Of a stretch of DNA of 64,000 nucleotides, positions 1 through 64,000 are shown piece after piece; positions within the stretch are counted from its first letter, which is position 1; each line of letters starts with the position of its first letter. Source of the stretch: Planctomycetota bacterium (GTDB taxonomy: Bacteria; Planctomycetota; Phycisphaerae; Phycisphaerales; UBA1924); contig JAFIFX010000002.1 of the NCBI GenBank assembly GCA_020831805.1, forward strand, positions 248,001 to 312,000, written 5' to 3'. The position numbers were made by a program, and so were the translations under genes. The notes under the pieces are model-generated. The model worked only from the letters and a program-made list of their open reading frames with translations, had not been told where the DNA came from and searched no databases.

Positions 1-1161
1 GGGGTAGAACAGCGGGACCTCCGTCCACGGCGCCTCGGCCGCGTCCAGATCCCCCTCGACGCGGTGGGCGTTGAGATGCCCCGGGGCCTCGACGCCGAAA
101 CGCAGCGGCAGGGAAACGAGGTGCCAGCGGCCCTGGGTCGCGCCCGTGTGGACGGCGAAGGCGATGTGGTAGCTTTCGCCGGGGCGGATGGCCTTACTCT
201 CCCGCGGGTCGTGGCCCGCGAGGGTGCGTGTGACGCGGACGCGCCACGCGCCGTCGTCCCAACGGCCCTCGGCGCGGAGGCTGGCCCGGCCGTCGGTGGG
301 CGTCTGGAGGTAGCGTCTGGGGATGACATCGCCGTCCCGCCAGTTGTGGTCGGGGTCGAAGGGCAGCGCGTCCTCGGCGAAGAGGAAGTAGGGGTCGTCC
401 TGGCCGTAGCGTCGCGCGAGCAGGCGGTCCTCGCGGAGGGCGTGGCGTCCGGCGTGCTCCGGGTTGAACATGTACAGCGGCGCGCCGCGGTCGGCGTCCC
501 AGTTGGTGGCGTACATGGGCCGGCCGGAAGCGGCCCGACGCGCGTCGAGCACGAAGCCGGGATCGGCGTACCCGATCGGGCTGCTGCGGTGCGCACGCCA
601 TTGCCAGGTATTCAGGAACACGCCCTCGTCCTGCAGGCGGGCGAGTTCGTCATCAGGACGAGGCTGATCCCAGATTCGCGTGGAGGGGCCCGCAGCGCGG
701 GACGGGCGGATGAACTTCTCGGTTTCCTCCGGCGCGGCGTCGGTGCGGCCCGCGACGCCGGGGTGCATCGTGACATAGCCGCCGAACTCGGCGAACCCCT
801 CGACGGAACCGTCGTCGAGCGCCATGGAGATCCGGTCTTCGTACAGGCCGGTGGGCGAGGGGCCGGCGTTCGCGCCGCCGAGGGTGTGCCAGGAACCGTT
901 GCGGTAGACGAGGTAGTCGTGGTACCAGCTCGGGTGGTCGGTCTCGAACTCATAGCGGACCTGGATGTGGGTCTGGTTGTAGACCACGCCCACACGCAGC
1001 GTGGCGGCCAGGCCTTCGGGCCCGGGGATGTAGATGTTGCGGTCCTGGTCGACGGCCTGGGCGGCTCCAAACGGCGCCCAGTCGGTTCGGTGGGAGCAGC
1101 CGCTCAGGCCGATGGTGAGGATCAATCCAAGAAATACAGCATTTCGGGAGAATGAGATCAT
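1..1161 (-). CDS. Lipoprotein with probable ethylbenzene dehydrogenase-type (EB_dh/cytochrome c-552-like) heme-binding domain; 3' end truncated by window edge
   Basis: Open minus frame from ATG (cat at 1159-1161) to base 1 with no stop: MISFSRNAVFLGLILTIGLSGCSHRTDWAPFGAAQAVDQDRNIYIPGPEGLAATLRVGVVYNQTHIQVRYEFETDHPSWYHDYLVYRNGSW...; lipobox LSGC. Absent from the ORF track because it runs off the edge. Confidence 0.6.
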   Translation of the reverse strand, partial: MISFSRNAVFLGLILTIGLSGCSHRTDWAPFGAAQAVDQDRNIYIPGPEGLAATLRVGVVYNQTHIQVRYEFETDHPSWYHDYLVYRNGSWHTLGGANAGPSPTGLYEDRISMALDDGSVEGFAEFGGYVTMHPGVAGRTDAAPEETEKFIRPSRAAGPSTRIWDQPRPDDELARLQDEGVFLNTWQWRAHRSSPIGYADPGFVLDARRAASGRPMYATNWDADRGAPLYMFNPEHAGRHALREDRLLARRYGQDDPYFLFAEDALPFDPDHNWRDGDVIPRRYLQTPTDGRASLRAEGRWDDGAWRVRVTRTLAGHDPRESKAIRPGESYHIAFAVHTGATQGRWHLVSLPLRFGVEAPGHLNAHRVEGDLDAAEAPWTEVPLFYP

Positions 1162-1335
1162 GGGTGCACCTCCGCCGCAACCCAACAGGTTGCCGACGTG
1201 ACCATAGGCATCCAGGGCGAAATTCACGGATTTTGCCGTTTGTCTACAGAAACGCTATGATGTTGTTCGGGTCATGGGATCGCCCGCGATCTCGGGACCG
1301 TGAGCGATCGTACTACAGACACAGGAGACTCAACC

Positions 1336-1671
1336 ATGTCATCCGCGGACGAAGCACGCCCGGTGCCCAAGCCCGAAATCGAAGAGCCGGAAGAGGTCAA
1401 GCTCGAGCGTGAGGCCCAGAAGATCGAAGAAGTCTCCCCCGAGGGACGCCCCGCCGTGCCCGAGATCAAGGCGGGCGGGATCGGGCTGATGCTCATTGCG
1501 ATCGTGGTTCTCTTGGTCGTGGTCGGGATCATTGTTGCGATCGCGTACCGGCCTGCGGCGGGCATCGCGATCGCGGCGTTTGGGTTGGTGATTCTTCTAT
1601 TCAACCCAGTCGTCTGGGCGAGCATCTTCCGCGCTTCGGAGCGGGAAGAGGTCGATCAGCACGGTCACTGA
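1336..1671 (+). CDS. Small membrane protein, hypothetical
   Basis: ATG after an aggag-like RBS; charged N-terminus then two hydrophobic segments (IGLMLIAIVVLLVVVGIIVAIAY, GIAIAAFGLVILLF). Confidence 0.6.
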   Translation: MSSADEARPVPKPEIEEPEEVKLEREAQKIEEVSPEGRPAVPEIKAGGIGLMLIAIVVLLVVVGIIVAIAYRPAAGIAIAAFGLVILLFNPVVWASIFRASEREEVDQHGH

Positions 1672-1703
1672 GCACCCCGGGTTGTCCGGGCAGGAGTGGT
1701 CTC

Positions 1704-1910
1704 ATGGCGCGCGGGAATGGCAAGGACAAGGCCGATCACGATCGGAAAGAGAAGGACGAATCGATCAAGGCCGCCAGGGACGGCTGCGACCCGACGCCGA
1801 CCGTGAACGACCCCGAGGGGCGCACCGAGCGTCCCTGTCCGGAGGGCTATCCGGAAGAAACGCCCGCGGACCGGCCCGATGACCAGCAGGCTCCGGACCG
1901 CGGCTCATAA
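1704..1910 (+). CDS. Small hydrophilic hypothetical protein
   Basis: 68-aa highly charged ORF MARGNGKDKADHDRKEKDESIK...; in line with the upstream gene. Confidence 0.4.
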   Translation: MARGNGKDKADHDRKEKDESIKAARDGCDPTPTVNDPEGRTERPCPEGYPEETPADRPDDQQAPDRGS

Positions 1911-1973
1911 CCTGATCAGGGAAATTTTGCGAATGTGTTCTTGACCCGCTTGCAGACAGTGGGCAAACTTGTG

Positions 1974-1999
1974 CATGTCTGGCGTGTGTTCCAGACATG
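1974..1999. promoter_or_regulatory. Perfect 9-bp inverted repeat CATGTCTGG-N8-CCAGACATG upstream of mgtE
   Basis: catgtctgg cgtgtgtt ccagacatg read directly; no T-tract follows. Confidence 0.4.
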
Positions 2000-2267
2000 T
2001 GTACCTATGGAGTGAAGACCCAGATGGAGTCTGACAGTCCTGGACAACCTATGACCTGCCCCGGCCAGCGCGTTGGGGCGCCGGCCCGACCGGGCAAGGT
2101 CGGTGGTCGGGACCGCGGATTCCCGGGTTCTTTCGCCTGAGCCGCGGCGCAGAATGGATGCATCGGCCATCGCGCCCCTATCGGACGCGTGGTTGTTGTC
2201 GTGCCGTTCTCTCCCGTCACCGAGTTTCCCCGAGCGGACCGGAACGAGACGAGAACGGAGCCTACCG

Positions 2268-3641
2268 ATGCGTCACTTCCCCAGCGCTGATGAACTGCGC
2301 GACCTGCTCGCTCGGAACGACAGCGAGACGATCCGCCGGGCCCTTGATGAGTTTCACCCCCGCGACGCCGCCGAGGCGTTCGAGGACCTCGAGGACGACG
2401 AGATCTGGGCTGTATTGCGTCGGGTTGATATCGCCGACGCCGCCGCCGCGTTCGGGCATCTTGCGCTGGAGCGTCAGGCCCGCCTGATCGAGGGTCGGAA
2501 CCCCACCGAGGCCGCGCAGATCGCCGGCGAGATGGCCGCGGACGACCGGACCGACCTGATCCAGGCGCTGGACGATTCGGATCGTGAGCTGCTGCTCGCC
2601 AAGCTATCCCACGAGACCCGCGCCGAAACCGAGCGGCTGTCGACCTACGCGGAGGACTCGGTCGGGTCGGTGATGAGCACCGAGTACGCCGCACTGCCGA
2701 TCCGGATGACGGTGGGCGAGGCCATCGACCTGCTGAGGCTGGAAGCGCCCAACAAGGAATCCATTTACTCGATCTATGTCATCAACGAGCAGAACGAGCT
2801 GGCCGGCCAGGTTTCGCTGAAGGATCTGGTGCTCGCTAACCCGCAGGAAAACATCGCGGACATGATGGAGACCGAGGTGGTGTCGGTCCGGGCCGATGCA
2901 CCGCGAACGGAGGCCGCGAGGCTGGTCAAGGAGTATGACTTCCTCGCGATCCCCGCGGTGGATGACCGGAACCGCCTGGTTGGCATGGTCACGGTGGACG
3001 ATGTGCTCGATGTCGAAGAGACCGAGGCCACCATGGACTTCCACAGGATGGCCCCGGTCGGCGCCCTGAAGGGGGGGATGCGCGAGGCCGCGATGACCAC
3101 ACTGTACCGGGCGCGGGTGCCCTGGCTGCTGGTGCTGGTCTTCATGAACATCTTCTCTGGCGCGGGCATCGCGTACTTCGAGGACACGATCGAGGCCATG
3201 GTGGCCCTGGTGTTCTTCCTGCCGCTGCTGATCGACTCGGGCGGGAACGCCGGCTCGCAGTCCGCGACACTGATGGTCCGGGCGCTCGCGACGGGTGATG
3301 TCAGGATGCAGGATTGGTGGCGATTGATCCGCAAGGAGGTGCTCGTTGCCCTCATGCTAGGCCTGTCGATGGCCCTGGCCGTGATGCTGATCGCGTCGTT
3401 CCGGGCGCCGGAGGTGCTCGTCCCGGTCGGGCTGACCATGGTCGCGACCGTGATGTTCGGCTGCCTGATCGGGATCTCCCTGCCCTTCATCTTCACCAAG
3501 CTGAAGATGGACCCGGCCACGGCGAGCGGTCCGCTGATTACCTCGCTGGCGGACATCGGCGGCGTGCTGATCTACTTCAGCATCGCGACCTGGTGGCTGG
3601 GCGACGCCATCCGCGAAGCCGCGGAGGCCGCGGCGATCTGA
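2268..3641 (+). CDS. mgtE: Magnesium transporter MgtE
   Basis: MRHFPSADELRDLL start; MgtE_N, CBS pair and TM domain with PLLIDSGGNAGSQSATLMVRAL signature. Confidence 0.93.
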   Translation: MRHFPSADELRDLLARNDSETIRRALDEFHPRDAAEAFEDLEDDEIWAVLRRVDIADAAAAFGHLALERQARLIEGRNPTEAAQIAGEMAADDRTDLIQALDDSDRELLLAKLSHETRAETERLSTYAEDSVGSVMSTEYAALPIRMTVGEAIDLLRLEAPNKESIYSIYVINEQNELAGQVSLKDLVLANPQENIADMMETEVVSVRADAPRTEAARLVKEYDFLAIPAVDDRNRLVGMVTVDDVLDVEETEATMDFHRMAPVGALKGGMREAAMTTLYRARVPWLLVLVFMNIFSGAGIAYFEDTIEAMVALVFFLPLLIDSGGNAGSQSATLMVRALATGDVRMQDWWRLIRKEVLVALMLGLSMALAVMLIASFRAPEVLVPVGLTMVATVMFGCLIGISLPFIFTKLKMDPATASGPLITSLADIGGVLIYFSIATWWLGDAIREAAEAAAI

Positions 3642-3713
3642 TCGTCTCGGATCTGTTCCAACGAGAGCGTTCCGTGCCCGTGCGCATGGAACAAGCACGA
3701 ACGGAGGTTGGGC

Positions 3714-4412
3714 ATGATGACCAGCCAGCTTCTCCTGCACATCGGTACAGCCCTGCTGCTCGGCTCGCTCATCGGCGCCGAGCGTCAGTGGCGACAGCGG
3801 ATGGCGGGGCTCCGAACCAACACGCTGGTGTGCCTCGGGGCCACGCTGTATGTGAGCATGTCGATGATGATCACGGACGAGGTGAGCCCCACGCGGATCG
3901 CGGCGCAGGTCGTCTCCGGCATCGGCTTTCTCGGGGCGGGCGTTATCTTCAAGGAGGGCCTGACGATCCGCGGGTTGAACACGGCCGCGACCCTGTGGTG
4001 CTCCGCCGCGGTGGGGGTGCTGATCGGGGCGGGCTTCCTCGGCCCGGCGGCGGTCGGGGCCGGGGCGGTGCTGATCACCAACATGGTCATGCGCCCCATG
4101 GCCAATGCGATCAACCGGCAGCCGTCCGAGAACACCGAGGTCGAGATGCACTACCGGCTCAAGCTGGTGTGCCGCGCCGAGGACGAGAACCATATCCGCG
4201 CCAGCCTGCTCGACGCGGTGGACAACGCCTCGCTGACGATCCACGGGCTCTGGAGCGAGGACACGGAGGACGCGCGGAACGCCGAGGTCCGTGCCGACCT
4301 GTTCACCTACGGCAGGCAGGACGCCGTCATGGAGCAGGTGCTGCGCCGGCTCAGCCGCGAGCCGGGCGTCACCGCGATCAGCTGGGAATCGGAGAGCGCG
4401 GACCGGAACTGA
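3714..4412 (+). CDS. MgtC/SapB family protein
   Basis: LLGSLIGAERQWRQRMAGLRTNTLVCLGATLY and GIGFLGAGVIFKEGLTIRGLNTAATLWCSAAVG motifs; acggagg RBS favours ATG 3714. Confidence 0.9.
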   Translation: MMTSQLLLHIGTALLLGSLIGAERQWRQRMAGLRTNTLVCLGATLYVSMSMMITDEVSPTRIAAQVVSGIGFLGAGVIFKEGLTIRGLNTAATLWCSAAVGVLIGAGFLGPAAVGAGAVLITNMVMRPMANAINRQPSENTEVEMHYRLKLVCRAEDENHIRASLLDAVDNASLTIHGLWSEDTEDARNAEVRADLFTYGRQDAVMEQVLRRLSREPGVTAISWESESADRN

Positions 4413-4456
4413 ATGTACCTCGACAATGACTGAGATCCACGCGAAAGAAAGGACGA

Positions 4457-5284
4457 ATGAACATGAATCAGACCATCATGACCGGGATTCTCGTCGGGGC
4501 CGCGGCCTCGTCCGCCATGGCGATCGATCTGCGGCTCGACGACCAGCAAGGCACGGCGTGGCGTCCGCTCGCGCCGGAGCCGCACCCGTACACCACCGAG
4601 AAGGGCCGCTTCATGCTGGAACTGACCCCGATGTCCTACGCCATCGACCGCCGCAACCCGGACCGGGCCGACCGACGCGTGCGGACCTTCGATATCAATG
4701 CGTTCATCAAGTACGGCGTCACGGACGATCTTGATATCCAGATCGGGGCGGATCTGTACACCCGCGAGCGGGTCAGCGACCGCGACGAGGGATTCACGGA
4801 GACGGCCAGCGGCATCGGAGATCTGACCATCCGCCTGAAGCGCAACCTCTGGGGCAACGACGGGGGCGACTCGGCCGGCGCGATCATGCCCTTCATCACC
4901 CTGCCGACGGGCTCGCGCGATGTCCGCGAAACGGGCGTGCGGGGCGGCGTGATGGTGCCGCTGCTCTGGGATTTCGCGGACGGCTGGACCATCGAGGGAA
5001 CGCCGACGATCGCCGCGGTCCGGGACAGCGAGGACGATGGGTACGAGGCCGAGTTCGCCGGGCTTGTGGTGCTGACGCGGGAGATCGTCGAGGGCATCGA
5101 CATCTTCACGGAGTTCGAGGCCTCGGTGACGACGGAGTCCGGCGAGCCGTGGGTCGGGGCGTTCGGGGTCGGGCTGACCTTCGAGCTGGGGGATCACACG
5201 GTGATCGAGCCGGTCTTCCAGGTCGGGGTCACGCGTTCGGCGCCGGACTATGCGTTCGCGGTGGCGTTGGTCCGGCGTTTCTGA
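4457..5284 (+). CDS. Outer-membrane beta-barrel / transporter-like protein (phenol MetA-pathway-like family)
   Basis: N-terminal signal peptide; alternating beta pattern; ends in aromatic ALVRRF. Confidence 0.6.
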   Translation: MNMNQTIMTGILVGAAASSAMAIDLRLDDQQGTAWRPLAPEPHPYTTEKGRFMLELTPMSYAIDRRNPDRADRRVRTFDINAFIKYGVTDDLDIQIGADLYTRERVSDRDEGFTETASGIGDLTIRLKRNLWGNDGGDSAGAIMPFITLPTGSRDVRETGVRGGVMVPLLWDFADGWTIEGTPTIAAVRDSEDDGYEAEFAGLVVLTREIVEGIDIFTEFEASVTTESGEPWVGAFGVGLTFELGDHTVIEPVFQVGVTRSAPDYAFAVALVRRF

Positions 5285-5315
5285 CGCGGGGCGGGCCGCT
5301 CGGCGCTGCGGGGCT

Positions 5316-7004
5316 TCATCGCTCGCCGTATTCCTTGAAGTAGCGGTTGCGGGACTCCCAGTCCCCGATAACCACCATCTCGCAGTTCTTTTCGAGGACG
5401 GTTTGCGCGCCGGGGTTGGCGCGGAGGCCGTCCTCGTTGCGGTAGCCGATGACGGTGCACCCGCTGCGCTCGCGGATGCCCGAGTCGGCCAGGCACTTGC
5501 CGACGAGCTCCTCGGGCACGGGGACGCGGAAGACATCCAGCCCCTGGGCGACCGTGACCACGCGGCTTTTCTGCAGCAGGTTGAAGATGCTGGTCGCGCC
5601 GATCGAGGCGTAGGACTGGACGAAATCCGCGCCGGCCTTGTGCATCGCCGGGACATGCTTGTCGACGGTGCATCGCGTGATGATCTCGATGTCGGGCCGC
5701 AGCCGCCGGCAATGGAGCGTCAGATACAGATTGGTGTCGTCGTTGTGGGTGGTGATGACGACGGTGGGGGCCTTGCCGAGCCCGGCCTTCTCGAGGATTT
5801 CGGGCTCGGCGGCGTTGCCGACGATCGTCTTCTCGGGCATGGTCACCCGCCGCTGGTTCTGCTCGATGATGCGGAAGTCGATGCCGCGCTGCTTGAGGGC
5901 CGCGGCGGTCGCCTGGCCGATGCGTCCGCTGCCGATGATCACAGCCGGCTCGCCGGAGACGCCGTAGATGGCGAAGTGCTCGTCGTAGTTCTGGAGCTGC
6001 TCGGCCGAGCCGGACATCATCAGCACGGTGTTGGGGCCGATCATCGTGTCCGGCGTGGCGTGGCTGAACTCGCCGCGGTCCCAGACGCCGACGACATTGA
6101 CATCGAGGTCGCTCAGGCGGTTCTCGCGCAGGGTCTTGCCGACCAGCGGGGTTCGTGCGGCGTTGGCCTCCGCGATCAAGAGGTTGTCGAAGCGGGCGAC
6201 GATATGGGTCACGGCGTCGCCGCCGGAGATGCACCGGGCGAGGGCGTGGCCCATGATGTCCGGGAATCGCAGCACCGCGGTCGCCCCGGCCATCTCGAGG
6301 ATCTGGGCGGACACGGTGTCGTCGACGGTGACGACGACGGGCGTGCCCTCGGAGACGCCGCGCGCGGTGAAGGCGACGGTGGTGTTCTGGGCGTCGGTCA
6401 GGGTCGTGGCGACCATGGCGGCCCTGGCCAGGCGGGCGGACTTGTAGGTCTCGGGGTCGTCCAGATCACCGACCATCACGCGGATGTTCTGATCGTGGAG
6501 CTTCTGCGCTTCCACAAGATCCGGGACGAGCACCGCGTAGGAGTACCCGAACTGATCGAGCTTGGCGATCAGCGCCTGGGTCACAGGGTCGTACCGGGTC
6601 AGAAGCACATGGTCTTTTTCGTCCTCGGGCAGGGCGCGGGTGGTCCGCGCGGCGGCCTGGGCCTCGATCCACGGGGCGTAGAAGAACTGGATAAAGGTGA
6701 ACGGCAGCAGGGCCAGGAGGAAGACCGTGCCCGAGATGAGCACGACGACCGAGTACATCCGGCCGAGATCGCTCTCGAAGACGATGTCGCCGAACCCGAG
6801 GGTGGACATCGTGACCAGCACCCAGTAGAGGCCGGAGATCAGGGAGTGACTCTGGCCCTCCCAGTGCATGATTACTTGGAACAGGGCGGTGAACAGGACG
6901 ATCATGCCAGCCAGGACCAGCAGGAACTTGCCGAGCACGCGGAGGTTGCGCCGGGTCCGTCGCTGGCGAATCATGGCGATGAGTTGGGCAATGAAGGTTT
7001 GCAT
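5316..7004 (-). CDS. TrkA-type potassium channel protein (Ion_trans_2 + RCK/TrkA_N + TrkA_C)
   Basis: LVTMSTLGFGDIVFESDLGRMYS filter region, VIIGSGRIGQATAAALKQRGIDFRIIEQN nucleotide-binding motif. Confidence 0.88.
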   Translation of the reverse strand: MQTFIAQLIAMIRQRRTRRNLRVLGKFLLVLAGMIVLFTALFQVIMHWEGQSHSLISGLYWVLVTMSTLGFGDIVFESDLGRMYSVVVLISGTVFLLALLPFTFIQFFYAPWIEAQAAARTTRALPEDEKDHVLLTRYDPVTQALIAKLDQFGYSYAVLVPDLVEAQKLHDQNIRVMVGDLDDPETYKSARLARAAMVATTLTDAQNTTVAFTARGVSEGTPVVVTVDDTVSAQILEMAGATAVLRFPDIMGHALARCISGGDAVTHIVARFDNLLIAEANAARTPLVGKTLRENRLSDLDVNVVGVWDRGEFSHATPDTMIGPNTVLMMSGSAEQLQNYDEHFAIYGVSGEPAVIIGSGRIGQATAAALKQRGIDFRIIEQNQRRVTMPEKTIVGNAAEPEILEKAGLGKAPTVVITTHNDDTNLYLTLHCRRLRPDIEIITRCTVDKHVPAMHKAGADFVQSYASIGATSIFNLLQKSRVVTVAQGLDVFRVPVPEELVGKCLADSGIRERSGCTVIGYRNEDGLRANPGAQTVLEKNCEMVVIGDWESRNRYFKEYGER

Positions 7005-7062
7005 CGGCTCGGTCCGGGTGGTCCCGCGTGGCCCGGTCCGCCCGGGGACAATATCCGTTTCG

Positions 7063-8064
7063 TCAATCCACGGCCCCCAGCCTGACTGGAAAGGCCGATT
7101 CCCGGAAGGATCGCAGCCCGAACGCGGCCGCCCCGCCGCCCCAGCGCAGGCCCAGCGTGCCCGCCAGGGGGCGGTAGGTGGCGGTGTAGAGGGTTCCGGA
7201 GCCGCGGTCGTAGTCGGTCCGGTAGAGCGGGGGGCGCAGGAACTGCTCTTCGACGGTTTCCGCGGTGATCCCTGGGGTTTGGAGCAGGCTCTCGATCCGC
7301 TCGAGCCGTTCCACGGTGGCGCACTGGCGGGCGTAGGAGGGCCACTCGATGCGTCCCTGGTGGTTGGTGGATGCGGCGCGGGCCTCGAAGCGTGCCGGCC
7401 GGCCGGGGCCGGTGTACGCCGCGACGAAGTCGCCCCCCGCGTCGAGGCCCACGAAGGTGTACGGCATCGAGACCGGCATCCGGGCCAGCACCGCCCGCAT
7501 GTCGGCGACCGAGCGGCAGACCTCCAGCAGATAACGGAGGACGAGCTGGGACCCGAAGCCCTCGCCGGTGTCGCGGCGGCCCCCGAACGCCAGGGCCACG
7601 GCCAGGCCGTGCGCGTTGATCCCGTCGAGGGCGCCCCAGACGCAGTCGGTCACCGCGACCACCGGCGTGCCGCAGAGGCTGCTGCGGAGCACCACCCCGT
7701 CGCAGAGGTGGGGGGCGTGGTCGTAGTTGCGGACCAGGGCGGGGCCCTTCGCGTCGAAGAGCACGGCCTGCGAGCAGCCGCGCACCATGCGCGGCGGGCG
7801 GTAAAGCGTGAGAAAACGGACCAGCGCGGCCTGATCATCGAGCCCGGCCCCCAGTTCGAGCAGGCGATGAAAGGCCGGCATCAGCTCGGGCATGTGCAGC
7901 GCCAGCATGCCGATGCAGTGGCCCGGCTCGATCGGTTCGGCGCGGGCGATCCAGCGGTGGTACGCGGGCCAGTGCCGGGTGAGCTGCTCGCCGAGCTTTG
8001 CGCCGGGCCAGGCCTCGTCGAGCGATCGGAACGGGAGGGTGGTCACGCGGTCGGGTCCGGCCAT
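7063..8064 (-). CDS. C45-type peptidase / acyl-CoA:6-APA acyltransferase-like (carcinine hydrolase-like) protein
   Basis: MAGPDRVTTLPFRSLDEAWPG...; GCSQAVLFDAKGPALVRNYDHAPHLCDGVV resembles the AAT/C45 N-terminal-nucleophile region; NHQGRIEWP. Confidence 0.7.
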   Translation of the reverse strand: MAGPDRVTTLPFRSLDEAWPGAKLGEQLTRHWPAYHRWIARAEPIEPGHCIGMLALHMPELMPAFHRLLELGAGLDDQAALVRFLTLYRPPRMVRGCSQAVLFDAKGPALVRNYDHAPHLCDGVVLRSSLCGTPVVAVTDCVWGALDGINAHGLAVALAFGGRRDTGEGFGSQLVLRYLLEVCRSVADMRAVLARMPVSMPYTFVGLDAGGDFVAAYTGPGRPARFEARAASTNHQGRIEWPSYARQCATVERLERIESLLQTPGITAETVEEQFLRPPLYRTDYDRGSGTLYTATYRPLAGTLGLRWGGGAAAFGLRSFRESAFPVRLGAVD

Positions 8065-8066
8065 GG

Positions 8067-9608
8067 TCACAGCAGCTTGAACCCACCCGGTTCGGCGGCC
8101 GGGAGTTCGGACTCGGCGCTCAGCGGCGTGCCCTCGTAGTGGGCTCGGATGGCTTTGATCCATGCCATGGAGCGGTCGGTCAGACGGAAGTCGTCGTCCA
8201 TGAACCGGCCGGGGCTGAAGAGGATGCCCAGGTCGGCCCCCTCGTAGCGGTAATCGCCGACGCCGGAGATCCGCAGGAAGAAGGCGCGGTTCTCCCGCTG
8301 GACGGTGCGCCGGTGGGTCTGCATGCGGACATAGCGGGCCTGGCCGTCGTCGCCCATCTCCCAGATGCCCGACGCGGGCGCGCGGCAGATCCGATCGACG
8401 GACTTGTCGGTGTGCTTGATGACCAGCTGCGACCAGCTGTCGATGTTGTCGGGGTTGGCCCAGCGGTCGTTGAGGCCGGCGACATCGAGCTCGAAGTCGA
8501 TGTCCATCCATTCGAGCAGGTGGAACAGGACGAGGGGCGCGTCCGCGTGGGCGAAGCAGGCCAGGTTGGTCATGGAGCTGGCGCCGGTAATACGGGGGTT
8601 GCACTCGCCGAGGTACACCGCGCCGGAGTCCAGGTCGGTCAGGAAGTCGAGCTCGAAATAGCCGCGGTAGCCGAGCTTGCGCAGCTCCTCGCCGAAGGCG
8701 AAGGCCGCGGCCCGGGCGTTGGCGCGGACGCCGGCGTCGAACGCGCCGGCGAAGACCTCGTTGCCGCACCAGCCGCCGCGGTACGGCGTCAGCTCGGGGA
8801 AGCCGACCAGCTCGGTCATCAGCGGGCCGACGATGGTGCCCCGGCGGGTCACGCAGGCCTCCAGGGCCGAGCCGCGGCAGCGGATGCGTTTCATCACCTT
8901 GACCTCGGGCGCCTCGGCGATCTCCTCAGCGTGCTTCTCGAAGTCCTTCTCGTCGGAGATGAAGAAGGTGGTGTGGCCGGAGTCGCCGTAGGCGGTCTGG
9001 ACGACCAGATCGGGGCCGAGGCGCTTGGCGGCCGTGCGCAGCGCCTTGTACGAGTCGACCTTCGCGAGCACATTGGGCACGCTCGGCACGCCGGCGCGGT
9101 CCGCGATGCGCGTCGTCTCGACCTTGTCGTCGATGCGGCTGCGAAGGGCGGCGGGGGGGAAGCAGACTTCAAGCCCGATCTTCTTGCAGAGTTCCTCCGT
9201 CTTCTCGTCGAACATGAGGAACATCGCCTTGCCGCCGGGGCCGCGCTGCTGGATGAAGCGGATGACATCCTCGTGGCTGAGCAGGTAGTTGTTGATGTCC
9301 TCGATGGAGGTGAACGGCTCGTGGGGCTTCTCCGGCGGGACGAAGACATTGGGGTGCTGCCCGTCGAAGCAATCGATGGCGTTGATGAAGGTGAAGTTGC
9401 GGACCCACTCGTCCATGCCGAGCAGGTTGATCGGCGTGGCGCTGATGAAGTAGACCGGCTCGGTGTTCCGGAAGAAATGGCGTCGGATCGCGGAGATCCC
9501 GTCCAGCGTCGGCCCGGCGTCGGTCCGCGTCGGGTGAAGCGGCCGCATCGCGTTGTATTCGGCCTTGCGTCCGGGGCGAGGCGCCTTTGTGTTCCGCGTC
9601 GGGCTCAT
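8067..9608 (-). CDS. ATP-grasp ligase (biotin-carboxylase-like annotation)
   Basis: DLVVQTAYGDSGHTTFFISDEKDFEKH, YFELDFLTDLDSGAVYLGECNPRITGASSMTN ATP-grasp motifs. Confidence 0.75.
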   Translation of the reverse strand: MSPTRNTKAPRPGRKAEYNAMRPLHPTRTDAGPTLDGISAIRRHFFRNTEPVYFISATPINLLGMDEWVRNFTFINAIDCFDGQHPNVFVPPEKPHEPFTSIEDINNYLLSHEDVIRFIQQRGPGGKAMFLMFDEKTEELCKKIGLEVCFPPAALRSRIDDKVETTRIADRAGVPSVPNVLAKVDSYKALRTAAKRLGPDLVVQTAYGDSGHTTFFISDEKDFEKHAEEIAEAPEVKVMKRIRCRGSALEACVTRRGTIVGPLMTELVGFPELTPYRGGWCGNEVFAGAFDAGVRANARAAAFAFGEELRKLGYRGYFELDFLTDLDSGAVYLGECNPRITGASSMTNLACFAHADAPLVLFHLLEWMDIDFELDVAGLNDRWANPDNIDSWSQLVIKHTDKSVDRICRAPASGIWEMGDDGQARYVRMQTHRRTVQRENRAFFLRISGVGDYRYEGADLGILFSPGRFMDDDFRLTDRSMAWIKAIRAHYEGTPLSAESELPAAEPGGFKLL

Positions 9609-12382
9609 GGTTTACCTGCTTTCGTCTGGTTTTCGGTGCGGGCCTCGGGAACGGCGTGGGTCGACAGCCCGGCGGCGGCGCGTTTGAGCGCGGCTTTGCT
9701 GAAGACGCGCAGCCCGTCCTTGGGGTTGTAGCCGTGGATTTCCTTCACATCCAGCGCCAGGAGGTAGGCGATGATCTCCGCGCTGATCACCTGGCCCGGC
9801 ACCAGCACGGGGAAGCCCGGCGGGTAGGGCGTGATGAACGCGGCCGAGACGAACTCCCGCCCCTCGCGGATGGCGGCGAGGGTGCGCTCGGAGAGGGGCG
9901 CACTCTCGAGGTTGTCTTGCTCGTACGCCATGAAGAAGGCGCGGCGGAGATCACCCTCGGGTGTGCCGGTGTCGTCGGGCCGGAAGGCGGCGTGGAAGCG
10001 GCTGAAGTTGGGCAGGGGCGGGCCTTCGAGCAGCGATTCGACCCGGGCGCACCGGCGTGCGCGGTCGGCCGCGCTCTCGGTGGCGATCTGATCGGAGAGA
10101 TCGCGCGAGATCGACGCGAGGACCTCGATCAGGTAGGCCACATCGCCCCGCGTCGTGCCGATGTTGGGCATGAAAAGGGCCGAGTTGCGCGAGGTCTTGT
10201 TGATCTGGATGTCGTACTTCTCGATCAGCATGTTGCGCAGCGTGTCGCCGTCCATGCCGGTCGAGGCGACCGAGAGCGTGACGCGGGTGGGATCGAGCGT
10301 GAACTCGTCCATGCGCCAGGCTCGCTCCATGTTGCCCCAGCCCTGCTCGGGGTCGTAATAGAAGTCCAGGCCGGACGGGCGGAACTCGGCCGGGATCATG
10401 TGCTGCGGACGCAGCACGGAGAAGAAGCGGGAGATATCCGGGTGGTTGTTGACGCAGGCCCGCAGCGTCATGGCCAGATCGATGGTCTGCTCAACGAGCT
10501 GGTAGCCCTCGAGCTCGACCTGACGCCGGCCCACATCGAGCGAGGCGATGATCTGGTAGTTGGGCGAGGTCGATGTGTGCGTCATGAACGCTTCGTGGAA
10601 CGCCGGGGAGACCTTCTGCTCGAAGTCCTCGTCGTAAACATGGATCATCGATCCCTGACGGAGCGAGGTGAGCGTCTTGTGCGTGCTCTGCGTGGAATAG
10701 ACGCGGATGCGCACCTCGTCGGGGTCGGCCATCGGGCCGGTCTGCCCGCCGCCGGCTTGCGCATCGCGGAACTTCTCGCGGTATTCCGGGCTGCGGTACA
10801 TGTCGCGCAGCCTTTCCGCGGCGTCCATGCCCGTGCGTTGACGCAGCGTGGGCGTGAAGCGTGCGAAGGCGAACCATGCCTCGTCCCAGAGGAACACCAT
10901 GTCCGGCTTGATGGCCAGGACCCGGCGCATGACCATCTCGGGGTCGTAGGTAATCCCGTCGAAGGTGCAGTTGGTCAGGATGAGCATCCGGACGCGGTCG
11001 AGCTTGCCGGCCGCCTTGAGCGCCAGGAGCTGGCGCTCGATCTCCGCGATGGGCACCCCGCCGTACATCGAGTATTCCTGCAGCGGGTAGGAATCGAGGT
11101 AGACCGGCATCGCCCCGGCGAGCATGATGGCGTAGTGGTGGGACTTGTGGCAGTCACGGTCGACCAGCACGATATCGCTGGGCTGGATAAGGGCCTGGAG
11201 CACAATCTTGTTGGCGGTGGAGGTGCCGTTGGTGGCAAAGAAGGTCTGGCGGGCGCCGAAGGCGCGGGCCGCGGCTTCCTGGGCTTTCTTGATCGGGCCG
11301 CGGGGCTGGAGGAGTGAGTCCAGCCCGCCGTTGGTGGCGGAGGTTTCCGCCAGGAAGATGTTGGGCCCGTAAAAGTCGTGGAGATCACGGGCCCAGTGCC
11401 CGCTGGTCATGGACTTGCCGCGGGCGATGGGCAGGGCGTGGAACACGCCGGTTGGCTTGGCGCTGTAGGCGCGCACCGCGTCGAAGAACGGGGCCTCATA
11501 TCGCGCCCGCACGCCCTTGAGGATGCTCAGGTGCAGTTCCATGAACTGCTCAAGCCGGTAGAAGCTGCGACGGAAATCCTTGCCGATCCGCCCGGCGGCG
11601 CTGGCCAGGGGTGTGTCGGTGACCAGGTACAGATCCAACTCCGGCCGCAGGTGTTTGAGCAGGCGGCCGAGGGCGATGCTGCGCTCCAGACCAAAGGTGG
11701 TCGGCAGGCTGTCACTGCTGATCACCTTGAGGTAGCGGCGCAGCGCCGGGTGGGTGTTCTGCGTGTGGAAGGCGTAGTTGTACCGGAGCACGACGGCCTG
11801 GATCGTTGGGTTGAATAGGACCGCGATGACGCAGTCCTCCAGGCTGGGCACCGCGAGCACGTCGTAGATCGTCTCGTCCGAACCACGCCTGCAGGCGGCG
11901 AGGCTGGTGCGCAGATCGTCGTGCTCGTACGCATCGACCCCGTCGACGAAGAGCACCTCGAAGTACGGCTTGGCGCGGTGGCCGGGGCGATCCGGTCCGG
12001 GGCGCTCGCTGCGCGGCTGGCCGCGATCTTCGGTGTGGATCGCCCCGCCGCGCTCGCGGTAGGCGTCGCCGATCAGCAGTCGGGCGATCTCGGCGATCTC
12101 GGACGCCAGATCCGCGTACTCGCCGCGCTCGAAGAGACGGGCCAGCCGGTCCATGCGGGCCTGGCCTGGATACGCCCAGTAGGGCTCGAGCGAGGCGAGC
12201 GTGTCGAGGCTCTTGGCGACCTTCTCCTTCGGTTCGGCGGTGTCTCTCCCGGCGAGTGCGAACTCCTTGAGCCAGGTGGTGCGCAGGAGCAGATCATTCC
12301 AGGTGTCCATGCGCAGCAGCGGTGCGCTGTACTTCCGCACGGCGCGTGCGGTCTCATCGGCATGGTCGTATGACCGATTCAA
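9605..12382 (-). CDS. Orn/Lys/Arg decarboxylase, fold-type I PLP enzyme with long N-terminal region
   Basis: ARQTFFATNGTSTANKIVLQALIQPSDIVLVDRDCHKSHHYA; FLWDEAWFAFARF; STHKTLTSLRQGSMIHV (PLP Lys). Confidence 0.88.
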   Translation of the reverse strand: MNRSYDHADETARAVRKYSAPLLRMDTWNDLLLRTTWLKEFALAGRDTAEPKEKVAKSLDTLASLEPYWAYPGQARMDRLARLFERGEYADLASEIAEIARLLIGDAYRERGGAIHTEDRGQPRSERPGPDRPGHRAKPYFEVLFVDGVDAYEHDDLRTSLAACRRGSDETIYDVLAVPSLEDCVIAVLFNPTIQAVVLRYNYAFHTQNTHPALRRYLKVISSDSLPTTFGLERSIALGRLLKHLRPELDLYLVTDTPLASAAGRIGKDFRRSFYRLEQFMELHLSILKGVRARYEAPFFDAVRAYSAKPTGVFHALPIARGKSMTSGHWARDLHDFYGPNIFLAETSATNGGLDSLLQPRGPIKKAQEAAARAFGARQTFFATNGTSTANKIVLQALIQPSDIVLVDRDCHKSHHYAIMLAGAMPVYLDSYPLQEYSMYGGVPIAEIERQLLALKAAGKLDRVRMLILTNCTFDGITYDPEMVMRRVLAIKPDMVFLWDEAWFAFARFTPTLRQRTGMDAAERLRDMYRSPEYREKFRDAQAGGGQTGPMADPDEVRIRVYSTQSTHKTLTSLRQGSMIHVYDEDFEQKVSPAFHEAFMTHTSTSPNYQIIASLDVGRRQVELEGYQLVEQTIDLAMTLRACVNNHPDISRFFSVLRPQHMIPAEFRPSGLDFYYDPEQGWGNMERAWRMDEFTLDPTRVTLSVASTGMDGDTLRNMLIEKYDIQINKTSRNSALFMPNIGTTRGDVAYLIEVLASISRDLSDQIATESAADRARRCARVESLLEGPPLPNFSRFHAAFRPDDTGTPEGDLRRAFFMAYEQDNLESAPLSERTLAAIREGREFVSAAFITPYPPGFPVLVPGQVISAEIIAYLLALDVKEIHGYNPKDGLRVFSKAALKRAAAGLSTHAVPEARTENQTKAGKP

Positions 12383-13368
12383 ACACCACCCCCGCCCGGC
12401 GCCATGGGCGGCTCAGCGGACTTGATGAGCGGTACGGGCAGGCTGAGTTCCTCGGGCGCGATCGTGTCCGGCGGCGGCGCGGGGATGCCGTTCTTCGGGC
12501 CGATTCCGGCCTTGGAGCCGCGGGCCATCTTCTCCAATGCACCGAGCGTATCGAGGTACGGGTCGGACCACGCCGCGCGGTTGTAGACGGAAAAGTCCAC
12601 CCTGCGATCGCGGAAGCTTTTCAGGGGTTGGCCCAGGCCCTTGAGCCCGACCTCGCGGGATCGCTGGACGCGCTCGATATCGATCTCGATGGGCAGAAGT
12701 TCCTCGTTGCTGCCCGCCTGGTAGAGCACATCGCCGTTGGGGGCCACCAGCAGCGACCGGCCGTTGCCCCCGTCGCCGATGCCGTTGATGTCGATCACGA
12801 AGCACTGGTTCATGGCCGCGCTGGCCCGCACGATCGAGAGCTCCACATCCCGATCGATCGAGGGGGTCAGGGTGGGGTGGATGATCACCTCCACGCCCAT
12901 CGCGGCCAGCGTCCGCGTCGTCTCGGGGAACCACATGTCGTAGCAGATGCTCAGACCGAACCGCCCGATGTCCGGCACATCGAACACGCAGAACTCCGTC
13001 CCGCTCTCCACGCCGACCTCGTAGGGCATGAAGGGGAACATCTTGCGGTAGCGCGTGACCACACGCCCGGAGGGATCGATCACCGGCGCGGTGTTATAGA
13101 TCCCGGAAGCGGTCTGCTCGTACAGCGAGCCGGGGATCAGCCAGATGCCGTGCTTGGCCGCGACGCGCTGGTAGGCCTCTTCGACCTCACTGGGCAGTGG
13201 CATCGCGTTCCCGGTCCACCCGCCGAAGGTCGCCAGCTCGCTCATGACCACCATCTGCACCCACGGGTACAGCGTCATGAGCATCTCGATGCGGTTGAGG
13301 ATGTGCGGCATGTTCGGGGAACTTCCCGAAACATGAAGCTGAAGACCGGCGATGGCGAACGGACGCAT
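12379..13368 (-). CDS. Carbon-nitrogen hydrolase (nitrilase superfamily)
   Basis: Catalytic E-K-C context: SELATF, YRKMFPF, SICYDMWFPETTR. Confidence 0.85.
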   Translation of the reverse strand: MRPFAIAGLQLHVSGSSPNMPHILNRIEMLMTLYPWVQMVVMSELATFGGWTGNAMPLPSEVEEAYQRVAAKHGIWLIPGSLYEQTASGIYNTAPVIDPSGRVVTRYRKMFPFMPYEVGVESGTEFCVFDVPDIGRFGLSICYDMWFPETTRTLAAMGVEVIIHPTLTPSIDRDVELSIVRASAAMNQCFVIDINGIGDGGNGRSLLVAPNGDVLYQAGSNEELLPIEIDIERVQRSREVGLKGLGQPLKSFRDRRVDFSVYNRAAWSDPYLDTLGALEKMARGSKAGIGPKNGIPAPPPDTIAPEELSLPVPLIKSAEPPMAPGGGGV

Positions 13369-13371
13369 GAA

Positions 13372-14706
13372 TCAGGCCTCCTGACCAACGGACACACGGG
13401 CGGAGCCCGTGGCCGAAACAACCGCATTTTCCAGGATGTCCAGCCCGCGTGCAAGCTGCTCGTCTGTGATCACGAGCGGCGAAAGGATGCGGATGACATT
13501 GCTCGCCTGGCCGGCGGAAATAATCAGCAGGCCGTTCTCTCGGCATGCGGTGATCACCCGCTTGACGGTTTCCGAGGCGGGCCTGGATGGGTCTCCGCGC
13601 TCGTGCAGTTCCATTGCCATCATAGCACCGAGGCCGCGGACGCTGGTGACATCGGGCACCCTGGCGGCGATCGCCTCGAACCGCTCGCGGATGACCTGGC
13701 CGATCCGCTGGGCCCGCGCGTTGAGGTCGAGTTCCTCCATGCGCCGGATGGTGGCTAGGGCCGCGGCGCAGGACACCGGATTGCCGCCGTAGGTCCCGCC
13801 GACCGTGCCCGGGATGACCCGGTCCATCACGCTGGCCTTGCCGATCACGCAGGAGATGGGCATGCCCCCGCCCATGGACTTGGCCCACGGCGAGAGATCG
13901 GGCAGGACGCCGAGGTGTTCGTACGCCGCCCAGCGGCCGGTGCGGGCGAAGCCGGTCTGCACCTCGTCGAAGATCAGCATGATGCCGTGTTCGTCGCAGA
14001 TGGCGCGCAGGCCCCTGGCGTAGGCCTTGGGCAGCACATGGAACCCGCCCTCGCCCTGCACCGGCTCGATGATGATCGCGGCGACGCTGGCGGGGGAGAT
14101 CGTATTGATGAAGGCCTCGCGCAGGCGCACCAGCTCACGCCGGACCAGATCGTCCTCGCTGATCCGTTCCCCGGGCTGGGCGCTGGGGTAGGGCAAGCGG
14201 TAGATTTCCGGCACGAACGGGCCGCAGCCGGTCTTGTAGGTCACCTTGGATGTCAGCGTGGAGCAGAGCAGCGTGCGCCCGTGGAACGCGCCGGTGAAGC
14301 AGATCACCGCCGGACGCCCCGTGGCCTGACGGGCGATCTTGATCGCGTTCTCCACCGCCTCGGCCCCGGTGTTGACGAGCATGGCCTTGGTCTGCCCGGG
14401 GCGGTCGTCGTGGGGGAACAGACGCACCAACTCCTCGCAGAGCGCGACATAGCCCTCGTAGGTGGCGACATGGATGCAGGCGTGCTGCAGCCTGCCCGCC
14501 TGCTCGCGGATCGCCGCGACCACGGCCTCGTCCGAGTGGCCCACATTCATCACGCCGATGCCGCCGGCGAAGTCGATGAACGCACGCCCGTCCACATCCG
14601 TGATGATCGCGCCCTCGGCGCTGGCCGCGGTCATCGTCGACAGCCGCCCGACCCCGGGGCACACCACCGCCTCGCGCCGCCGGATCAGTTCCTCGCCCTT
14701 GCTCAT
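13372..14706 (-). CDS. gabT: 4-aminobutyrate aminotransferase family (class III PLP)
   Basis: GAEAVENAIKIARQATGRPAVICFTGAFHGRTLLCSTLTSK, LIFDEVQTGFARTG, AKSMGGGMPISCVIG. Confidence 0.88.
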   Translation of the reverse strand: MSKGEELIRRREAVVCPGVGRLSTMTAASAEGAIITDVDGRAFIDFAGGIGVMNVGHSDEAVVAAIREQAGRLQHACIHVATYEGYVALCEELVRLFPHDDRPGQTKAMLVNTGAEAVENAIKIARQATGRPAVICFTGAFHGRTLLCSTLTSKVTYKTGCGPFVPEIYRLPYPSAQPGERISEDDLVRRELVRLREAFINTISPASVAAIIIEPVQGEGGFHVLPKAYARGLRAICDEHGIMLIFDEVQTGFARTGRWAAYEHLGVLPDLSPWAKSMGGGMPISCVIGKASVMDRVIPGTVGGTYGGNPVSCAAALATIRRMEELDLNARAQRIGQVIRERFEAIAARVPDVTSVRGLGAMMAMELHERGDPSRPASETVKRVITACRENGLLIISAGQASNVIRILSPLVITDEQLARGLDILENAVVSATGSARVSVGQEA

Positions 14707-14733
14707 CGGTTCCTTCCTTCGCAACGGACCCGC

Positions 14734-16167
14734 TCAGAGTCCCCAGGAGACATACTTGATCTCGGTGTACTCGTCCATGACATACCGACCGCCCTCGCGC
14801 CCGAAGCCGGAGTGCTTGACGCCCCCGAACGGCGCCTGGGCCGTCGACGGCCCGCCGTCGTTCGCGCCGACGATGCCGTACTCGAGGGCCTCGGCCACGC
14901 GCATCAGCCGCGAAGCGTCCCGGGTGAAGAAGTACGCGGCCAGCCCGTACTCCGAATCGTTCGCCAGGCGGACGCCCTCGTCCTCGTCCTTGAACCGCGT
15001 GACCGCGGCCACCGGGCCGAAGGTCTCCTCGCGGAAGATCTTCATCTCCGGCGTCATCCCGGTGATCAGCGTCGGGGCGTAGAACCGGTCGGCCAGGCCG
15101 TCGATCCGCACCCGCTCGCCGCCGGCGCGCACCGTGCCGCCCTTGCCGATCGCGTCGCGCACATGGGACTCGACCTTCTCCACCGCCGCGTCGTTGATGA
15201 GCGGGCCGATCGAAACGCCATCGCCCGTGCCCTCGCCGACTTTCAGGTCATTGATCGCCTCGGCGAACCGCTCCACGAACGCGTCATGGATGCCCTCCTG
15301 CACGATGAACCGATTCGCGCAGATGCAGGTCTGGCCCGCGTTGCGGAACTTGCAGGCCGTCGCCGCGGCCACGGCCTTGTCCAGGTCCGCGTCGTCGAAG
15401 ACCAGGAACGGCGCGTGCCCGCCCAGCTCCAGTGAAAGCCGCAGCAGATGCTCGGACGCGCCCTTCATCAGGACCCGCCCGACCTCGGTCGAGCCCGTGA
15501 ACGAGAGCTTGCGCACGCGGTCGTCGTCCAGCCACGCCCCGCCGATCGCCTTGGCTTCGCCCGTGATCACATTGACCACGCCCGCCGGGATGCCGACCTC
15601 CTCGGCCAGTTCCGCGATCGCCAGCGCGCTCAGCGGCGTGTCCTCCGCCGGCTTGATGACCACCGGACAACCGCACGCCAGCGCCGGGCCGAGCTTGCGC
15701 GTGATCATCGCCGCCGGGAAGTTCCAGGGCGTGATGATCGCGGCCACTCCGACCGACTGGCGGAGCACCAGGATCCGCTTGCCCGCGGCGGAGGCCGGGA
15801 TGATCTCCCCGTACAGCCGCTTGCCCTCTTCCGAGGCCCATTCGAGGAACGACGCGGCGTAGGCGATCTCGCCCTTGGACTCGCCCAGCGGCTTGCCCTG
15901 CTCGGCCGTCATCAACCCCGCCAGGCGATCCTGGTCGCGCATCATCGCCCGGCCCAGTTCGCCGACCAGCTTGCCCCGGTCCGCGGCCGTCCTCGAACGC
16001 CAAGCGGGCCACGCCGCGAAGGCCGCATCGACGGCCCGCCGGGCTTCGGCCCCCCCCATGCGGGGGACGCTGGTCAGCACCCGGCCCGTGGCCGGGTTGG
16101 TCACCTCGAAGGTCTTGCCGCTGTCCGCACCGACCCATTCGCCGTTGATCAGGCATTCCGTTCGCAT
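14734..16167 (-). CDS. gabD: NAD(P)-dependent succinate-semialdehyde dehydrogenase family
   Basis: LSFTGSTEVGRVLM, SLELGGHAPFLVFDDADLD, FRNAGQTCICANRF. Confidence 0.9.
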   Translation of the reverse strand: MRTECLINGEWVGADSGKTFEVTNPATGRVLTSVPRMGGAEARRAVDAAFAAWPAWRSRTAADRGKLVGELGRAMMRDQDRLAGLMTAEQGKPLGESKGEIAYAASFLEWASEEGKRLYGEIIPASAAGKRILVLRQSVGVAAIITPWNFPAAMITRKLGPALACGCPVVIKPAEDTPLSALAIAELAEEVGIPAGVVNVITGEAKAIGGAWLDDDRVRKLSFTGSTEVGRVLMKGASEHLLRLSLELGGHAPFLVFDDADLDKAVAAATACKFRNAGQTCICANRFIVQEGIHDAFVERFAEAINDLKVGEGTGDGVSIGPLINDAAVEKVESHVRDAIGKGGTVRAGGERVRIDGLADRFYAPTLITGMTPEMKIFREETFGPVAAVTRFKDEDEGVRLANDSEYGLAAYFFTRDASRLMRVAEALEYGIVGANDGGPSTAQAPFGGVKHSGFGREGGRYVMDEYTEIKYVSWGL

Positions 16168-16282
16168 CGAGCCTCAAACCGCCTTTCCGACCTGTCCGTC
16201 ATGATAGCGCGGGCGACCCCGTTCCCGGGGCCGGATCCCCAGCGAAACCCCCCCCGGGTCGGTGTGCCCGTCCCCGGGCGGT

Positions 16283-17077
16283 TCACGCGATCAGGGCCGA
16301 AATCTCCTTGATGAGGATGAAGACCGCCATCACGACCAGGAACAGCGCAAAGCCTCGCCGAAGGGATTCCTGTTTGACCCGGGTGTTCAGCGCCTTTCCG
16401 ACCAGGCTGCCCACGAAGCCGATCAGGACGAACAGGCCGATGATCGTCCAGTCCACGCCGTCCCCGGCCGCGCTCAGCACGCCGAGGTACTTCCAGAAAC
16501 CCGCCGCGGACTTGAGGGCGATGATCACCAGGCTGGTGGCCACCGCGCGGCGCATGGGCAGCCCGCCAAGCAGCACGAGCGCGGGCACGATCAGGAACCC
16601 GCCACCCACGCCCACGAACCCGGTCAGCACGCCGACCACGACCCCGTCGCCGACGATCCGGGCCCACGGGCGGGCCGGGATCTTCTCGGCGTCCGGTGAT
16701 CCCGCATCCCCGGTGTTCCCCGCGGGCTTGGGAGGCTTCCACATCCGCTGCGCCGCCAGCAGCATGACGCACGCGAAGACCAGCAACTGCACATACCCCG
16801 GCACAAATCCGGCTATCCACGCGCCCCCGTAGGTCCCGATCATCGCCGGCACGCCGAAGAGCCCGACGGAACGCCAGTCGATCAGCTTGGCCCGTGCATA
16901 CGGCAACGCGCCCAGAAACGCGATCCCGCCCACGATCGCCAGGGACTCGGCGATGGCGACCTTGTCCGGGTGGCCGAGCAGGTAGACCAGCACCGGCACG
17001 GTCAGGATCGACCCCCCCGAGCCGAACAGTCCCAGGGACAGACCGATCGCCAGCGCGCCGAGCAGGGCGAAGATCAT
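16283..17077 (-). CDS. Sulfite exporter TauE/SafE family protein
   Basis: GLSLGLFGSGGSILTVPVLVYLLG and GFVGVGGGFLIVPALVLLGGLPMRRAVATSL. Confidence 0.9.
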   Translation of the reverse strand: MIFALLGALAIGLSLGLFGSGGSILTVPVLVYLLGHPDKVAIAESLAIVGGIAFLGALPYARAKLIDWRSVGLFGVPAMIGTYGGAWIAGFVPGYVQLLVFACVMLLAAQRMWKPPKPAGNTGDAGSPDAEKIPARPWARIVGDGVVVGVLTGFVGVGGGFLIVPALVLLGGLPMRRAVATSLVIIALKSAAGFWKYLGVLSAAGDGVDWTIIGLFVLIGFVGSLVGKALNTRVKQESLRRGFALFLVVMAVFILIKEISALIA

Positions 17078-17110
17078 CGGCCTTCAACTCCGACTCGGAC
17101 GGCGCACCGC

Positions 17111-17692
17111 TCAGGATGCACAGGATGCCCCGCCGGATCCCGACACCCGGTTCCACGGCATCCTGCCCAGCAGCATGGCCATCCCGCACCAGCCCGTCGC
17201 GCCAGCGAACATCAGCCCGCAGCCGACAAAGGCCGAGATCGCCAAAAACCAAAGGTTCTGGGAGATCAGAGCGAGCACCACGCCCAGCACGATCAGGAAT
17301 CCGGCGGTGAGCTGCACCTGACGCATCACGGGCAGCCTCGGCGCGCCCGCTGGTTTGACGGTGGGCCGCCCGGACGCCTTCCAGGCCTCGATGCCGCCCG
17401 CCAGGTGGAAGACCCGTTCGCCCTGATTGGCGTACCGGCCAGCCGCGTCCGCCGAGCGGCGGCCCGAGCGGCACTGGAACACGAGCCGTGCGCCCGGGTG
17501 CCTGGCCCGCAGCACGGACGCGTCAAACTTCGACAGCGGCATCAGCTCCGCCCCGTCGATGCGCTCCTCGGCGTGCTCGAAGTCCTCGCGTACATCCACA
17601 ATGACCGTGTTGCCCTCCCGCACCCAGCCTTCGAGCATCTCGGGGGACAGTTCGGTCAGCTCGGTCTTGTCGCTCTGTGTCGCGGTGCTCAT
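17111..17692 (-). CDS. Rhodanese domain + YgaP-like TM (DUF2892) protein
   Basis: VFQCRSGRRSADAAGRYANQG rhodanese loop; C-terminal TMs. Confidence 0.88.
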   Translation of the reverse strand: MSTATQSDKTELTELSPEMLEGWVREGNTVIVDVREDFEHAEERIDGAELMPLSKFDASVLRARHPGARLVFQCRSGRRSADAAGRYANQGERVFHLAGGIEAWKASGRPTVKPAGAPRLPVMRQVQLTAGFLIVLGVVLALISQNLWFLAISAFVGCGLMFAGATGWCGMAMLLGRMPWNRVSGSGGASCAS

Positions 17693-19137
17693 GCGTTCAC
17701 CTGTTCGCCTTTCTTCCCGGCCGCCTGCTCCCAGGCCAGGTAACCACCCCTCAGATTGATCACGTCGAAACCGTTGCGCTGCAGGAACGACGAGGCCCGC
17801 GCCGAGCGCACGCCGCTGCGGCAGTGCACCAGCAGCGGCCCGCCGCCCGGGACTTCGTCCAGCCGCGACGCCAGGCGCGTGTGCGCGATATTGGTCGCGC
17901 CGTCGATGTGCCCCTCGTCGTACTCGGTCTTCCGGCGCACATCCAGCACGCGGACAGCGCCATCCCCGACCAGGCCGACCGCCTCCTTCGCGGGGACCTC
18001 GCGGACCGTGTCCAGCCGGTGCGTCCCGTCCGCGTAGGAGCCGATCTCCGACGCGTCGAACCAGCCGCGGATGTCGTCGAGCCCGACGCGGATCAGGTCC
18101 CGCACCGTCTCGTCCAGCCGTTCCGGCTCAACGATCAGCACGATCGGCTCGTCCACGCCGATCAGCGAGCCCGCGTCGGTGTTGAACGACTTGATCAGCG
18201 GAAGCGAGAGCGAGCCGGGGATGTGCCCGTCGCGGTACGCCGCCCACTCGCGGGTGTCCGCCACCGCCACCGTCTTTGTATCGATCCCGCGCAGCTCGTC
18301 CACGGACAGCTTCTTCGGTTCCGGGACGCCGCCCAGCACGGGCGGGCCTTCTTTGTTGATCTTCTTCATGTACGCAAAGTACAACGGCGGTTCCGGCTGC
18401 CCGCTGAGGATGAAATCGACGAAGCCCTGCTCGTCCGTGGCGGCCCGGATCGCCGGGTTGAACCGCTTCTCATAGCCCACCGTGCTCATCGGCACCGCGC
18501 CGAGCGCCTTGCCGCAGGCGCTGCCCGCGCCGTGGCCCGGCCAGACCTGCACGAAGTCGGGCAGGTCGTCGAGCTTGTGCACGGTCTGGTACAGCCGCCT
18601 GGCGGACGGCTCCATCGCCCCCGCGTGCCCGGCGGCCGATTCGAGCAGGTCCGGACGGCCCAGATCGCCGACGAACACGAAGTCCCCGGTCGCAACGCCG
18701 ATCGGCGCGTCCGCGCCCGCGCCGTGGTCGGTCACGAGATACACGAGATGCTCGGGCGTGTGCCCCGGCGTGTGGACGGCCTTGATCTCGATCTGACCGA
18801 TGTGGAACGAGTCCCCGTCCTTGAGCAGCCGGTGGTCGTACGAACCGCCGCCGGGCTTCTTGTCGAGCCACCGGTACTTCCAGTCCGCGTCGCCCTCGTC
18901 AGAGACATAGACCTTCGCCCCGACGCGCTCGGCCAGCTCGCGCGAGCCGGACACGAAGTCCGCGTGGATGTGCGTCTCCGCCGTCGCCACGATCCGCAGC
19001 CCGTTGTCCTCGGCCAGCCCGATGTAGCGATCAATATCCCGCTCGGGGTCGATCACCACCGCCTCGCCGGTCCGTTGGCAGCCGATCAGGTAGGCGGCCT
19101 GGGCGAGCTTCTCGTCGTAGATCATGCGCATGAACAT
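17689..19137 (-). CDS. MBL-fold / double-rhodanese protein (persulfide dioxygenase-sulfurtransferase, CstB-like)
   Basis: ATAETHIHADFVSG and HTPGHTPEHLVYL metal motifs; C-terminal VHCRSGVRSARAS rhodanese loop. Confidence 0.88.
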   Translation of the reverse strand: MFMRMIYDEKLAQAAYLIGCQRTGEAVVIDPERDIDRYIGLAEDNGLRIVATAETHIHADFVSGSRELAERVGAKVYVSDEGDADWKYRWLDKKPGGGSYDHRLLKDGDSFHIGQIEIKAVHTPGHTPEHLVYLVTDHGAGADAPIGVATGDFVFVGDLGRPDLLESAAGHAGAMEPSARRLYQTVHKLDDLPDFVQVWPGHGAGSACGKALGAVPMSTVGYEKRFNPAIRAATDEQGFVDFILSGQPEPPLYFAYMKKINKEGPPVLGGVPEPKKLSVDELRGIDTKTVAVADTREWAAYRDGHIPGSLSLPLIKSFNTDAGSLIGVDEPIVLIVEPERLDETVRDLIRVGLDDIRGWFDASEIGSYADGTHRLDTVREVPAKEAVGLVGDGAVRVLDVRRKTEYDEGHIDGATNIAHTRLASRLDEVPGGGPLLVHCRSGVRSARASSFLQRNGFDVINLRGGYLAWEQAAGKKGEQVNA

Positions 19138-19231
19138 GGTGGGCCCTCATGGATGGTCCTGCTGTGCATTCTAACAACCATGTTCCGCCGGCCTTTGTTC
19201 AGCCATGAGAATTTCCGGTCTAGCATGCCCC

Positions 19232-19864
19232 ATGAAGCGCAAGACCACACAAGCCCGAACCCTCGCGGTGTACGCCGGCGTCCTGGCGCCGACCCTGCTC
19301 CTGACCGCCTGCGGCGATCCGGAGATTGAGGAGCACCGGGTCCCCAAGGGGGTCGAGACGATCCCGGACGCCGACACGCCCACCGCCCCCCCAGCGGCCA
19401 CCCAGCCGCCCGCCGCCGACCCGTACGGCGCCCCGGCCGCGGCTTCCGACGCGGACCGCCCCTGGACCGCTCCCGCGGCGTGGCGGTTTGACCCGACCGA
19501 GCGTCCCATGCGGCTGGCGACCTACGAAGCCCCGGCCGACGGCGTTCCCGTCGAGGTCGCCATCACCCGCTTCCCCGGCGATGTCGGCGGCATGCTCGCC
19601 AATGTCAACCGGTGGCGCGGCCAGATCGGCCTCCAGCCCGTCACCGAGGCGCAACTCGAAGACGCCATCGAGCGAGCGGACAACCTCGGCTTCGAGATCA
19701 GCCTGATGCACCTCGAAGGCCCGGAGCTGCACATGCTCGCCGCGAGCATCTACGAAACCGCGGCGGACCGCACCTGGTTCGTCCGCGTGACCGAGCGCCC
19801 GGAGCGCGCCGCGATGGTCAAGGACGAGGTCTTCGCCTTCGCCCGCACCTTCGGGGCGGACTGA
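19232..19864 (+). CDS. Lipoprotein, hypothetical
   Basis: MKRKTTQARTLAVYAGVLAPTLLLTACGDPE lipobox LTAC. Confidence 0.7.
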   Translation: MKRKTTQARTLAVYAGVLAPTLLLTACGDPEIEEHRVPKGVETIPDADTPTAPPAATQPPAADPYGAPAAASDADRPWTAPAAWRFDPTERPMRLATYEAPADGVPVEVAITRFPGDVGGMLANVNRWRGQIGLQPVTEAQLEDAIERADNLGFEISLMHLEGPELHMLAASIYETAADRTWFVRVTERPERAAMVKDEVFAFARTFGAD

Positions 19865-19869
19865 GTTGC

Positions 19870-20643
19870 TCAGCCGATCGCCGATGCGGTGATCGGTGCG
19901 GCCTGCGAGTAGCCTTCCTTCTTGAGCCGGTTCACGATCTGCATCACCACCGAAAGGCTCACGGTCACGCCCTGCGCCCCGATGTTGCGGTAGTACAGCC
20001 GGTCGTCCTCGTCGGTGAAGCGGTCGGCCTTGAGATACTGGCGGATATGGCCGGTGGAATCCTTCAGCGCCGAGTGCAGGTCCATCAGCATCGAGACCAG
20101 CTCGGGCGCGAGGTACTCGGAGTACTTCATGTTCAGGATGCTCCACACATCCTCGGCCTTCTCGTTGAGGTAGTCGTAGGTCCGATCCGTAAACAGTTCC
20201 CCCGCGTCGATCCGGGATTCGAGCGCGGCGGGGTCGAGGGCGCACAGCTCATCGAACAGCGCGGCCCGCTGTCCCCGGATCGACGCAAGGTTTTCGTCCT
20301 CGCCCGCCTCGGGATCGATCTGCGGCCGGAACCGGAAGACCCGCGTCGCGATCCCGTCGCGGAGCCGGTTGCTCGTCCGCGCGATGAGGTAATCCACCTG
20401 ACCCTGCACGATCTTCCAACGCCTCGACTTGGTCCGAACAAGCAGCGAATCGATGATGAACAGCGTGAACGCCGCCCCGAGCAGCTCGGAGATCATGTTC
20501 AGCGTGAAATCCGGTGCGTACGACCGCAGCCCGATCAGCACCGCGATCGTGAACCCCATCACCCCGTAGACCAGCAGCGGCAGGTCGGAGCTGGGAAACC
20601 GTTTCGCAATACGGGCACGCAGCGACTGTTTGCGATCTTCCAC
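19870..20643 (-). CDS. Hypothetical membrane protein
   Basis: Two N-terminal TM segments followed by a soluble helical domain; plausible codon usage. Confidence 0.65.
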   Translation of the reverse strand: MEDRKQSLRARIAKRFPSSDLPLLVYGVMGFTIAVLIGLRSYAPDFTLNMISELLGAAFTLFIIDSLLVRTKSRRWKIVQGQVDYLIARTSNRLRDGIATRVFRFRPQIDPEAGEDENLASIRGQRAALFDELCALDPAALESRIDAGELFTDRTYDYLNEKAEDVWSILNMKYSEYLAPELVSMLMDLHSALKDSTGHIRQYLKADRFTDEDDRLYYRNIGAQGVTVSLSVVMQIVNRLKKEGYSQAAPITASAIG

Positions 20644-20857
20644 TGGAGCTTCTCCGGTTCAGGGAACCCCGGCGATCGGCCGGTGGGACCATCTTACTGC
20701 CGATCAGCCGACCCACGCGTCGCCTGATCAACGGCACGCATCAACAAGTTGCTCCGGTGTCTCTCTCTCTGCGACCAATCTGCAACACCGCGGCCGCTCC
20801 GGTGGGACCGGTGCGGTATCCTCCGGATGCCACGCACTCTCTCGCACGGAGTCTGAC

Positions 20858-23851
20858 ATGATCCGCACCCTTTTCGCTCCCCTTGCCTCCCTGCGCCTCA
20901 CCGTGCTCCTGCTCGCCCTGTCGATGGTGCTGATCTTCGTTGGCACCCTCGCCCAGGTCCGTGTCGGGGTCTGGGAAGCGGTGGACACCTATTTCCGCAG
21001 CGCGATCGCGTGGGTGGACCTCCAACTGCTGGTCCCCGAGTCGTTGGGCCGCGTGCCCTACAGCGTGCCGTTCCCGGGCGGCGCGACGATCGGCCTGCTG
21101 CTCCTGCTCAACCTGCTGGCCGCCCATTCGGTCCGCTTCAAGCTCACCAAGCGTCGTTTCGGCGTCATGCTGCTCCACGCCGGGCTCATCGTCCTGCTCG
21201 CCGGTGAGTTCGTCACCGCCGTCTTCGCCGACGAGGGCCTGATGAGCATCAACGAGGGCCAGACCGTCCGCTTCGTCGAAGACATCCGCACGGCCGAGTT
21301 GGCGGTCATCGACCCGACCGACCCCGATGCCGACCGGGTGATCACCGTGCCGGGCGTGCTGCTCGAGCGGGCCGCCCGGACCGGCAAGCCCGTGCGCCAC
21401 GATTCGCTGCCCTTCGAGATCGAGGTGACCGAGTGGATGCCCAACGCGCGGCTGCTCCGCGCCACCGGCAACGCACGCCCCGCGGCCGACCATGGCGTCG
21501 GCGCCGAGGCGTTCCCCGAAGCCTTGCCGCCCGTCCGCGGCGTCGACGGCGCCCAGACCGACGCCCCCGCCGCGGTCGTCCGGCTGATCCAGAACAACCG
21601 ATCGCTGGGCACCTGGCTGCTCTGGGCCAATCTGATCGATCCCCAGGCCGTCGAGACCGCCGATGCCCGCTACGGGCTCGCGCTGCGATTCCGGCGCACC
21701 TACAAGCCCTACGAGCTGACCCTGCTCGAGTTCCGCCACGACCGCTTCGTCGGCACCCAGATCGCCCGCAACTTCTCCAGCCGCCTCCGACTGGTCGATC
21801 CCGAGCGCGGCGTGGACCGCGAAGTCCTCATCTGGATGAACAACCCGCTGCGATACCGCGGCGCGACCTTTTACCAGGCCTCCTACAAGCCCGACGAGTC
21901 CGGCACCATCCTCCAGGTCGTCCGCAACCCCGGCGCGGTCCTGCCCTACGCGGCGTGCATCCTCGTCGCGATCGGCATGCTCTGGCACTTCGGCCTGGGC
22001 ATGACCGCCTTCCTGCGCCGACGGGGTGAACGGGCGGCCCGCGAGCGGGCATCCGGAACCGCCCCGGCCCCGAGCCCCGCCCGCAGGGCCCTCCCGTGGG
22101 CGGTGGGGGCCCTCGGCCTGCTCATCGCCGGTTCCGAGCTCGCCCGCCCGGTGCCTTCGGGCCAGTACGACCTGCGAACCTTCGGCCTGCTGCCCGTCTC
22201 CTCCGGCGGGCGCGTCAAGCCCATGGACACCGCCGCCCGCCACGCGCTCATGGTCGCCGGGGGGCGGCAATCCGTCCGCCATGAAGAAGGTTCCGTGCCC
22301 GCGATCGAGTTTCTGGTCGGCCTGATGGCCCGGCCCGAGGCCATCGCCGATCTGCCCGTGGTCCGCGTCGATCATCCCGATGTGCTCTCGCTGCTCGACC
22401 TGACCCCGGAACAAGGGGGACGCGTCAGCCTCAACACGATCGAGCCGCACTGGGAGCGGATCGCGGACCAGGCACACCGCGCCTTCGACATCGATTCCAA
22501 GCGCCGCGACGCCTTCCAGCGGGCCGTCGTCCGGCTCTACATCTCGGTCGATACGCTGCTGGCCAACGCCCGCATGCGGGACCCGTACATCGTGCCCCCG
22601 CTGCGTGAGGGCGAGGAGTGGCAGAGTTTTCACGCCGCGTTTCTTGAGTCGGGCATCGCACGCCCGGAGGGGCATCCCACCACGCCGCACGGTGCTTCGA
22701 ACCTTGAGGGCATCCACCCCGCCGTGGCCTACGCCATCGCCATGATGACCGCCTACAGCGAGTCGGACCCCGAGGCCTTCAACCGGGCCGTCGGCGGCTA
22801 CCACGCGCTGCTGCGCCGCGAGATGCCGGCCACCATGCGACGAATGGATCTCGAAGTCCTCTTCAACCGCGCCCGCCTCTTCGCCGGAACCACCGCGGTC
22901 TATGTGCTCGCGTTCATGCTGATCATCGGCTCGATGTTCCTCCGCCTGCGATCCGATCAGGGTGCCGGCCGAGGTTCACTCGCGCCGGAACGCATGCGCG
23001 TCTCGGCGGTCGGCCTGCTCTGGGCCGCGTTCGCGGTGCACACCCTGGCCATCGCGATCCGGATCTACCTCCAGGGCCGCCCGCCGGTCACGAACCTCTA
23101 TTCATCGGCGGTGTTCGTCGGCTGGGCCGCGGTGCTGCTGGGTCTTCTGCTCGAGCGGTGGCACCCGATCGGCGTCGCCGCCCTCGGGGCGGCGGGGGTG
23201 GGCTTCGCCACGCTGATCGTGGCCCACAACCTCGGCTCCGACGGCGACACCATGCAGATGATGCAGGCCGTGCTCGACAGCAACTTCTGGCTGGCTACCC
23301 ATGTGATCACGATCACCCTGGGCTACTCGGCCACTTTCCTCGCCGGGGCGCTCGGGGCCGCCTATATCCTGCTCGGCGTCTTCACCCGCCTGCTCACGAA
23401 AGAGCGTGCCCAGACCCTCACCAAGATGGTCTACGCCGTCGTCTGCTTCGCCCTGCTGCTCAGCTTCGTCGGGACGGTGCTCGGCGGGATCTGGGCGGAC
23501 CAGTCCTGGGGCCGCTTCTGGGGCTGGGATCCGAAGGAGAACGGGGCCGCCCTGGTCGTCCTGCTCGCCGCGATCATCCTCCACGCCCGCTGGGCCGGCA
23601 TTATCCGCCAGCGCGGCATCATGGCCCTGGCCGTGGGCGGCAACATCGTCACCGCGTGGAGTTGGTTCGGCACCAACATGCTCGGCATTGGTCTGCACTC
23701 CTACGGGTTTATGGAGTCAGCGGTCTTCTGGCTCATCGCGTTCGTCGTGTCCCAGCTCGCGTTGATCGCGCTGGCGCTGTTGCCGATGGCCGCGTGGCGG
23801 AGCCACGCCGCGGATCCGTCGCACGGAGTTGCGAATCAGTCGCAGCGGTGA
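20858..23851 (+). CDS. Cytochrome c biogenesis ResB-CcsA fusion (CcsBA-like)
   Basis: N-term ResB-like; C-term CcsA WGRFWGWDPKENGAALVVLLAAIILHAR tryptophan-rich motif. Confidence 0.92.
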   Translation: MIRTLFAPLASLRLTVLLLALSMVLIFVGTLAQVRVGVWEAVDTYFRSAIAWVDLQLLVPESLGRVPYSVPFPGGATIGLLLLLNLLAAHSVRFKLTKRRFGVMLLHAGLIVLLAGEFVTAVFADEGLMSINEGQTVRFVEDIRTAELAVIDPTDPDADRVITVPGVLLERAARTGKPVRHDSLPFEIEVTEWMPNARLLRATGNARPAADHGVGAEAFPEALPPVRGVDGAQTDAPAAVVRLIQNNRSLGTWLLWANLIDPQAVETADARYGLALRFRRTYKPYELTLLEFRHDRFVGTQIARNFSSRLRLVDPERGVDREVLIWMNNPLRYRGATFYQASYKPDESGTILQVVRNPGAVLPYAACILVAIGMLWHFGLGMTAFLRRRGERAARERASGTAPAPSPARRALPWAVGALGLLIAGSELARPVPSGQYDLRTFGLLPVSSGGRVKPMDTAARHALMVAGGRQSVRHEEGSVPAIEFLVGLMARPEAIADLPVVRVDHPDVLSLLDLTPEQGGRVSLNTIEPHWERIADQAHRAFDIDSKRRDAFQRAVVRLYISVDTLLANARMRDPYIVPPLREGEEWQSFHAAFLESGIARPEGHPTTPHGASNLEGIHPAVAYAIAMMTAYSESDPEAFNRAVGGYHALLRREMPATMRRMDLEVLFNRARLFAGTTAVYVLAFMLIIGSMFLRLRSDQGAGRGSLAPERMRVSAVGLLWAAFAVHTLAIAIRIYLQGRPPVTNLYSSAVFVGWAAVLLGLLLERWHPIGVAALGAAGVGFATLIVAHNLGSDGDTMQMMQAVLDSNFWLATHVITITLGYSATFLAGALGAAYILLGVFTRLLTKERAQTLTKMVYAVVCFALLLSFVGTVLGGIWADQSWGRFWGWDPKENGAALVVLLAAIILHARWAGIIRQRGIMALAVGGNIVTAWSWFGTNMLGIGLHSYGFMESAVFWLIAFVVSQLALIALALLPMAAWRSHAADPSHGVANQSQR

Positions 23852-23919
23852 GCGGTCGGACACCCGGGTTGTAGGTACCCGCGCATCGTGTTAGACTCCC
23901 GTACGCACACAGGATCCGG

Positions 23920-24447
23920 ATGACACGCACGAACGCACAATCAGGGCACGCCCCGAACGGGGGATGCAGGAACGGCTGGCGCCGGGGCCTCATCGCGCAG
24001 GTCGGCTTCCTGCCTATCGCCGCGTGCGTCCTGCTGGGCATGCTCGCCGGCATCGGTTCGTTCACCTTCGGCTACGGCCAGGGCGCGTCCTATCTGTCCA
24101 ACGACCCCGCGGCCTGCGCCAACTGTCACGTGATGCAGGACCACTACAACTCGTGGCAGAACTCCAGCCACAAGCATGTGGCCACCTGCAACGACTGCCA
24201 CCTCTCCCATCACCCCATCGGCAAGTGGATCACCAAGGGCGACAACGGCTTCTTCCACTCGCTCGCCTTCACGACCGGCAACTACCCCGACCCGATCCGT
24301 ATCAAGCCCCGCAACAGCCGCGTCACACAGAACGCGTGCCTGCAATGCCACAGCGATTTCGTACACAGCATGCTGCCGCAACGCCCCGGCGGCGACATGC
24401 TCTCCTGCGTTCATTGCCACTCCGATGTCGGCCACGCGCACAGATAG
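23920..24447 (+). CDS. nrfH: Cytochrome c nitrite reductase small subunit (NapC/NirT family tetraheme)
   Basis: Four CXXCH: CANCHVM, CNDCH, CLQCH, CVHCH; N-terminal TM anchor. Confidence 0.92.
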   Translation: MTRTNAQSGHAPNGGCRNGWRRGLIAQVGFLPIAACVLLGMLAGIGSFTFGYGQGASYLSNDPAACANCHVMQDHYNSWQNSSHKHVATCNDCHLSHHPIGKWITKGDNGFFHSLAFTTGNYPDPIRIKPRNSRVTQNACLQCHSDFVHSMLPQRPGGDMLSCVHCHSDVGHAHR

Positions 24448-24475
24448 CCGACCCTGATCAGCACCGGTGACCACC

Positions 24476-26125
24476 ATGAGCGACCAGAAACCATCCGCCC
24501 CCCCCAAGAACCGCGCCAAGCGCAACTTCCTCCTGCTGCTCGGCGTGGTGGGGGTGGTGGCCGTCGCCACCGTCGTGGTCACCTTCACGCTGATCACCAT
24601 GTTCGAGCACAAGCAGGCCGCCCGTACGCCCTACCTGCGTATCGCCGACCTCAACGAGATCAGCGTCGACCCCGCGCCGTGGGGCCTGAACTGGCCGCAC
24701 CACTTCGAGCAGTACAAGCAGACCGCCGGCGACGAGTTCTACGGCGGGTCCAGCGCGATGCCGCAGAGCAAGCTCGAGCAGAGCCCGTGGCTCAAGCGGC
24801 TGTTCGCCGGCTACGCCTTCAGCATCGACTACCGCGAGGCCCGCGGCCACGCCTACATGCTCTACGACCAGGTGGTCACCGAACGCGTCAACCAACGCCC
24901 CCAGGCCGGCGCGTGCCTGCACTGCCACGCCTCGGTCAATGTCCTCTATCGCAAGGCCGGCCTCGAGGCCATGGGTCTGCCCGCCGACGACGAGGCCCTC
25001 GCCGGGGACTTCAACATGGAGGCAGTCATCAAGGGCTTCGAGACCCTCAGCCGCAAGCCGTACTTCGAGGTCCTCGAGATGCTCACCCAGATGCCCGATG
25101 GCACCGGGCCCGACGGCCGGCCCACCTTCGAGTCCCCGCCCGTCGGCGGCTTCAACGGCGCGCAGGTCCCCGAGGGCCACTTCGCCATGAGCGAGGCCCA
25201 CCCGGTCAGCTGCATCGACTGCCACAACCCCAACACCATGGAGATCCGCATCACCCGCCCGGGCTTCGTCCTCGGCATGGCCAAGCTCGCCGAGAGCGAC
25301 GACCCGCTGCCCCACATGCCCAGCGTCGAACGCTGGCGCCGGGGCAGCCGCGCCGAGCCGTACGACCCCAACAAGCTCGCCACACGCCAGGAGATGCGTT
25401 CGTTCGTCTGCGGCCAGTGCCATGTCGAGTACTACTGCGCCACCGAGGACACCCTGACCTTCCCATGGGGCCACGGCCTCAAGGTCGAGCACCTGGAACA
25501 ATACTGGGAAGAGCATGTCTTCCCCAACGGCACGCCTTTCTATGACTACAAGCACGGCGAGACCGGCGCGCCGCTCTTCAAGGCCCAGCACCCCGAGTTC
25601 GAGCTCTGGAGCCAGGGCATCCACGCCCGCTCCGGCGTGAGCTGTTCCGACTGCCACATGCCGTACGAGCGCGTCGGGGCGATGAAGCTGAGCAACCACA
25701 ATGTCCGCAGCCCGATGGAGAACATCAACAACGCCTGCCAGACCTGCCACAATGTCCCCGAACAGGAACTGCGCGACCGGGTCAGGGGCATCCAGGACCG
25801 AACCGTCGCCCTCAAGGAACGCGCGGCCGAGGCGATGACCGAGATGCTCGACGCCATCATGGAGGCCAAGGCCTCCGGCGCGAGCGAGGCGGACCTCGCC
25901 GAGGTCTTCGTACTCCAGCGCAAGTCCATGTGGCGGCTCGACTACATCGTCAGCGAGAACTCCAAGGGCTTCCACGCCGCCCAGGAAGCCGCCCGCATCC
26001 TCGGCGAATCCATCGACTACAGCCGGCGCGCCCAGGCCCTCGCCCTGCGCCTCCGCGCCCCCGACGCCCCATCGACCGATCACATGCCCGTCGTCCCCGT
26101 GCAGGGCGTCACCGAGGACCGCTGA
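24476..26125 (+). CDS. nrfA: Ammonia-forming cytochrome c nitrite reductase
   Basis: Five CXXCH: CLHCH, CIDCH, CGQCHVEYYC, CSDCH, CQTCH. Confidence 0.93.
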   Translation: MSDQKPSAPPKNRAKRNFLLLLGVVGVVAVATVVVTFTLITMFEHKQAARTPYLRIADLNEISVDPAPWGLNWPHHFEQYKQTAGDEFYGGSSAMPQSKLEQSPWLKRLFAGYAFSIDYREARGHAYMLYDQVVTERVNQRPQAGACLHCHASVNVLYRKAGLEAMGLPADDEALAGDFNMEAVIKGFETLSRKPYFEVLEMLTQMPDGTGPDGRPTFESPPVGGFNGAQVPEGHFAMSEAHPVSCIDCHNPNTMEIRITRPGFVLGMAKLAESDDPLPHMPSVERWRRGSRAEPYDPNKLATRQEMRSFVCGQCHVEYYCATEDTLTFPWGHGLKVEHLEQYWEEHVFPNGTPFYDYKHGETGAPLFKAQHPEFELWSQGIHARSGVSCSDCHMPYERVGAMKLSNHNVRSPMENINNACQTCHNVPEQELRDRVRGIQDRTVALKERAAEAMTEMLDAIMEAKASGASEADLAEVFVLQRKSMWRLDYIVSENSKGFHAAQEAARILGESIDYSRRAQALALRLRAPDAPSTDHMPVVPVQGVTEDR

Positions 26126-26921
26126 ACCCGTGCCGGTCCGCGTCGTCCCCCGTGCCGAGGGCGCGGATGCCAACGCCCGCGGATTGCAACACGCCCGCCA
26201 CGGCCCGCGCCAGCGACAGCGCGCCCGGCGAGTCCCCGTGCAGGCAGATCGTCTCGGCCGGCACGGGCGCCGTGGTTCCGTCCGATGACACAACCCGCCC
26301 CCGCAGCGCGATCTCCAATGCCTGCGCCGCCGCGGCCTGCGGAGAACCGATCATCGCCCCCGCCAGCGCGCGGGACCGCAGCCGGCCATCCGGCTCGTAC
26401 ACCCGGTCCGCGAACCCCTCCGCGCCCACCGCAGCGCCCCAGCCCGCCCACCACGCCAGCGCGGGCGATCCGGCCGGCCCGATGAGCCGCAGCGTCGGGT
26501 CCACGCTTTCCGCGGCCTCGAACACCGCCCGCGCGGTCGTTTCATCCTCCGCGGCGGCGTGATACAACGCCCCGTGCGGCTTGACATGGCGGAGCGGAAC
26601 CCCGCAGCCCCGCGCGATGGCGTCCAGTGCACCGATCTGTTCCCGCAGCGAAGCCGACAGTTCGTCCGGTGCCATCACCACCGGCACGCGTCCGTAGTTG
26701 GCCCGGTCCGGGTACGAGGGATGCGCGCCGGCGGCGCAGCCGTGCCGCCCCGCGGTGATCAGCGATGCGCGCATCGACGATGCATCCCCCGTGTGCCCGC
26801 CGCAGGCGATGTTTACCGAGGTGACCAGCCCCATCAACGCCCGTTCGGCGGCGCGGGCGCCGTCATCAACCGCCTCGCCGAGGTCCGCGTTGAGGTCGAT
26901 CGTCGGCGCTCCGCTCATCAC
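26109..26921 (-). CDS. pxpA: 5-oxoprolinase subunit A (LamB/YcsF)
   Basis: TIDLNADLGEAVDDG, NIACGGHTGDA, AAGAHPSYPDRANYGR, VKPHGALY. Confidence 0.93.
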   Translation of the reverse strand: MMSGAPTIDLNADLGEAVDDGARAAERALMGLVTSVNIACGGHTGDASSMRASLITAGRHGCAAGAHPSYPDRANYGRVPVVMAPDELSASLREQIGALDAIARGCGVPLRHVKPHGALYHAAAEDETTARAVFEAAESVDPTLRLIGPAGSPALAWWAGWGAAVGAEGFADRVYEPDGRLRSRALAGAMIGSPQAAAAQALEIALRGRVVSSDGTTAPVPAETICLHGDSPGALSLARAVAGVLQSAGVGIRALGTGDDADRHGFSGPR

Positions 26922-27904
26922 GGCCCCTCCCCGTCAGACGCGACCGCGCGGACGAGCGCGTCCAGCTCCGACTCCTGCTGTCTCCACGCCTTCCGGGCGG
27001 CCTCCCTGGTCACATGCTCGAAACGCACGGCCTCGCCCGGCCGGAGCATGCCCAGCACGGGCAGGTCGGCCGCGATCACGCACGCGATCACCGGATAGCC
27101 GCCGGTCGTCGGGCGGTCCACGCCCAGCACGATCGGCCGGCCGTCCCCCGGCACCTGCACCGCGCCCGTCTCGGTCGGCTCGGAATCCATCCGCCCCGCG
27201 CCCTCGGGCTGAGGCACGCCGGCTCCCTCCAGCCGCACGCCGACCCGGTCGCACCGGTCCGACACCGTGAACCCGGACCGATCCAGCCCCGGCGCGGCAG
27301 GCGCCGGGAACCACTCCGCGTGCAGCCCCGGCGTCACCCGCAACACCCGGCTCGACCGCACGCCGGCCAGCCACCGCGCCGCTCGCCCGGAATCGCCCGC
27401 GGCCACCGGGCGATCCGCACGCTCCCCCAGCCCGAGCCGATCACCCGGCCGCAGCGCCCGGCCCTCGTGCCCGCCGAACCCCGCCGAGACCAGCGTCGAG
27501 CGGCTGCCCATGACCAGGTCAACCACGAACCCGCCGTCCGCGCACAGGTAGCCGCGCGCCCCCGTCCGGACCGGCCCGATCCTGATCAGCTCACCGGCCC
27601 GCACACGCACGGGCGTGCAGGGCGGCAGCCGTTCCGGCCCCGCTGGCCGTCCGATCGCGGCATCGGGGCAATCGCCACCCGCCAGGCAAACCACCACATC
27701 CTGGTCGAACACCACGCAAGGCCCGTCGAGCGTGAACTCCAGCCCGGCCGCCCCGTCCGGGTTCCCGACGATCCGGTTCCCCAGGCGCAGCGAGAGCGGA
27801 TCGGTCGCGCCCGAGGCGGGCACCCCCAGGGCGCTGTGCCCCGGACGCCCGAGGTCCTGCACGGTCGTAAACATCCCGGCTTCCACGATCTGTGCCGTGC
27901 TCAC
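26918..27904 (-). CDS. pxpC: 5-oxoprolinase subunit C (biotin-dependent carboxyltransferase family)
   Basis: MFTTVQDLGRPGHSALGVPASGATDPLSLRLGNRIVGN. Confidence 0.92.
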   Translation of the reverse strand: MSTAQIVEAGMFTTVQDLGRPGHSALGVPASGATDPLSLRLGNRIVGNPDGAAGLEFTLDGPCVVFDQDVVVCLAGGDCPDAAIGRPAGPERLPPCTPVRVRAGELIRIGPVRTGARGYLCADGGFVVDLVMGSRSTLVSAGFGGHEGRALRPGDRLGLGERADRPVAAGDSGRAARWLAGVRSSRVLRVTPGLHAEWFPAPAAPGLDRSGFTVSDRCDRVGVRLEGAGVPQPEGAGRMDSEPTETGAVQVPGDGRPIVLGVDRPTTGGYPVIACVIAADLPVLGMLRPGEAVRFEHVTREAARKAWRQQESELDALVRAVASDGEGP

Positions 27905-28596
27905 CCGGTCCTCCCCGACGCGATCGCGTCGAACTCGGCCCGCGAGATCGCCCGGAAGCGGACCCGATCCCCCGCCCGGAACACCGACGGCTCGGCCCGC
28001 TCCGCGTCGAAGACCACCAGCGGCGTCGCGCCGATGATCCGCCAGCCGCCGGGCGTCGCCCGCGGGTAGATCCCCGTGCGCCCACCGGCGATGCCGACAC
28101 TCCCGGCGCGTACCCGTGTCCGGGGCGATTCCAGCCGGGCCGCGTGCAACGCGTCCGGCAGCCCGTCCATGTACGCGAACCCCGGCGTGAAACCCAGGAA
28201 GCGCACCGTGTACGACCCGTCGGCGTGCGCCGCGGCGGCCTGTTCCCTGGACATCCCCGCCGCGTCGGCGATGCCCGCAAGGTCCGGCCCGAACGCCCCG
28301 TCGTAGCAGACCGGCACGACCACCTCCCGCCCGTCGACGCGGCCCGGTCCGTCTCCATCGTCAACGGCCGCCCTGGCCAGACGGAGCACTTCCGCGGCCA
28401 CGCCTTCGGGATCCGCGCCCCCGAGTTCCAGCGCGATCCGGACCGACCCCGCCCCCGGGGTGATGTCCGTCGCGCCGGAGAGCCCGCGCTGGCGCAGGGC
28501 CTCGCACACCCGCCCGATGCCGTCGGCGTTGCCCTCCCCCCGCACGACGACATGCACCGACCGTTCGCTCGACCAGATGACCTGCACCTCATCCAT
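27901..28596 (-). CDS. pxpB: 5-oxoprolinase subunit B (allophanate hydrolase subunit 1 family)
   Basis: VRFLGFTPGFAYMDGLP; SVGIAGGRTGIYPRATPGGWRIIGATPL. Confidence 0.93.
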   Translation of the reverse strand: MDEVQVIWSSERSVHVVVRGEGNADGIGRVCEALRQRGLSGATDITPGAGSVRIALELGGADPEGVAAEVLRLARAAVDDGDGPGRVDGREVVVPVCYDGAFGPDLAGIADAAGMSREQAAAAHADGSYTVRFLGFTPGFAYMDGLPDALHAARLESPRTRVRAGSVGIAGGRTGIYPRATPGGWRIIGATPLVVFDAERAEPSVFRAGDRVRFRAISRAEFDAIASGRTG

Positions 28597-28642
28597 GGTG
28601 ATCGTGCACCCCGTCAGACCGCTCCGCCGCCCGGCCCGGCGT

Positions 28643-29620
28643 TCACAGCCGGTACCCCACCGGGTGCTCGGCCAGGGCGTAGACCTCGCGGAGCACCGTG
28701 ATGGCCAGGGCGCCGGTGACGACCAGCCCGGCCATGATGGCGGCGAAGACCCACTGATTGACCCCCGCGAGCCAGCCCAGTCCGTACACCGCCGGCCAGA
28801 ACGCGCCGTACCGGGCGATTTTCTCCCCCAGGCGCGGGCCGGGCCCGAGGCTGCGCCAGCGCCGCCAGATCTGCAGCGCCAGCAGCCCCGCGCCCGCCAG
28901 AGGCCAGAGCACCGCCTGCCACGGCACCCAGTCCGGCCAGAGCTCGCCCCCGAGCCGGTGGAACGCCAGATAGATCAGCACGCCGGTGCACACCAGCCAC
29001 CCGAACAGCGCGAAGCCGCCGGCGCGCCGGGAGATCGCCGGGCTCTTGCGTCCCAGCGAGTGGCTCAGCCCGGCGATGACCATCGCGTGGGTCATCACCC
29101 ACCACGCGGGCAGCAGGAACGACACGCCGAGGTTGGGCACCAGCATGTGCCCGGCGTAGATCACGCTGAGCAGCAGCATGCCGATCCCGGGCACGAACTT
29201 GCCCAGGGCGTTGAAGATCAGGATGGCCGTGGCCAGGAACAGCGTCGCCAGCACCGCGGGCGTCCCGAACACGGTCGCGCCCAGGACGGAGATCAGCAGC
29301 GACCCGGCCACGACCGACACCGCCGCCTCGGGCGGCAGCGCGCCGCCGACGATGGGACGGTTGGGACGCAGGATCCGGTCGCGGTGGGCGTCGAGCAGGT
29401 CGTTGAGCCCCGCGCCGAAGCCGTAGAGCCCCGCGCCCGCCAGCGCGCCCCCGGCCAGCAGCAGCCAGAGCGGGCTCTCTTCGAGCTGGGGCGTGGTCCG
29501 CTCCAGCGGCATGGCCCGGGACCACAGCGTGGTCAGCCACAGCCCGGCCACCGCGCCGAAGGCGGTGCTGACCCGGGCCAGGCGGAGAACGGGGGCGACT
29601 TCGAGGATCAGGGTGCGCAC
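28643..29620 (-). CDS. UbiA family prenyltransferase
   Basis: AGLNDLLDAHRDRILRPNRPIVGG (UbiA NDxxDxxxD-like), multiple TMs; start uncertain (probable GTG at VRTLILEV). Confidence 0.82.
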   Translation of the reverse strand: MRTLILEVAPVLRLARVSTAFGAVAGLWLTTLWSRAMPLERTTPQLEESPLWLLLAGGALAGAGLYGFGAGLNDLLDAHRDRILRPNRPIVGGALPPEAAVSVVAGSLLISVLGATVFGTPAVLATLFLATAILIFNALGKFVPGIGMLLLSVIYAGHMLVPNLGVSFLLPAWWVMTHAMVIAGLSHSLGRKSPAISRRAGGFALFGWLVCTGVLIYLAFHRLGGELWPDWVPWQAVLWPLAGAGLLALQIWRRWRSLGPGPRLGEKIARYGAFWPAVYGLGWLAGVNQWVFAAIMAGLVVTGALAITVLREVYALAEHPVGYRL

Positions 29621-29661
29621 GGGTGGATGGTAGATCGGCGTGGCGGGCCGACCGCTTCGTG

Positions 29662-29689
29662 CCACCGACCCCGTCCTCGGGGTCGGTGG
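29662..29689. repeat. Perfect 12-bp stem, 4-nt loop hairpin CCACCGACCCCG-TCCT-CGGGGTCGGTGG, with an inverted near-copy at about 29726-29748
   Basis: Read directly; second copy ccccggggacggggtcggtggca in inverted orientation. Confidence 0.7.
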
Positions 29690-29768
29690 TCCCTCGATGC
29701 GGGCAAGGATGCCAAGAGCACTGACCCCGGGGACGGGGTCGGTGGCACAGGCGGGAAGCGGCGCCGGC

Positions 29769-30902
29769 CTACGGGCAGCCGGCGTTGAACGCGGTGAGAT
29801 ACGCCGCGAGGTCGAAGAAGTTGATCACGCCGAAGGGCTCGGCCAGGTCGGCGGCGGCGTCGCCGGACTGGAACAGGTCGAGGTACGCCGCGAGGTCCGT
29901 GGCGTCGAGGACGCCGAAGGGCGGCGCGAGGTCGGCGGGGCAGGGGATGGCAGAGGCGATGCGAAAACTGCCAGCTCGTCCTACATGCCATGTATCAAAA
30001 TACCATGCCTGATCCCACATGTAATCGTTCGGCAAGGGACCGTTGGTGCTGAACTTCCCCAACCGCCAGAAGTTTGGCGCGTCCGGGTCCCAGTCTTCGA
30101 CGAACTCCCTGTTGCCGCCGAGCAGGTCGAGCAGGCCCCACGGGCTCTGCACATCGGGATACAGGCCGAGCGGGATGTACAGCGGGCTCGCCCCCGGCCC
30201 GGCGAGTTGGATCATCTGTTCCTGGGTGAGCTGGCGGGCGACATCGCCCTCGCCCGGCATGCCGTAGACGGGCGGGGCGTCCGAACTGTGGGCGTACTCC
30301 CACCAGCCGGGCCCCTGGCCGTTCTTGTTTGGGTCGTAGTGGGCCGCTTTCAGCCATTCGTCGAGCGAGGGGATCCAGTAGCGGGCGTCGGGGTGGCGTG
30401 TGGCCTGGTCGTTGAAGGTGTTGGTGTCCTCGTTGTAGGTGAAGGTCGCCGTGTCGTACGCGCCGTTGAGCAGGGAGGCCGGGTCGCTGGAATGGCCGTT
30501 GTGCAGCCAGTTGCAGAACATGGCGGCCTGGCGCCAGTTGATCCCGATGGGCGAGAGTTCGGGGTGGTGCAGTGTGGGAAAAAACTCGTAGCGGTCGCCC
30601 GGCCCCTGGTAGCTGAAATCCTGGTAGGCGGGCCAGAAGGCGGGCCGCAGCGTCTGGGCGAGCTGGCCGCTCTGCACGCTGAAGGTGTTGTAGAAGGCGA
30701 GCCACTGTCCGGCGGTGACCTGGGTGCGCCCGATGCGGTATTCGTAGTCCACCGAGCCGCGGCCGGCGCTGATGCCCACTGGGCCGCCGGGATAGCCGAT
30801 GTTGCCCGGCTCGCCGATGGTGACCCAGTCGAAGTGGTCGTCGGGTGAAGCCGCGGCGGCGACGGTCGTGGCGGCGATCACGATGACGCGGGCGAGGAGC
30901 AT
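29769..30902 (-). CDS. SUMF1/formylglycine-generating-enzyme family protein with GC-type dockerin-like C-terminus
   Basis: MFCNWLHNGH, YWIPSLDEWLKAAHYDP, YGMPG, LLDLLGGNREFVEDW; tail CPADLAPPFGVLDATDLAAYLDLF...PFGVINFFDLAAYLTAFNAGCP. Confidence 0.85.
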   Translation of the reverse strand: MLLARVIVIAATTVAAAASPDDHFDWVTIGEPGNIGYPGGPVGISAGRGSVDYEYRIGRTQVTAGQWLAFYNTFSVQSGQLAQTLRPAFWPAYQDFSYQGPGDRYEFFPTLHHPELSPIGINWRQAAMFCNWLHNGHSSDPASLLNGAYDTATFTYNEDTNTFNDQATRHPDARYWIPSLDEWLKAAHYDPNKNGQGPGWWEYAHSSDAPPVYGMPGEGDVARQLTQEQMIQLAGPGASPLYIPLGLYPDVQSPWGLLDLLGGNREFVEDWDPDAPNFWRLGKFSTNGPLPNDYMWDQAWYFDTWHVGRAGSFRIASAIPCPADLAPPFGVLDATDLAAYLDLFQSGDAAADLAEPFGVINFFDLAAYLTAFNAGCP

Positions 30903-31030
30903 GGGGTCACCTTACCCGATGGCGGAGTTCGTGTCCGCGGGTTTCTGGGAAGGTCACGGAAACAGCGCACGATCGTGGATGTCCTGGTTTGTGCGCGCGG
31001 GTTGGGTGTGGGCTCGGGCCGTCGGGCCGA

Positions 31031-31082
31031 CGGGGGGCAGGATGCCCCCCGCTCCAAGAGCAGATGGGATGCCCCCCGCTCC
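31031..31082. repeat. Small hairpin CGGGGGGCA-GGA-TGCCCCCCG and direct repeat GGATGCCCCCCGCTCC (31040-31055, 31067-31082)
   Basis: Read directly in the divergent intergenic gap. Confidence 0.65.
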
Positions 31083-31136
31083 GGGAGAGCGTGGGACGCG
31101 GGAGGGTGGCGGGGGGCCGACCTACGATCCCCGTCC

Positions 31137-31667
31137 ATGGCCAGGCCCGTTCATCCCGTCGCGATTCTGGTGTCCCGGTACAACGAGTCCGTGACCGGGG
31201 CGATGCTCGCGGGCGCGGTGGAGGCGTACGCCGAGCGGGGGGGGGATCCGGCGGGTCTGACCATCGTGGAGGCCCCGGGGGCGTACGAGCTGGTGGCCCT
31301 GGCCAACGCGGCGGCGGACCGGCACAAGGCCGTGGTCTGCCTCGGCTGCGTGATCAAGGGGGAGACGCCCCACGACGAGCACATCGCCCGCGCGGTGGCC
31401 CACGGGCTGGCCGAGATCACGGTCAAGACCGGGGTGCCGGTGGCCTTCGGCGTGCTGACCACGCTGGACGCGGCCCAGGCCAAGGCGCGGGCGGCCGGGA
31501 GAAAGGGCAACAAGGGGGCCGAGGCGATGCACGCGGCCCTCGACGCCGCCGAGGGGGTGGCGGCGCTGCGGCACGGTGCGATGCCGGTGCGGGTGGTCGT
31601 GAACCTGCCGGTACCAGACAAAGCTGCAGACAGGGCCGCGGGGCAGACCGCCCTGCGGGGAGGCTGA
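31137..31667 (+). CDS. ribH: 6,7-dimethyl-8-ribityllumazine synthase
   Basis: VSRYNESVTGAMLAGAVEAY, APGAYELVALANAAA, GCVIKGETPHDEHIA. Confidence 0.95.
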   Translation: MARPVHPVAILVSRYNESVTGAMLAGAVEAYAERGGDPAGLTIVEAPGAYELVALANAAADRHKAVVCLGCVIKGETPHDEHIARAVAHGLAEITVKTGVPVAFGVLTTLDAAQAKARAAGRKGNKGAEAMHAALDAAEGVAALRHGAMPVRVVVNLPVPDKAADRAAGQTALRGG

Positions 31668-31670
31668 CCG

Positions 31671-32147
31671 ATGGCGACCCCGCGTGACATCCGGCGGCTG
31701 GCCCTGCTGGCGTTGTACCAACTCGATGCGCTCAAGGGCGAGGACCTGTCCTCGATCCGGGCCTCGCTGGACGATCTGCACTCGCTGGAGGAAGAGGGGC
31801 TCTCCTTCGCGGACGCGGACAAGGCGTTCACCGAGGCGGACAAGGACAAGGCCGTGAAGATCGCGCACGCGGCGTGGACCAACCGGGCCGCGGCGGACGC
31901 GGCGTTCGCGGAACTCGCCCCGGAGTGGCCCGCCCACCGTATGCCCGCGGTCGACCGGGCCGTGCTCCGCCTGGCCCACCACGAGATGCACGCCGGTTCC
32001 CAGCCGAAGGTCGTGGTCAACGAGGCGGTGGAGCTGGCCAAGCAGTTCTCGACGGCCGATTCGCCCGGCTTCATCAATGCGCTGCTGGACAAGGTGCTCA
32101 AGAAAGTGCTGGCGGCCCAGCCCGCGGCGGGCGCGGGGGATCAGTAA
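31671..32147 (+). CDS. nusB: Transcription antitermination factor NusB
   Basis: RRLALLALYQLD; VDRAVLRLAHHEM; KVVVNEAVELAKQFSTADSPGFINALLDKVL. Confidence 0.95.
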   Translation: MATPRDIRRLALLALYQLDALKGEDLSSIRASLDDLHSLEEEGLSFADADKAFTEADKDKAVKIAHAAWTNRAAADAAFAELAPEWPAHRMPAVDRAVLRLAHHEMHAGSQPKVVVNEAVELAKQFSTADSPGFINALLDKVLKKVLAAQPAAGAGDQ

Positions 32148-32148
32148 G

Positions 32149-33072
32149 ATGGCGATGTTCCGCGGCGTAATGGACCGGCTCAAGAAGGGCCTGACCAAGA
32201 CCCGCGAGGGCCTGGTCTCCTCGCTCCGGTCGATCGTCCACGGGCGCACGCTCGACGACGCGCTGATCAAAGAAATCGAGCAGCGGCTGATCCAGTCCGA
32301 TGTCGGCGTGGTGGCGACGAGGGAGCTGATCGAATCGATCCGCACCGACGCCAAGGCGGGCAAGCTGACCCGCGGCGAGCATGTCATCGATCACCTCAAG
32401 CGCGAGATCAAGGCCATGTGGCCCGAGGCGGACCGCTCGCTGAAGCTCGCGCCCAGCGCGCCGACGGTCATCCTGATGACCGGCGTCAACGGCGTGGGCA
32501 AGACGACCTCCATCGCCAAGCTCTGCGCCCAGCTCCGGGGCGAGGGCAAGACCGTGCTGCTGGGCGCGTGCGACACCTTCCGGGCGGGGGCCGTGCGGCA
32601 GTTGGAAATCTGGGCCGAGCGGCTTGGGGTCGAAGTCGTCAAGGGTCAGCAGGGGGGCGATCCGGCGTCGGTGGCCTTCGACGCGTCCGCCGCCGCCAAG
32701 GCCCGAGGCGTGGATTTCCTGATCCTCGACACCGCCGGACGCCTGCACACCCAGGCCGGCCTGATGGACCAGCTCACCAAGATCCGCCGCGTGGTCGACA
32801 AGCAGATCCCGGGCGCGCCCCACGAGGTCCTGCTGGTCCTCGACGCCACCAGCGGCCAGAACGCCCTGCGCCAGGCCGAGGAGTTCGGCAAGGCCGCGGG
32901 GGTGACCGGGATCTTCCTGAGCAAGCTCGACGGCACGGCCCGCGGCGGCATCGTGGTCGCGGTCCGCCACACGACCGACATCCCCGTCAAGTTCATCGGC
33001 GTCGGCGAGACGCCGGAGGATGTGGAGCCGTTCGACCCGGAGCGGTTCGTCGAGGCGATGTTCGCGGAGTGA
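32149..33072 (+). CDS. ftsY: Signal recognition particle receptor FtsY
   Basis: TGVNGVGKTTSIAKL, DTFRAGAVRQL, LDTAGRLHT, FLSKLDGTARGGI, GVGETPEDVEPF. Confidence 0.97.
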   Translation: MAMFRGVMDRLKKGLTKTREGLVSSLRSIVHGRTLDDALIKEIEQRLIQSDVGVVATRELIESIRTDAKAGKLTRGEHVIDHLKREIKAMWPEADRSLKLAPSAPTVILMTGVNGVGKTTSIAKLCAQLRGEGKTVLLGACDTFRAGAVRQLEIWAERLGVEVVKGQQGGDPASVAFDASAAAKARGVDFLILDTAGRLHTQAGLMDQLTKIRRVVDKQIPGAPHEVLLVLDATSGQNALRQAEEFGKAAGVTGIFLSKLDGTARGGIVVAVRHTTDIPVKFIGVGETPEDVEPFDPERFVEAMFAE

Positions 33073-33076
33073 GCAG

Positions 33077-33490
33077 ATGATGTGGCTTGTGAAGGTGCCG
33101 CCGGAGTTCGGGCTATCCAAGGCGGAGGCCGATGCGGTACGACAGGCCGCCTGGAGGACACGCCCTGGTTACATCCGGGCCATCCCGCTCTATTTGACCC
33201 CGATTGCATTCGGTTTTTTGATCGTGTCGCACTGGGCCATGAGCCAAGCGCCGCTGGTGTCATCCCTGCCGGGGTGGGCCTTTGACGCTCTTTGGACTGT
33301 AGTTGTTCTTTCATTCATGCTCGGCACGATGGCGTTGATCATCGTTCCGTTTGGTCGGAAAGCGATCTTTGCGGAACTCCGGGCACGCGGCCATGACTTG
33401 TGCGTGCGGTGCAACTATTCGCTTCAAGGCGTCGGATCTGCAGAGCCATGTCCAGAGTGCGGAGAAAATTCTCCGAGAGATCACGCATGA
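33077..33490 (+). CDS. Membrane protein with C-terminal zinc ribbon, hypothetical
   Basis: TM segments then CVRCNYSLQGVGSAEPCPECGENS. Confidence 0.75.
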   Translation: MMWLVKVPPEFGLSKAEADAVRQAAWRTRPGYIRAIPLYLTPIAFGFLIVSHWAMSQAPLVSSLPGWAFDALWTVVVLSFMLGTMALIIVPFGRKAIFAELRARGHDLCVRCNYSLQGVGSAEPCPECGENSPRDHA

Positions 33491-34218
33491 TGTGGCGGCT
33501 CTATGCGTATCTGATCCCGAGCGGGTTGGATCTGAGCCGTGACGCGAAACGGCGCGTGATACGATCCGCGGTATCGCATTGGTACGGACGCGTACCGGTA
33601 TGGATTTCCGGGATTCTGCTGCTAATCCTGGCGCATGGATCGGTATGGATTGCCGGCCTGTTCGATGTTCCGCCGGATCGTGAGCCCGTCGTGCTGCTCG
33701 GAACCGTCGTGTTCTTTTTCGTAGCGATCCTGTCGATTCTACCAAGCACTGGCCTGCGCCGGTCAGTGTATTGCCGTCTGTGCGAGCATGGGCACGAAGT
33801 TTGCCCGCGCTGCGGCTATCCGCGTGAAGGCCTGGATGCGGTCGCGTTGTGCCCCGAGTGCGGCGCGGACCCGATCGCGGAATCATGGGACACGGCCACG
33901 GTCAGCGTACTGGAAAGGGTACGGTTTCATCACATCCCCACGCGGCTGTACCTCCCGTACGAGACACGCCGAGCGGTCATGCGCGGGGCATGGCGCCGGC
34001 TCCGCCACGACAACCTCTCATTCTCGCTGTATGTGGCGAGCTTGATCCTGCTGCCGGTGTCTCTCTTCTTGACGGAGTTCGTCGGTGGCTGGGCGGTCCT
34101 GGGCCTGCTCGGCTCGTTGATGCTGTATCTGTGGATGGAGAAACGGCTGCTGGGCGCGTGTGTCAGGGCCGAACTGGAAGAGCGTGGCTGTACGACGATT
34201 GCGAACCGGGGTCGATGA
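33487..34218 (+). CDS. Paralogous membrane protein with zinc ribbon, hypothetical
   Basis: ATGA overlap with upstream gene; CPRCGYPREGLDAVALCPECGADP between TM regions. Confidence 0.75.
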   Translation: MMWRLYAYLIPSGLDLSRDAKRRVIRSAVSHWYGRVPVWISGILLLILAHGSVWIAGLFDVPPDREPVVLLGTVVFFFVAILSILPSTGLRRSVYCRLCEHGHEVCPRCGYPREGLDAVALCPECGADPIAESWDTATVSVLERVRFHHIPTRLYLPYETRRAVMRGAWRRLRHDNLSFSLYVASLILLPVSLFLTEFVGGWAVLGLLGSLMLYLWMEKRLLGACVRAELEERGCTTIANRGR

Positions 34219-34326
34219 ATCATCCGATCCGTACGATCGTCGGATTATCGTGAGCTTGCCGTCGCGGTCGCCCCCCTTCCCCCCCCGCCGGAGGCGAGGA
34301 AGTGGTCCTGAACAGGGGTGCAAGGC

Positions 34327-35382
34327 TCAGGACTTGGGGGCGCCTGTCGACCGGCGTTCCACCAGAACCTCCGGCAGCACGATGTCGCGGTGCTCGATCG
34401 CGTCCTCGGTGGACAGGCGTTCGAGCAGCATCTCGCCGGCCAGCCGCCCCGCCTCGGCCGCGGGCAGCGCGACGGTCGTCAGCGGCGGGCTGGCCATGCG
34501 GCTGGGCAGCTCGTCGTTGAATGACACCACGCTGACATCCTCGGGCACCGAGCGGCCCAGGGTGTGCAATGCCTGAATCAGGTACGACCCGACGACATCG
34601 TCGAACGCGACCACCGCCGTCGCCCCCGCCCCGATGATGCACTCGCGGCAGTACGAGATCGGGTCGAGCCCGAAACCGTCCACGCCGGCGGGCGCGGGCA
34701 GACCGCGCTCGGCCAGCCCGTCGATCAGGGCGTTCTGACGCTTGAGCACCGCCGCGTGCCGGATGCCCCGGGGCGAGGGCCGGAGCTTGTCGAGGAAGCA
34801 GTACGCGAACCGCTCGTGCCCGAGCGCCGCCAGGTGCTCGATGGCCAGCCCGGTGCCCTGCGCCTCGTCGAAGGTGATCGCGTCGCCGCCCGGGCCGGCG
34901 TGGCCGTTGATGGAGACATAGGGCAGGGCCTGCTGCTCAAGCTCGACGACATCGGCCGGATCGCGGACCTGCAGGGCGATGGCGCCGTCGACGCGCCAGC
35001 TCGGCAGCTCGTGCCCGCCGTAGTCCGGGTCGAGGAAGGTGGTGCAGACATGCTTGCCGCCCGCCTTGAGGACGCGGACGGCCTCGGCCAGCGCGGTCCG
35101 GTTCACGCCGTCCGACGCCCACCCGACCACCGCGACCAGGTTGGTCTTCTTGGCGCTGATCGAGCGGACCATCGGGTTGGGCCGGTAGTTGAGCTTGCGG
35201 GCTGCTTCGAGCACGCGGCTGCGGACCTCCGGACGGACACGAAAGTTTTCCGTGTATCCGTTGATCACCCGGGACGCGGTCGATTCGGCCACCCCGGCCA
35301 ACTCGGCCACGCGGGCGAGCGTGACGCGTTCATGCCCACCGGGTTTGGTTCGGGCGGGGGTGGATCCGTTGGTGTCACTCAT
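34327..35382 (-). CDS. LacI family transcriptional regulator
   Basis: VTLARVAELAGVAESTASRVINGYTENFRVRPEVRSRVLEAARKLNYRPNPMVRS. Confidence 0.93.
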   Translation of the reverse strand: MSDTNGSTPARTKPGGHERVTLARVAELAGVAESTASRVINGYTENFRVRPEVRSRVLEAARKLNYRPNPMVRSISAKKTNLVAVVGWASDGVNRTALAEAVRVLKAGGKHVCTTFLDPDYGGHELPSWRVDGAIALQVRDPADVVELEQQALPYVSINGHAGPGGDAITFDEAQGTGLAIEHLAALGHERFAYCFLDKLRPSPRGIRHAAVLKRQNALIDGLAERGLPAPAGVDGFGLDPISYCRECIIGAGATAVVAFDDVVGSYLIQALHTLGRSVPEDVSVVSFNDELPSRMASPPLTTVALPAAEAGRLAGEMLLERLSTEDAIEHRDIVLPEVLVERRSTGAPKS

Positions 35383-35659
35383 GGGTGCGTGGCCCGTCAT
35401 CTGAGCGGGTCTTCCGCTCGAAGTCACTGGTGCATGGCAGACAACCCGCCCGACAGCGGATCGTACCCGCTGCAGGGTTATGGTTGCGCCAAGAAACCAC
35501 CAGAATCTGTGCTGTAACCTGCGTGGCGACAAAGGAAAACACTTTCCGAAAGTCGTCCCAGTCGTCTCGCACTGCCCCCAGGAGATCTCGCTTCCACGGG
35601 GACCGTCCCTCCTGTGCGGCGGGATCGTTCAGATTTCACCCTGACGAATACCGATCGGG

Positions 35660-35687
35660 TTGACTCATTGAAACATGTTGAAATAAT
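35660..35687 (+). promoter_or_regulatory. Candidate sigma70-like promoter TTGACT-N16-AATAAT with palindrome TTnnAACATGTTnnAA in the spacer
   Basis: ttgact cattgaaacatgttga aataat upstream of the MarR-RND operon. Confidence 0.5.
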
Positions 35688-35773
35688 CCCGGGGCATACC
35701 GGGATAGACCCCGGTCCTGTGTCACCCAGCACCCGGACGACGCTCCCAACCCGAGAAAAGGCCTACATCACGC

Positions 35774-36349
35774 ATGACCACTGCCCAGCCCTCCAGCCCG
35801 GAACGATCCAACGCCCGCTCACCCCAGGAGGAGTGCCTGGAGATCGAACTGACGCCCCAGTGCGAGCTGATGCGGGCCGTCTACATCTTCTGCCACATGA
35901 TGATGCGGGTGGTCGATCGTGCGGTGGAGCCCGAGGGCCTGACCGGCTCGCGGTGGCACCTGCTGATCGTCGTGCGGGACTGCGGCGAGCCCCTGACCAT
36001 CACGCAGCTGTCCGAGCGTCTGTTCCTCTCCTCGCAGAATGTCAGCCGCATGATCGCCTCGCTGGAGGCCGACGGGCTCGTCTCACGGGATACGAGCGGG
36101 CCGGGACGCACCGTGCGGGTGGCGCTGACCGAGCACGGCTCGGCCCGGCTGGAGGCCTGCGTTCAACTGGCGGAGTCCTGCGCCGACGGGATGCTCGACG
36201 GCATCAGCGAAGAGCAGATGCGTCTGGCGACCCTGGTGCTCGAGCGAACGATCCTGAACACCGTCGCGTTGGAGCGATCGCTCGCGCAGAACGGATCCCA
36301 ATTGCACCGTAACGGGGAGCCGACCCACTCCCCGGAGGAGGCACCATGA
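35774..36349 (+). CDS. MarR family transcriptional regulator
   Basis: LTITQLSERLFLSSQNVSRMIASLEADGLVSRDTSGPGRTVRVALTEHG winged helix. Confidence 0.92.
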   Translation: MTTAQPSSPERSNARSPQEECLEIELTPQCELMRAVYIFCHMMMRVVDRAVEPEGLTGSRWHLLIVVRDCGEPLTITQLSERLFLSSQNVSRMIASLEADGLVSRDTSGPGRTVRVALTEHGSARLEACVQLAESCADGMLDGISEEQMRLATLVLERTILNTVALERSLAQNGSQLHRNGEPTHSPEEAP

Positions 36350-37542
36350 GTATGTTGCACCGGCTCGGCGTGCTGGCCCTCGTGGCGATGTCCACGATGG
36401 CCGCCGCGCAGGGGCCGCCGCCCGCCAACGCCCGTCTTGACGCCGTACGCGAGGAGATCGTGGCGCAGCAGCGCGCCGCGACCGGACAGATCGTGTCCCT
36501 GCGCCGCTCGGCGGTCGCCACCCAGGAGCCGGGCCTCGTGCTCGAGCTGGACCTCGAACCGGGCGATCTCGTTGAGCAGGGCGCGGTCATCGCCCGCCTG
36601 GACGACAGCCGCGCCCGGCTGGATGTGCTGCGGTGGGAGGCCCGCATCGAGGCGGACAAGGCCATGATCGAGCAGCGCGAGGCCGAGGTGGCCCGCGCCG
36701 ATCGCGAGCTCGAGCGCATCGAGCAGCTGGCGGTTCGCGCCTCGACCGGTCCCGGCGAGATGGACCTGGTCCGCACCGAGGTCCTGACGCGCCGGGCCCA
36801 GCTCTCCGAGGCCAAGGCGTCCCTGCGCGTCAGCGAGTCTGAACTGGCTCTGGCCCAGCGGCGTCTCGACGACATGACCATCCGCGCCCCGTTCAAGGGC
36901 CGCGTGGTCAGCAAGCAGACCGAGGCCGGCCAGTGGCTCGCCCAGGGCGCCCCGGTCGTCACGATCGTGTCGCTCGACCAGCTCGAGGCCCGCGCCGACA
37001 TCCCCGAGCGTTCCGTCGGCGCCCTCCAGCGCGGCAACGGCAGCATCAGCGTGTTCGTGCCCGCGTTCGGCCGCTATCTTGAGGGCCAACTGGTTGAGAT
37101 CGTTCCCGAGGCCGACTCCCTGAGCAGGCTCTTCCCCATCCGTATCCGCGTGACCGATCCGGAGGGGATGCTCCGCCCCGGCATGTCGCTCTCCGCCACC
37201 GTGCCCACGGGCGAGACCGGCCCCGCGCTGACCATCTCCCCGGACGCCATCCTCCGCAACCAGGCGGGCGAGTTCGTCTACTTCGATGCCGGCGGGATCG
37301 CCCAGGTCGCCCCGATCACCCGCCTGTTCAGCGCGGGTGGGCGCGTCGCGGTCCGCTCGCCCATGCTCCGCGAAGGATCCCTGCTGGTCGTCGAGGGCAA
37401 TGAGCGGATGTTCCCCGGCCAGCCGCTCAATGTGCTCAATGCGGACGATTTCCCCGAGGTCGCCCAGCGCCAGGCCGAGGCCGCGGCGGCCGCGGCGGAA
37501 GCCCAGAACGGGCGCAACCGTGGCAACGGGCGAGGGGGCTGA
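36346..37542 (+). CDS. RND efflux periplasmic adaptor (HlyD/MFP family)
   Basis: LELDLEPGDLVEQGAVIARLDDSRARLD; MTIRAPFKGRVVSKQTEAGQWLAQGAPVVTIVSL. Confidence 0.92.
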   Translation: MSMLHRLGVLALVAMSTMAAAQGPPPANARLDAVREEIVAQQRAATGQIVSLRRSAVATQEPGLVLELDLEPGDLVEQGAVIARLDDSRARLDVLRWEARIEADKAMIEQREAEVARADRELERIEQLAVRASTGPGEMDLVRTEVLTRRAQLSEAKASLRVSESELALAQRRLDDMTIRAPFKGRVVSKQTEAGQWLAQGAPVVTIVSLDQLEARADIPERSVGALQRGNGSISVFVPAFGRYLEGQLVEIVPEADSLSRLFPIRIRVTDPEGMLRPGMSLSATVPTGETGPALTISPDAILRNQAGEFVYFDAGGIAQVAPITRLFSAGGRVAVRSPMLREGSLLVVEGNERMFPGQPLNVLNADDFPEVAQRQAEAAAAAAEAQNGRNRGNGRGG

Positions 37543-37545
37543 TCC

Positions 37546-40500
37546 GTGGACATCGTCAAGTACTCGATCAGCAAGCCCGTCACCGTCGCGGTCGGCGTGA
37601 TCCTCGTGATCATGTTCGGCCTGATCGGGCTGTCCGCCATCCCCGTCCAGCTCACGCCCTCCGTGGACCGGCCGATCATCACCATCGAGACCCGCTGGCC
37701 CGGGCGCTCGCCGCAGGAGATCGTCGACGAGGTCACCAAGAAGCAGGAAGAGCAGCTCAAGAATGTCTCGAACCTGCGCAAGATGGTCTCGGTCTCGACC
37801 GAGGGCCAGTCGCAGATCACGCTGGAGTTCAGCATCACCGCGGACATCAGCCGCGCGCTGCAGGAGGTCTCCGACTCGCTCCGCCAGGTTTCGGCCTACC
37901 CCGCCGAGGTCGAGGAGCCGACCATCAAGGCCGCGGACGGCGCCAGCGAGAACGCTATCGCCTGGATCATCACCGACCTGCCCGAGGAACTGATCGCCAA
38001 ACACCCCGGGTTCGACATCACCACGCTGTACGACGAGATGGACAAGGAGGTCAAGCCCTTCCTCGAGCGCATCGACGGCGTCGCGGAGGTCAACATCTTC
38101 GGCGGGCGCGAGCGTGAGGTCCGCGTCCTGACCGACACCTCGGCGATGGCCCAACGCGGCCTGAACCATCTCGATGTGGTCAACGCCCTGCGCGGCGAGA
38201 ACCGCAATGTCTCGGCCGGCTCGATCGCCCAGGGCAAGCGGGACTATCGCGTCCGCCTCGTCGGGGAGTTCACCAGCCCCGACCAGATCCTGGAAACCAT
38301 CATCGCCTACCGCGACGGACGCCCGGTCTACATCAAAGACATCGCCACCGTGGAGATCGGCCACGAGAAGCGCCGCGGGTTCGTGCGGACCTTCGGCCAC
38401 CCGGCCCTGGCGATGAATGTCATCCGCCAGTCCGACGCCAATGTCGTCCGTGTGATGGAGGAGGTCCGAATCCGCCTCGACGATGTCCGGGCGGATATCC
38501 TGCCCAATCTCGGCGGCGTGACCGAGGGCGGCCCCGTCGGCCCGGACCTGCGCATGCGCCAGGTCTACGACGAGACCGAGTACATCCACTCCGCCGTTTC
38601 GCTCGTGACCACCAACCTCTACATCGGCGGGGCGATCGCCGGTGTCGTGCTGATGGTCTTCCTGCGCAACCTCCGTCCGACCGCCATCGTGCTCATGGCC
38701 ATCCCGATCTCCGTCATCGGCACCTTCCTGGTGATGGTGGCGATGGGGCGTACGCTCAATGTCATCTCGCTGGCGGGGCTGGCCTTCGCGGTCGGTCTGG
38801 TCGTGGACAACGCGATCGTGGTCCTCGAGAACATCTTCAGGCGCCTCCAGCTCGGTGAACCGCCGGCCCAGGCCGCGTGGCAGGGCGGCAAGGAGGTCTG
38901 GGGCGCGATCTTTGCCTCCACACTGACCACCATCGCGGTGTTCATCCCCGTGCTGACCATCCAGGAGGAGGCCGGCCAGCTCTTCCGTGACATCACCCTC
39001 GCTGTGGTCGCCGCCGTCGCCCTCTCGCTGATCGTCTCGATCACGGTGATCCCGACCGCCGCGTCGAAGTTTCTTTCGTCCGCCAAGCCGCGAACGAAGC
39101 TCGGCCGGGGCGTCGAGTCGCTCTTCGGCCTGATCCCGGCGCTGGTCGTGTTCAACAAGGCCGTCGGCGAGACCGTCCGCTGGATGATGACCGGCATCCG
39201 CGGCTGGACGATCCGCCCCGGCCTGATCGTGCTGCTCACCGTCCTCTCCCTCGCCGGCGCGTGGAAGCTCATGCCGCCGATGGACTACCTGCCGGCCGGC
39301 AACCGCAACCTGGTCTTCGGCGGCCTGCTGATCCCGCCGGGTTTGTCCGTCGAGCAACGCGAGGAAATCGCTCGCTCGATCGAGGGCGTCCTCAAGCCCT
39401 ACACCGACGCGGACGCCAGCGACCCCGCCTCGGTCGCGGCCCTGCCTCCGATCCCCAGGCGCGGCTACAACGGGGAGACGCCCGAGCCGTTCGATCCCGT
39501 GCCGGTCCGCCACTTCTTCATCGGCGCCTTCGGCCCGGGCATGTTCGTTGGCGCGACCTCCCAGAAGGAGCAGGTCGTCATCCCCGTCGGCCAGCTCGTG
39601 ACCAACGCGATGGGCTCCATCCCCGATTCCTACGGCGGCGCCTCGCAGACCTCCCTGTTCGGGCGCGGCGTCGGCTCGGGCAACACCATCGATCTGGAAG
39701 TCTCCGGCCCCCGTCTGTACCGCGTCAACGCCGCCGCCCAGTTCATGTTCGAGACCGTCGCCGAGCGTTACGGCTACGGCAATGTCCGCACCGATCCGGC
39801 CAACTTCGCCATCCAGGAGCAGGAACTCCAGGTCCGCCTCAACCAGCGCGGCCGGGAGCTCGGCCTGACCACCGAGGGCCTGGGCGTGGCCATTCGCGCC
39901 CTCTTCGACGGCGCGTTCGTCGGCGACTACAAGCTCAACGGCGACACGGTGGACCTGCGCGTCCTGCCTTCGGGTGGCCGCCTCGACTACCTCGAACAGC
40001 TTGGCGACATCCCGATCGCCACCCCCGCCGGCCCGATCGTGCCCGTCGACACCATCATCGATTTCGTGCCGACCCTGGCCCCCCAGTCGATCAAGCGCAT
40101 CGAGGAGCTCGAATCCGTCTCCATCAACATCCGCCCGCCGGAAGGCCAGGCGATCGATGAGATCATGGCCTGGCTCCGCAGCGATGTGATCGCGGTCGCC
40201 GATGAACGCGGGCTGATCGACCGCTCGATGCGCATCCGGCTTGAGGGCACCGCGGCGAAGCTCGACGAGGTCCGCGAGTCCCTCTTCGGCGCCCGCCCGG
40301 AACGCGACGACGGCTGGCTGGCCCGCACCGCCAATCTGCTCTCGATCGGGATGATCCTGGCTGGCCTGGCCGCAGGCATCTTCGTGCTGGTGCGCCTCGG
40401 CGTGCGCAAGAACCCCGGGCAAAGCCTCTACGGGCTGTTCGGCCTGCTGCTGCTGGGCATGGTGCTGGCCGGCGTCGTTCTGTTGCTCGGCCACAACCCC

Positions 40501-41133
40501 CAGTTCCTGATGGCCAGGTTCGTCTGGGCGCTGCTGGTGACCTACCTGCTCATGTGCGCCCTGTTCGAGAGTTTCCTGACCCCGCTGGTGATCATGTTCT
40601 CCGTGCCGCTGGCGGTCGTGGGGGGGTTCGCGGGTCTGAAGATCGTGCATGTGATCTCGGTCCGTGATCCGACCATCGCCCCGCAGCAGCTCGATGTGCT
40701 CACCATGCTCGGGTTCATCATCCTCATCGGCATCGTGGTCAACAACGCCATCCTCATCGTCCACCAGTCGCGCAACTTCATGCGGGGCGAGGGCGTCGAG
40801 AAACCCATGCACCACCACGAGGCCATCACCGAGGCCGTCCGCACCCGCATCCGGCCCATCTTCATGTCCGCCATGACCTCCATCGGCGGCATGATGCCCC
40901 TGGTCGTCTTCCCCGGCGCCGGCTCGGAGATGTACCGCGGCCTCGGCTCGGTCGTGGTCGGCGGGCTCCTGGTCTCCACCGTCTTCACCCTGATCCTGGT
41001 GCCCCTGCTCTATTCCCTTGTTCTGGACATGCAGGCCGCCGCCCTGAAAGGTTTGGGCCTCGACAGTGGCCGCGAGGGGTCCGACGCGCCTTCGATGGGA
41101 GGGGATTCCGTCCCGAAGGGAGCCACCGCATGA
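37546..41133 (+). CDS. RND efflux transporter permease
   Basis: GTG start; SISKPVTVAVGVILVIMFGLIGLSAIPVQLTP; AGLAFAVGLVVDNAIVVLENIFRR; second TM bundle. Confidence 0.96.
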   Translation: MDIVKYSISKPVTVAVGVILVIMFGLIGLSAIPVQLTPSVDRPIITIETRWPGRSPQEIVDEVTKKQEEQLKNVSNLRKMVSVSTEGQSQITLEFSITADISRALQEVSDSLRQVSAYPAEVEEPTIKAADGASENAIAWIITDLPEELIAKHPGFDITTLYDEMDKEVKPFLERIDGVAEVNIFGGREREVRVLTDTSAMAQRGLNHLDVVNALRGENRNVSAGSIAQGKRDYRVRLVGEFTSPDQILETIIAYRDGRPVYIKDIATVEIGHEKRRGFVRTFGHPALAMNVIRQSDANVVRVMEEVRIRLDDVRADILPNLGGVTEGGPVGPDLRMRQVYDETEYIHSAVSLVTTNLYIGGAIAGVVLMVFLRNLRPTAIVLMAIPISVIGTFLVMVAMGRTLNVISLAGLAFAVGLVVDNAIVVLENIFRRLQLGEPPAQAAWQGGKEVWGAIFASTLTTIAVFIPVLTIQEEAGQLFRDITLAVVAAVALSLIVSITVIPTAASKFLSSAKPRTKLGRGVESLFGLIPALVVFNKAVGETVRWMMTGIRGWTIRPGLIVLLTVLSLAGAWKLMPPMDYLPAGNRNLVFGGLLIPPGLSVEQREEIARSIEGVLKPYTDADASDPASVAALPPIPRRGYNGETPEPFDPVPVRHFFIGAFGPGMFVGATSQKEQVVIPVGQLVTNAMGSIPDSYGGASQTSLFGRGVGSGNTIDLEVSGPRLYRVNAAAQFMFETVAERYGYGNVRTDPANFAIQEQELQVRLNQRGRELGLTTEGLGVAIRALFDGAFVGDYKLNGDTVDLRVLPSGGRLDYLEQLGDIPIATPAGPIVPVDTIIDFVPTLAPQSIKRIEELESVSINIRPPEGQAIDEIMAWLRSDVIAVADERGLIDRSMRIRLEGTAAKLDEVRESLFGARPERDDGWLARTANLLSIGMILAGLAAGIFVLVRLGVRKNPGQSLYGLFGLLLLGMVLAGVVLLLGHNPQFLMARFVWALLVTYLLMCALFESFLTPLVIMFSVPLAVVGGFAGLKIVHVISVRDPTIAPQQLDVLTMLGFIILIGIVVNNAILIVHQSRNFMRGEGVEKPMHHHEAITEAVRTRIRPIFMSAMTSIGGMMPLVVFPGAGSEMYRGLGSVVVGGLLVSTVFTLILVPLLYSLVLDMQAAALKGLGLDSGREGSDAPSMGGDSVPKGATA

Positions 41134-42074
41134 CCCGATCCGTCGCCCGATTCGCCCTGGCCGCTCTGGCCCTCGCCGTACCCTACCTGACCGGCTGCCA
41201 GGCGCCCAAGCGTGAGCCCGACCCGATCGAGCCCCGCAGCGTGCCGATCTTCGCGGGCGACGCCTCCGGCGTGACCCCGTGGGACCGTGTCGTCGAGGCC
41301 TGCGCCGAGTCCTCCGTCGTCGTCATCGGTGAGGTCCACGGCCACCCCCTCGGCCTGGCGATCGCCGCCGAGCTGTACGAGGACATCCTCACCCAGAACC
41401 CCCGCGCCGTGCTCTCCATGGAGTTCTACGAGCGCGATCACCAGACCGCCCTGGACGATTATGTCGCCGGGATCATCTCAAGCGACGAGTTCGATCGCGC
41501 CACCTTCCGCAACGCGGGCAACAACCCCGAAGGCCACCGACGCATGGTCGAGGCCACCCGCCTCGCCGGGCGTCCCATCATCGGGGCCAACGCCCCCCGT
41601 CGCTACGCACGGCTTGCCCGCACCGACGGCTTCGACCGCCTGCGCGAGCTGCGCCCCAGCCAGCGCCGCCACTACCAGATCCCCGACGCCCTGCCCGAGA
41701 ACGCCTACGGCAACCGCTTCCGCGCCGCCATGAGCGGCATGGGCGGCCACGGCCAGATGTCCGGCGATGACCCCGTCACCCCGTTCCTCCGCGCCCAGAC
41801 CCTCTGGGATGTCACCATGGCCGAGTCCATCGCCGAGGCCACCCGCCTGGGCGAGCCGGTCGTCCATGTCGTCGGCCGCTTCCACGCCGAGTACGGCACC
41901 GAACCGGGCAAGTCCGGCCTGGCCGACGCCATCGCCGAACGCATCCAGCCCGACCAGCGCCTGATCATCATCACGATCATGGACACCGACGCGGGCTCGC
42001 TCCGCGTCGAGGATGTCGGCCGGGGCCACTTCGTGATCTATGTCGGCCCCCTGCCGCGGGTGGAGACGAACTGA
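41130..42074 (+). CDS. ChaN family lipoprotein
   Basis: Lipobox LTGC; VVVIGEVHGHPLGLAIAAELYEDIL; VLSMEFYERDHQTALDDYVAG. Confidence 0.85.
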   Translation: MTRSVARFALAALALAVPYLTGCQAPKREPDPIEPRSVPIFAGDASGVTPWDRVVEACAESSVVVIGEVHGHPLGLAIAAELYEDILTQNPRAVLSMEFYERDHQTALDDYVAGIISSDEFDRATFRNAGNNPEGHRRMVEATRLAGRPIIGANAPRRYARLARTDGFDRLRELRPSQRRHYQIPDALPENAYGNRFRAAMSGMGGHGQMSGDDPVTPFLRAQTLWDVTMAESIAEATRLGEPVVHVVGRFHAEYGTEPGKSGLADAIAERIQPDQRLIIITIMDTDAGSLRVEDVGRGHFVIYVGPLPRVETN

Positions 42075-42101
42075 GCGGCGGAGCAAGCCCGCGACATCGG
42101 A

Positions 42102-42842
42102 TCAGCACATCGTCATGCCGCCGTCCACGGCGATGGTCTGCCCGGTCAGGAACCCGGCCTCGTCGCTGGTGGCGTAGGCCACCGCCGCCGCGATGTCCTC
42201 GGGCGTGCCGAGCTGGCGGACGGCCATCATGGCCTTGACCCCGTCGATCACCTGCTGGGGCAGGTCCTTGGTCATGTCGGTCTGGACGAAGCCCGGCGCG
42301 ATCACATTCGCCGTGATGCCCTTGCCGCCGAGCTCGCGGGCGATGGTCTTGGTCAGGCCGGTCAGGCCGCTCTTTGCGGCGGCGTAGTTGGCCTGGCCCG
42401 CGTTGCCGACCAGGCCGCTGGTCGAGGCGATGTTCACGATCCGACCGAACTTGCCCTTCATCATCGGCCGCGCCGCGGCCCGGCAGGCGACGAAGACCGC
42501 CTTGAGGTTCGTGTTGACCACATCGTCCCACTCGTCGTCGGACATGCGGAGGATCAGGTTGTCCCGCGTGATGCCGGCGTTGTTGACCAAGATGTCGATC
42601 CGCCCGAGTTCCGAGGCCACGGACTCGACCATGGCCGCCACGGCCCCGGCGTCCGCCAGGTCGCAGGGCTTGGCGGTGGCCCGGCCGCCCGCGCTGGTGA
42701 TCTCGGCGACCAGTTCGTCCAGCGGCCCCTGCGAGCGGGCCACGCAGACGACATGGCGCCCGTCCCGGGCGAGCCGGAGGGCGATGGCGCGGCCGATGCC
42801 GCGGGAGGCTCCGGTGACGATGGCGATGCGGGTGTCGGTCAT
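42102..42842 (-). CDS. fabG: 3-oxoacyl-ACP reductase FabG
   Basis: VTGASRGIGRAIALRLA; VNNAGITRDNLILRMSDDEWDDVVNTNLKAVF; GQANYAAAKSGL. Confidence 0.96.
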   Translation of the reverse strand: MTDTRIAIVTGASRGIGRAIALRLARDGRHVVCVARSQGPLDELVAEITSAGGRATAKPCDLADAGAVAAMVESVASELGRIDILVNNAGITRDNLILRMSDDEWDDVVNTNLKAVFVACRAAARPMMKGKFGRIVNIASTSGLVGNAGQANYAAAKSGLTGLTKTIARELGGKGITANVIAPGFVQTDMTKDLPQQVIDGVKAMMAVRQLGTPEDIAAAVAYATSDEAGFLTGQTIAVDGGMTMC

Positions 42843-43159
42843 GGTTGACTTTCCTTTGGGTTAAGCCGCCACCAGCGGTCGTCGGTCATTTCTTCCGGGC
42901 AGTCGGCGGGATCCTCGATCCCGAGGGCCTCGAGTCGGTCAAACCAGAGGTCGCGCTTGCTGTCGCGGAGTTTCGCTCCGCAGAACGGACAGTACCGGAT
43001 GGTGATAGCGGACGCTCCGCCGTCATGGATAATGATTCCGTATTCATCAAACTGAGGACGATAGATCAGAATGTTATCTGCGCAGTCGTAAGGATCCGGG
43101 TGCAGAGGGCACCGATAGTTGATGTGGTACGCGATCGACTCGCAGCAATGCTGGGTCAT
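42839..43159 (-). CDS. Small Cys-rich protein (DUF6980-like)
   Basis: CCESIAYHINYRCPLHPDPYDCAD...GIIIHDGGASAITIRYCPFCGAKLRDSKRDLWFDRLEALGI. Confidence 0.7.
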   Translation of the reverse strand: MTQHCCESIAYHINYRCPLHPDPYDCADNILIYRPQFDEYGIIIHDGGASAITIRYCPFCGAKLRDSKRDLWFDRLEALGIEDPADCPEEMTDDRWWRLNPKESQP

Positions 43160-44097
43160 GCGTTCGAGGTTTCGGGCGTGTCGTGCGTGATGACCTTCAC
43201 GCCCTTGTCAATACGGCGCATCATGCCGGCCAGCGACTTGCCGGGGGCGAGTTCGTGCCACTCGGCGTCGGCGTGACCTGCGGCCAAACGCTCGCAGTTG
43301 GCGGCCCAGCGAACCGGGCTGGTGAGCTGCTCGACCAGCCGCTTGCGGATGGCGGCCGGCTCGGGGTCGTGCGCCTCGCCGGTGACATTCGACATCACCG
43401 GGCAGCGCGGCGTGCTGATGGGGGTGTTTTCCAACGCCTCGGCCAGCCGGTCGGCCGCGGGCTGCATCAGGGGTGAGTGGAACGCCCCGGCGACCTGGAG
43501 GCGGGTGGCGCGGAGCCCGTGCTCGGGCGCGAGCTGTTCGGCCCGCTCACACGCCGCCAGCGTGCCGGAGATGACCACCTGCCCGGGCGCGTTGAAGTTG
43601 GCCGCGACCAGGACCTCGCCGCCCCGCGCCGCGTCGCAGAGGGCGTTGGCCTTCTCCTCGTCGGCGCCGATCAGCGCGACCATTGTCGAGGACAGCGCCT
43701 CGGCGGCCTGCTGCATCGCCTGGCCGCGCAGGGCCACCAGGCGCAGCCCGTGCTCGAACAAGAACGCCCGGGCCAGCGTCAGCGCCGTGTACTCGCCCAG
43801 CGAGAGCCCCGCCGCGGCGGCCAGCGCAAAGTCCGACCCGCGCGTCTCGACCAGCGCCCGGTGGCAGGCGATCGAACAGGCGTAGATTGCCGGCTGGGAG
43901 ATGTCCGTCCGGTTGAGCAGGTCCGCCGGGCCCTCGAAGCACAGGGCCGAGAGCGGCTTGGGCAGCGACCCGGCCAGGATCGCGTCGGCCTCGTCGAAGG
44001 TCTCGCGGGCGGCGGTGCTGGTCTGGTACCAGTCCCGGCCCATGCCGACGATCTGGGCGCCCTGCCCGGGGCACAGAAAGATGGTTTGCTGTGTCAT
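43156..44097 (-). CDS. fabD: Malonyl-CoA:ACP transacylase
   Basis: FLCPGQGAQIVGMG; AAGLSLGEYTAL; AGAFHSPLM. Confidence 0.95.
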   Translation of the reverse strand: MTQQTIFLCPGQGAQIVGMGRDWYQTSTAARETFDEADAILAGSLPKPLSALCFEGPADLLNRTDISQPAIYACSIACHRALVETRGSDFALAAAAGLSLGEYTALTLARAFLFEHGLRLVALRGQAMQQAAEALSSTMVALIGADEEKANALCDAARGGEVLVAANFNAPGQVVISGTLAACERAEQLAPEHGLRATRLQVAGAFHSPLMQPAADRLAEALENTPISTPRCPVMSNVTGEAHDPEPAAIRKRLVEQLTSPVRWAANCERLAAGHADAEWHELAPGKSLAGMMRRIDKGVKVITHDTPETSNA

Positions 44098-44144
44098 GGC
44101 GGATGGTAGGGGGTGGGGAGGACGAGATGGCGTGCGGGGTTGGA

Positions 44145-44163
44145 GGCCGGCAGGATGCCGGCC
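44145..44163. repeat. Small hairpin GGCCGGCA-GGA-TGCCGGCC in the fabD-fabH gap
   Basis: Read directly; shares GGCAGGATGCC core with the 31031 hairpin. Confidence 0.6.
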
Positions 44164-44169
44164 CCACCA

Positions 44170-45180
44170 TCAGAGTTGCCAGAGGCTCGCGCCCCAGGTG
44201 AGGCCGGCGCCGAAGGCGATGAACATCACTCGCTGGCCCTCCTCGATCCGGCCCTCGCGCTTCAGCTCGTCGAAGACCAGCGGGCAGGAACCCGCCACGG
44301 TGTTGCCGTAGCGGTCGATGTTGATCCGCAGCTTGGATTCCGGCAGGCCGAAGCGTTCGCGGGCTGACTCGAGGATGCGGCTGTTGGCCTGGTGGCAGAC
44401 ATAGTGGTCGATGTCCGCGGCGCGCAGCCCCGCGGTATCGAGCGTCTCCTCGATGACCTCGGGGAACTTCGAGACGGCGAACTTGAACACCGTCTTGCCG
44501 TTCATCTGGATCTTCTCGTCCATGCGCGGGTCCGGTTCCGCGTCGACGATCTGGCCCAGGCCATTGGGGATGTACAGACTCCGCGCCCCCGACCCGTCCG
44601 AGTGCATCGCCTGGGCGAGCATGCCCTTGCGGGCGTCATCGGACCGCCGGAGCACCAGCGCGCCGCCCGCGTCGCCGAAGAGGATCGCCGCCCCGCGTCC
44701 GAAGGTCGAGTAATCGCAGTGCCGCGTGATCGTGTCGACCCCGATCACACCGACCGAGTCGTACAGCCCGCCCGCGATCAGTTCGTGCGCGATCGAGATC
44801 GTGAAGACAAAGCCCGAGCACGCCGCGTTGATGTCCATCGCCCCGATGGTCCCGCATCCCAGCGTCGCGGCGGCGCGGCATGATACCGAGGGCGTGGGCG
44901 AATCCGCGGTCATGGTCGCGCAGACGATCAGCCCCAGTTCATCCGGACGCATGCCCGCGTCCGCCAGCGCCCTGCCAAGGGCCTCGGCCCCCAGCTCGGT
45001 CGTCGGGTAGGGCTTGGAGGTGTCGTACCGCCGGCGCTCACGGATCCCTGTGCGCTGCAGGATCCATTCGTCCGAGGTTTCCATCATCGTCTCGAGCTCG
45101 GCGTTGGTCAGCCGGTGTTCGGGCAGCGCCGAGCCGGACCCTGCGATCTCGACGCCGACGGCGCGGGTGCGTGGGGTCAT
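44170..45180 (-). CDS. fabH: 3-oxoacyl-ACP synthase III (FabH)
   Basis: TSDEWILQRTGIRERR; DINAACSGFVFTISIAHELI; YVCHQANSRILESARERFGLP. Confidence 0.95.
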   Translation of the reverse strand: MTPRTRAVGVEIAGSGSALPEHRLTNAELETMMETSDEWILQRTGIRERRRYDTSKPYPTTELGAEALGRALADAGMRPDELGLIVCATMTADSPTPSVSCRAAATLGCGTIGAMDINAACSGFVFTISIAHELIAGGLYDSVGVIGVDTITRHCDYSTFGRGAAILFGDAGGALVLRRSDDARKGMLAQAMHSDGSGARSLYIPNGLGQIVDAEPDPRMDEKIQMNGKTVFKFAVSKFPEVIEETLDTAGLRAADIDHYVCHQANSRILESARERFGLPESKLRINIDRYGNTVAGSCPLVFDELKREGRIEEGQRVMFIAFGAGLTWGASLWQL

Positions 45181-46214
45181 GCCGGGACCGTCTCTTCCCC
45201 GATGGGGGCCAGGACCGCGATCCGCTCGACGATCGCGTCGTTCACATGGGCGCGGACATGCTGGAGCGCATTGCGGACGGCGTTCTTGAGCGTCCGCGGC
45301 TCGGACGATCCGTGGGCGATCATCATCACGCCGTTCACGCCCAGCAGCGGGGCGCCGCCGTACTCGTGATAATCGTTCTTCTTGTAGATGCTCTTGATCA
45401 CCGGCTCGAACTGGACCATCAGGTTCGGGTCGTACTCGAGGATCTCCGCCGCGATCGCCTCGAAGAGCGACTTGGCCAGGCCCTCGGCCATCTTGAGCAT
45501 CGAGTTGCCCGTGAAGCCGTCGGTCACGACCACATCGGCCACGCCGGCGAACAGATCGCGTCCCTCGATGAAGCCGATGAAGTTCATGTCGGGTGATCGG
45601 CGGAACAGGTCCCGTGCGCCCTTGATCAGGTCGGACCCCTTGCCCTCCTCCGAGCCGATGTTCATCAGGGCGACCCGCGGCTGCTTGATGCCCAGGGTCT
45701 TCTGGGCTAGGACCTCGGCCATGATGCCGTACTGCCAGAGGTGCAGGGGGCGCGGCTCGGGGTTGGCCCCCGCGTCGCACAGCACCACCGGCCCGTGGAA
45801 GGCCGGCAGGGTGACCGCGATGCCCGGGCGGTGCACGCCGGGCAGGCGACGCATGTGCATCTGTCCGGCCGCGACGCAGGCCCCCGTGTTCCCGGCGGAG
45901 ATCACCGCGTCGCAGCGGTTCTCGGCCTTCTTCGAGCCGAGCTTGGCCATCACCACGATGGAAGAGTCGGCCTTGGACCGCACGGCTTGGGCCGGCGAGT
46001 CGCCCATCTCGATGACTTCGGATGTGTGGACAATCTCGAGGCGCGGGTCGGACACGCCGCGCTCGCTCAGGTGCGCGCGGATGACCGACTCATCACCGAC
46101 CAGCACGAGGTGCTCGTCCGGCTGGAGTAGGGGCAGGGCATCGACTACGCCCTTCATGACCGCGTCGGGAGCGTGGTCGCCGCCCATCACATCGATGGCG
46201 ATGCGGATCGGCAT
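45177..46214 (-). CDS. plsX: Phosphate acyltransferase PlsX
   Basis: RIAIDVMGGDHAPDAVMKG; VISAGNTGA; DVVVTDGFTGNSMLKMAEG. Confidence 0.96.
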   Translation of the reverse strand: MPIRIAIDVMGGDHAPDAVMKGVVDALPLLQPDEHLVLVGDESVIRAHLSERGVSDPRLEIVHTSEVIEMGDSPAQAVRSKADSSIVVMAKLGSKKAENRCDAVISAGNTGACVAAGQMHMRRLPGVHRPGIAVTLPAFHGPVVLCDAGANPEPRPLHLWQYGIMAEVLAQKTLGIKQPRVALMNIGSEEGKGSDLIKGARDLFRRSPDMNFIGFIEGRDLFAGVADVVVTDGFTGNSMLKMAEGLAKSLFEAIAAEILEYDPNLMVQFEPVIKSIYKKNDYHEYGGAPLLGVNGVMMIAHGSSEPRTLKNAVRNALQHVRAHVNDAIVERIAVLAPIGEETVPA

Positions 46215-46239
46215 CCGGCGGAAACTCCGGGGAAAAGAC

Positions 46240-46437
46240 TTAGTCGTTGGAGCCGATCTTCAGCTTGCGGACGATGATCCGCAGGCCGGGACGGACATAA
46301 CCCGATTCGGCGCACACGCGGTGGTGACGCTTGGGCATGCCGGAAAGCGGGCAGATGGTCGAGCCCGGGGCGGTGATGGCGTCATGAGAGCGCCGGCGCT
46401 TCGAACGGCCGCGGCTCTGTCGTTGGGCTGGAAGCAT
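46240..46437 (-). CDS. rpmF: 50S ribosomal protein L32
   Basis: MLPAQRQSRGRSKRRRSHDAITAPGSTICPLSGMPKRHHRVCAESGYVRPG; located before plsX. Confidence 0.92.
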   Translation of the reverse strand: MLPAQRQSRGRSKRRRSHDAITAPGSTICPLSGMPKRHHRVCAESGYVRPGLRIIVRKLKIGSND

Positions 46438-46685
46438 CGTTGGCTCCTCATCGTCCCGCCGCCCACCGGTTCAGGGGGCATTGGGCCGAGCGGACGCTCC
46501 GGGCGTCATCAGAAACAGGGATCCCGGCTCCGGAGACAATCCCCGGACCGGACCCGGACGATAGGCGTGGGCCCCGGCATCGTCAATCCGGATCAAATCG
46601 GGCCGCCCGCCGACCCCGCTGGTTGGACTTTCCGGGCCGCCGCGGTATAAATGAAGTCTGGTCCGGGAGACATCCGGCCCAAACC

Positions 46686-46758
<73 letters not shown>

Positions 46759-46806
46759 TTCAGGTTCGCAAGCCCTGGCATCGTCGGGGCTTGCGGCGTT
46801 TTGGGT

Positions 46807-48075
46807 TCAGGCCCGGATCCCGCACATACGCAGGATGGTCCGGACCAGCACCGCCGTGGCGGTGTGCAGGTCGGCGATCGGTACGGATTCATCGGGGGCG
46901 TGGGCGGTTCGGACATCGCCGGGGCCGTAGAGCACGGACGGGGTGCGGCCCTCGTTGACCAGCAAGCGCATATCCGCCCCGTAGGGCATGCCCCGTATGT
47001 CAGGGGCCCGCCCGGTCGTGTCGGCGTGGGCGGCGGCGAGGGTCCGGACCAGATCGTGGCCCGGGTCGATCTCGGCGGGCATGAACTGGGCGCCCCACCA
47101 ATCGACAATCGGGCGGCCTCCGTCGGGCGCGTCGATCCGGTCGGCGGCGGCCTCGACCGCGCGGACGAACGCGGCCCGGACCCCGTCCGGCGCCTCGCCC
47201 GGCGCGATGCCCAGACGCCCTTCGCACACCAGCGACTCGGCGACCGTCGAGGCCCACACGCCGCAGCGGACCGTGCCGACGCAGATCGCGAAGGGGATGT
47301 CGTCGCCTCGGAACATGGGGTGGTCGAGCCGGGCGTTGCGTTCGGCCTCGAAGGCGCGCACGGCGTGGAAGATGGGGATGAAGCGTTCGACCGGGTCGAT
47401 CCCCTCCGCTCGCAGCGCGCCGTGCGCCGCCACGCCGGGCACGGTGATCCGGAAGTTCATCGCCCCAGCCTGGGCGGGCGCGACCGCCAGCCGGGTGGGC
47501 TCGAGCACGATGCCGGCATCGCCGGTATGGCCGCGGAGCACGGAGGCGAGCGTGCCCATGCCGCCGTCCTCCTCGCCGACCACGCTCTGCAGGAGCACGG
47601 CGCCCTCCAGGCGCACCCCCGCCCGGACGATCGCCTCGATCGCCCCCAGCGCGCAGCACAGCGCCCCCTTCATGTCCGTCGCCCCGCGTCCGTACACACG
47701 ACCGTTCTCGATATGGGCCCGGAACGGCGGGTGCGTCCAGCGCGACAGGTCCCCCGCCGGGACCACATCGACATGCCCGTTGAGCACCAGCGTCGGGCCT
47801 TGGCCCGACCCGTGCCGGCCGACCACGCCGACGGCATGGTCCCGCTCGATCTCGGCGGTATACGACGGGTGAACACGCAGGGTGTCCATGTCGATGTCCC
47901 ACTCGTCGACCTCCATGCCGATCGATCGCATGAAGCCGGCCATGGTGCGCTGTGCGGCGGTCTCCTCGCCGCTCACGCTCTCGACGGCGATCATCGCCCC
48001 CAGACGCTCCAGCAGCGCGTCGTGATCGATCGCTTCCAGGGCCCGGATCTCGGCCCGTGCGCGGGTGTCGTCCAT
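46807..48075 (-). CDS. M20 family peptidase / acetylornithine deacetylase-like
   Basis: LVLNGHVDVVPAGD; YGRGATDMKGALCC; VVGEEDGGMG. Confidence 0.9.
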   Translation of the reverse strand: MDDTRARAEIRALEAIDHDALLERLGAMIAVESVSGEETAAQRTMAGFMRSIGMEVDEWDIDMDTLRVHPSYTAEIERDHAVGVVGRHGSGQGPTLVLNGHVDVVPAGDLSRWTHPPFRAHIENGRVYGRGATDMKGALCCALGAIEAIVRAGVRLEGAVLLQSVVGEEDGGMGTLASVLRGHTGDAGIVLEPTRLAVAPAQAGAMNFRITVPGVAAHGALRAEGIDPVERFIPIFHAVRAFEAERNARLDHPMFRGDDIPFAICVGTVRCGVWASTVAESLVCEGRLGIAPGEAPDGVRAAFVRAVEAAADRIDAPDGGRPIVDWWGAQFMPAEIDPGHDLVRTLAAAHADTTGRAPDIRGMPYGADMRLLVNEGRTPSVLYGPGDVRTAHAPDESVPIADLHTATAVLVRTILRMCGIRA

Positions 48076-48077
48076 GG

Positions 48078-49280
48078 TCAGGCCGGGATGTTCTGGGGGA
48101 TGTGTGCGAACGCGGCTTCGAGGTCCGCGATCAGGTCGGCCGGGTCCTCGATGCCGACCGAGTAGCGCACCAGCGACTCGGGGATGCCCGCGGCGGCCCG
48201 TTCATGGGCGCTCAGCTCCACATGGCTGGTCATCGCCGGGGGGCCGGCCAGCGTGCCCACCGAGCCCAGGCTCGCCGCGCGGTGGGCCAGCCGCAACGCG
48301 GGGACCACCGCGCGCAACGCCGGCATCCCGCCCGCGAGCGAGAACGACACGACGCCCCCGAAGCCCGACATCTGGGCCTTCGCCACCGCGTGGTTGGGGT
48401 GCCCGGCGAGCCCGGGGTAGTAGACCGCCTCGACCTGGGGTTGGGCGGCCAGCCACTCGGCGATGGCCTGCGCGGACTCGTTCTGGCGCGAAACACGCAG
48501 CTCCAGCGTGCGCAGCCCACGGGTGAGCAGGTACGCGGACATCGGGTCGAGCGACGCGCCGTTGATCTCCCGGAAGTGATAGAGGGACCGGATCCGCTCG
48601 GCATCGCCGCTGACGATCCCGCCCATCGCGTCGGAGTGTCCGCCGAGAAACTTGGTCGCGCTGTGGAGCACGAGGTGAGCCCCAAGCTCCAGGGGACGCT
48701 GGTTGATGGGCGTGGCAAAGGTGTTGTCGACCACAACGGTCGCCCCGCCACGCCGGCCGGCCTCGGCAAGACGGCGGATGTCGAGCACCTTGAGCGTCGG
48801 GTTGGTGGGGGTCTCGAGGTACAGGACATCGCAACCCTTGGCGGCCTCACGCTCGATCTGCTCGTGGTCGTGCGTCTCGCACAGCACCACCTCCACCCCG
48901 AACCGAGGCAGGAACTCGACGAAGAGCTTGTTCGTCCCGCCGTAGCTGTCCTTGATGCTCACCACCCGCGAGCCCGGCGAGAGGAAGGTGAACAGCGTGT
49001 TGCTGATCGCCGCCATGCCGGTCGCGAAACTGGTCGACGCCTCCGCCCCGTCCAGGTCGCGCATGACCCGCTCGAAGATCTCGACCGTCGGGTTGGTGTT
49101 GCGCGAGTAGATGTGCCCCGGACGCTCGCCGGATCCGACGGCCTGCCACTCGTCGAGGTCGTCGTAGTTGAAGGTCACGCCGTGGTACACCGGTGCGACG
49201 GTCGCGCCGTGCGGGTCCGGCTCGGTCCGGCCGCCCCAGACGCAGCGGGTGGCTTGGCGCAGGTGATTCGGTTCGGTCAT
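48078..49280 (-). CDS. Trans-sulfuration PLP enzyme (cystathionine gamma-synthase/lyase family)
   Basis: YSRNTNPTVEIFERVMRDLDGAEASTSFATGMAAISNTLF; VDNTFATPINQRPLELGAHLVLHSATKFLGGHSDAMGG. Confidence 0.93.
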   Translation of the reverse strand: MTEPNHLRQATRCVWGGRTEPDPHGATVAPVYHGVTFNYDDLDEWQAVGSGERPGHIYSRNTNPTVEIFERVMRDLDGAEASTSFATGMAAISNTLFTFLSPGSRVVSIKDSYGGTNKLFVEFLPRFGVEVVLCETHDHEQIEREAAKGCDVLYLETPTNPTLKVLDIRRLAEAGRRGGATVVVDNTFATPINQRPLELGAHLVLHSATKFLGGHSDAMGGIVSGDAERIRSLYHFREINGASLDPMSAYLLTRGLRTLELRVSRQNESAQAIAEWLAAQPQVEAVYYPGLAGHPNHAVAKAQMSGFGGVVSFSLAGGMPALRAVVPALRLAHRAASLGSVGTLAGPPAMTSHVELSAHERAAAGIPESLVRYSVGIEDPADLIADLEAAFAHIPQNIPA

Positions 49281-49410
49281 CGTCGGCTCACTCCGCGGAT
49301 GCTGTGCGACAGGAGCGAGCGGAATGCCCGCCCCGTTCACAAAGCATAGCGAAAAAACCCGCCGGATCGCCGTCGGTGTTCGGTGGGGTGTGCGGTGTTG
49401 CCGGGCCGTC

Positions 49411-49914
49411 TCAGCGGCTTCGCTCGAACCGCATCAGCATCTCGCCGTCGTCCTTGCGGACGATCAGCACGCCGTCGCGGGTGCGATCGGTGTCGAACTT
49501 GGCGGCCCGGGTCAACGCGTCGAAGAACATGTTCTCGATCCGCATTGCTGTCTCGTGGCCGGCCATCTTGGTGGCGGCGGCCTGGGAGGGCTTGAACGCC
49601 CCGCGCTGCACGCCCTCGATGTCCAGCGAGGCGTTCCAGCGGTTGACCCCGCTGAAACCGCTCAGCCGCCCGGTGTCGTCCAGGGACAGGCTGGGCATCC
49701 GCTCGACACCGACATCACGCAGCTGCGGCTGGATGTGCTGGCCGCGGAGGACCACCAGGGTCCAGTCCCCCCGGAGCTGGGCGAGGTGCCCGGTCGGCTG
49801 GGTTTCGGTGGGCCGATCGGCGGCGGCCCGGTCATCCGGAGCGCTCTGGGCGGCGCAGGCGCCCAGCAGGCCCGTAAGCCCGGCAACGGCGAGGATGGTC
49901 ATGGTGCGGTTCAT
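49411..49914 (-). CDS. META-domain lipoprotein-like protein
   Basis: Signal peptide with LLGAC lipobox; LRGDWTLVVLRGQ...PSLSLDDTGRLSGFSGVNRWNASLDIEG. Confidence 0.75.
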   Translation of the reverse strand: MNRTMTILAVAGLTGLLGACAAQSAPDDRAAADRPTETQPTGHLAQLRGDWTLVVLRGQHIQPQLRDVGVERMPSLSLDDTGRLSGFSGVNRWNASLDIEGVQRGAFKPSQAAATKMAGHETAMRIENMFFDALTRAAKFDTDRTRDGVLIVRKDDGEMLMRFERSR

Positions 49915-50249
49915 GTTGGTTTCTCCAAGTCGTTGTGGGACAGTATGGCCCTTAGATCGTCCTGTCGGGACTTCGCCCGATGAATCGGCCGCGATGCGAA
50001 CAATATCCGGTCGCGGATCCCGAGAAAATACCCTGAATAGGGGTGTTTTGTGTCAAAATGGCAGGCAAAATCACCCTCTGTGAATCCTGAGGGCGGATTG
50101 GTCACGATTGACACCGATTTCTGGAATCTGCCCGTGCCTGCACTTGCGAATCCACTCTCAGTTCAGGGGATTCCGTTGGCGTCACCCGGTCCCACGACGC
50201 CGCGGGAACTGAACCGGGACCACGCAACCACGGAGCGAAAGGACGCACC

Positions 50250-51086
50250 ATGGACAGGAAGATTTCGAATCGAACGATGACCGCAACGCTGGCGACGGCT
50301 CTTATCGCGGGCGCCGCCGCCACGGCCCTGGGGGATGTGGATCACCACACCCTGCAGTCTGACAACGGGGTCCGGGAGCTGGGCTACACCGTCTCCTGGT
50401 CTGAGGCGATGATCGGAAACTATTACCACACGCCGAACGGCGAGGAGCTGACCATCACCAGCGTCGAAGTCGCGCTGGGGTATGGCCAGGAGGGTCGGCC
50501 CTTCGAACTGCTGATCTACAACGATCCGGACAATGACAACAACCCGACCAACGCCGTGCTCGTGTCCAGCGCCGCTGGCACCATCATCCCGGACGCGCCG
50601 AGCATCAACACCCTCAAGCTTCAGACGGTCGAGATCGATCCGGTCGTGGTCGACGGCGGATTCTTCGTCGCCGTGCGGCTCGCCGATCAGCCGTGGAACG
50701 ATCCCAACCTGAGTATGGGCGATTGGGAAACGGCGCCGAGCGCCCGGCGCCTCGACTACCAGGCCCCGACCAACAACTGGCGGGTCACCGGATTGCCGGC
50801 ATCCGGCCCGATGGGCGGGATCACGCCGATCGACACCAATGATCTTTCGAACAACTTCGTCTCGCCGGTGCAGCTCAACTGGGTCATCCGGGTGTCCGGA
50901 ACGACTCCGGTCGAGCCAACCGTGCTCAGCCCGGACATGAACGGCGACGGCGTCCACGACTGGTGGGATGTCTACCTGTTCATGAACATGTTCGTCGACG
51001 GGAACGCCGATTTCAACAACGACGGCGTAACCAACTACTTCGACATCATCGACTTCCTCGCGGCCTGGCACCAGCCGCCCGAGTAA
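50250..51086 (+). CDS. Secreted protein with C-terminal dockerin type I-like repeat
   Basis: Signal peptide; C-terminus DMNGDGVHDWWDVYLFMNMFVDGNADFNNDGVTNYFDIIDFLAAW. Confidence 0.85.
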   Translation: MDRKISNRTMTATLATALIAGAAATALGDVDHHTLQSDNGVRELGYTVSWSEAMIGNYYHTPNGEELTITSVEVALGYGQEGRPFELLIYNDPDNDNNPTNAVLVSSAAGTIIPDAPSINTLKLQTVEIDPVVVDGGFFVAVRLADQPWNDPNLSMGDWETAPSARRLDYQAPTNNWRVTGLPASGPMGGITPIDTNDLSNNFVSPVQLNWVIRVSGTTPVEPTVLSPDMNGDGVHDWWDVYLFMNMFVDGNADFNNDGVTNYFDIIDFLAAWHQPPE

Positions 51087-51115
51087 GCCGTCTGAAAACA
51101 TGCTCTTCGTCTCCC

Positions 51116-51158
51116 GCACGATGCCCGGCTGTTGACCCGCCGGGCATCGTGCTTTTTT
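51116..51158 (+). terminator. Rho-independent terminator
   Basis: GCACGATGCCCGG-N11-CCGGGCATCGTGC followed by TTTTTT (51153-51158), just after the dockerin-protein gene. Confidence 0.93.
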
Positions 51159-51185
51159 GCCCGCTCCCCGTTCGGAAGAACTCAA

Positions 51186-54100
51186 TCACGCACGCGGGCG
51201 GTCCGGGTGGACCAGGCTGTACACCGCCGGGACCAGCACCAGCGTCACCAGTGTGGAGCACAGCAGCCCACCGATCACCGCCCGCGCCAGCGGGGCCTGC
51301 GCTTCGGCCCCCTCGCCGATGCCAAGCGCCAGCGGCAGCAGGCCCAGGATCGTGGTCATTGAGGTCATCAGGATCGGTCGGAGCCGACGCCGACCGGCCT
51401 CGGTCAGCGCGGACCGGTTGTCCATGCCCTCCCGGCGCAGCCGCCCGGCCTGGTCGACCAGCAGGATCGCGTTGTTGACCACGATCCCGCCGAGCATCAC
51501 GCAGCCGATCCCCGACTGGATGTTCATGGTCGTCCCGGTCAGGAACAGGATCGCGATCACCCCGATCGCGGCGGTGGGCACGGAGAGCATGACCACCACC
51601 GGGTCGCGCAGGGACTCGTACTGCGTGGCCAGCACCATATACACCAGCCCGATGGCGAGCACGAACATGATCTGCAGCTCGCGGAAGGCCCGCTGCTGTT
51701 CCTCGTACGCACCGCCCAGCACGAACTCGTACCCCACCGGCAGCGGGATCTCGCCGAGCGCGCTGCGGACATCCGCCGCCACCGAGCCGAGGTCCCGCCC
51801 GGACACATTGGCCCGCACGGTGGCCAGGCGCTGCTGGTCCTTGCGTTCGATCAGGATCGGGCCCATCGCCGGTTCCACCGTGACGAGGTTGCGCAGCACG
51901 ATTTCTTCGCCGGCGATGTTCCGGACGGTCAGGTCGAGGATCTCGTCCAGCGGGATGTTCCGCGCATCGAGCAGCCGCACCACGATCTGGTGCTCGTCCC
52001 CGCCCTCGCGGTACTGCCCGGCGCGGGTCCCGCCCAGTGCGGTTTCCAGCATCGCGGCGATCCGCTGGACCGAGACGCCCAGCGTCGCCGACTTGTCCCG
52101 GTCGATGCGGATCAGTTCCTGCGGCACGCCCGCCTCGCGTGAGATCACCAGGTCCGTGATGCCCTCGACGCCTTCCATGACCCGCGCGGCCTCGGACGCC
52201 AGCGCATCGAGCGTGGCCAGCTCGAACCCGCGCACCTCCAGCGTCAGCCCGTCGTCGCCGCCCACCAGCCGCTCGAGCATCCGCTGGCCCTGCGGGGCCC
52301 GCGTGCGGATGCGCATGCCCGGGATCTGCGATTCGAGGTGGCGGCGCAGGTCGTCGGCGATCTCGGTGTTCGAGCGTGAGCGTTCATTCAGCGGCGCCAG
52401 CGAGATCTGGATCGACCCCTCCGCCGAGCGGCCCGGGTTCCACGCCGAAGCCCCCACGCTGACCACCGACCCGATCATCTCCGGCACACGGGGGAAGACC
52501 AGCTCTTCCATCAGCCGCGTCTGGGCGTCGACCATGCTCAGGCGGGTGCCGACCTCCATCTCGCCGCTGACGCGCACCTCGCCCTCGTCGCTGGGCGGGA
52601 GGAACTCCGAGCCGATGCCTGGCAGCAGCAGCATGCTCGCGCCGAGCAGGCCGAACCCGAGCACCACGGTCACGATCCGCGCTCGCAACGCATCACGGAG
52701 CACGCTGAGATAAAACCGCTCGATCGATCCGAACACTGTCGCGCCCACCCGTTCGAGCAGGCCCGGTTTCCTGTGGTTCCCGTTGCCGAGCAGCCTCGAG
52801 GCGAGCATCGGCACGATGGTCAGGGCCACGAACAGCGACACGAGCAGCGAGAAGGCCACCACGACCGCCATCTGCTGGAACAGCGCCCCCGAAACCCCCT
52901 GCGCGAACGCCAGCGGCAGGAAGATCACCAGCGTCGTCACCGTGCTGGCGATGATGGCCGTGGCGACCTCCCCCGCCCCGCGGACCGCCGCCTCGGCCTT
53001 TTCCTCGCCGGCCTCGTTCCGACGCCGGTAGATGTTCTCGAGCACCACGATCGAGTTGTCCACCATCATCCCGATGCCCAGCGCCAGCCCGCCGAGCGTC
53101 ATCAGGTTCAGGGTGAACCCGCCGAGGTAGATCAGGGCGAAGGTTGCGATCACCGAGATCGGGATCGACACCGCGATCACCAGCGTGCTGCGGACGCTGC
53201 GGAGGAACACCAGCAGCACCAGCACCGCCAGCCCGCCGCCGTAGAGGATCGAGCGGCTGACATTGCGGATCGAACGCTCGATGTACTGGCCCTGGTCGAC
53301 CACGGAGGTGACGGTCACCTGCGGAAAATCGCGGTTGATCGCGCCGATCTCGTCAAGCACACGCCGGGCGACCTCCGCGGTGTTGGCCTCGGACTGCTTG
53401 CGGACCGCCAGCCGCACGCCGCGCCGCCCGTCGATGCGGACGATCCGGGTGATGTCCGCGTAGGTGTCCAGCACCCGCCCGATGTCCGCGATGCGGACGG
53501 TCCCGCTCTCGTCCGACCGCACGACCACGGCGGCGATCTCGTCCACGCTGACGAACTCGCCGGGGGTGCGGATTGTCACCTCGAAGCGCCCGCGGTCGAT
53601 CTCGCCGGCGGGCAGGTTGACATTCGCCGCCCGAAGGGCTTCCACGACCGAGTCCAGCGGCAGCCCCTGCGCCCGGATCCGCGCAGGGTCGATCTCCACC
53701 CGGATCTCCCGCGTGAACTGCCCCCAGACATCGACGGACGCGACGCCGTTGAGCCGCTCGAGACGGTACAGCAACTGGTTCTCGATCAGGTCCGCCAGTT
53801 CCAGCGGCTCCAGGTCACTGGACACCCCGAGCAGCACGACCGGCGCGTTGGACACATCGAACCGCCAGATCCGCGGGCGTTCCATCTCGTCGGGCAGCGC
53901 GTTGGTGATCCGGTCCAGCCGGTCGCGGACATCGTTGGTCGCCGCTTCCAGGTCCGTTCCCCACGCGAACCGCACCCGGACGGTGCTGCTCGCCTCACCC
54001 GACTCGCTGATCACCTCCGTCACCCCGGATGCCAGCGACACCGCCTCCTCGATTGGCTCGGTCACGAGCCGTTCCATCTCTTCCGGGCTGGCGTTGTCGT

Positions 54101-54251
54101 AGATGCTCCGGATCGTGATCGTCGGCACGGTCACATCCGGCAGCAGGTCGATCGGCAGGCGCGACAGCGCGAACAGCCCGACCACGATCACGATGAACGA
54201 CAGCATCACCGTCGCGATCGGACGGGTCACGCACAGCCTCGGGAGGTTCAC
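51186..54251 (-). CDS. RND (AcrB family) efflux permease
   Basis: [59 protein letters not shown]. Confidence 0.96.
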
Positions 54252-55471
54252 GGCCCGGTCCCCCCCTCGCCCGGGCTGGGCCCGTTGCGTCCGGCGGCCC
54301 TCCGCTCGACCACACGCACCCGTGAGCCGTCGCCGAGCAACTGCTGGCCGAGCGTCACCACCCGGCCGGAGAGGGCCGGTTCGGCCAATGCGACACGCCC
54401 GCCTTCAATCACCCCCGGGCGGACCTCGACCATCCGCACGGTGGGGGTCTCGGCGTCCTCATCGATCATGAAGACCACATCACGCCCGTCCCGGCGAGCC
54501 AGCGCCTCGATCGGCACGATCGTCCCGGCTTCCTCCTCGGCCAGCACCACCCGCACGCGGGCGAACAGGCCGGGCCGCATGAGACCGTCGGGGTTGGGTA
54601 CCCGCAGCTCGATGCGGGCCTGGCGCGACGCCTCGCGGAACACCGGCGCGATCCGCTCGATCGTGCCCTCGAACGCCGTCGCGCCGGTGGCGTCGGTCGT
54701 GATCGCGGCCTGCTGGCCGATCCGCAGGCGGGTGTAATCCCGCTCGGTCACGAACACCACGGCCCTGATCGGGTCCAGCGCGACCACCGAGATGATCGGG
54801 TCGTTGGCCTGCACCGTGTTGCCGGGGTCCTGGTGGCGCTCGGCGACCACGCCCGATGCGCCGTTGTCCGACCAGGTCGCTCGGACACGCGCCCGGCTCA
54901 GTTCGATCTCACGCAACTGCAGCGCCGATTGGGCGCTGGCGATCTGCGCTTCGGCCAGTCGCACGGTCGACTGGGCCGCACGGAGCCGGGCGTCGATCTC
55001 GTCGAGCTGGGCGACGCCCGCGATCCCCCGCTCGCGGAGCTGCTCGCCCCGCTCGAACTCACGCTCGGCCAGCGCCAGGTCGCTGCGCGCCCGGGCCAGC
55101 TCGGCCTCCCGCACGCCCAGGTCCGCCTCGGCCTGCATCACCGCCTGGCGTAGCTCCGCGTCGTCGATCCACGCGACCACCTGGTCCGGCTCGACCGGAT
55201 CGCCCAGATCCACCAGCATCCGCTGCACCAGCCCCCCAACCTTCGAGGCGACCAGGAAGCGCGAACTCGCCTCCAGCGTGCCCGTGAGCACCCGCACATC
55301 CCGGACCGTGCCGGAGGTCACCGCGGCGACCTCGACCGCGACCGGGGCCGGCTCGCGATCCCCCTGAATCCCGGGGCCGTCACGCACGCCGCGCCACGCC
55401 AGCCATCCAACGAGGGCGGAAAGCCCCAGGACGAGCGTGAGAATCAGGATGGTCGGCAGGTGCTTTTTCAT
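54248..55471 (-). CDS. RND efflux periplasmic adaptor (HlyD/MFP family)
   Basis: [40 protein letters not shown]; coupled to the downstream permease. Confidence 0.92.
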
Positions 55472-55602
55472 GTTTCAACAAGTTTCGGGGCGGCCACCAG
55501 CCCGGATGCGGCAACGCCACGGTTCGACGAAGAGGGAATCCACGCCCGACGCCACGGCACAACCCGCGGGCCGGGCATGGTATTCAGATGAACGGATCGG
55601 GC

Positions 55603-56997
55603 TTAGGCCAGGAAGCCCCGCAGGTTGCCCGTGCTGTCGCCGAAACTAGCCACATCGCAGCCGGAGCGTTCCAGCATCGACACATACAGGTTGCACAGTG
55701 GCGTTTCACGCGGCGTCGCGATCAGCCGGCCCGTATCGATCGCGCCGCCCGCGCGACCGGCCAGCACGATCGGCAGGTCCTCGTGGTTGTGCCGGTTGCC
55801 GTCCGAGATGCCGCAGCCGTAGAGCACCATGCAGTTGTCCAGCAGCGTCCCGTCGCCCTCGGGCGTGGCCGCCAGCCGGTCCACGAACGCGGCGTACCGC
55901 TCCAGGTAGAACCGGTCGATGATGCGGATCTTCTCGATCATGTCCGCGTTGTTCTGGTGGTGGCTGAGGTGGTGGTGACCCTCGCGAATGCCGATTTCCG
56001 GCAGCGTGCGGTTGCTCCCGTCGTTGGCCATCGCGAAGCTGCTCACCCGCGTCAGGTCCATCCGGAACGCCAGCAGCATCATGTCGAACATCAGGTCGAT
56101 GTGCTCGGAGAACTTCCGCGGCACGCCCGCGGGCGCGTCGAAGCCCTCCGGGGGCATCGGGGCGTCGTCGCCCTCGTCCCGGGCGTTCTGGACCCGCCGC
56201 TCGATCTCGCGGACCGAGGTCTGGAACGCGTCGAGCTTGCGCCGGTCGCCGGCGCCCAGGCGGCGCTCCAGCCGCCGGCTGTCCTCGAGCACATGATCGA
56301 GCACCGACGCCCGGCGCCGCAGCTGGGCGGCCCGCTGCCCGGCGTCCGCGGCGTTACCGAACAGGCGCTCGAAGACCTGCGCGGGGTTGACGCTCTTGGG
56401 CACCGGCGTGGTCTCGTCCGCCCAGGAAATGTTCGAGGAGTACGCGCACGAGTAGCCCGAGTCGCAGTTGCCCGTCGGCCGCCCGGCCTCGCAGCCCAGC
56501 TCCAGCGAGGGCAGGCGCGTCGCCCGGCCGATCTGGCCGGCCGCGAACTGGTCCACCGAGATGCCAAGGTTGATGTCGTTGCCGGCGGTCTTGCGCGCCT
56601 GGGCGCCGGTGAGGAACGACGCCGACGAACGCGCGTGGTCCCCCGGCCCGTCGCCGTTGGCCCGGGCCTTGTCGAGCGTCAGCCCGGTGATCACATTGAC
56701 ATGCTCGCGGACCGGGGCCAGGGCCTCCAGCGTGCGGGAGAACTCGTAGGCCTTGCCCGCGCCGCTGGGCGCCCACGCCGGGTAGTTCACGCCGTTGGGC
56801 GCGAAGACGAAGGCCATCCGCACCGGCGCGGCCGGCGCGGTCCGCAACCCGGCCGAGGCCACGCTCGCCAGAGCCTTCCCGCCCCCGGCCATCGCCTCCA
56901 GCCAGGGCAGGGCCATGGTCACCCCGATCCCTCGCAGGACCGTGCGGCGTGAAAGGGGTGCCGTCCGCGGGATGCGGGTCTTGTTGTCCTGGCTCAT
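55603..56997 (-). CDS. DUF1552 domain-containing protein (Tat-like signal)
   Basis: PLSRRTVLRGIGVTMALPWLEAMAGG; VRMAFVFAPNGVNYPAWAPSGAG; DHARSSASFLTGAQARKT. Confidence 0.9.
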   Translation of the reverse strand: MSQDNKTRIPRTAPLSRRTVLRGIGVTMALPWLEAMAGGGKALASVASAGLRTAPAAPVRMAFVFAPNGVNYPAWAPSGAGKAYEFSRTLEALAPVREHVNVITGLTLDKARANGDGPGDHARSSASFLTGAQARKTAGNDINLGISVDQFAAGQIGRATRLPSLELGCEAGRPTGNCDSGYSCAYSSNISWADETTPVPKSVNPAQVFERLFGNAADAGQRAAQLRRRASVLDHVLEDSRRLERRLGAGDRRKLDAFQTSVREIERRVQNARDEGDDAPMPPEGFDAPAGVPRKFSEHIDLMFDMMLLAFRMDLTRVSSFAMANDGSNRTLPEIGIREGHHHLSHHQNNADMIEKIRIIDRFYLERYAAFVDRLAATPEGDGTLLDNCMVLYGCGISDGNRHNHEDLPIVLAGRAGGAIDTGRLIATPRETPLCNLYVSMLERSGCDVASFGDSTGNLRGFLA

Positions 56998-59405
56998 CGG
57001 CTTGCTCCTGTCCTGATGCCCCGGCGCTCGCCGCCGGGTGTTTCGATGCCCCGAGTGGTCCGGAAGGCGTCGCTGAGCACGATGCCCTCGATGATCGCGG
57101 TGATCCGGTCGTCCTGCGCCCGTGCGTGCCGCACGACACGGGTGACCGTCGGCCGGTCGAATGGCTCCAGACCCCGCCCGAGGGCGTAGGTCATCAGCTT
57201 CCTCGTCAGGTTCTCGACGAAAAGATCGTCCCGCCCGAGCAGAATCTCCTTCAGTTCCGCCGGTCCCGTAAACCGGACCCCCCCGGGCAGCGTCCCCGAG
57301 GCGTCGATCGGCCCGTACTCATCCGCGTCCCGCCACGCGCCGATCGCGTCGAAGTTTTCCATCGCAAGTCCGAGCGGGTCCATCCGGTTGTGGCACGAGG
57401 CGCAGCCCGGGTCGGTCAGGTGGGCCTTGAGCCGCTCGCGCAGCGTCGCGTGGTCCAGGTCCGGCACCGCGGCCTGCTCCAGCGGCGGGATCTCCGGCGG
57501 CGGCGGCGGTGGAGGGGTGCCCAGGATCTGCTCGAGCACATACAGCCCCCGCTTGACCGGGCTCGTCCGCGACGGGTTGCTCGTCACCGTCAGCACCGCG
57601 CCCATCGTCAGCACCCCGCCCCGCGGCGATCCCTCCGGCAGCGACACCCGCCGGAACGCCTTGTCCTGCGACGCCAGCTCCGCGAACCCGTACAGCGCCG
57701 CCAGCGGCCCGTTCACGAAGGTGTAATCACTGTCGATCAGCGTCAGGACCGACCGATCGTGGCGGACCACATCCCCGAAGAACATCGTCGCCTCGGTGAT
57801 CATCGCGTCGCGCAGCTCGCTCGTGTACGCCGGGAACAGCTCGCGATCGATCGCCAGCCGCTCGAGATTGCGCAGGTGCAGCCACTGGCCCGCGAAGTTC
57901 TCGATGAACGCGTCGGATCTCGGATCCCCGAGCATCCGGCGGACCTGCGCACGCAGCACGCCTTCATCGACCAGCGACCCGTCCGCGGCCAGCGCCAGCA
58001 GCTCATCGTCCGGCATGCTGCTCCACAAGAAGTACGACAGCCGGCTCGCCAACTCGTACCCGTCGAGCGTATGCACCCGGCCCGGATCGTCCGCGTGCGG
58101 GTTGTCCACCGAGCGGAACAGAAACCGCGGCGAGACCAGCACCGCCATCAACCCCAGCCGCACGGCCTCCTCGTGCGTGTCCCCCTCGGCCCGCGCCGCC
58201 TCGTACAGATCCAGCAGTCGCCCGATCTCCGCATCGTCGACCGGCCCGCGGAAGGCGCGGCCCGCGAACCGACCCAGCACGGCCTCCGCCGCCGTGCGAC
58301 CAGCGCCGATCGAATCATCCCCCGGCTGCGCGAACAGCACCCGCGCATGCGCCGCCGGCCGCTCGGCCGTCCCCGGCAGCGGCCCGGCCAGTTCGATCCG
58401 CTCCACCGCCAGGTTCCGGTCCGCGACGCCGGGATCCCAGTAATCATTCGTGTACACCGCCGCGATCTGGCGCCGTCCCTGCTCCAGGCGCACCCGCAGC
58501 CGCACGGTTTCCGGCGCATCGCGCAGCGCCTCGATGAAGAACGCCCGCGCCTCCCGCCGGTCCACCCGCACGCTCATCCGGGGGTATTCGTCCCCGCCGT
58601 GGTCACCCCACGCGGTGATCACAAGCTCGTACTCCCCCGTCACGGGCACATCCAGCTCCGCCCGCACCACGCCGTTCGAGAGCAGCATGTGTCCACCGGA
58701 TGCCAGCTCACGCCCGTGGGCCTCGCGGACCAGGTTCCCGATCGGGCGGGCTGAGTCCGACTCGACCACCGCAGGTCCCAGCGCGATCTCCAACGCCCGC
58801 TCCGCCGCGTCCAGATACCCCTCGAGCTGCAGCGGCGACATCGACAGCACCGCCGCGATGTTGTCGAACCCGTACCCCGTGTCGTCCTGCGGGAGCCCCG
58901 CCGCCACATCGTGCGCCCTCGGGTCGATCCCCAGCAGATCCCGCAGCGTGTTGCGATACTCCGACCGGTTCAGCCGGTGGATGATGAACCACCCCGGGTC
59001 CACCCACCCGTCCGCGGGAACATAGTCCAGCGCATCGCGCATCCACCCCGTCAGCACCTCCACCTCGCCCGGGCTCGGCGGCGGCGGCCCGTCCGGGGGC
59101 ATCTGATGCGTCCGCACCAGCTCCAGCGCCATCGCCAGCGTGTCGCCCATCGCCAACGCGTCGTCCAGCGACCCGATCCGATCGAACCGCACGCCCCCGT
59201 TCGCCTCGTCCTCCCCGTGGCAGAACACGCAGTACCGCGCCAGCAGCGGTTCGACCTCCACACGATACCGGTCTTCCAACTCCGCAATCAGCGGGTCGGC
59301 CGGTCCCGGCGGCGTGTCCCGCGCCGGGGCCAGCCCGAGCACGCCCACCGCCCCGACCCCCGCGCACAGGGCCAGCACGGGCAGTTGAGATCGGATCAGT
59401 GGCAT
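56994..59405 (-). CDS. DUF1592 (DUF1587/1588/1585) cytochrome-like protein
   Basis: N-terminal YCVFCHGEDEANGGVRFD CXXCH; LNRSEYRNTLRDLLGID; RLSYFLWSSMPDDELL; GCASCHNRMDPLGLAMENFDAIGAWR. Confidence 0.92.
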   Translation of the reverse strand: MPLIRSQLPVLALCAGVGAVGVLGLAPARDTPPGPADPLIAELEDRYRVEVEPLLARYCVFCHGEDEANGGVRFDRIGSLDDALAMGDTLAMALELVRTHQMPPDGPPPPSPGEVEVLTGWMRDALDYVPADGWVDPGWFIIHRLNRSEYRNTLRDLLGIDPRAHDVAAGLPQDDTGYGFDNIAAVLSMSPLQLEGYLDAAERALEIALGPAVVESDSARPIGNLVREAHGRELASGGHMLLSNGVVRAELDVPVTGEYELVITAWGDHGGDEYPRMSVRVDRREARAFFIEALRDAPETVRLRVRLEQGRRQIAAVYTNDYWDPGVADRNLAVERIELAGPLPGTAERPAAHARVLFAQPGDDSIGAGRTAAEAVLGRFAGRAFRGPVDDAEIGRLLDLYEAARAEGDTHEEAVRLGLMAVLVSPRFLFRSVDNPHADDPGRVHTLDGYELASRLSYFLWSSMPDDELLALAADGSLVDEGVLRAQVRRMLGDPRSDAFIENFAGQWLHLRNLERLAIDRELFPAYTSELRDAMITEATMFFGDVVRHDRSVLTLIDSDYTFVNGPLAALYGFAELASQDKAFRRVSLPEGSPRGGVLTMGAVLTVTSNPSRTSPVKRGLYVLEQILGTPPPPPPPEIPPLEQAAVPDLDHATLRERLKAHLTDPGCASCHNRMDPLGLAMENFDAIGAWRDADEYGPIDASGTLPGGVRFTGPAELKEILLGRDDLFVENLTRKLMTYALGRGLEPFDRPTVTRVVRHARAQDDRITAIIEGIVLSDAFRTTRGIETPGGERRGIRTGASR

Positions 59406-59611
59406 GCGAATCCTGTCCAGCGTCAGGCGAGGGGCGAACGCCCCGACCGCCCCAAACTACCTGAATCCACCCATCCAGTCAATCAGAACTCCTACAGGAC
59501 CGCGTGGTTGAACGACATTCGGCCACACCGACAGGGAACAAGCCCGCCCCCGGACCCGTTCACCCGCGATCCGGCCCAACAATCCCGGGACCCACCCGGA
59601 AAGGCGACCCC

Positions 59612-60775
59612 ATGCATCGACTCTTCATCGCCGCGTTCCTGATCCCCGTGCTGCTCGTCCCGCTCGCGCTGGCGAGACTCGCGGGGTCGAATGAAAGCCC
59701 CAAGGACAAAGCCCCCATGACCCAGACCGCCAGCAACGCCAGCCCCGACAAGGCCGTTGTCCGCATCTTCAACACCCGCGGCGAGCTGACCGAGCCGATC
59801 CCCATGCCCCGGCTCGTCCTGTCCGACGAGGAATGGAAGGCCCGGCTCGACCCCGAGCAGTATCGCATCCTCCGTAACGCGGGCACCGAGGCCCCCTTCT
59901 GCGGCACGCTCCTCGACAACAACAAGGAAGGCGTCTACTCCTGCGCCGGCTGCAGCCTGCCTCTCTTCTCATCCGAGCACAAGTTCAAGTCCGGCACCGG
60001 CTGGCCGAGCTACTACGCCAGCATCGCGAAGGAGAATGTCGCCGAAAAGATCGACCGATCCCACGGCATGGTCCGCACCGAGATCCTCTGCGCCCGCTGC
60101 GACGGCCACCTCGGCCATGTCTTCGACGACGGCCCCCCGCCCTCCGGCCGTCGCTACTGCCTCAACAGCGAGTCCATGGTCTTCACCGAGGCCAACGAAC
60201 TCGCCGATCTCGCCGAGGTCGCCGAGGCCGTCTTCGCGGGCGGCTGCTTCTGGTGCGTCGAGGCCGTCTTCGAGGAACTCGCCGGCGTTCACGAGGTCAT
60301 CTCCGGCTACACCGGCGGCCACGGCGAAGCCACCTACCAGCAGGTCACCACCGGCCGCACCGGCCACGCCGAGTCCGTCAAAATCTACTACGACCCCAAG
60401 GTCATCTCCTACGAAGCCCTCCTCCGCGTCCACTTCGCCACCCACGACCCGACCACCCTCAACCGCCAGGGCGCCGATGTCGGTACACACTACCGCAGCG
60501 CGATCTTCTACCGCGACGAGCGGGAAAAGGCCATCGCCGAGGCCTTCATCGCCGACCTGACCGATCAGAAGGTCTACAAGAACCCCATCGTCACCACCCT
60601 CGAGCCGCTGACCAGGTTCCATGTCGCCGAGGAGTACCACCAGGACTTCGTCTGCAACAACCCCGGCAACTCCTATGTGCGTGCCGTCGCCCTGCCCAAG
60701 GTCGAGAAGGTCCGCAGCAAGTTTCCCGAGAAAATCCGCGAGGAACCCCGCACCGCGACCGCCGCGGACCGCTGA
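59612..60775 (+). CDS. Bifunctional peptide-methionine (R/S)-sulfoxide reductase MsrB-MsrA, exported
   Basis: Msr[36 protein letters not shown]; Msr[22 protein letters not shown]. Confidence 0.94.
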
Positions 60776-60908
60776 GCCGAAGTCACGCGGGTGAACCCCA
60801 CAGCCGTGTGCCGACATCCATCAATCAGCGCACAAACGCGGACATCGCGAGCATCCCGCCCGCCCGGAATCCGGTACGCTGTGTTTCCACCGCCCGGCTC
60901 CGGGCGGA

Positions 60909-62966
60909 TTGCTTCCGACCCCTGGGGAACCCGCCGTGCCGACCAACCCGTTCCGCTCCGCCCGCCCGCCCCGGCCGCGCCGCTGCGTCTATGTGACGGC
61001 CGCCACGCTGTTTGCGTGCGTCTCCGGCCTCGCCGCCGCACCCACGCCCGAGACCATTCAGATCGGCGCCAGCCCCGACGGCCTGCCCATCGAGATCATC
61101 GCCCTCGGCGATCCGAACCCCGACCGTCAGGGTCTCAGGCGGGATCAACGACCGGCGCTGCTGATCGTCGCGGGTCTCCAGGCCCACCACGAGATCGGAC
61201 GCGTCACCGCCCGCGCCCTGGCCGAGCGCCTCCTCGCCGATCACGCCGAGCTGCTCACGGACCGCACGATCTATATCCTCTCGAACGCCAACCCGGAGGG
61301 CGCCGCCCGCTGGTCCAACCGCGGCCTGTATCGCGCCGAGACCGGCCGCGCCCCCCAACTCATGGACGCGGACCGTGACGGGCGGTTCGACGAGGACCCG
61401 CCCAACGACCTCAACGGTGACGGCCTGATCACCATGATGCGCGTCCCCGCCCCCACGCCGCAAACCATCCGCTACAACCTCCGCCCGACCCACATCATCG
61501 ACCCCGACGATCCCCGCCTGATGCGTGAGCCCAAGCCCGCCGAAGGCGAGACCGCCACCCACGCCATTCTCATCGAGGGCCTCGACTCGGACAACGATGG
61601 CTCGTTCAACGAGGACGGCTGGGGCGGCGCGTCCGGCGGCGGCATCGACCTCGACCGGCACTTCCCCATCCACTGGCCCGAGCACACCGACGGCGCCGGC
61701 CTCTACCCGCTCGAGCGCCCCGAGGCCCGCTCCATCGTCGAATGGGCGCAGGACCGGCACAACATCGTCGCCGTGCTCGTCTACGGCCCGCACGACACGC
61801 TCGGCACGGTCCCGCCCGCCGGTCGCTTCCCCCCGCCCGGCCGCGTCCCGTCCGGCATCGAGGAGGGCGACAAGCCCTGGCACGACAAGGTCTCCGAGTT
61901 CTACAAGGAGGTCACCGGCGTGACCGGCGCCGGCGAGTCGCCCAGCCGCGACGGCTCGTTCCTGCAGTGGGCCTACGCCGACCTGGGTGTGTTCACCTTC
62001 GGCACGCCCGTCTGGACCCGCCCTGACCTGGTCAAGGCCGACGCCACGCCTGGCGCCGACCGCGACGAGGCCCGCGAAACGCCGGCCGCCGACCAGCCCG
62101 ACCCGCGCCAGGCCGAGGCCGACGCGCTGGCCGCCCGCGGCGTCCCGCCCGACATCGTCGCCTTCATCACCATGACCCCCGGGGAGCGCGCCGCCGAGAT
62201 CGCGTCCTTCGAGCAGATGTCCGAGGAGGAAGGCCGCGCCATGATGGCCGCGGTCATGGCCCTGCCCGACGACATCCGCGCCCGCGTCATGACGCTTGCC
62301 CAGGGCGGCGACGACCCGGGCCCCATGGCCGCCGCTCCGGCCGGCGAACGCCCCGCGCCCGCCCGGCCCGCCCGTTCGCGCAGCAACGCCGGCTCATCCC
62401 CCGATGCCAAATGGCTCGAATGGATCGACCGCGAAGGCGTCGACGGCTTCGTCAGTTGGGAGCCGTTCGACCACCCGCAGCTCGGCCCGGTCGAGATCGG
62501 CGGCTTCGTCCCCGGCGTCCGCGTCAACCCGCCGCGGGACATGGTCCCCGGCCTCATCGACCAGCAGACCGCATTCGTCGCGGGCCTGCTCGAGCGCATG
62601 CCCGCCCTGGAGATCGATCCGCCGACCGTCGAACGCGTCGGCCCGAGCCTCTGGCGCATCAGCATGTCCGCCCGCAACCACGGCCTGTTGCCCACCGTCG
62701 CCGCGATCGGGCAGAAGGCCCGGCGGCTGCACCCGCTGATCTTCGCGCTCGATCCCGATGTGACCATCCCCCCGAACCGGCTCGTGGGCGGCTCACGCCT
62801 CGCCCGCTTCGAGGTCGTCGAGGGCTCCGGCGCGTCCGTCCACGCGTCGTGGCTCGTCATCGCCGAGGAGGGCGACGAAATCCGCATCGATGTCCGCGCC
62901 GCCCAGTTCGGCAACCGCGGCTTCGATGTCCGTCTGAGCGAAAACACCAACGGAGGTGGCCGATGA
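60909..62966 (+). CDS. M14 zinc-carboxypeptidase-like protein lacking the canonical HxxE motif
   Basis: PALLIVAGLQAHHEIGRVTA; DADRDGRFDEDPPNDLNGDGLITMMRV; GGGIDLDRHFPIHW; start uncertain (GTG at VPTNPFRS possible). Confidence 0.8.
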   Translation: MLPTPGEPAVPTNPFRSARPPRPRRCVYVTAATLFACVSGLAAAPTPETIQIGASPDGLPIEIIALGDPNPDRQGLRRDQRPALLIVAGLQAHHEIGRVTARALAERLLADHAELLTDRTIYILSNANPEGAARWSNRGLYRAETGRAPQLMDADRDGRFDEDPPNDLNGDGLITMMRVPAPTPQTIRYNLRPTHIIDPDDPRLMREPKPAEGETATHAILIEGLDSDNDGSFNEDGWGGASGGGIDLDRHFPIHWPEHTDGAGLYPLERPEARSIVEWAQDRHNIVAVLVYGPHDTLGTVPPAGRFPPPGRVPSGIEEGDKPWHDKVSEFYKEVTGVTGAGESPSRDGSFLQWAYADLGVFTFGTPVWTRPDLVKADATPGADRDEARETPAADQPDPRQAEADALAARGVPPDIVAFITMTPGERAAEIASFEQMSEEEGRAMMAAVMALPDDIRARVMTLAQGGDDPGPMAAAPAGERPAPARPARSRSNAGSSPDAKWLEWIDREGVDGFVSWEPFDHPQLGPVEIGGFVPGVRVNPPRDMVPGLIDQQTAFVAGLLERMPALEIDPPTVERVGPSLWRISMSARNHGLLPTVAAIGQKARRLHPLIFALDPDVTIPPNRLVGGSRLARFEVVEGSGASVHASWLVIAEEGDEIRIDVRAAQFGNRGFDVRLSENTNGGGR

Positions 62967-64000
62967 ACGCCCCGACCCGCACTAACCGCCTCATCCGCCT
63001 GATCCGCATCGCCGCCGCGCTGCTCGCCGCCGCCTCGCCCGCCGTGGCGCAGCCGCATGTCGAATCCCGGCACGAGATCGCGTGGAACCGCTACTACACC
63101 GTCGCCGAGATCGAGTCGCACATGAAGGCCCTCGAGCGGGCCTACCCGGACATCGTCCGCGTCCGCTCGATCGGCAAGTCCTACGAGGGCCGCGACCTCT
63201 GGGTCGCCATCGTGACCGCGCCGGGCACCGACCATCGCGCCAAGCCCGCCATGTGGATTGACGGCTCCATCCACGCCAACGAGATCCAGGCCTCCGAGGT
63301 CTGCCTCTATTCGATCTGGTACCTGGCCACCTACTACGGCCACAACGACCGCATCACCGAGATCCTCGACGATTACGCCTTCTACATCATGCCCATCGTC
63401 AGCCCGGATTCCCGCGTCGCGTGGTTCGAGCGACCCTCCACGCCCCACAGCCGACGCGCCAATCAGATGCCCGTCGACGCCGACCGCGACGGCCTCATTG
63501 GCGAGGATGATGTCAACGATCTCGACGGCGACGGCTCCATCACCCAGATGTGGAAACGCGACCCACGCGGCCAGTGGGTCCGAAACCGCTACGACCCCCG
63601 CATCTTCGAGCGCGTCCCCCCCGGCGAGTTCGGCGACTGGACCTACCTCGGCCAGGAAGGCATCGACGACGACGGCGACGGGCGTGTCAGCGAGGACGGC
63701 ACCGACGGCTTCGACATGAACCGCAACTGGCCCGCCGACTGGCAGCCCAACTATGTCCAGCGCGGCGCCGGCGCCTTCCCCTTCTCCGCGCCGGAAACAC
63801 GCGCCATCGGCGAGTTCTGCTACGCCCACCCCAACATCGCCGCCTTCCAGTCCTACCACAACACCGGCGGCATGATCCTCCGCGGCCCCGGCTCGTCCCA
63901 CCGCGCCCGCGACTACCCCCGCGAGGACCTCCGCGTCTACGACGAACTCGGCCGCCTCGGCGAGCAGATGCTCCCGTATTACCGCTACCTGATCATCCAC
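62963..64000 (+). CDS. M14 family zinc carboxypeptidase, truncated by window end
   Basis: ATGA overlap; MNAPTRTNRLIRLIRIAAALLAAASPAVAQPHVESRHEIAWNRYYTVAEIESHM...KPAMWIDGSIHANEIQASEV...DADRDGLIGEDDVNDLDGDGSITQMW...GFDMNRNWPADW; not in the ORF track because it has no stop. Confidence 0.92.
   Translation, partial: MNAPTRTNRLIRLIRIAAALLAAASPAVAQPHVESRHEIAWNRYYTVAEIESHMKALERAYPDIVRVRSIGKSYEGRDLWVAIVTAPGTDHRAKPAMWIDGSIHANEIQASEVCLYSIWYLATYYGHNDRITEILDDYAFYIMPIVSPDSRVAWFERPSTPHSRRANQMPVDADRDGLIGEDDVNDLDGDGSITQMWKRDPRGQWVRNRYDPRIFERVPPGEFGDWTYLGQEGIDDDGDGRVSEDGTDGFDMNRNWPADWQPNYVQRGAGAFPFSAPETRAIGEFCYAHPNIAAFQSYHNTGGMILRGPGSSHRARDYPREDLRVYDELGRLGEQMLPYYRYLIIH

Follow-up and report, generated by a model that had tools for sequence, protein, structure and literature searches.

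A conserved six-gene module with a candidate role in GABA catabolism, built around an ATP-grasp enzyme and a relative of mycobacterial Rv2531c

Among described systems, the gamma-glutamyl-putrescine (Puu) pathway of Escherichia coli resembles the operon reported here in its ATP-dependent amide formation, in the subsequent hydrolysis, in a drain through GABA aminotransferase and succinate-semialdehyde dehydrogenase (SSADH), and in the PuuR-like regulator that lies beside some copies of the operon. The two differ in that the ligase of our operon is an ATP-grasp enzyme and not a glutamine-synthetase-like one, in that its hydrolases belong to the C45 and nitrilase families, and in that amide formation need not come after decarboxylation; none of the six operon genes encodes a PuuA-like ligase, a PuuB oxidase, PuuC or PuuD. 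The DavA-DavT-DavD system of lysine catabolism offers a comparable trio of a nitrilase-fold amidase, a GABA aminotransferase-like enzyme and an SSADH-like enzyme, whereas our operon adds a decarboxylase, an ATP-grasp enzyme and a C45 protein, and a C4 end is favored. The arginine transamination or 2-ketoarginine route (AruI; the rhizobial CATCH-N network, PMC7268258) also ends in GABA and succinate, and its AruI-type decarboxylase, ureohydrolase and aldehyde dehydrogenase replace the operon decarboxylase in some lineages. As described, the CATCH-N network has no ATP-grasp/C45/nitrilase step, and the words "carboxylase" and "amidase" are absent from the text (PMC7268258). Lastly, the probable amino acid decarboxylase Rv2531c of Mycobacterium tuberculosis is represented by structures 9n0n, 9n0o and 9n0p, and its activity is unknown (PMC12910592).

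The window, i.e., the whole 64,000-nucleotide stretch of planctomycete DNA that was analyzed, carries six co-directional genes on the minus strand (7063-16167), in the order ALDH, GABT, NIT, ODC, GRASP and C45. Domains were assigned with Pfam and NCBIfam profiles, as follows.

ALDH, 14734..16167, minus strand: SSADH-type (GabD-like) dehydrogenase, the first gene of the operon (Pfam Aldedh, 553 bits)
GABT, 13372..14724, minus strand: class-III GABA aminotransferase (Pfam Aminotran_3, 404.7 bits)
NIT, 12379..13368, minus strand: nitrilase-superfamily amidase with the triad E44-K109-C142 (Pfam CN_hydrolase, 121 bits)
ODC, 9605..12382, minus strand: 925-aa PLP decarboxylase with an OKR fold, of the type of Rv2531c (Pfam OKR_DC_1, 268.6 bits)
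GRASP, 8067..9608, minus strand: ATP-grasp enzyme (NCBIfam NF005096, PRK06524, 734.5 bits)
C45, 7063..8064, minus strand: 333-aa protein of the Ntn acyltransferase/hydrolase type, putatively autoproteolytic, with Cys97 as nucleophile (Pfam AAT, 82.4 bits)

Intergenic spacing ranges from -4 to +9 bp, with gaps of 9 bp (ALDH/GABT), 3 bp (GABT/NIT) and 2 bp (GRASP/C45) and 4-bp overlaps at NIT/ODC and ODC/GRASP. An earlier note on this DNA had described a single operon of six co-directional genes with short gaps or 4-bp overlaps, which these coordinates and spacings bear out, and its enzyme-family assignments are upheld by both profile collections. A mechanically called 568-aa open reading frame (7063-8769) was rejected as the C45 gene, the real one being its last 333 aa, and the start of GABT is probably better placed at ATG 14706, which is preceded by the stretch GGAAGGAA. 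The upstream genes at 16283-19137 (a permease, a small gene and an MBL-rhodanese protein) and the downstream gene at 5316-7004 were excluded from the operon.

GRASP has 475 confirmed relatives among GTDB representatives, and the module spans at least six phyla, plasmids included. Across loci, GRASP is accompanied by C45 in 66/70 cases, ODC in 64/69, NIT in 56/64, GABT in 42/60 and ALDH in 35/56, and the operon is complete in 11 of the 15 planctomycete loci; the neighborhood is thus conserved in relatives, the check that the earlier note had asked for. A comparison of 25 genomes gave the same picture: C45, NIT (at least 52% identity) and the GABA aminotransferase (at least 47% identity) occur in 17/17 genomes with GRASP and in 0/8 without it, and ODC in 15/17 and 0/8, respectively. 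This co-occurrence holds even though the module genes are dispersed over contigs in two of the GRASP-positive genomes. The recurrence of gene content and order is far above chance, and we are highly confident that the six genes form one functional module. A general requirement for agmatine deiminase or ureohydrolase alongside the module was rejected, because module-carrying genomes miss one or the other (ureohydrolase is absent from G236, and agmatine deiminase from G002, G035, G097, G174 and G285). Hundreds of species carry the module, and the names under which its parts appear in databases ("biotin carboxylase," "C45 family peptidase," "ornithine decarboxylase") all fit poorly. A literature search that included guanidinobutyrate/ATP-grasp and cyanophycin-dipeptide contexts and pSymA genes of Sinorhizobium meliloti found no published description of the gene combination, so that the pathway is, as had been proposed, apparently undescribed.

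The GABA end is the best-defined part of the module. ALDH scores 640 bits on NCBIfam PRK11241 and 634.6 bits on the SSADH profile TIGR01780, slightly under its cut-off of 646.35, and GABT scores 476.8 bits on TIGR00700, slightly under a cut-off of 506.65 that its counterparts in the related operons L097 and L087 exceed (600 and 555). The residues checked in GABT, namely the PLP lysine (K282, 29/29 relatives), the arginine for the substrate carboxylate (R150, 28/29) and the glutamate for dual specificity (E220, 29/29), are conserved, and at E<=1e-30 the genome holds no second aminotransferase of this kind. The ALDH slot holds GabD-type enzymes in relatives of the window, Sad/PRK09406-type enzymes in L056 (Gemmatimonadetes) and L115 (Bacteroidota), and a divergent GabD-type enzyme next to a PuuR-like regulator in L060; the GABT slot is held by several GABA aminotransferase subfamilies, two of which exceed curated cut-offs. 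Because different phyla recruited different SSADH and GABA aminotransferase subfamilies into these slots, the pathway very probably terminates in the conversion of GABA to succinate, in line with the GabT-GabD terminus (from GABA or a homologue) proposed earlier. Both families also include 5-aminovalerate and glutarate-semialdehyde enzymes, so a C5 substrate is conceivable: a lysine-type amino acid would be converted via 5-aminovalerate to glutarate, with NIT, GABT and ALDH used like DavA, DavT and DavD. The GabT and GabD families overlap with DavT and DavD, and the NIT-GABT-ALDH set does resemble that trio, but the recruitment of SSADH-type enzymes from several subfamilies and the replacement of ODC by arginine-to-GABA cassettes make this version very unlikely.

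ODC retains the hallmarks of the OKR family, with a PLP lysine in an STHK motif and a fold-type I core, and the catalytic K569 as well as D500 are present in 47/47 operon ODCs. It lacks the acidic residue expected to face a cationic side chain, an expectation that derives from a docking-based postulate on LdcI Glu526: all 47 proteins carry Asn728 where Lys/Arg decarboxylases have the glutamate of the "VEKT" motif, a residue present in the compared ADC, in both LDC chains and in two Thiothrix-type OKR proteins. The nearby R732 is found in 46/47, and a second charge reversal at R813 was dropped because two alignments place this residue differently. ODC matches the Rv2531c structure 9n0n over its full length (E=1e-238); like ODC, Rv2531c has the Asn in an NKT motif and a PGQ near the C terminus, and unlike ODC, it does not have R732 (Ile in 9n0n). 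Judging from these residues, ODC probably acts on glutamate or on an amide resembling glutamine rather than on a free cationic amino acid. The proposal that an Arg/Orn/Lys decarboxylase first makes an amine or polyamine is not supported, in view of Asn728 and of the biosynthetic SpeA and SpeB encoded elsewhere in the genome, whose presence also led us to reject polyamine biosynthesis as the role of the operon in the window.

GRASP exceeds the curated cut-off of 684 bits for NF005096, a family named "biotin carboxylase." A fold search with its AlphaFold model (pLDDT 85) ranked biotin carboxylase, PurK and CPS first and narrowed the protein to this broad group only, and Pfam matches in the GRASP set were mainly to CPSase_L_D2 (27/33), with ATPgrasp_ST in 9/33 and ATP-grasp_3 in 8/33. 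On neither count does the likeness to carnosine synthase suggested earlier find clear support. No biotin carrier or carboxyltransferase gene lies within the operon, the recurrent partners being C45, ODC and NIT, and the family name looks like a fold-based guess. Since biotin carboxylase, PurK and CPS use bicarbonate, GRASP might carboxylate instead of ligating.

C45 scores 125.2 bits on the NCBIfam C45_proenzyme profile (cut-off, 85), and its Cys97 is invariant in 32 sequences; its sequence gave no convincing match in the PDB, and the top fold match of its model (pLDDT 95) is isopenicillin N acyltransferase (2x1c). The NIT triad is conserved at 97% or more in 31 homologues. NIT was rejected as an N-carbamoylputrescine amidase (AguB), with 73.4 bits against a TIGR03381 cut-off of 410, and genome G236 has its own AguB-like gene, separate from NIT and adjoining agmatine deiminase. 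NIT still adjoins GABT where the operon is broken up, and another C45 gene of G236 has a 4-bp overlap with a GABT gene, which places both hydrolases where GABA release is expected.

In Thiothrix, Shinella and other lineages, an arginine-to-GABA cassette composed of an arginine racemase, a D-amino-acid dehydrogenase (DadA), a 2-ketoarginine decarboxylase (AruI), an aldehyde dehydrogenase and a ureohydrolase stands in the place of ODC, with GRASP, C45 and NIT kept. A single origin of this version was rejected on the GRASP tree (one clade, p-AU 1.4e-48, AU test), and ODC was swapped for the cassette twice, independently. The cassette ureohydrolase scores as the agmatinase type and not as arginase; the AruI version also contains an arginase-like domain. 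Since the cassette yields an aldehyde or acid and no free amine, and GRASP, C45 and NIT nevertheless stay, decarboxylation followed by ligation is doubtful. The comparison with Puu logic made in the earlier note stands for the ligase/hydrolase pair, the GABA drain and the absence of PuuB and PuuC, and is not supported for the ligation of a decarboxylated amine. A fully Puu-like scheme would have ODC form agmatine, putrescine or cadaverine, GRASP acylate it, C45 or NIT deacylate it, and GABT and ALDH carry it to succinate. Membership of ODC in the OKR family, the PuuR-like regulators and the possibility that GABT and SSADH also accept amine or aldehyde intermediates, several S. meliloti enzymes being promiscuous (PMC7268258), are consistent with it; we nonetheless consider it unlikely in view of Asn728 at the side-chain end, the operon's want of an amine oxidase or diamine aminotransferase, the existing SpeA/SpeB and the amine-free cassette versions.

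The interchange of ODC and cassette could also be explained if GRASP acylated the side-chain amine of ornithine, giving a neutral arginine look-alike, so that ODC or the AruI cassette would act on an N5-acyl amino acid that escapes pyrroline cyclization and C45 or NIT would free GABA last. Such a route accounts for Asn728 and R732 in place of Glu, and C45 and its fold relatives hydrolyze N-acyl compounds; however, the ODC version has no amine-to-aldehyde step and the agmatinase-type ureohydrolase better fits free guanidino compounds, and we deem this route improbable.

Transport genes accompany several copies: TAXI-TRAP genes and a DctA/GltP-like symporter gene in some ODC-bearing loci, a CAT-type amino-acid permease in some arginine-cassette loci, and Opp-type importers in Rhizobium, Roseobacter and Cupriavidus. 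The Opp-type importers suggest that the amide may be of external origin. The Rhizobium binding protein adjoining the module is closest to GsiB of glutathione import. This protein would suit a route in which GRASP or import provides a gamma-glutamyl amide, ODC decarboxylates its glutamyl part to give a GABA amide and NIT hydrolyzes the latter; AruI versions would take the same amide through an N-succinyl compound to succinate. Gene order would then mirror the pathway in reverse, and NIT, omega-aminoamide amidase-like, remains beside GABT even in scattered genomes; this route has little probability in our eyes, since the amine would come out unchanged and the ureohydrolase and arginase-like domain of the AruI version would be left without a role. 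Alternatively, GRASP could make a dipeptide-like compound that contains GABA and serves as a solute, a store or a signal, with C45, NIT, GABT and SSADH merely recycling it. The nearly constant adjacency of ligase and hydrolase speaks for this, but there is no exporter, the catabolic GABT and SSADH are predicted to be co-transcribed and importers adjoin several copies, so that we regard such a role as quite unlikely.

Our tentative working hypothesis, plausible though short of probable, is a catabolic module centered on GABA, with a variable front end, an invariant NIT-GRASP-C45 core and a GABT-SSADH drain. It builds on a gene set that is conserved and occurs together across genomes, on intact catalytic residues in NIT, ODC, GABT and C45, on the repeated recruitment of SSADH-type and GABA aminotransferase-type enzymes and on the exchange of ODC for the arginine cassette; we infer that the module is catabolic, what ODC acts on, with what the amide is formed and how C45 and NIT share the work. 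The front end (ODC in the window, the arginine cassette in Thiothrix and Shinella lineages) would supply GABA or a GABA amide, and the core would form and split an amide of GABA or of its glutamyl precursor: GRASP would couple a carboxylate and an amine at the expense of ATP, and C45 and NIT would hydrolyze the amide and release GABA. GABT would then convert GABA to succinate semialdehyde, and SSADH would convert the latter to succinate. Against this mechanism counts that a ligase and a hydrolase acting on one bond would run in a futile cycle if they were neither regulated nor temporally separated; the bicarbonate chemistry of the fold neighbors of GRASP, the scores of GABT and SSADH just under their cut-offs, the conceivable C5 substrate and the Opp-type importers weigh on the same side.

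It is possible, if rather doubtful, that an OKR-fold enzyme has here turned into a decarboxylase that accepts an acidic or amide amino acid and parallels glutamate decarboxylase without being homologous to it. It would then belong to a new route to GABA and work together with an ATP-grasp/C45/nitrilase cycle whose GABA amide would be new as a metabolite; the change in the decarboxylase may have begun in the Rv2531c family. For that family, whose structure is solved and whose substrate is unknown, the module provides a context and a prediction, and enzymes of unknown function, the relative of the tuberculosis enzyme included, fall into a single testable pathway. Because the front end comes in two interchangeable forms, the question of the substrate can be put to a direct test in cultured strains such as Thiothrix eikelboomii, Marivibrio halodurans or Shinella. 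On a plasmid of Rhizobium leguminosarum, the module adjoins nifHDKEN, and arginine and GABA metabolism matter there for symbiosis.

The six genes that the earlier note had read as a single operon do form a tight array on the minus strand of the window, with spacings, from ALDH to C45, of 9, 3, -4, -4 and 2 bp, and the domain assigned to each agrees with Pfam and NCBIfam.

Genes of the operon, all in the window
14734-16167, minus strand: ALDH, dehydrogenase of the SSADH type
13372-14724, minus strand: GABT, GABA aminotransferase
12379-13368, minus strand: NIT, nitrilase-fold amidase
9605-12382, minus strand: ODC, OKR-fold decarboxylase
8067-9608, minus strand: GRASP, ATP-grasp enzyme
7063-8064, minus strand: C45, Ntn-hydrolase

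The window's genome (3.36 Mb, 30 contigs, 93% complete) has Phycisphaerales MAGs as its closest named relatives. Upstream of the operon (16283-19137) lie sulfur-related genes, including an MBL-fold/rhodanese protein resembling bifunctional sulfur transferase/dioxygenases, a small gene of rhodanese-like appearance and a TauE/SafE-like permease. A minus-strand gene of 562 aa, possibly an ion channel (5316-7004, 58 bp downstream of C45), falls outside the conserved set. The same genome encodes, on contig C1 (locus L160, 4839-8812), a biosynthetic arginine decarboxylase SpeA adjoining agmatinase, next to a distant homospermidine/deoxyhypusine synthase-like gene.

GRASP is present in 16/300 Planctomycetota genomes, in 5/243 of the class of Thiofilum and in 8/296 of the class of Marivibrio. 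Its relatives are encoded on 475 stretches of the genome collection, the best 80 of which come from Planctomycetota, Gemmatimonadota, Myxococcota, Pseudomonadota, Acidobacteria and one Eisenbacteria MAG; it also occurs on a Bacteroidota plasmid. Conservation of the set in relatives is borne out by 11 of the 15 planctomycete loci examined, which hold all six genes together, some with an ALDH of another subfamily or on the opposite strand; the others are incomplete, partly because they lie at contig ends. Among the best 80 stretches, counting only contigs with sufficient flank, C45 lies downstream of GRASP in 66/70, ODC, NIT and GABT upstream in 64/69, 56/64 and 42/60, respectively, and ALDH nearby in 35/56. 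When proteins are compared pair by pair, the distances for GRASP track those for ODC (r 0.84), NIT (0.81) and GABT (0.78); the correlation with C45 is weaker (0.56). In 25 genomes, chosen non-randomly and counted raw with respect to phylogeny, C45, NIT (at least 52% identity) and a GABA aminotransferase (at least 47% identity) each occur in 17/17 genomes with GRASP versus 0/8 without, and ODC in 15/17 versus 0/8. Genomes G302 and G303 carry GRASP, ODC, C45 and GABT-NIT on separate contigs and retain every one; since such gene sets are scattered yet complete, we argue for a functional bond beyond linkage alone. The module is real and conserved and, as far as our searches reach, undescribed in the literature.

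ODC is homologous over its full length to Mycobacterium tuberculosis Rv2531c, whose activity is not established (PMC12910592), and it retains the catalytic lysine and the residues for PLP. Non-polyamine functions are known among homologues of this fold (PMC8503589). All 47 operon ODCs have Asn728 at the VEKT-motif glutamate of the compared arginine/lysine decarboxylases, followed in 46/47 by Arg732; this glutamate is Glu526 in LdcI (numbering counted off the alignment), a lysine-binding residue postulated from docking (PMC5607190). We infer that ODC acts on something other than a free cationic amino acid; its substrate may carry a carboxylate or an amide. ODC would convert glutamate or a glutamine-like amide directly to GABA or a GABA amide.

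The nucleophile of C45, Cys97, is invariant, and the structural model (pLDDT 95) best matches isopenicillin N acyltransferase. NIT has a complete Glu-Lys-Cys triad and adjoins GABT even where the operon is scattered, and in genome G236 a 4-bp overlap joins a second C45, outside the main cluster, to a GABA aminotransferase in a smaller C45-GABT pair (locus L159, 6985-9548, contig C18), so that both hydrolases are positioned for GABA release, which they would achieve from an amide. GRASP belongs to NF005096, a family named biotin carboxylase, but no biotin carrier or transferase gene lies near it. Pfam assigns it an ATP-grasp domain of the CPS type, and its top-ranked Foldseek matches are biotin carboxylase, PurK and CPS. 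It might therefore run a bicarbonate-dependent step. Its constant pairing with an amidohydrolase suggests instead an amide ligase, and GRASP would ligate the amide that the hydrolases open.

The mechanism is constrained by loci that lack ODC, in Thiofilum, Thiothrix, Shinella, Sinorhizobium RAC02 and Roseateles XES5; the Thiofilum and Thiothrix genomes contain nothing ODC-like anywhere. There, GRASP and C45 stand with a permease, ureohydrolase, 5-guanidino-2-oxopentanoate decarboxylase, ALDH, D-amino-acid dehydrogenase, racemase and RidA, a cassette whose established activities lead from arginine via 4-guanidinobutyrate to GABA. The racemase of Thiofilum is fused to an arginase-like domain; loci L080 (19266-21134) and L085 (15561-17420) encode an ornithine/alanine-racemase-like PLP domain fused to an arginase-like one. 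Cassette versions sit on two separate backgrounds of the GRASP tree, and a single origin was ruled out, one clade being rejected by the AU test (p-AU 1.4e-48). ODC and the cassette are so alternatives, and the GRASP substrate must therefore be common to both versions, namely the amino acid that enters the pathway or its GABA end, and not a diamine or agmatine, which would arise through ODC alone. Of these two sites of action, the ureohydrolase suggests the GABA end; Asn728 of ODC would fit either. The earlier note had ODC decarboxylate ornithine, lysine or arginine first, with ligation and a Puu-like drain to succinate following. The Puu-like logic is right in part, its polyamine component being unsupported given Asn728 and the ODC-free versions, and the decarboxylate-first order is disfavoured, as the exchange leaves no shared diamine or agmatine. 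On the strength of this exchange and the ureohydrolase, we prefer a GABA-centred reading.

Judged by the roles known from E. coli GabT, GABT retains the lysine for PLP, the arginine that binds the carboxylate and the glutamate that governs specificity, and the window's genome has no further aminotransferase of this kind at E<=1e-30. Across phyla, the GABT slot is filled by several GABA-aminotransferase subfamilies, two of them above curated cut-offs, and the ALDH slot by GabD-type, Sad/PRK09406-type or divergent GabD-type enzymes. That the same two activities were recruited repeatedly and independently is our best evidence that selection has maintained the conversion of GABA to succinate. The module would be a form of GABA-shunt catabolism with a putative, uncharacterised amide step. 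Loci L034 (12939-20263) and L045 (13830-20460) carry, downstream of the operon on the opposite strand, a second divergent aminotransferase-nitrilase-ALDH set that may serve reductive pyrimidine (beta-alanine) degradation.

Various copies are flanked by transporters (TAXI-TRAP, Opp-type ABC, DctA/GltP-like, APC and CAT-type), an arrangement that speaks for the breakdown of imported compounds. In Rhizobium leguminosarum, ODC, GRASP and C45 adjoin nifHDKEN and NIT persists only as a fragment; on the symbiotic plasmid of strain Vaf10 (locus L114, 9234-23380) the neighbours also include an Opp transporter, an amidase, a MurR/RpiR regulator and a serine hydrolase. Sinorhizobium meliloti RU11 has an ODC-GRASP-C45 copy on the symbiotic plasmid pSymA (locus L121), and several S. 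medicae plasmids hold GRASP as fragments only. Among plasmids with GRASP-like sequence, 24/33 were typed conjugative. A small protein of about 140 aa, which matches no Pfam or NCBIfam family at the thresholds applied, lies beside the module at L074 (12628-13065), and its relatives (L087, L097, L099, L101 and L105) recur there in Alpha- and Gammaproteobacteria.
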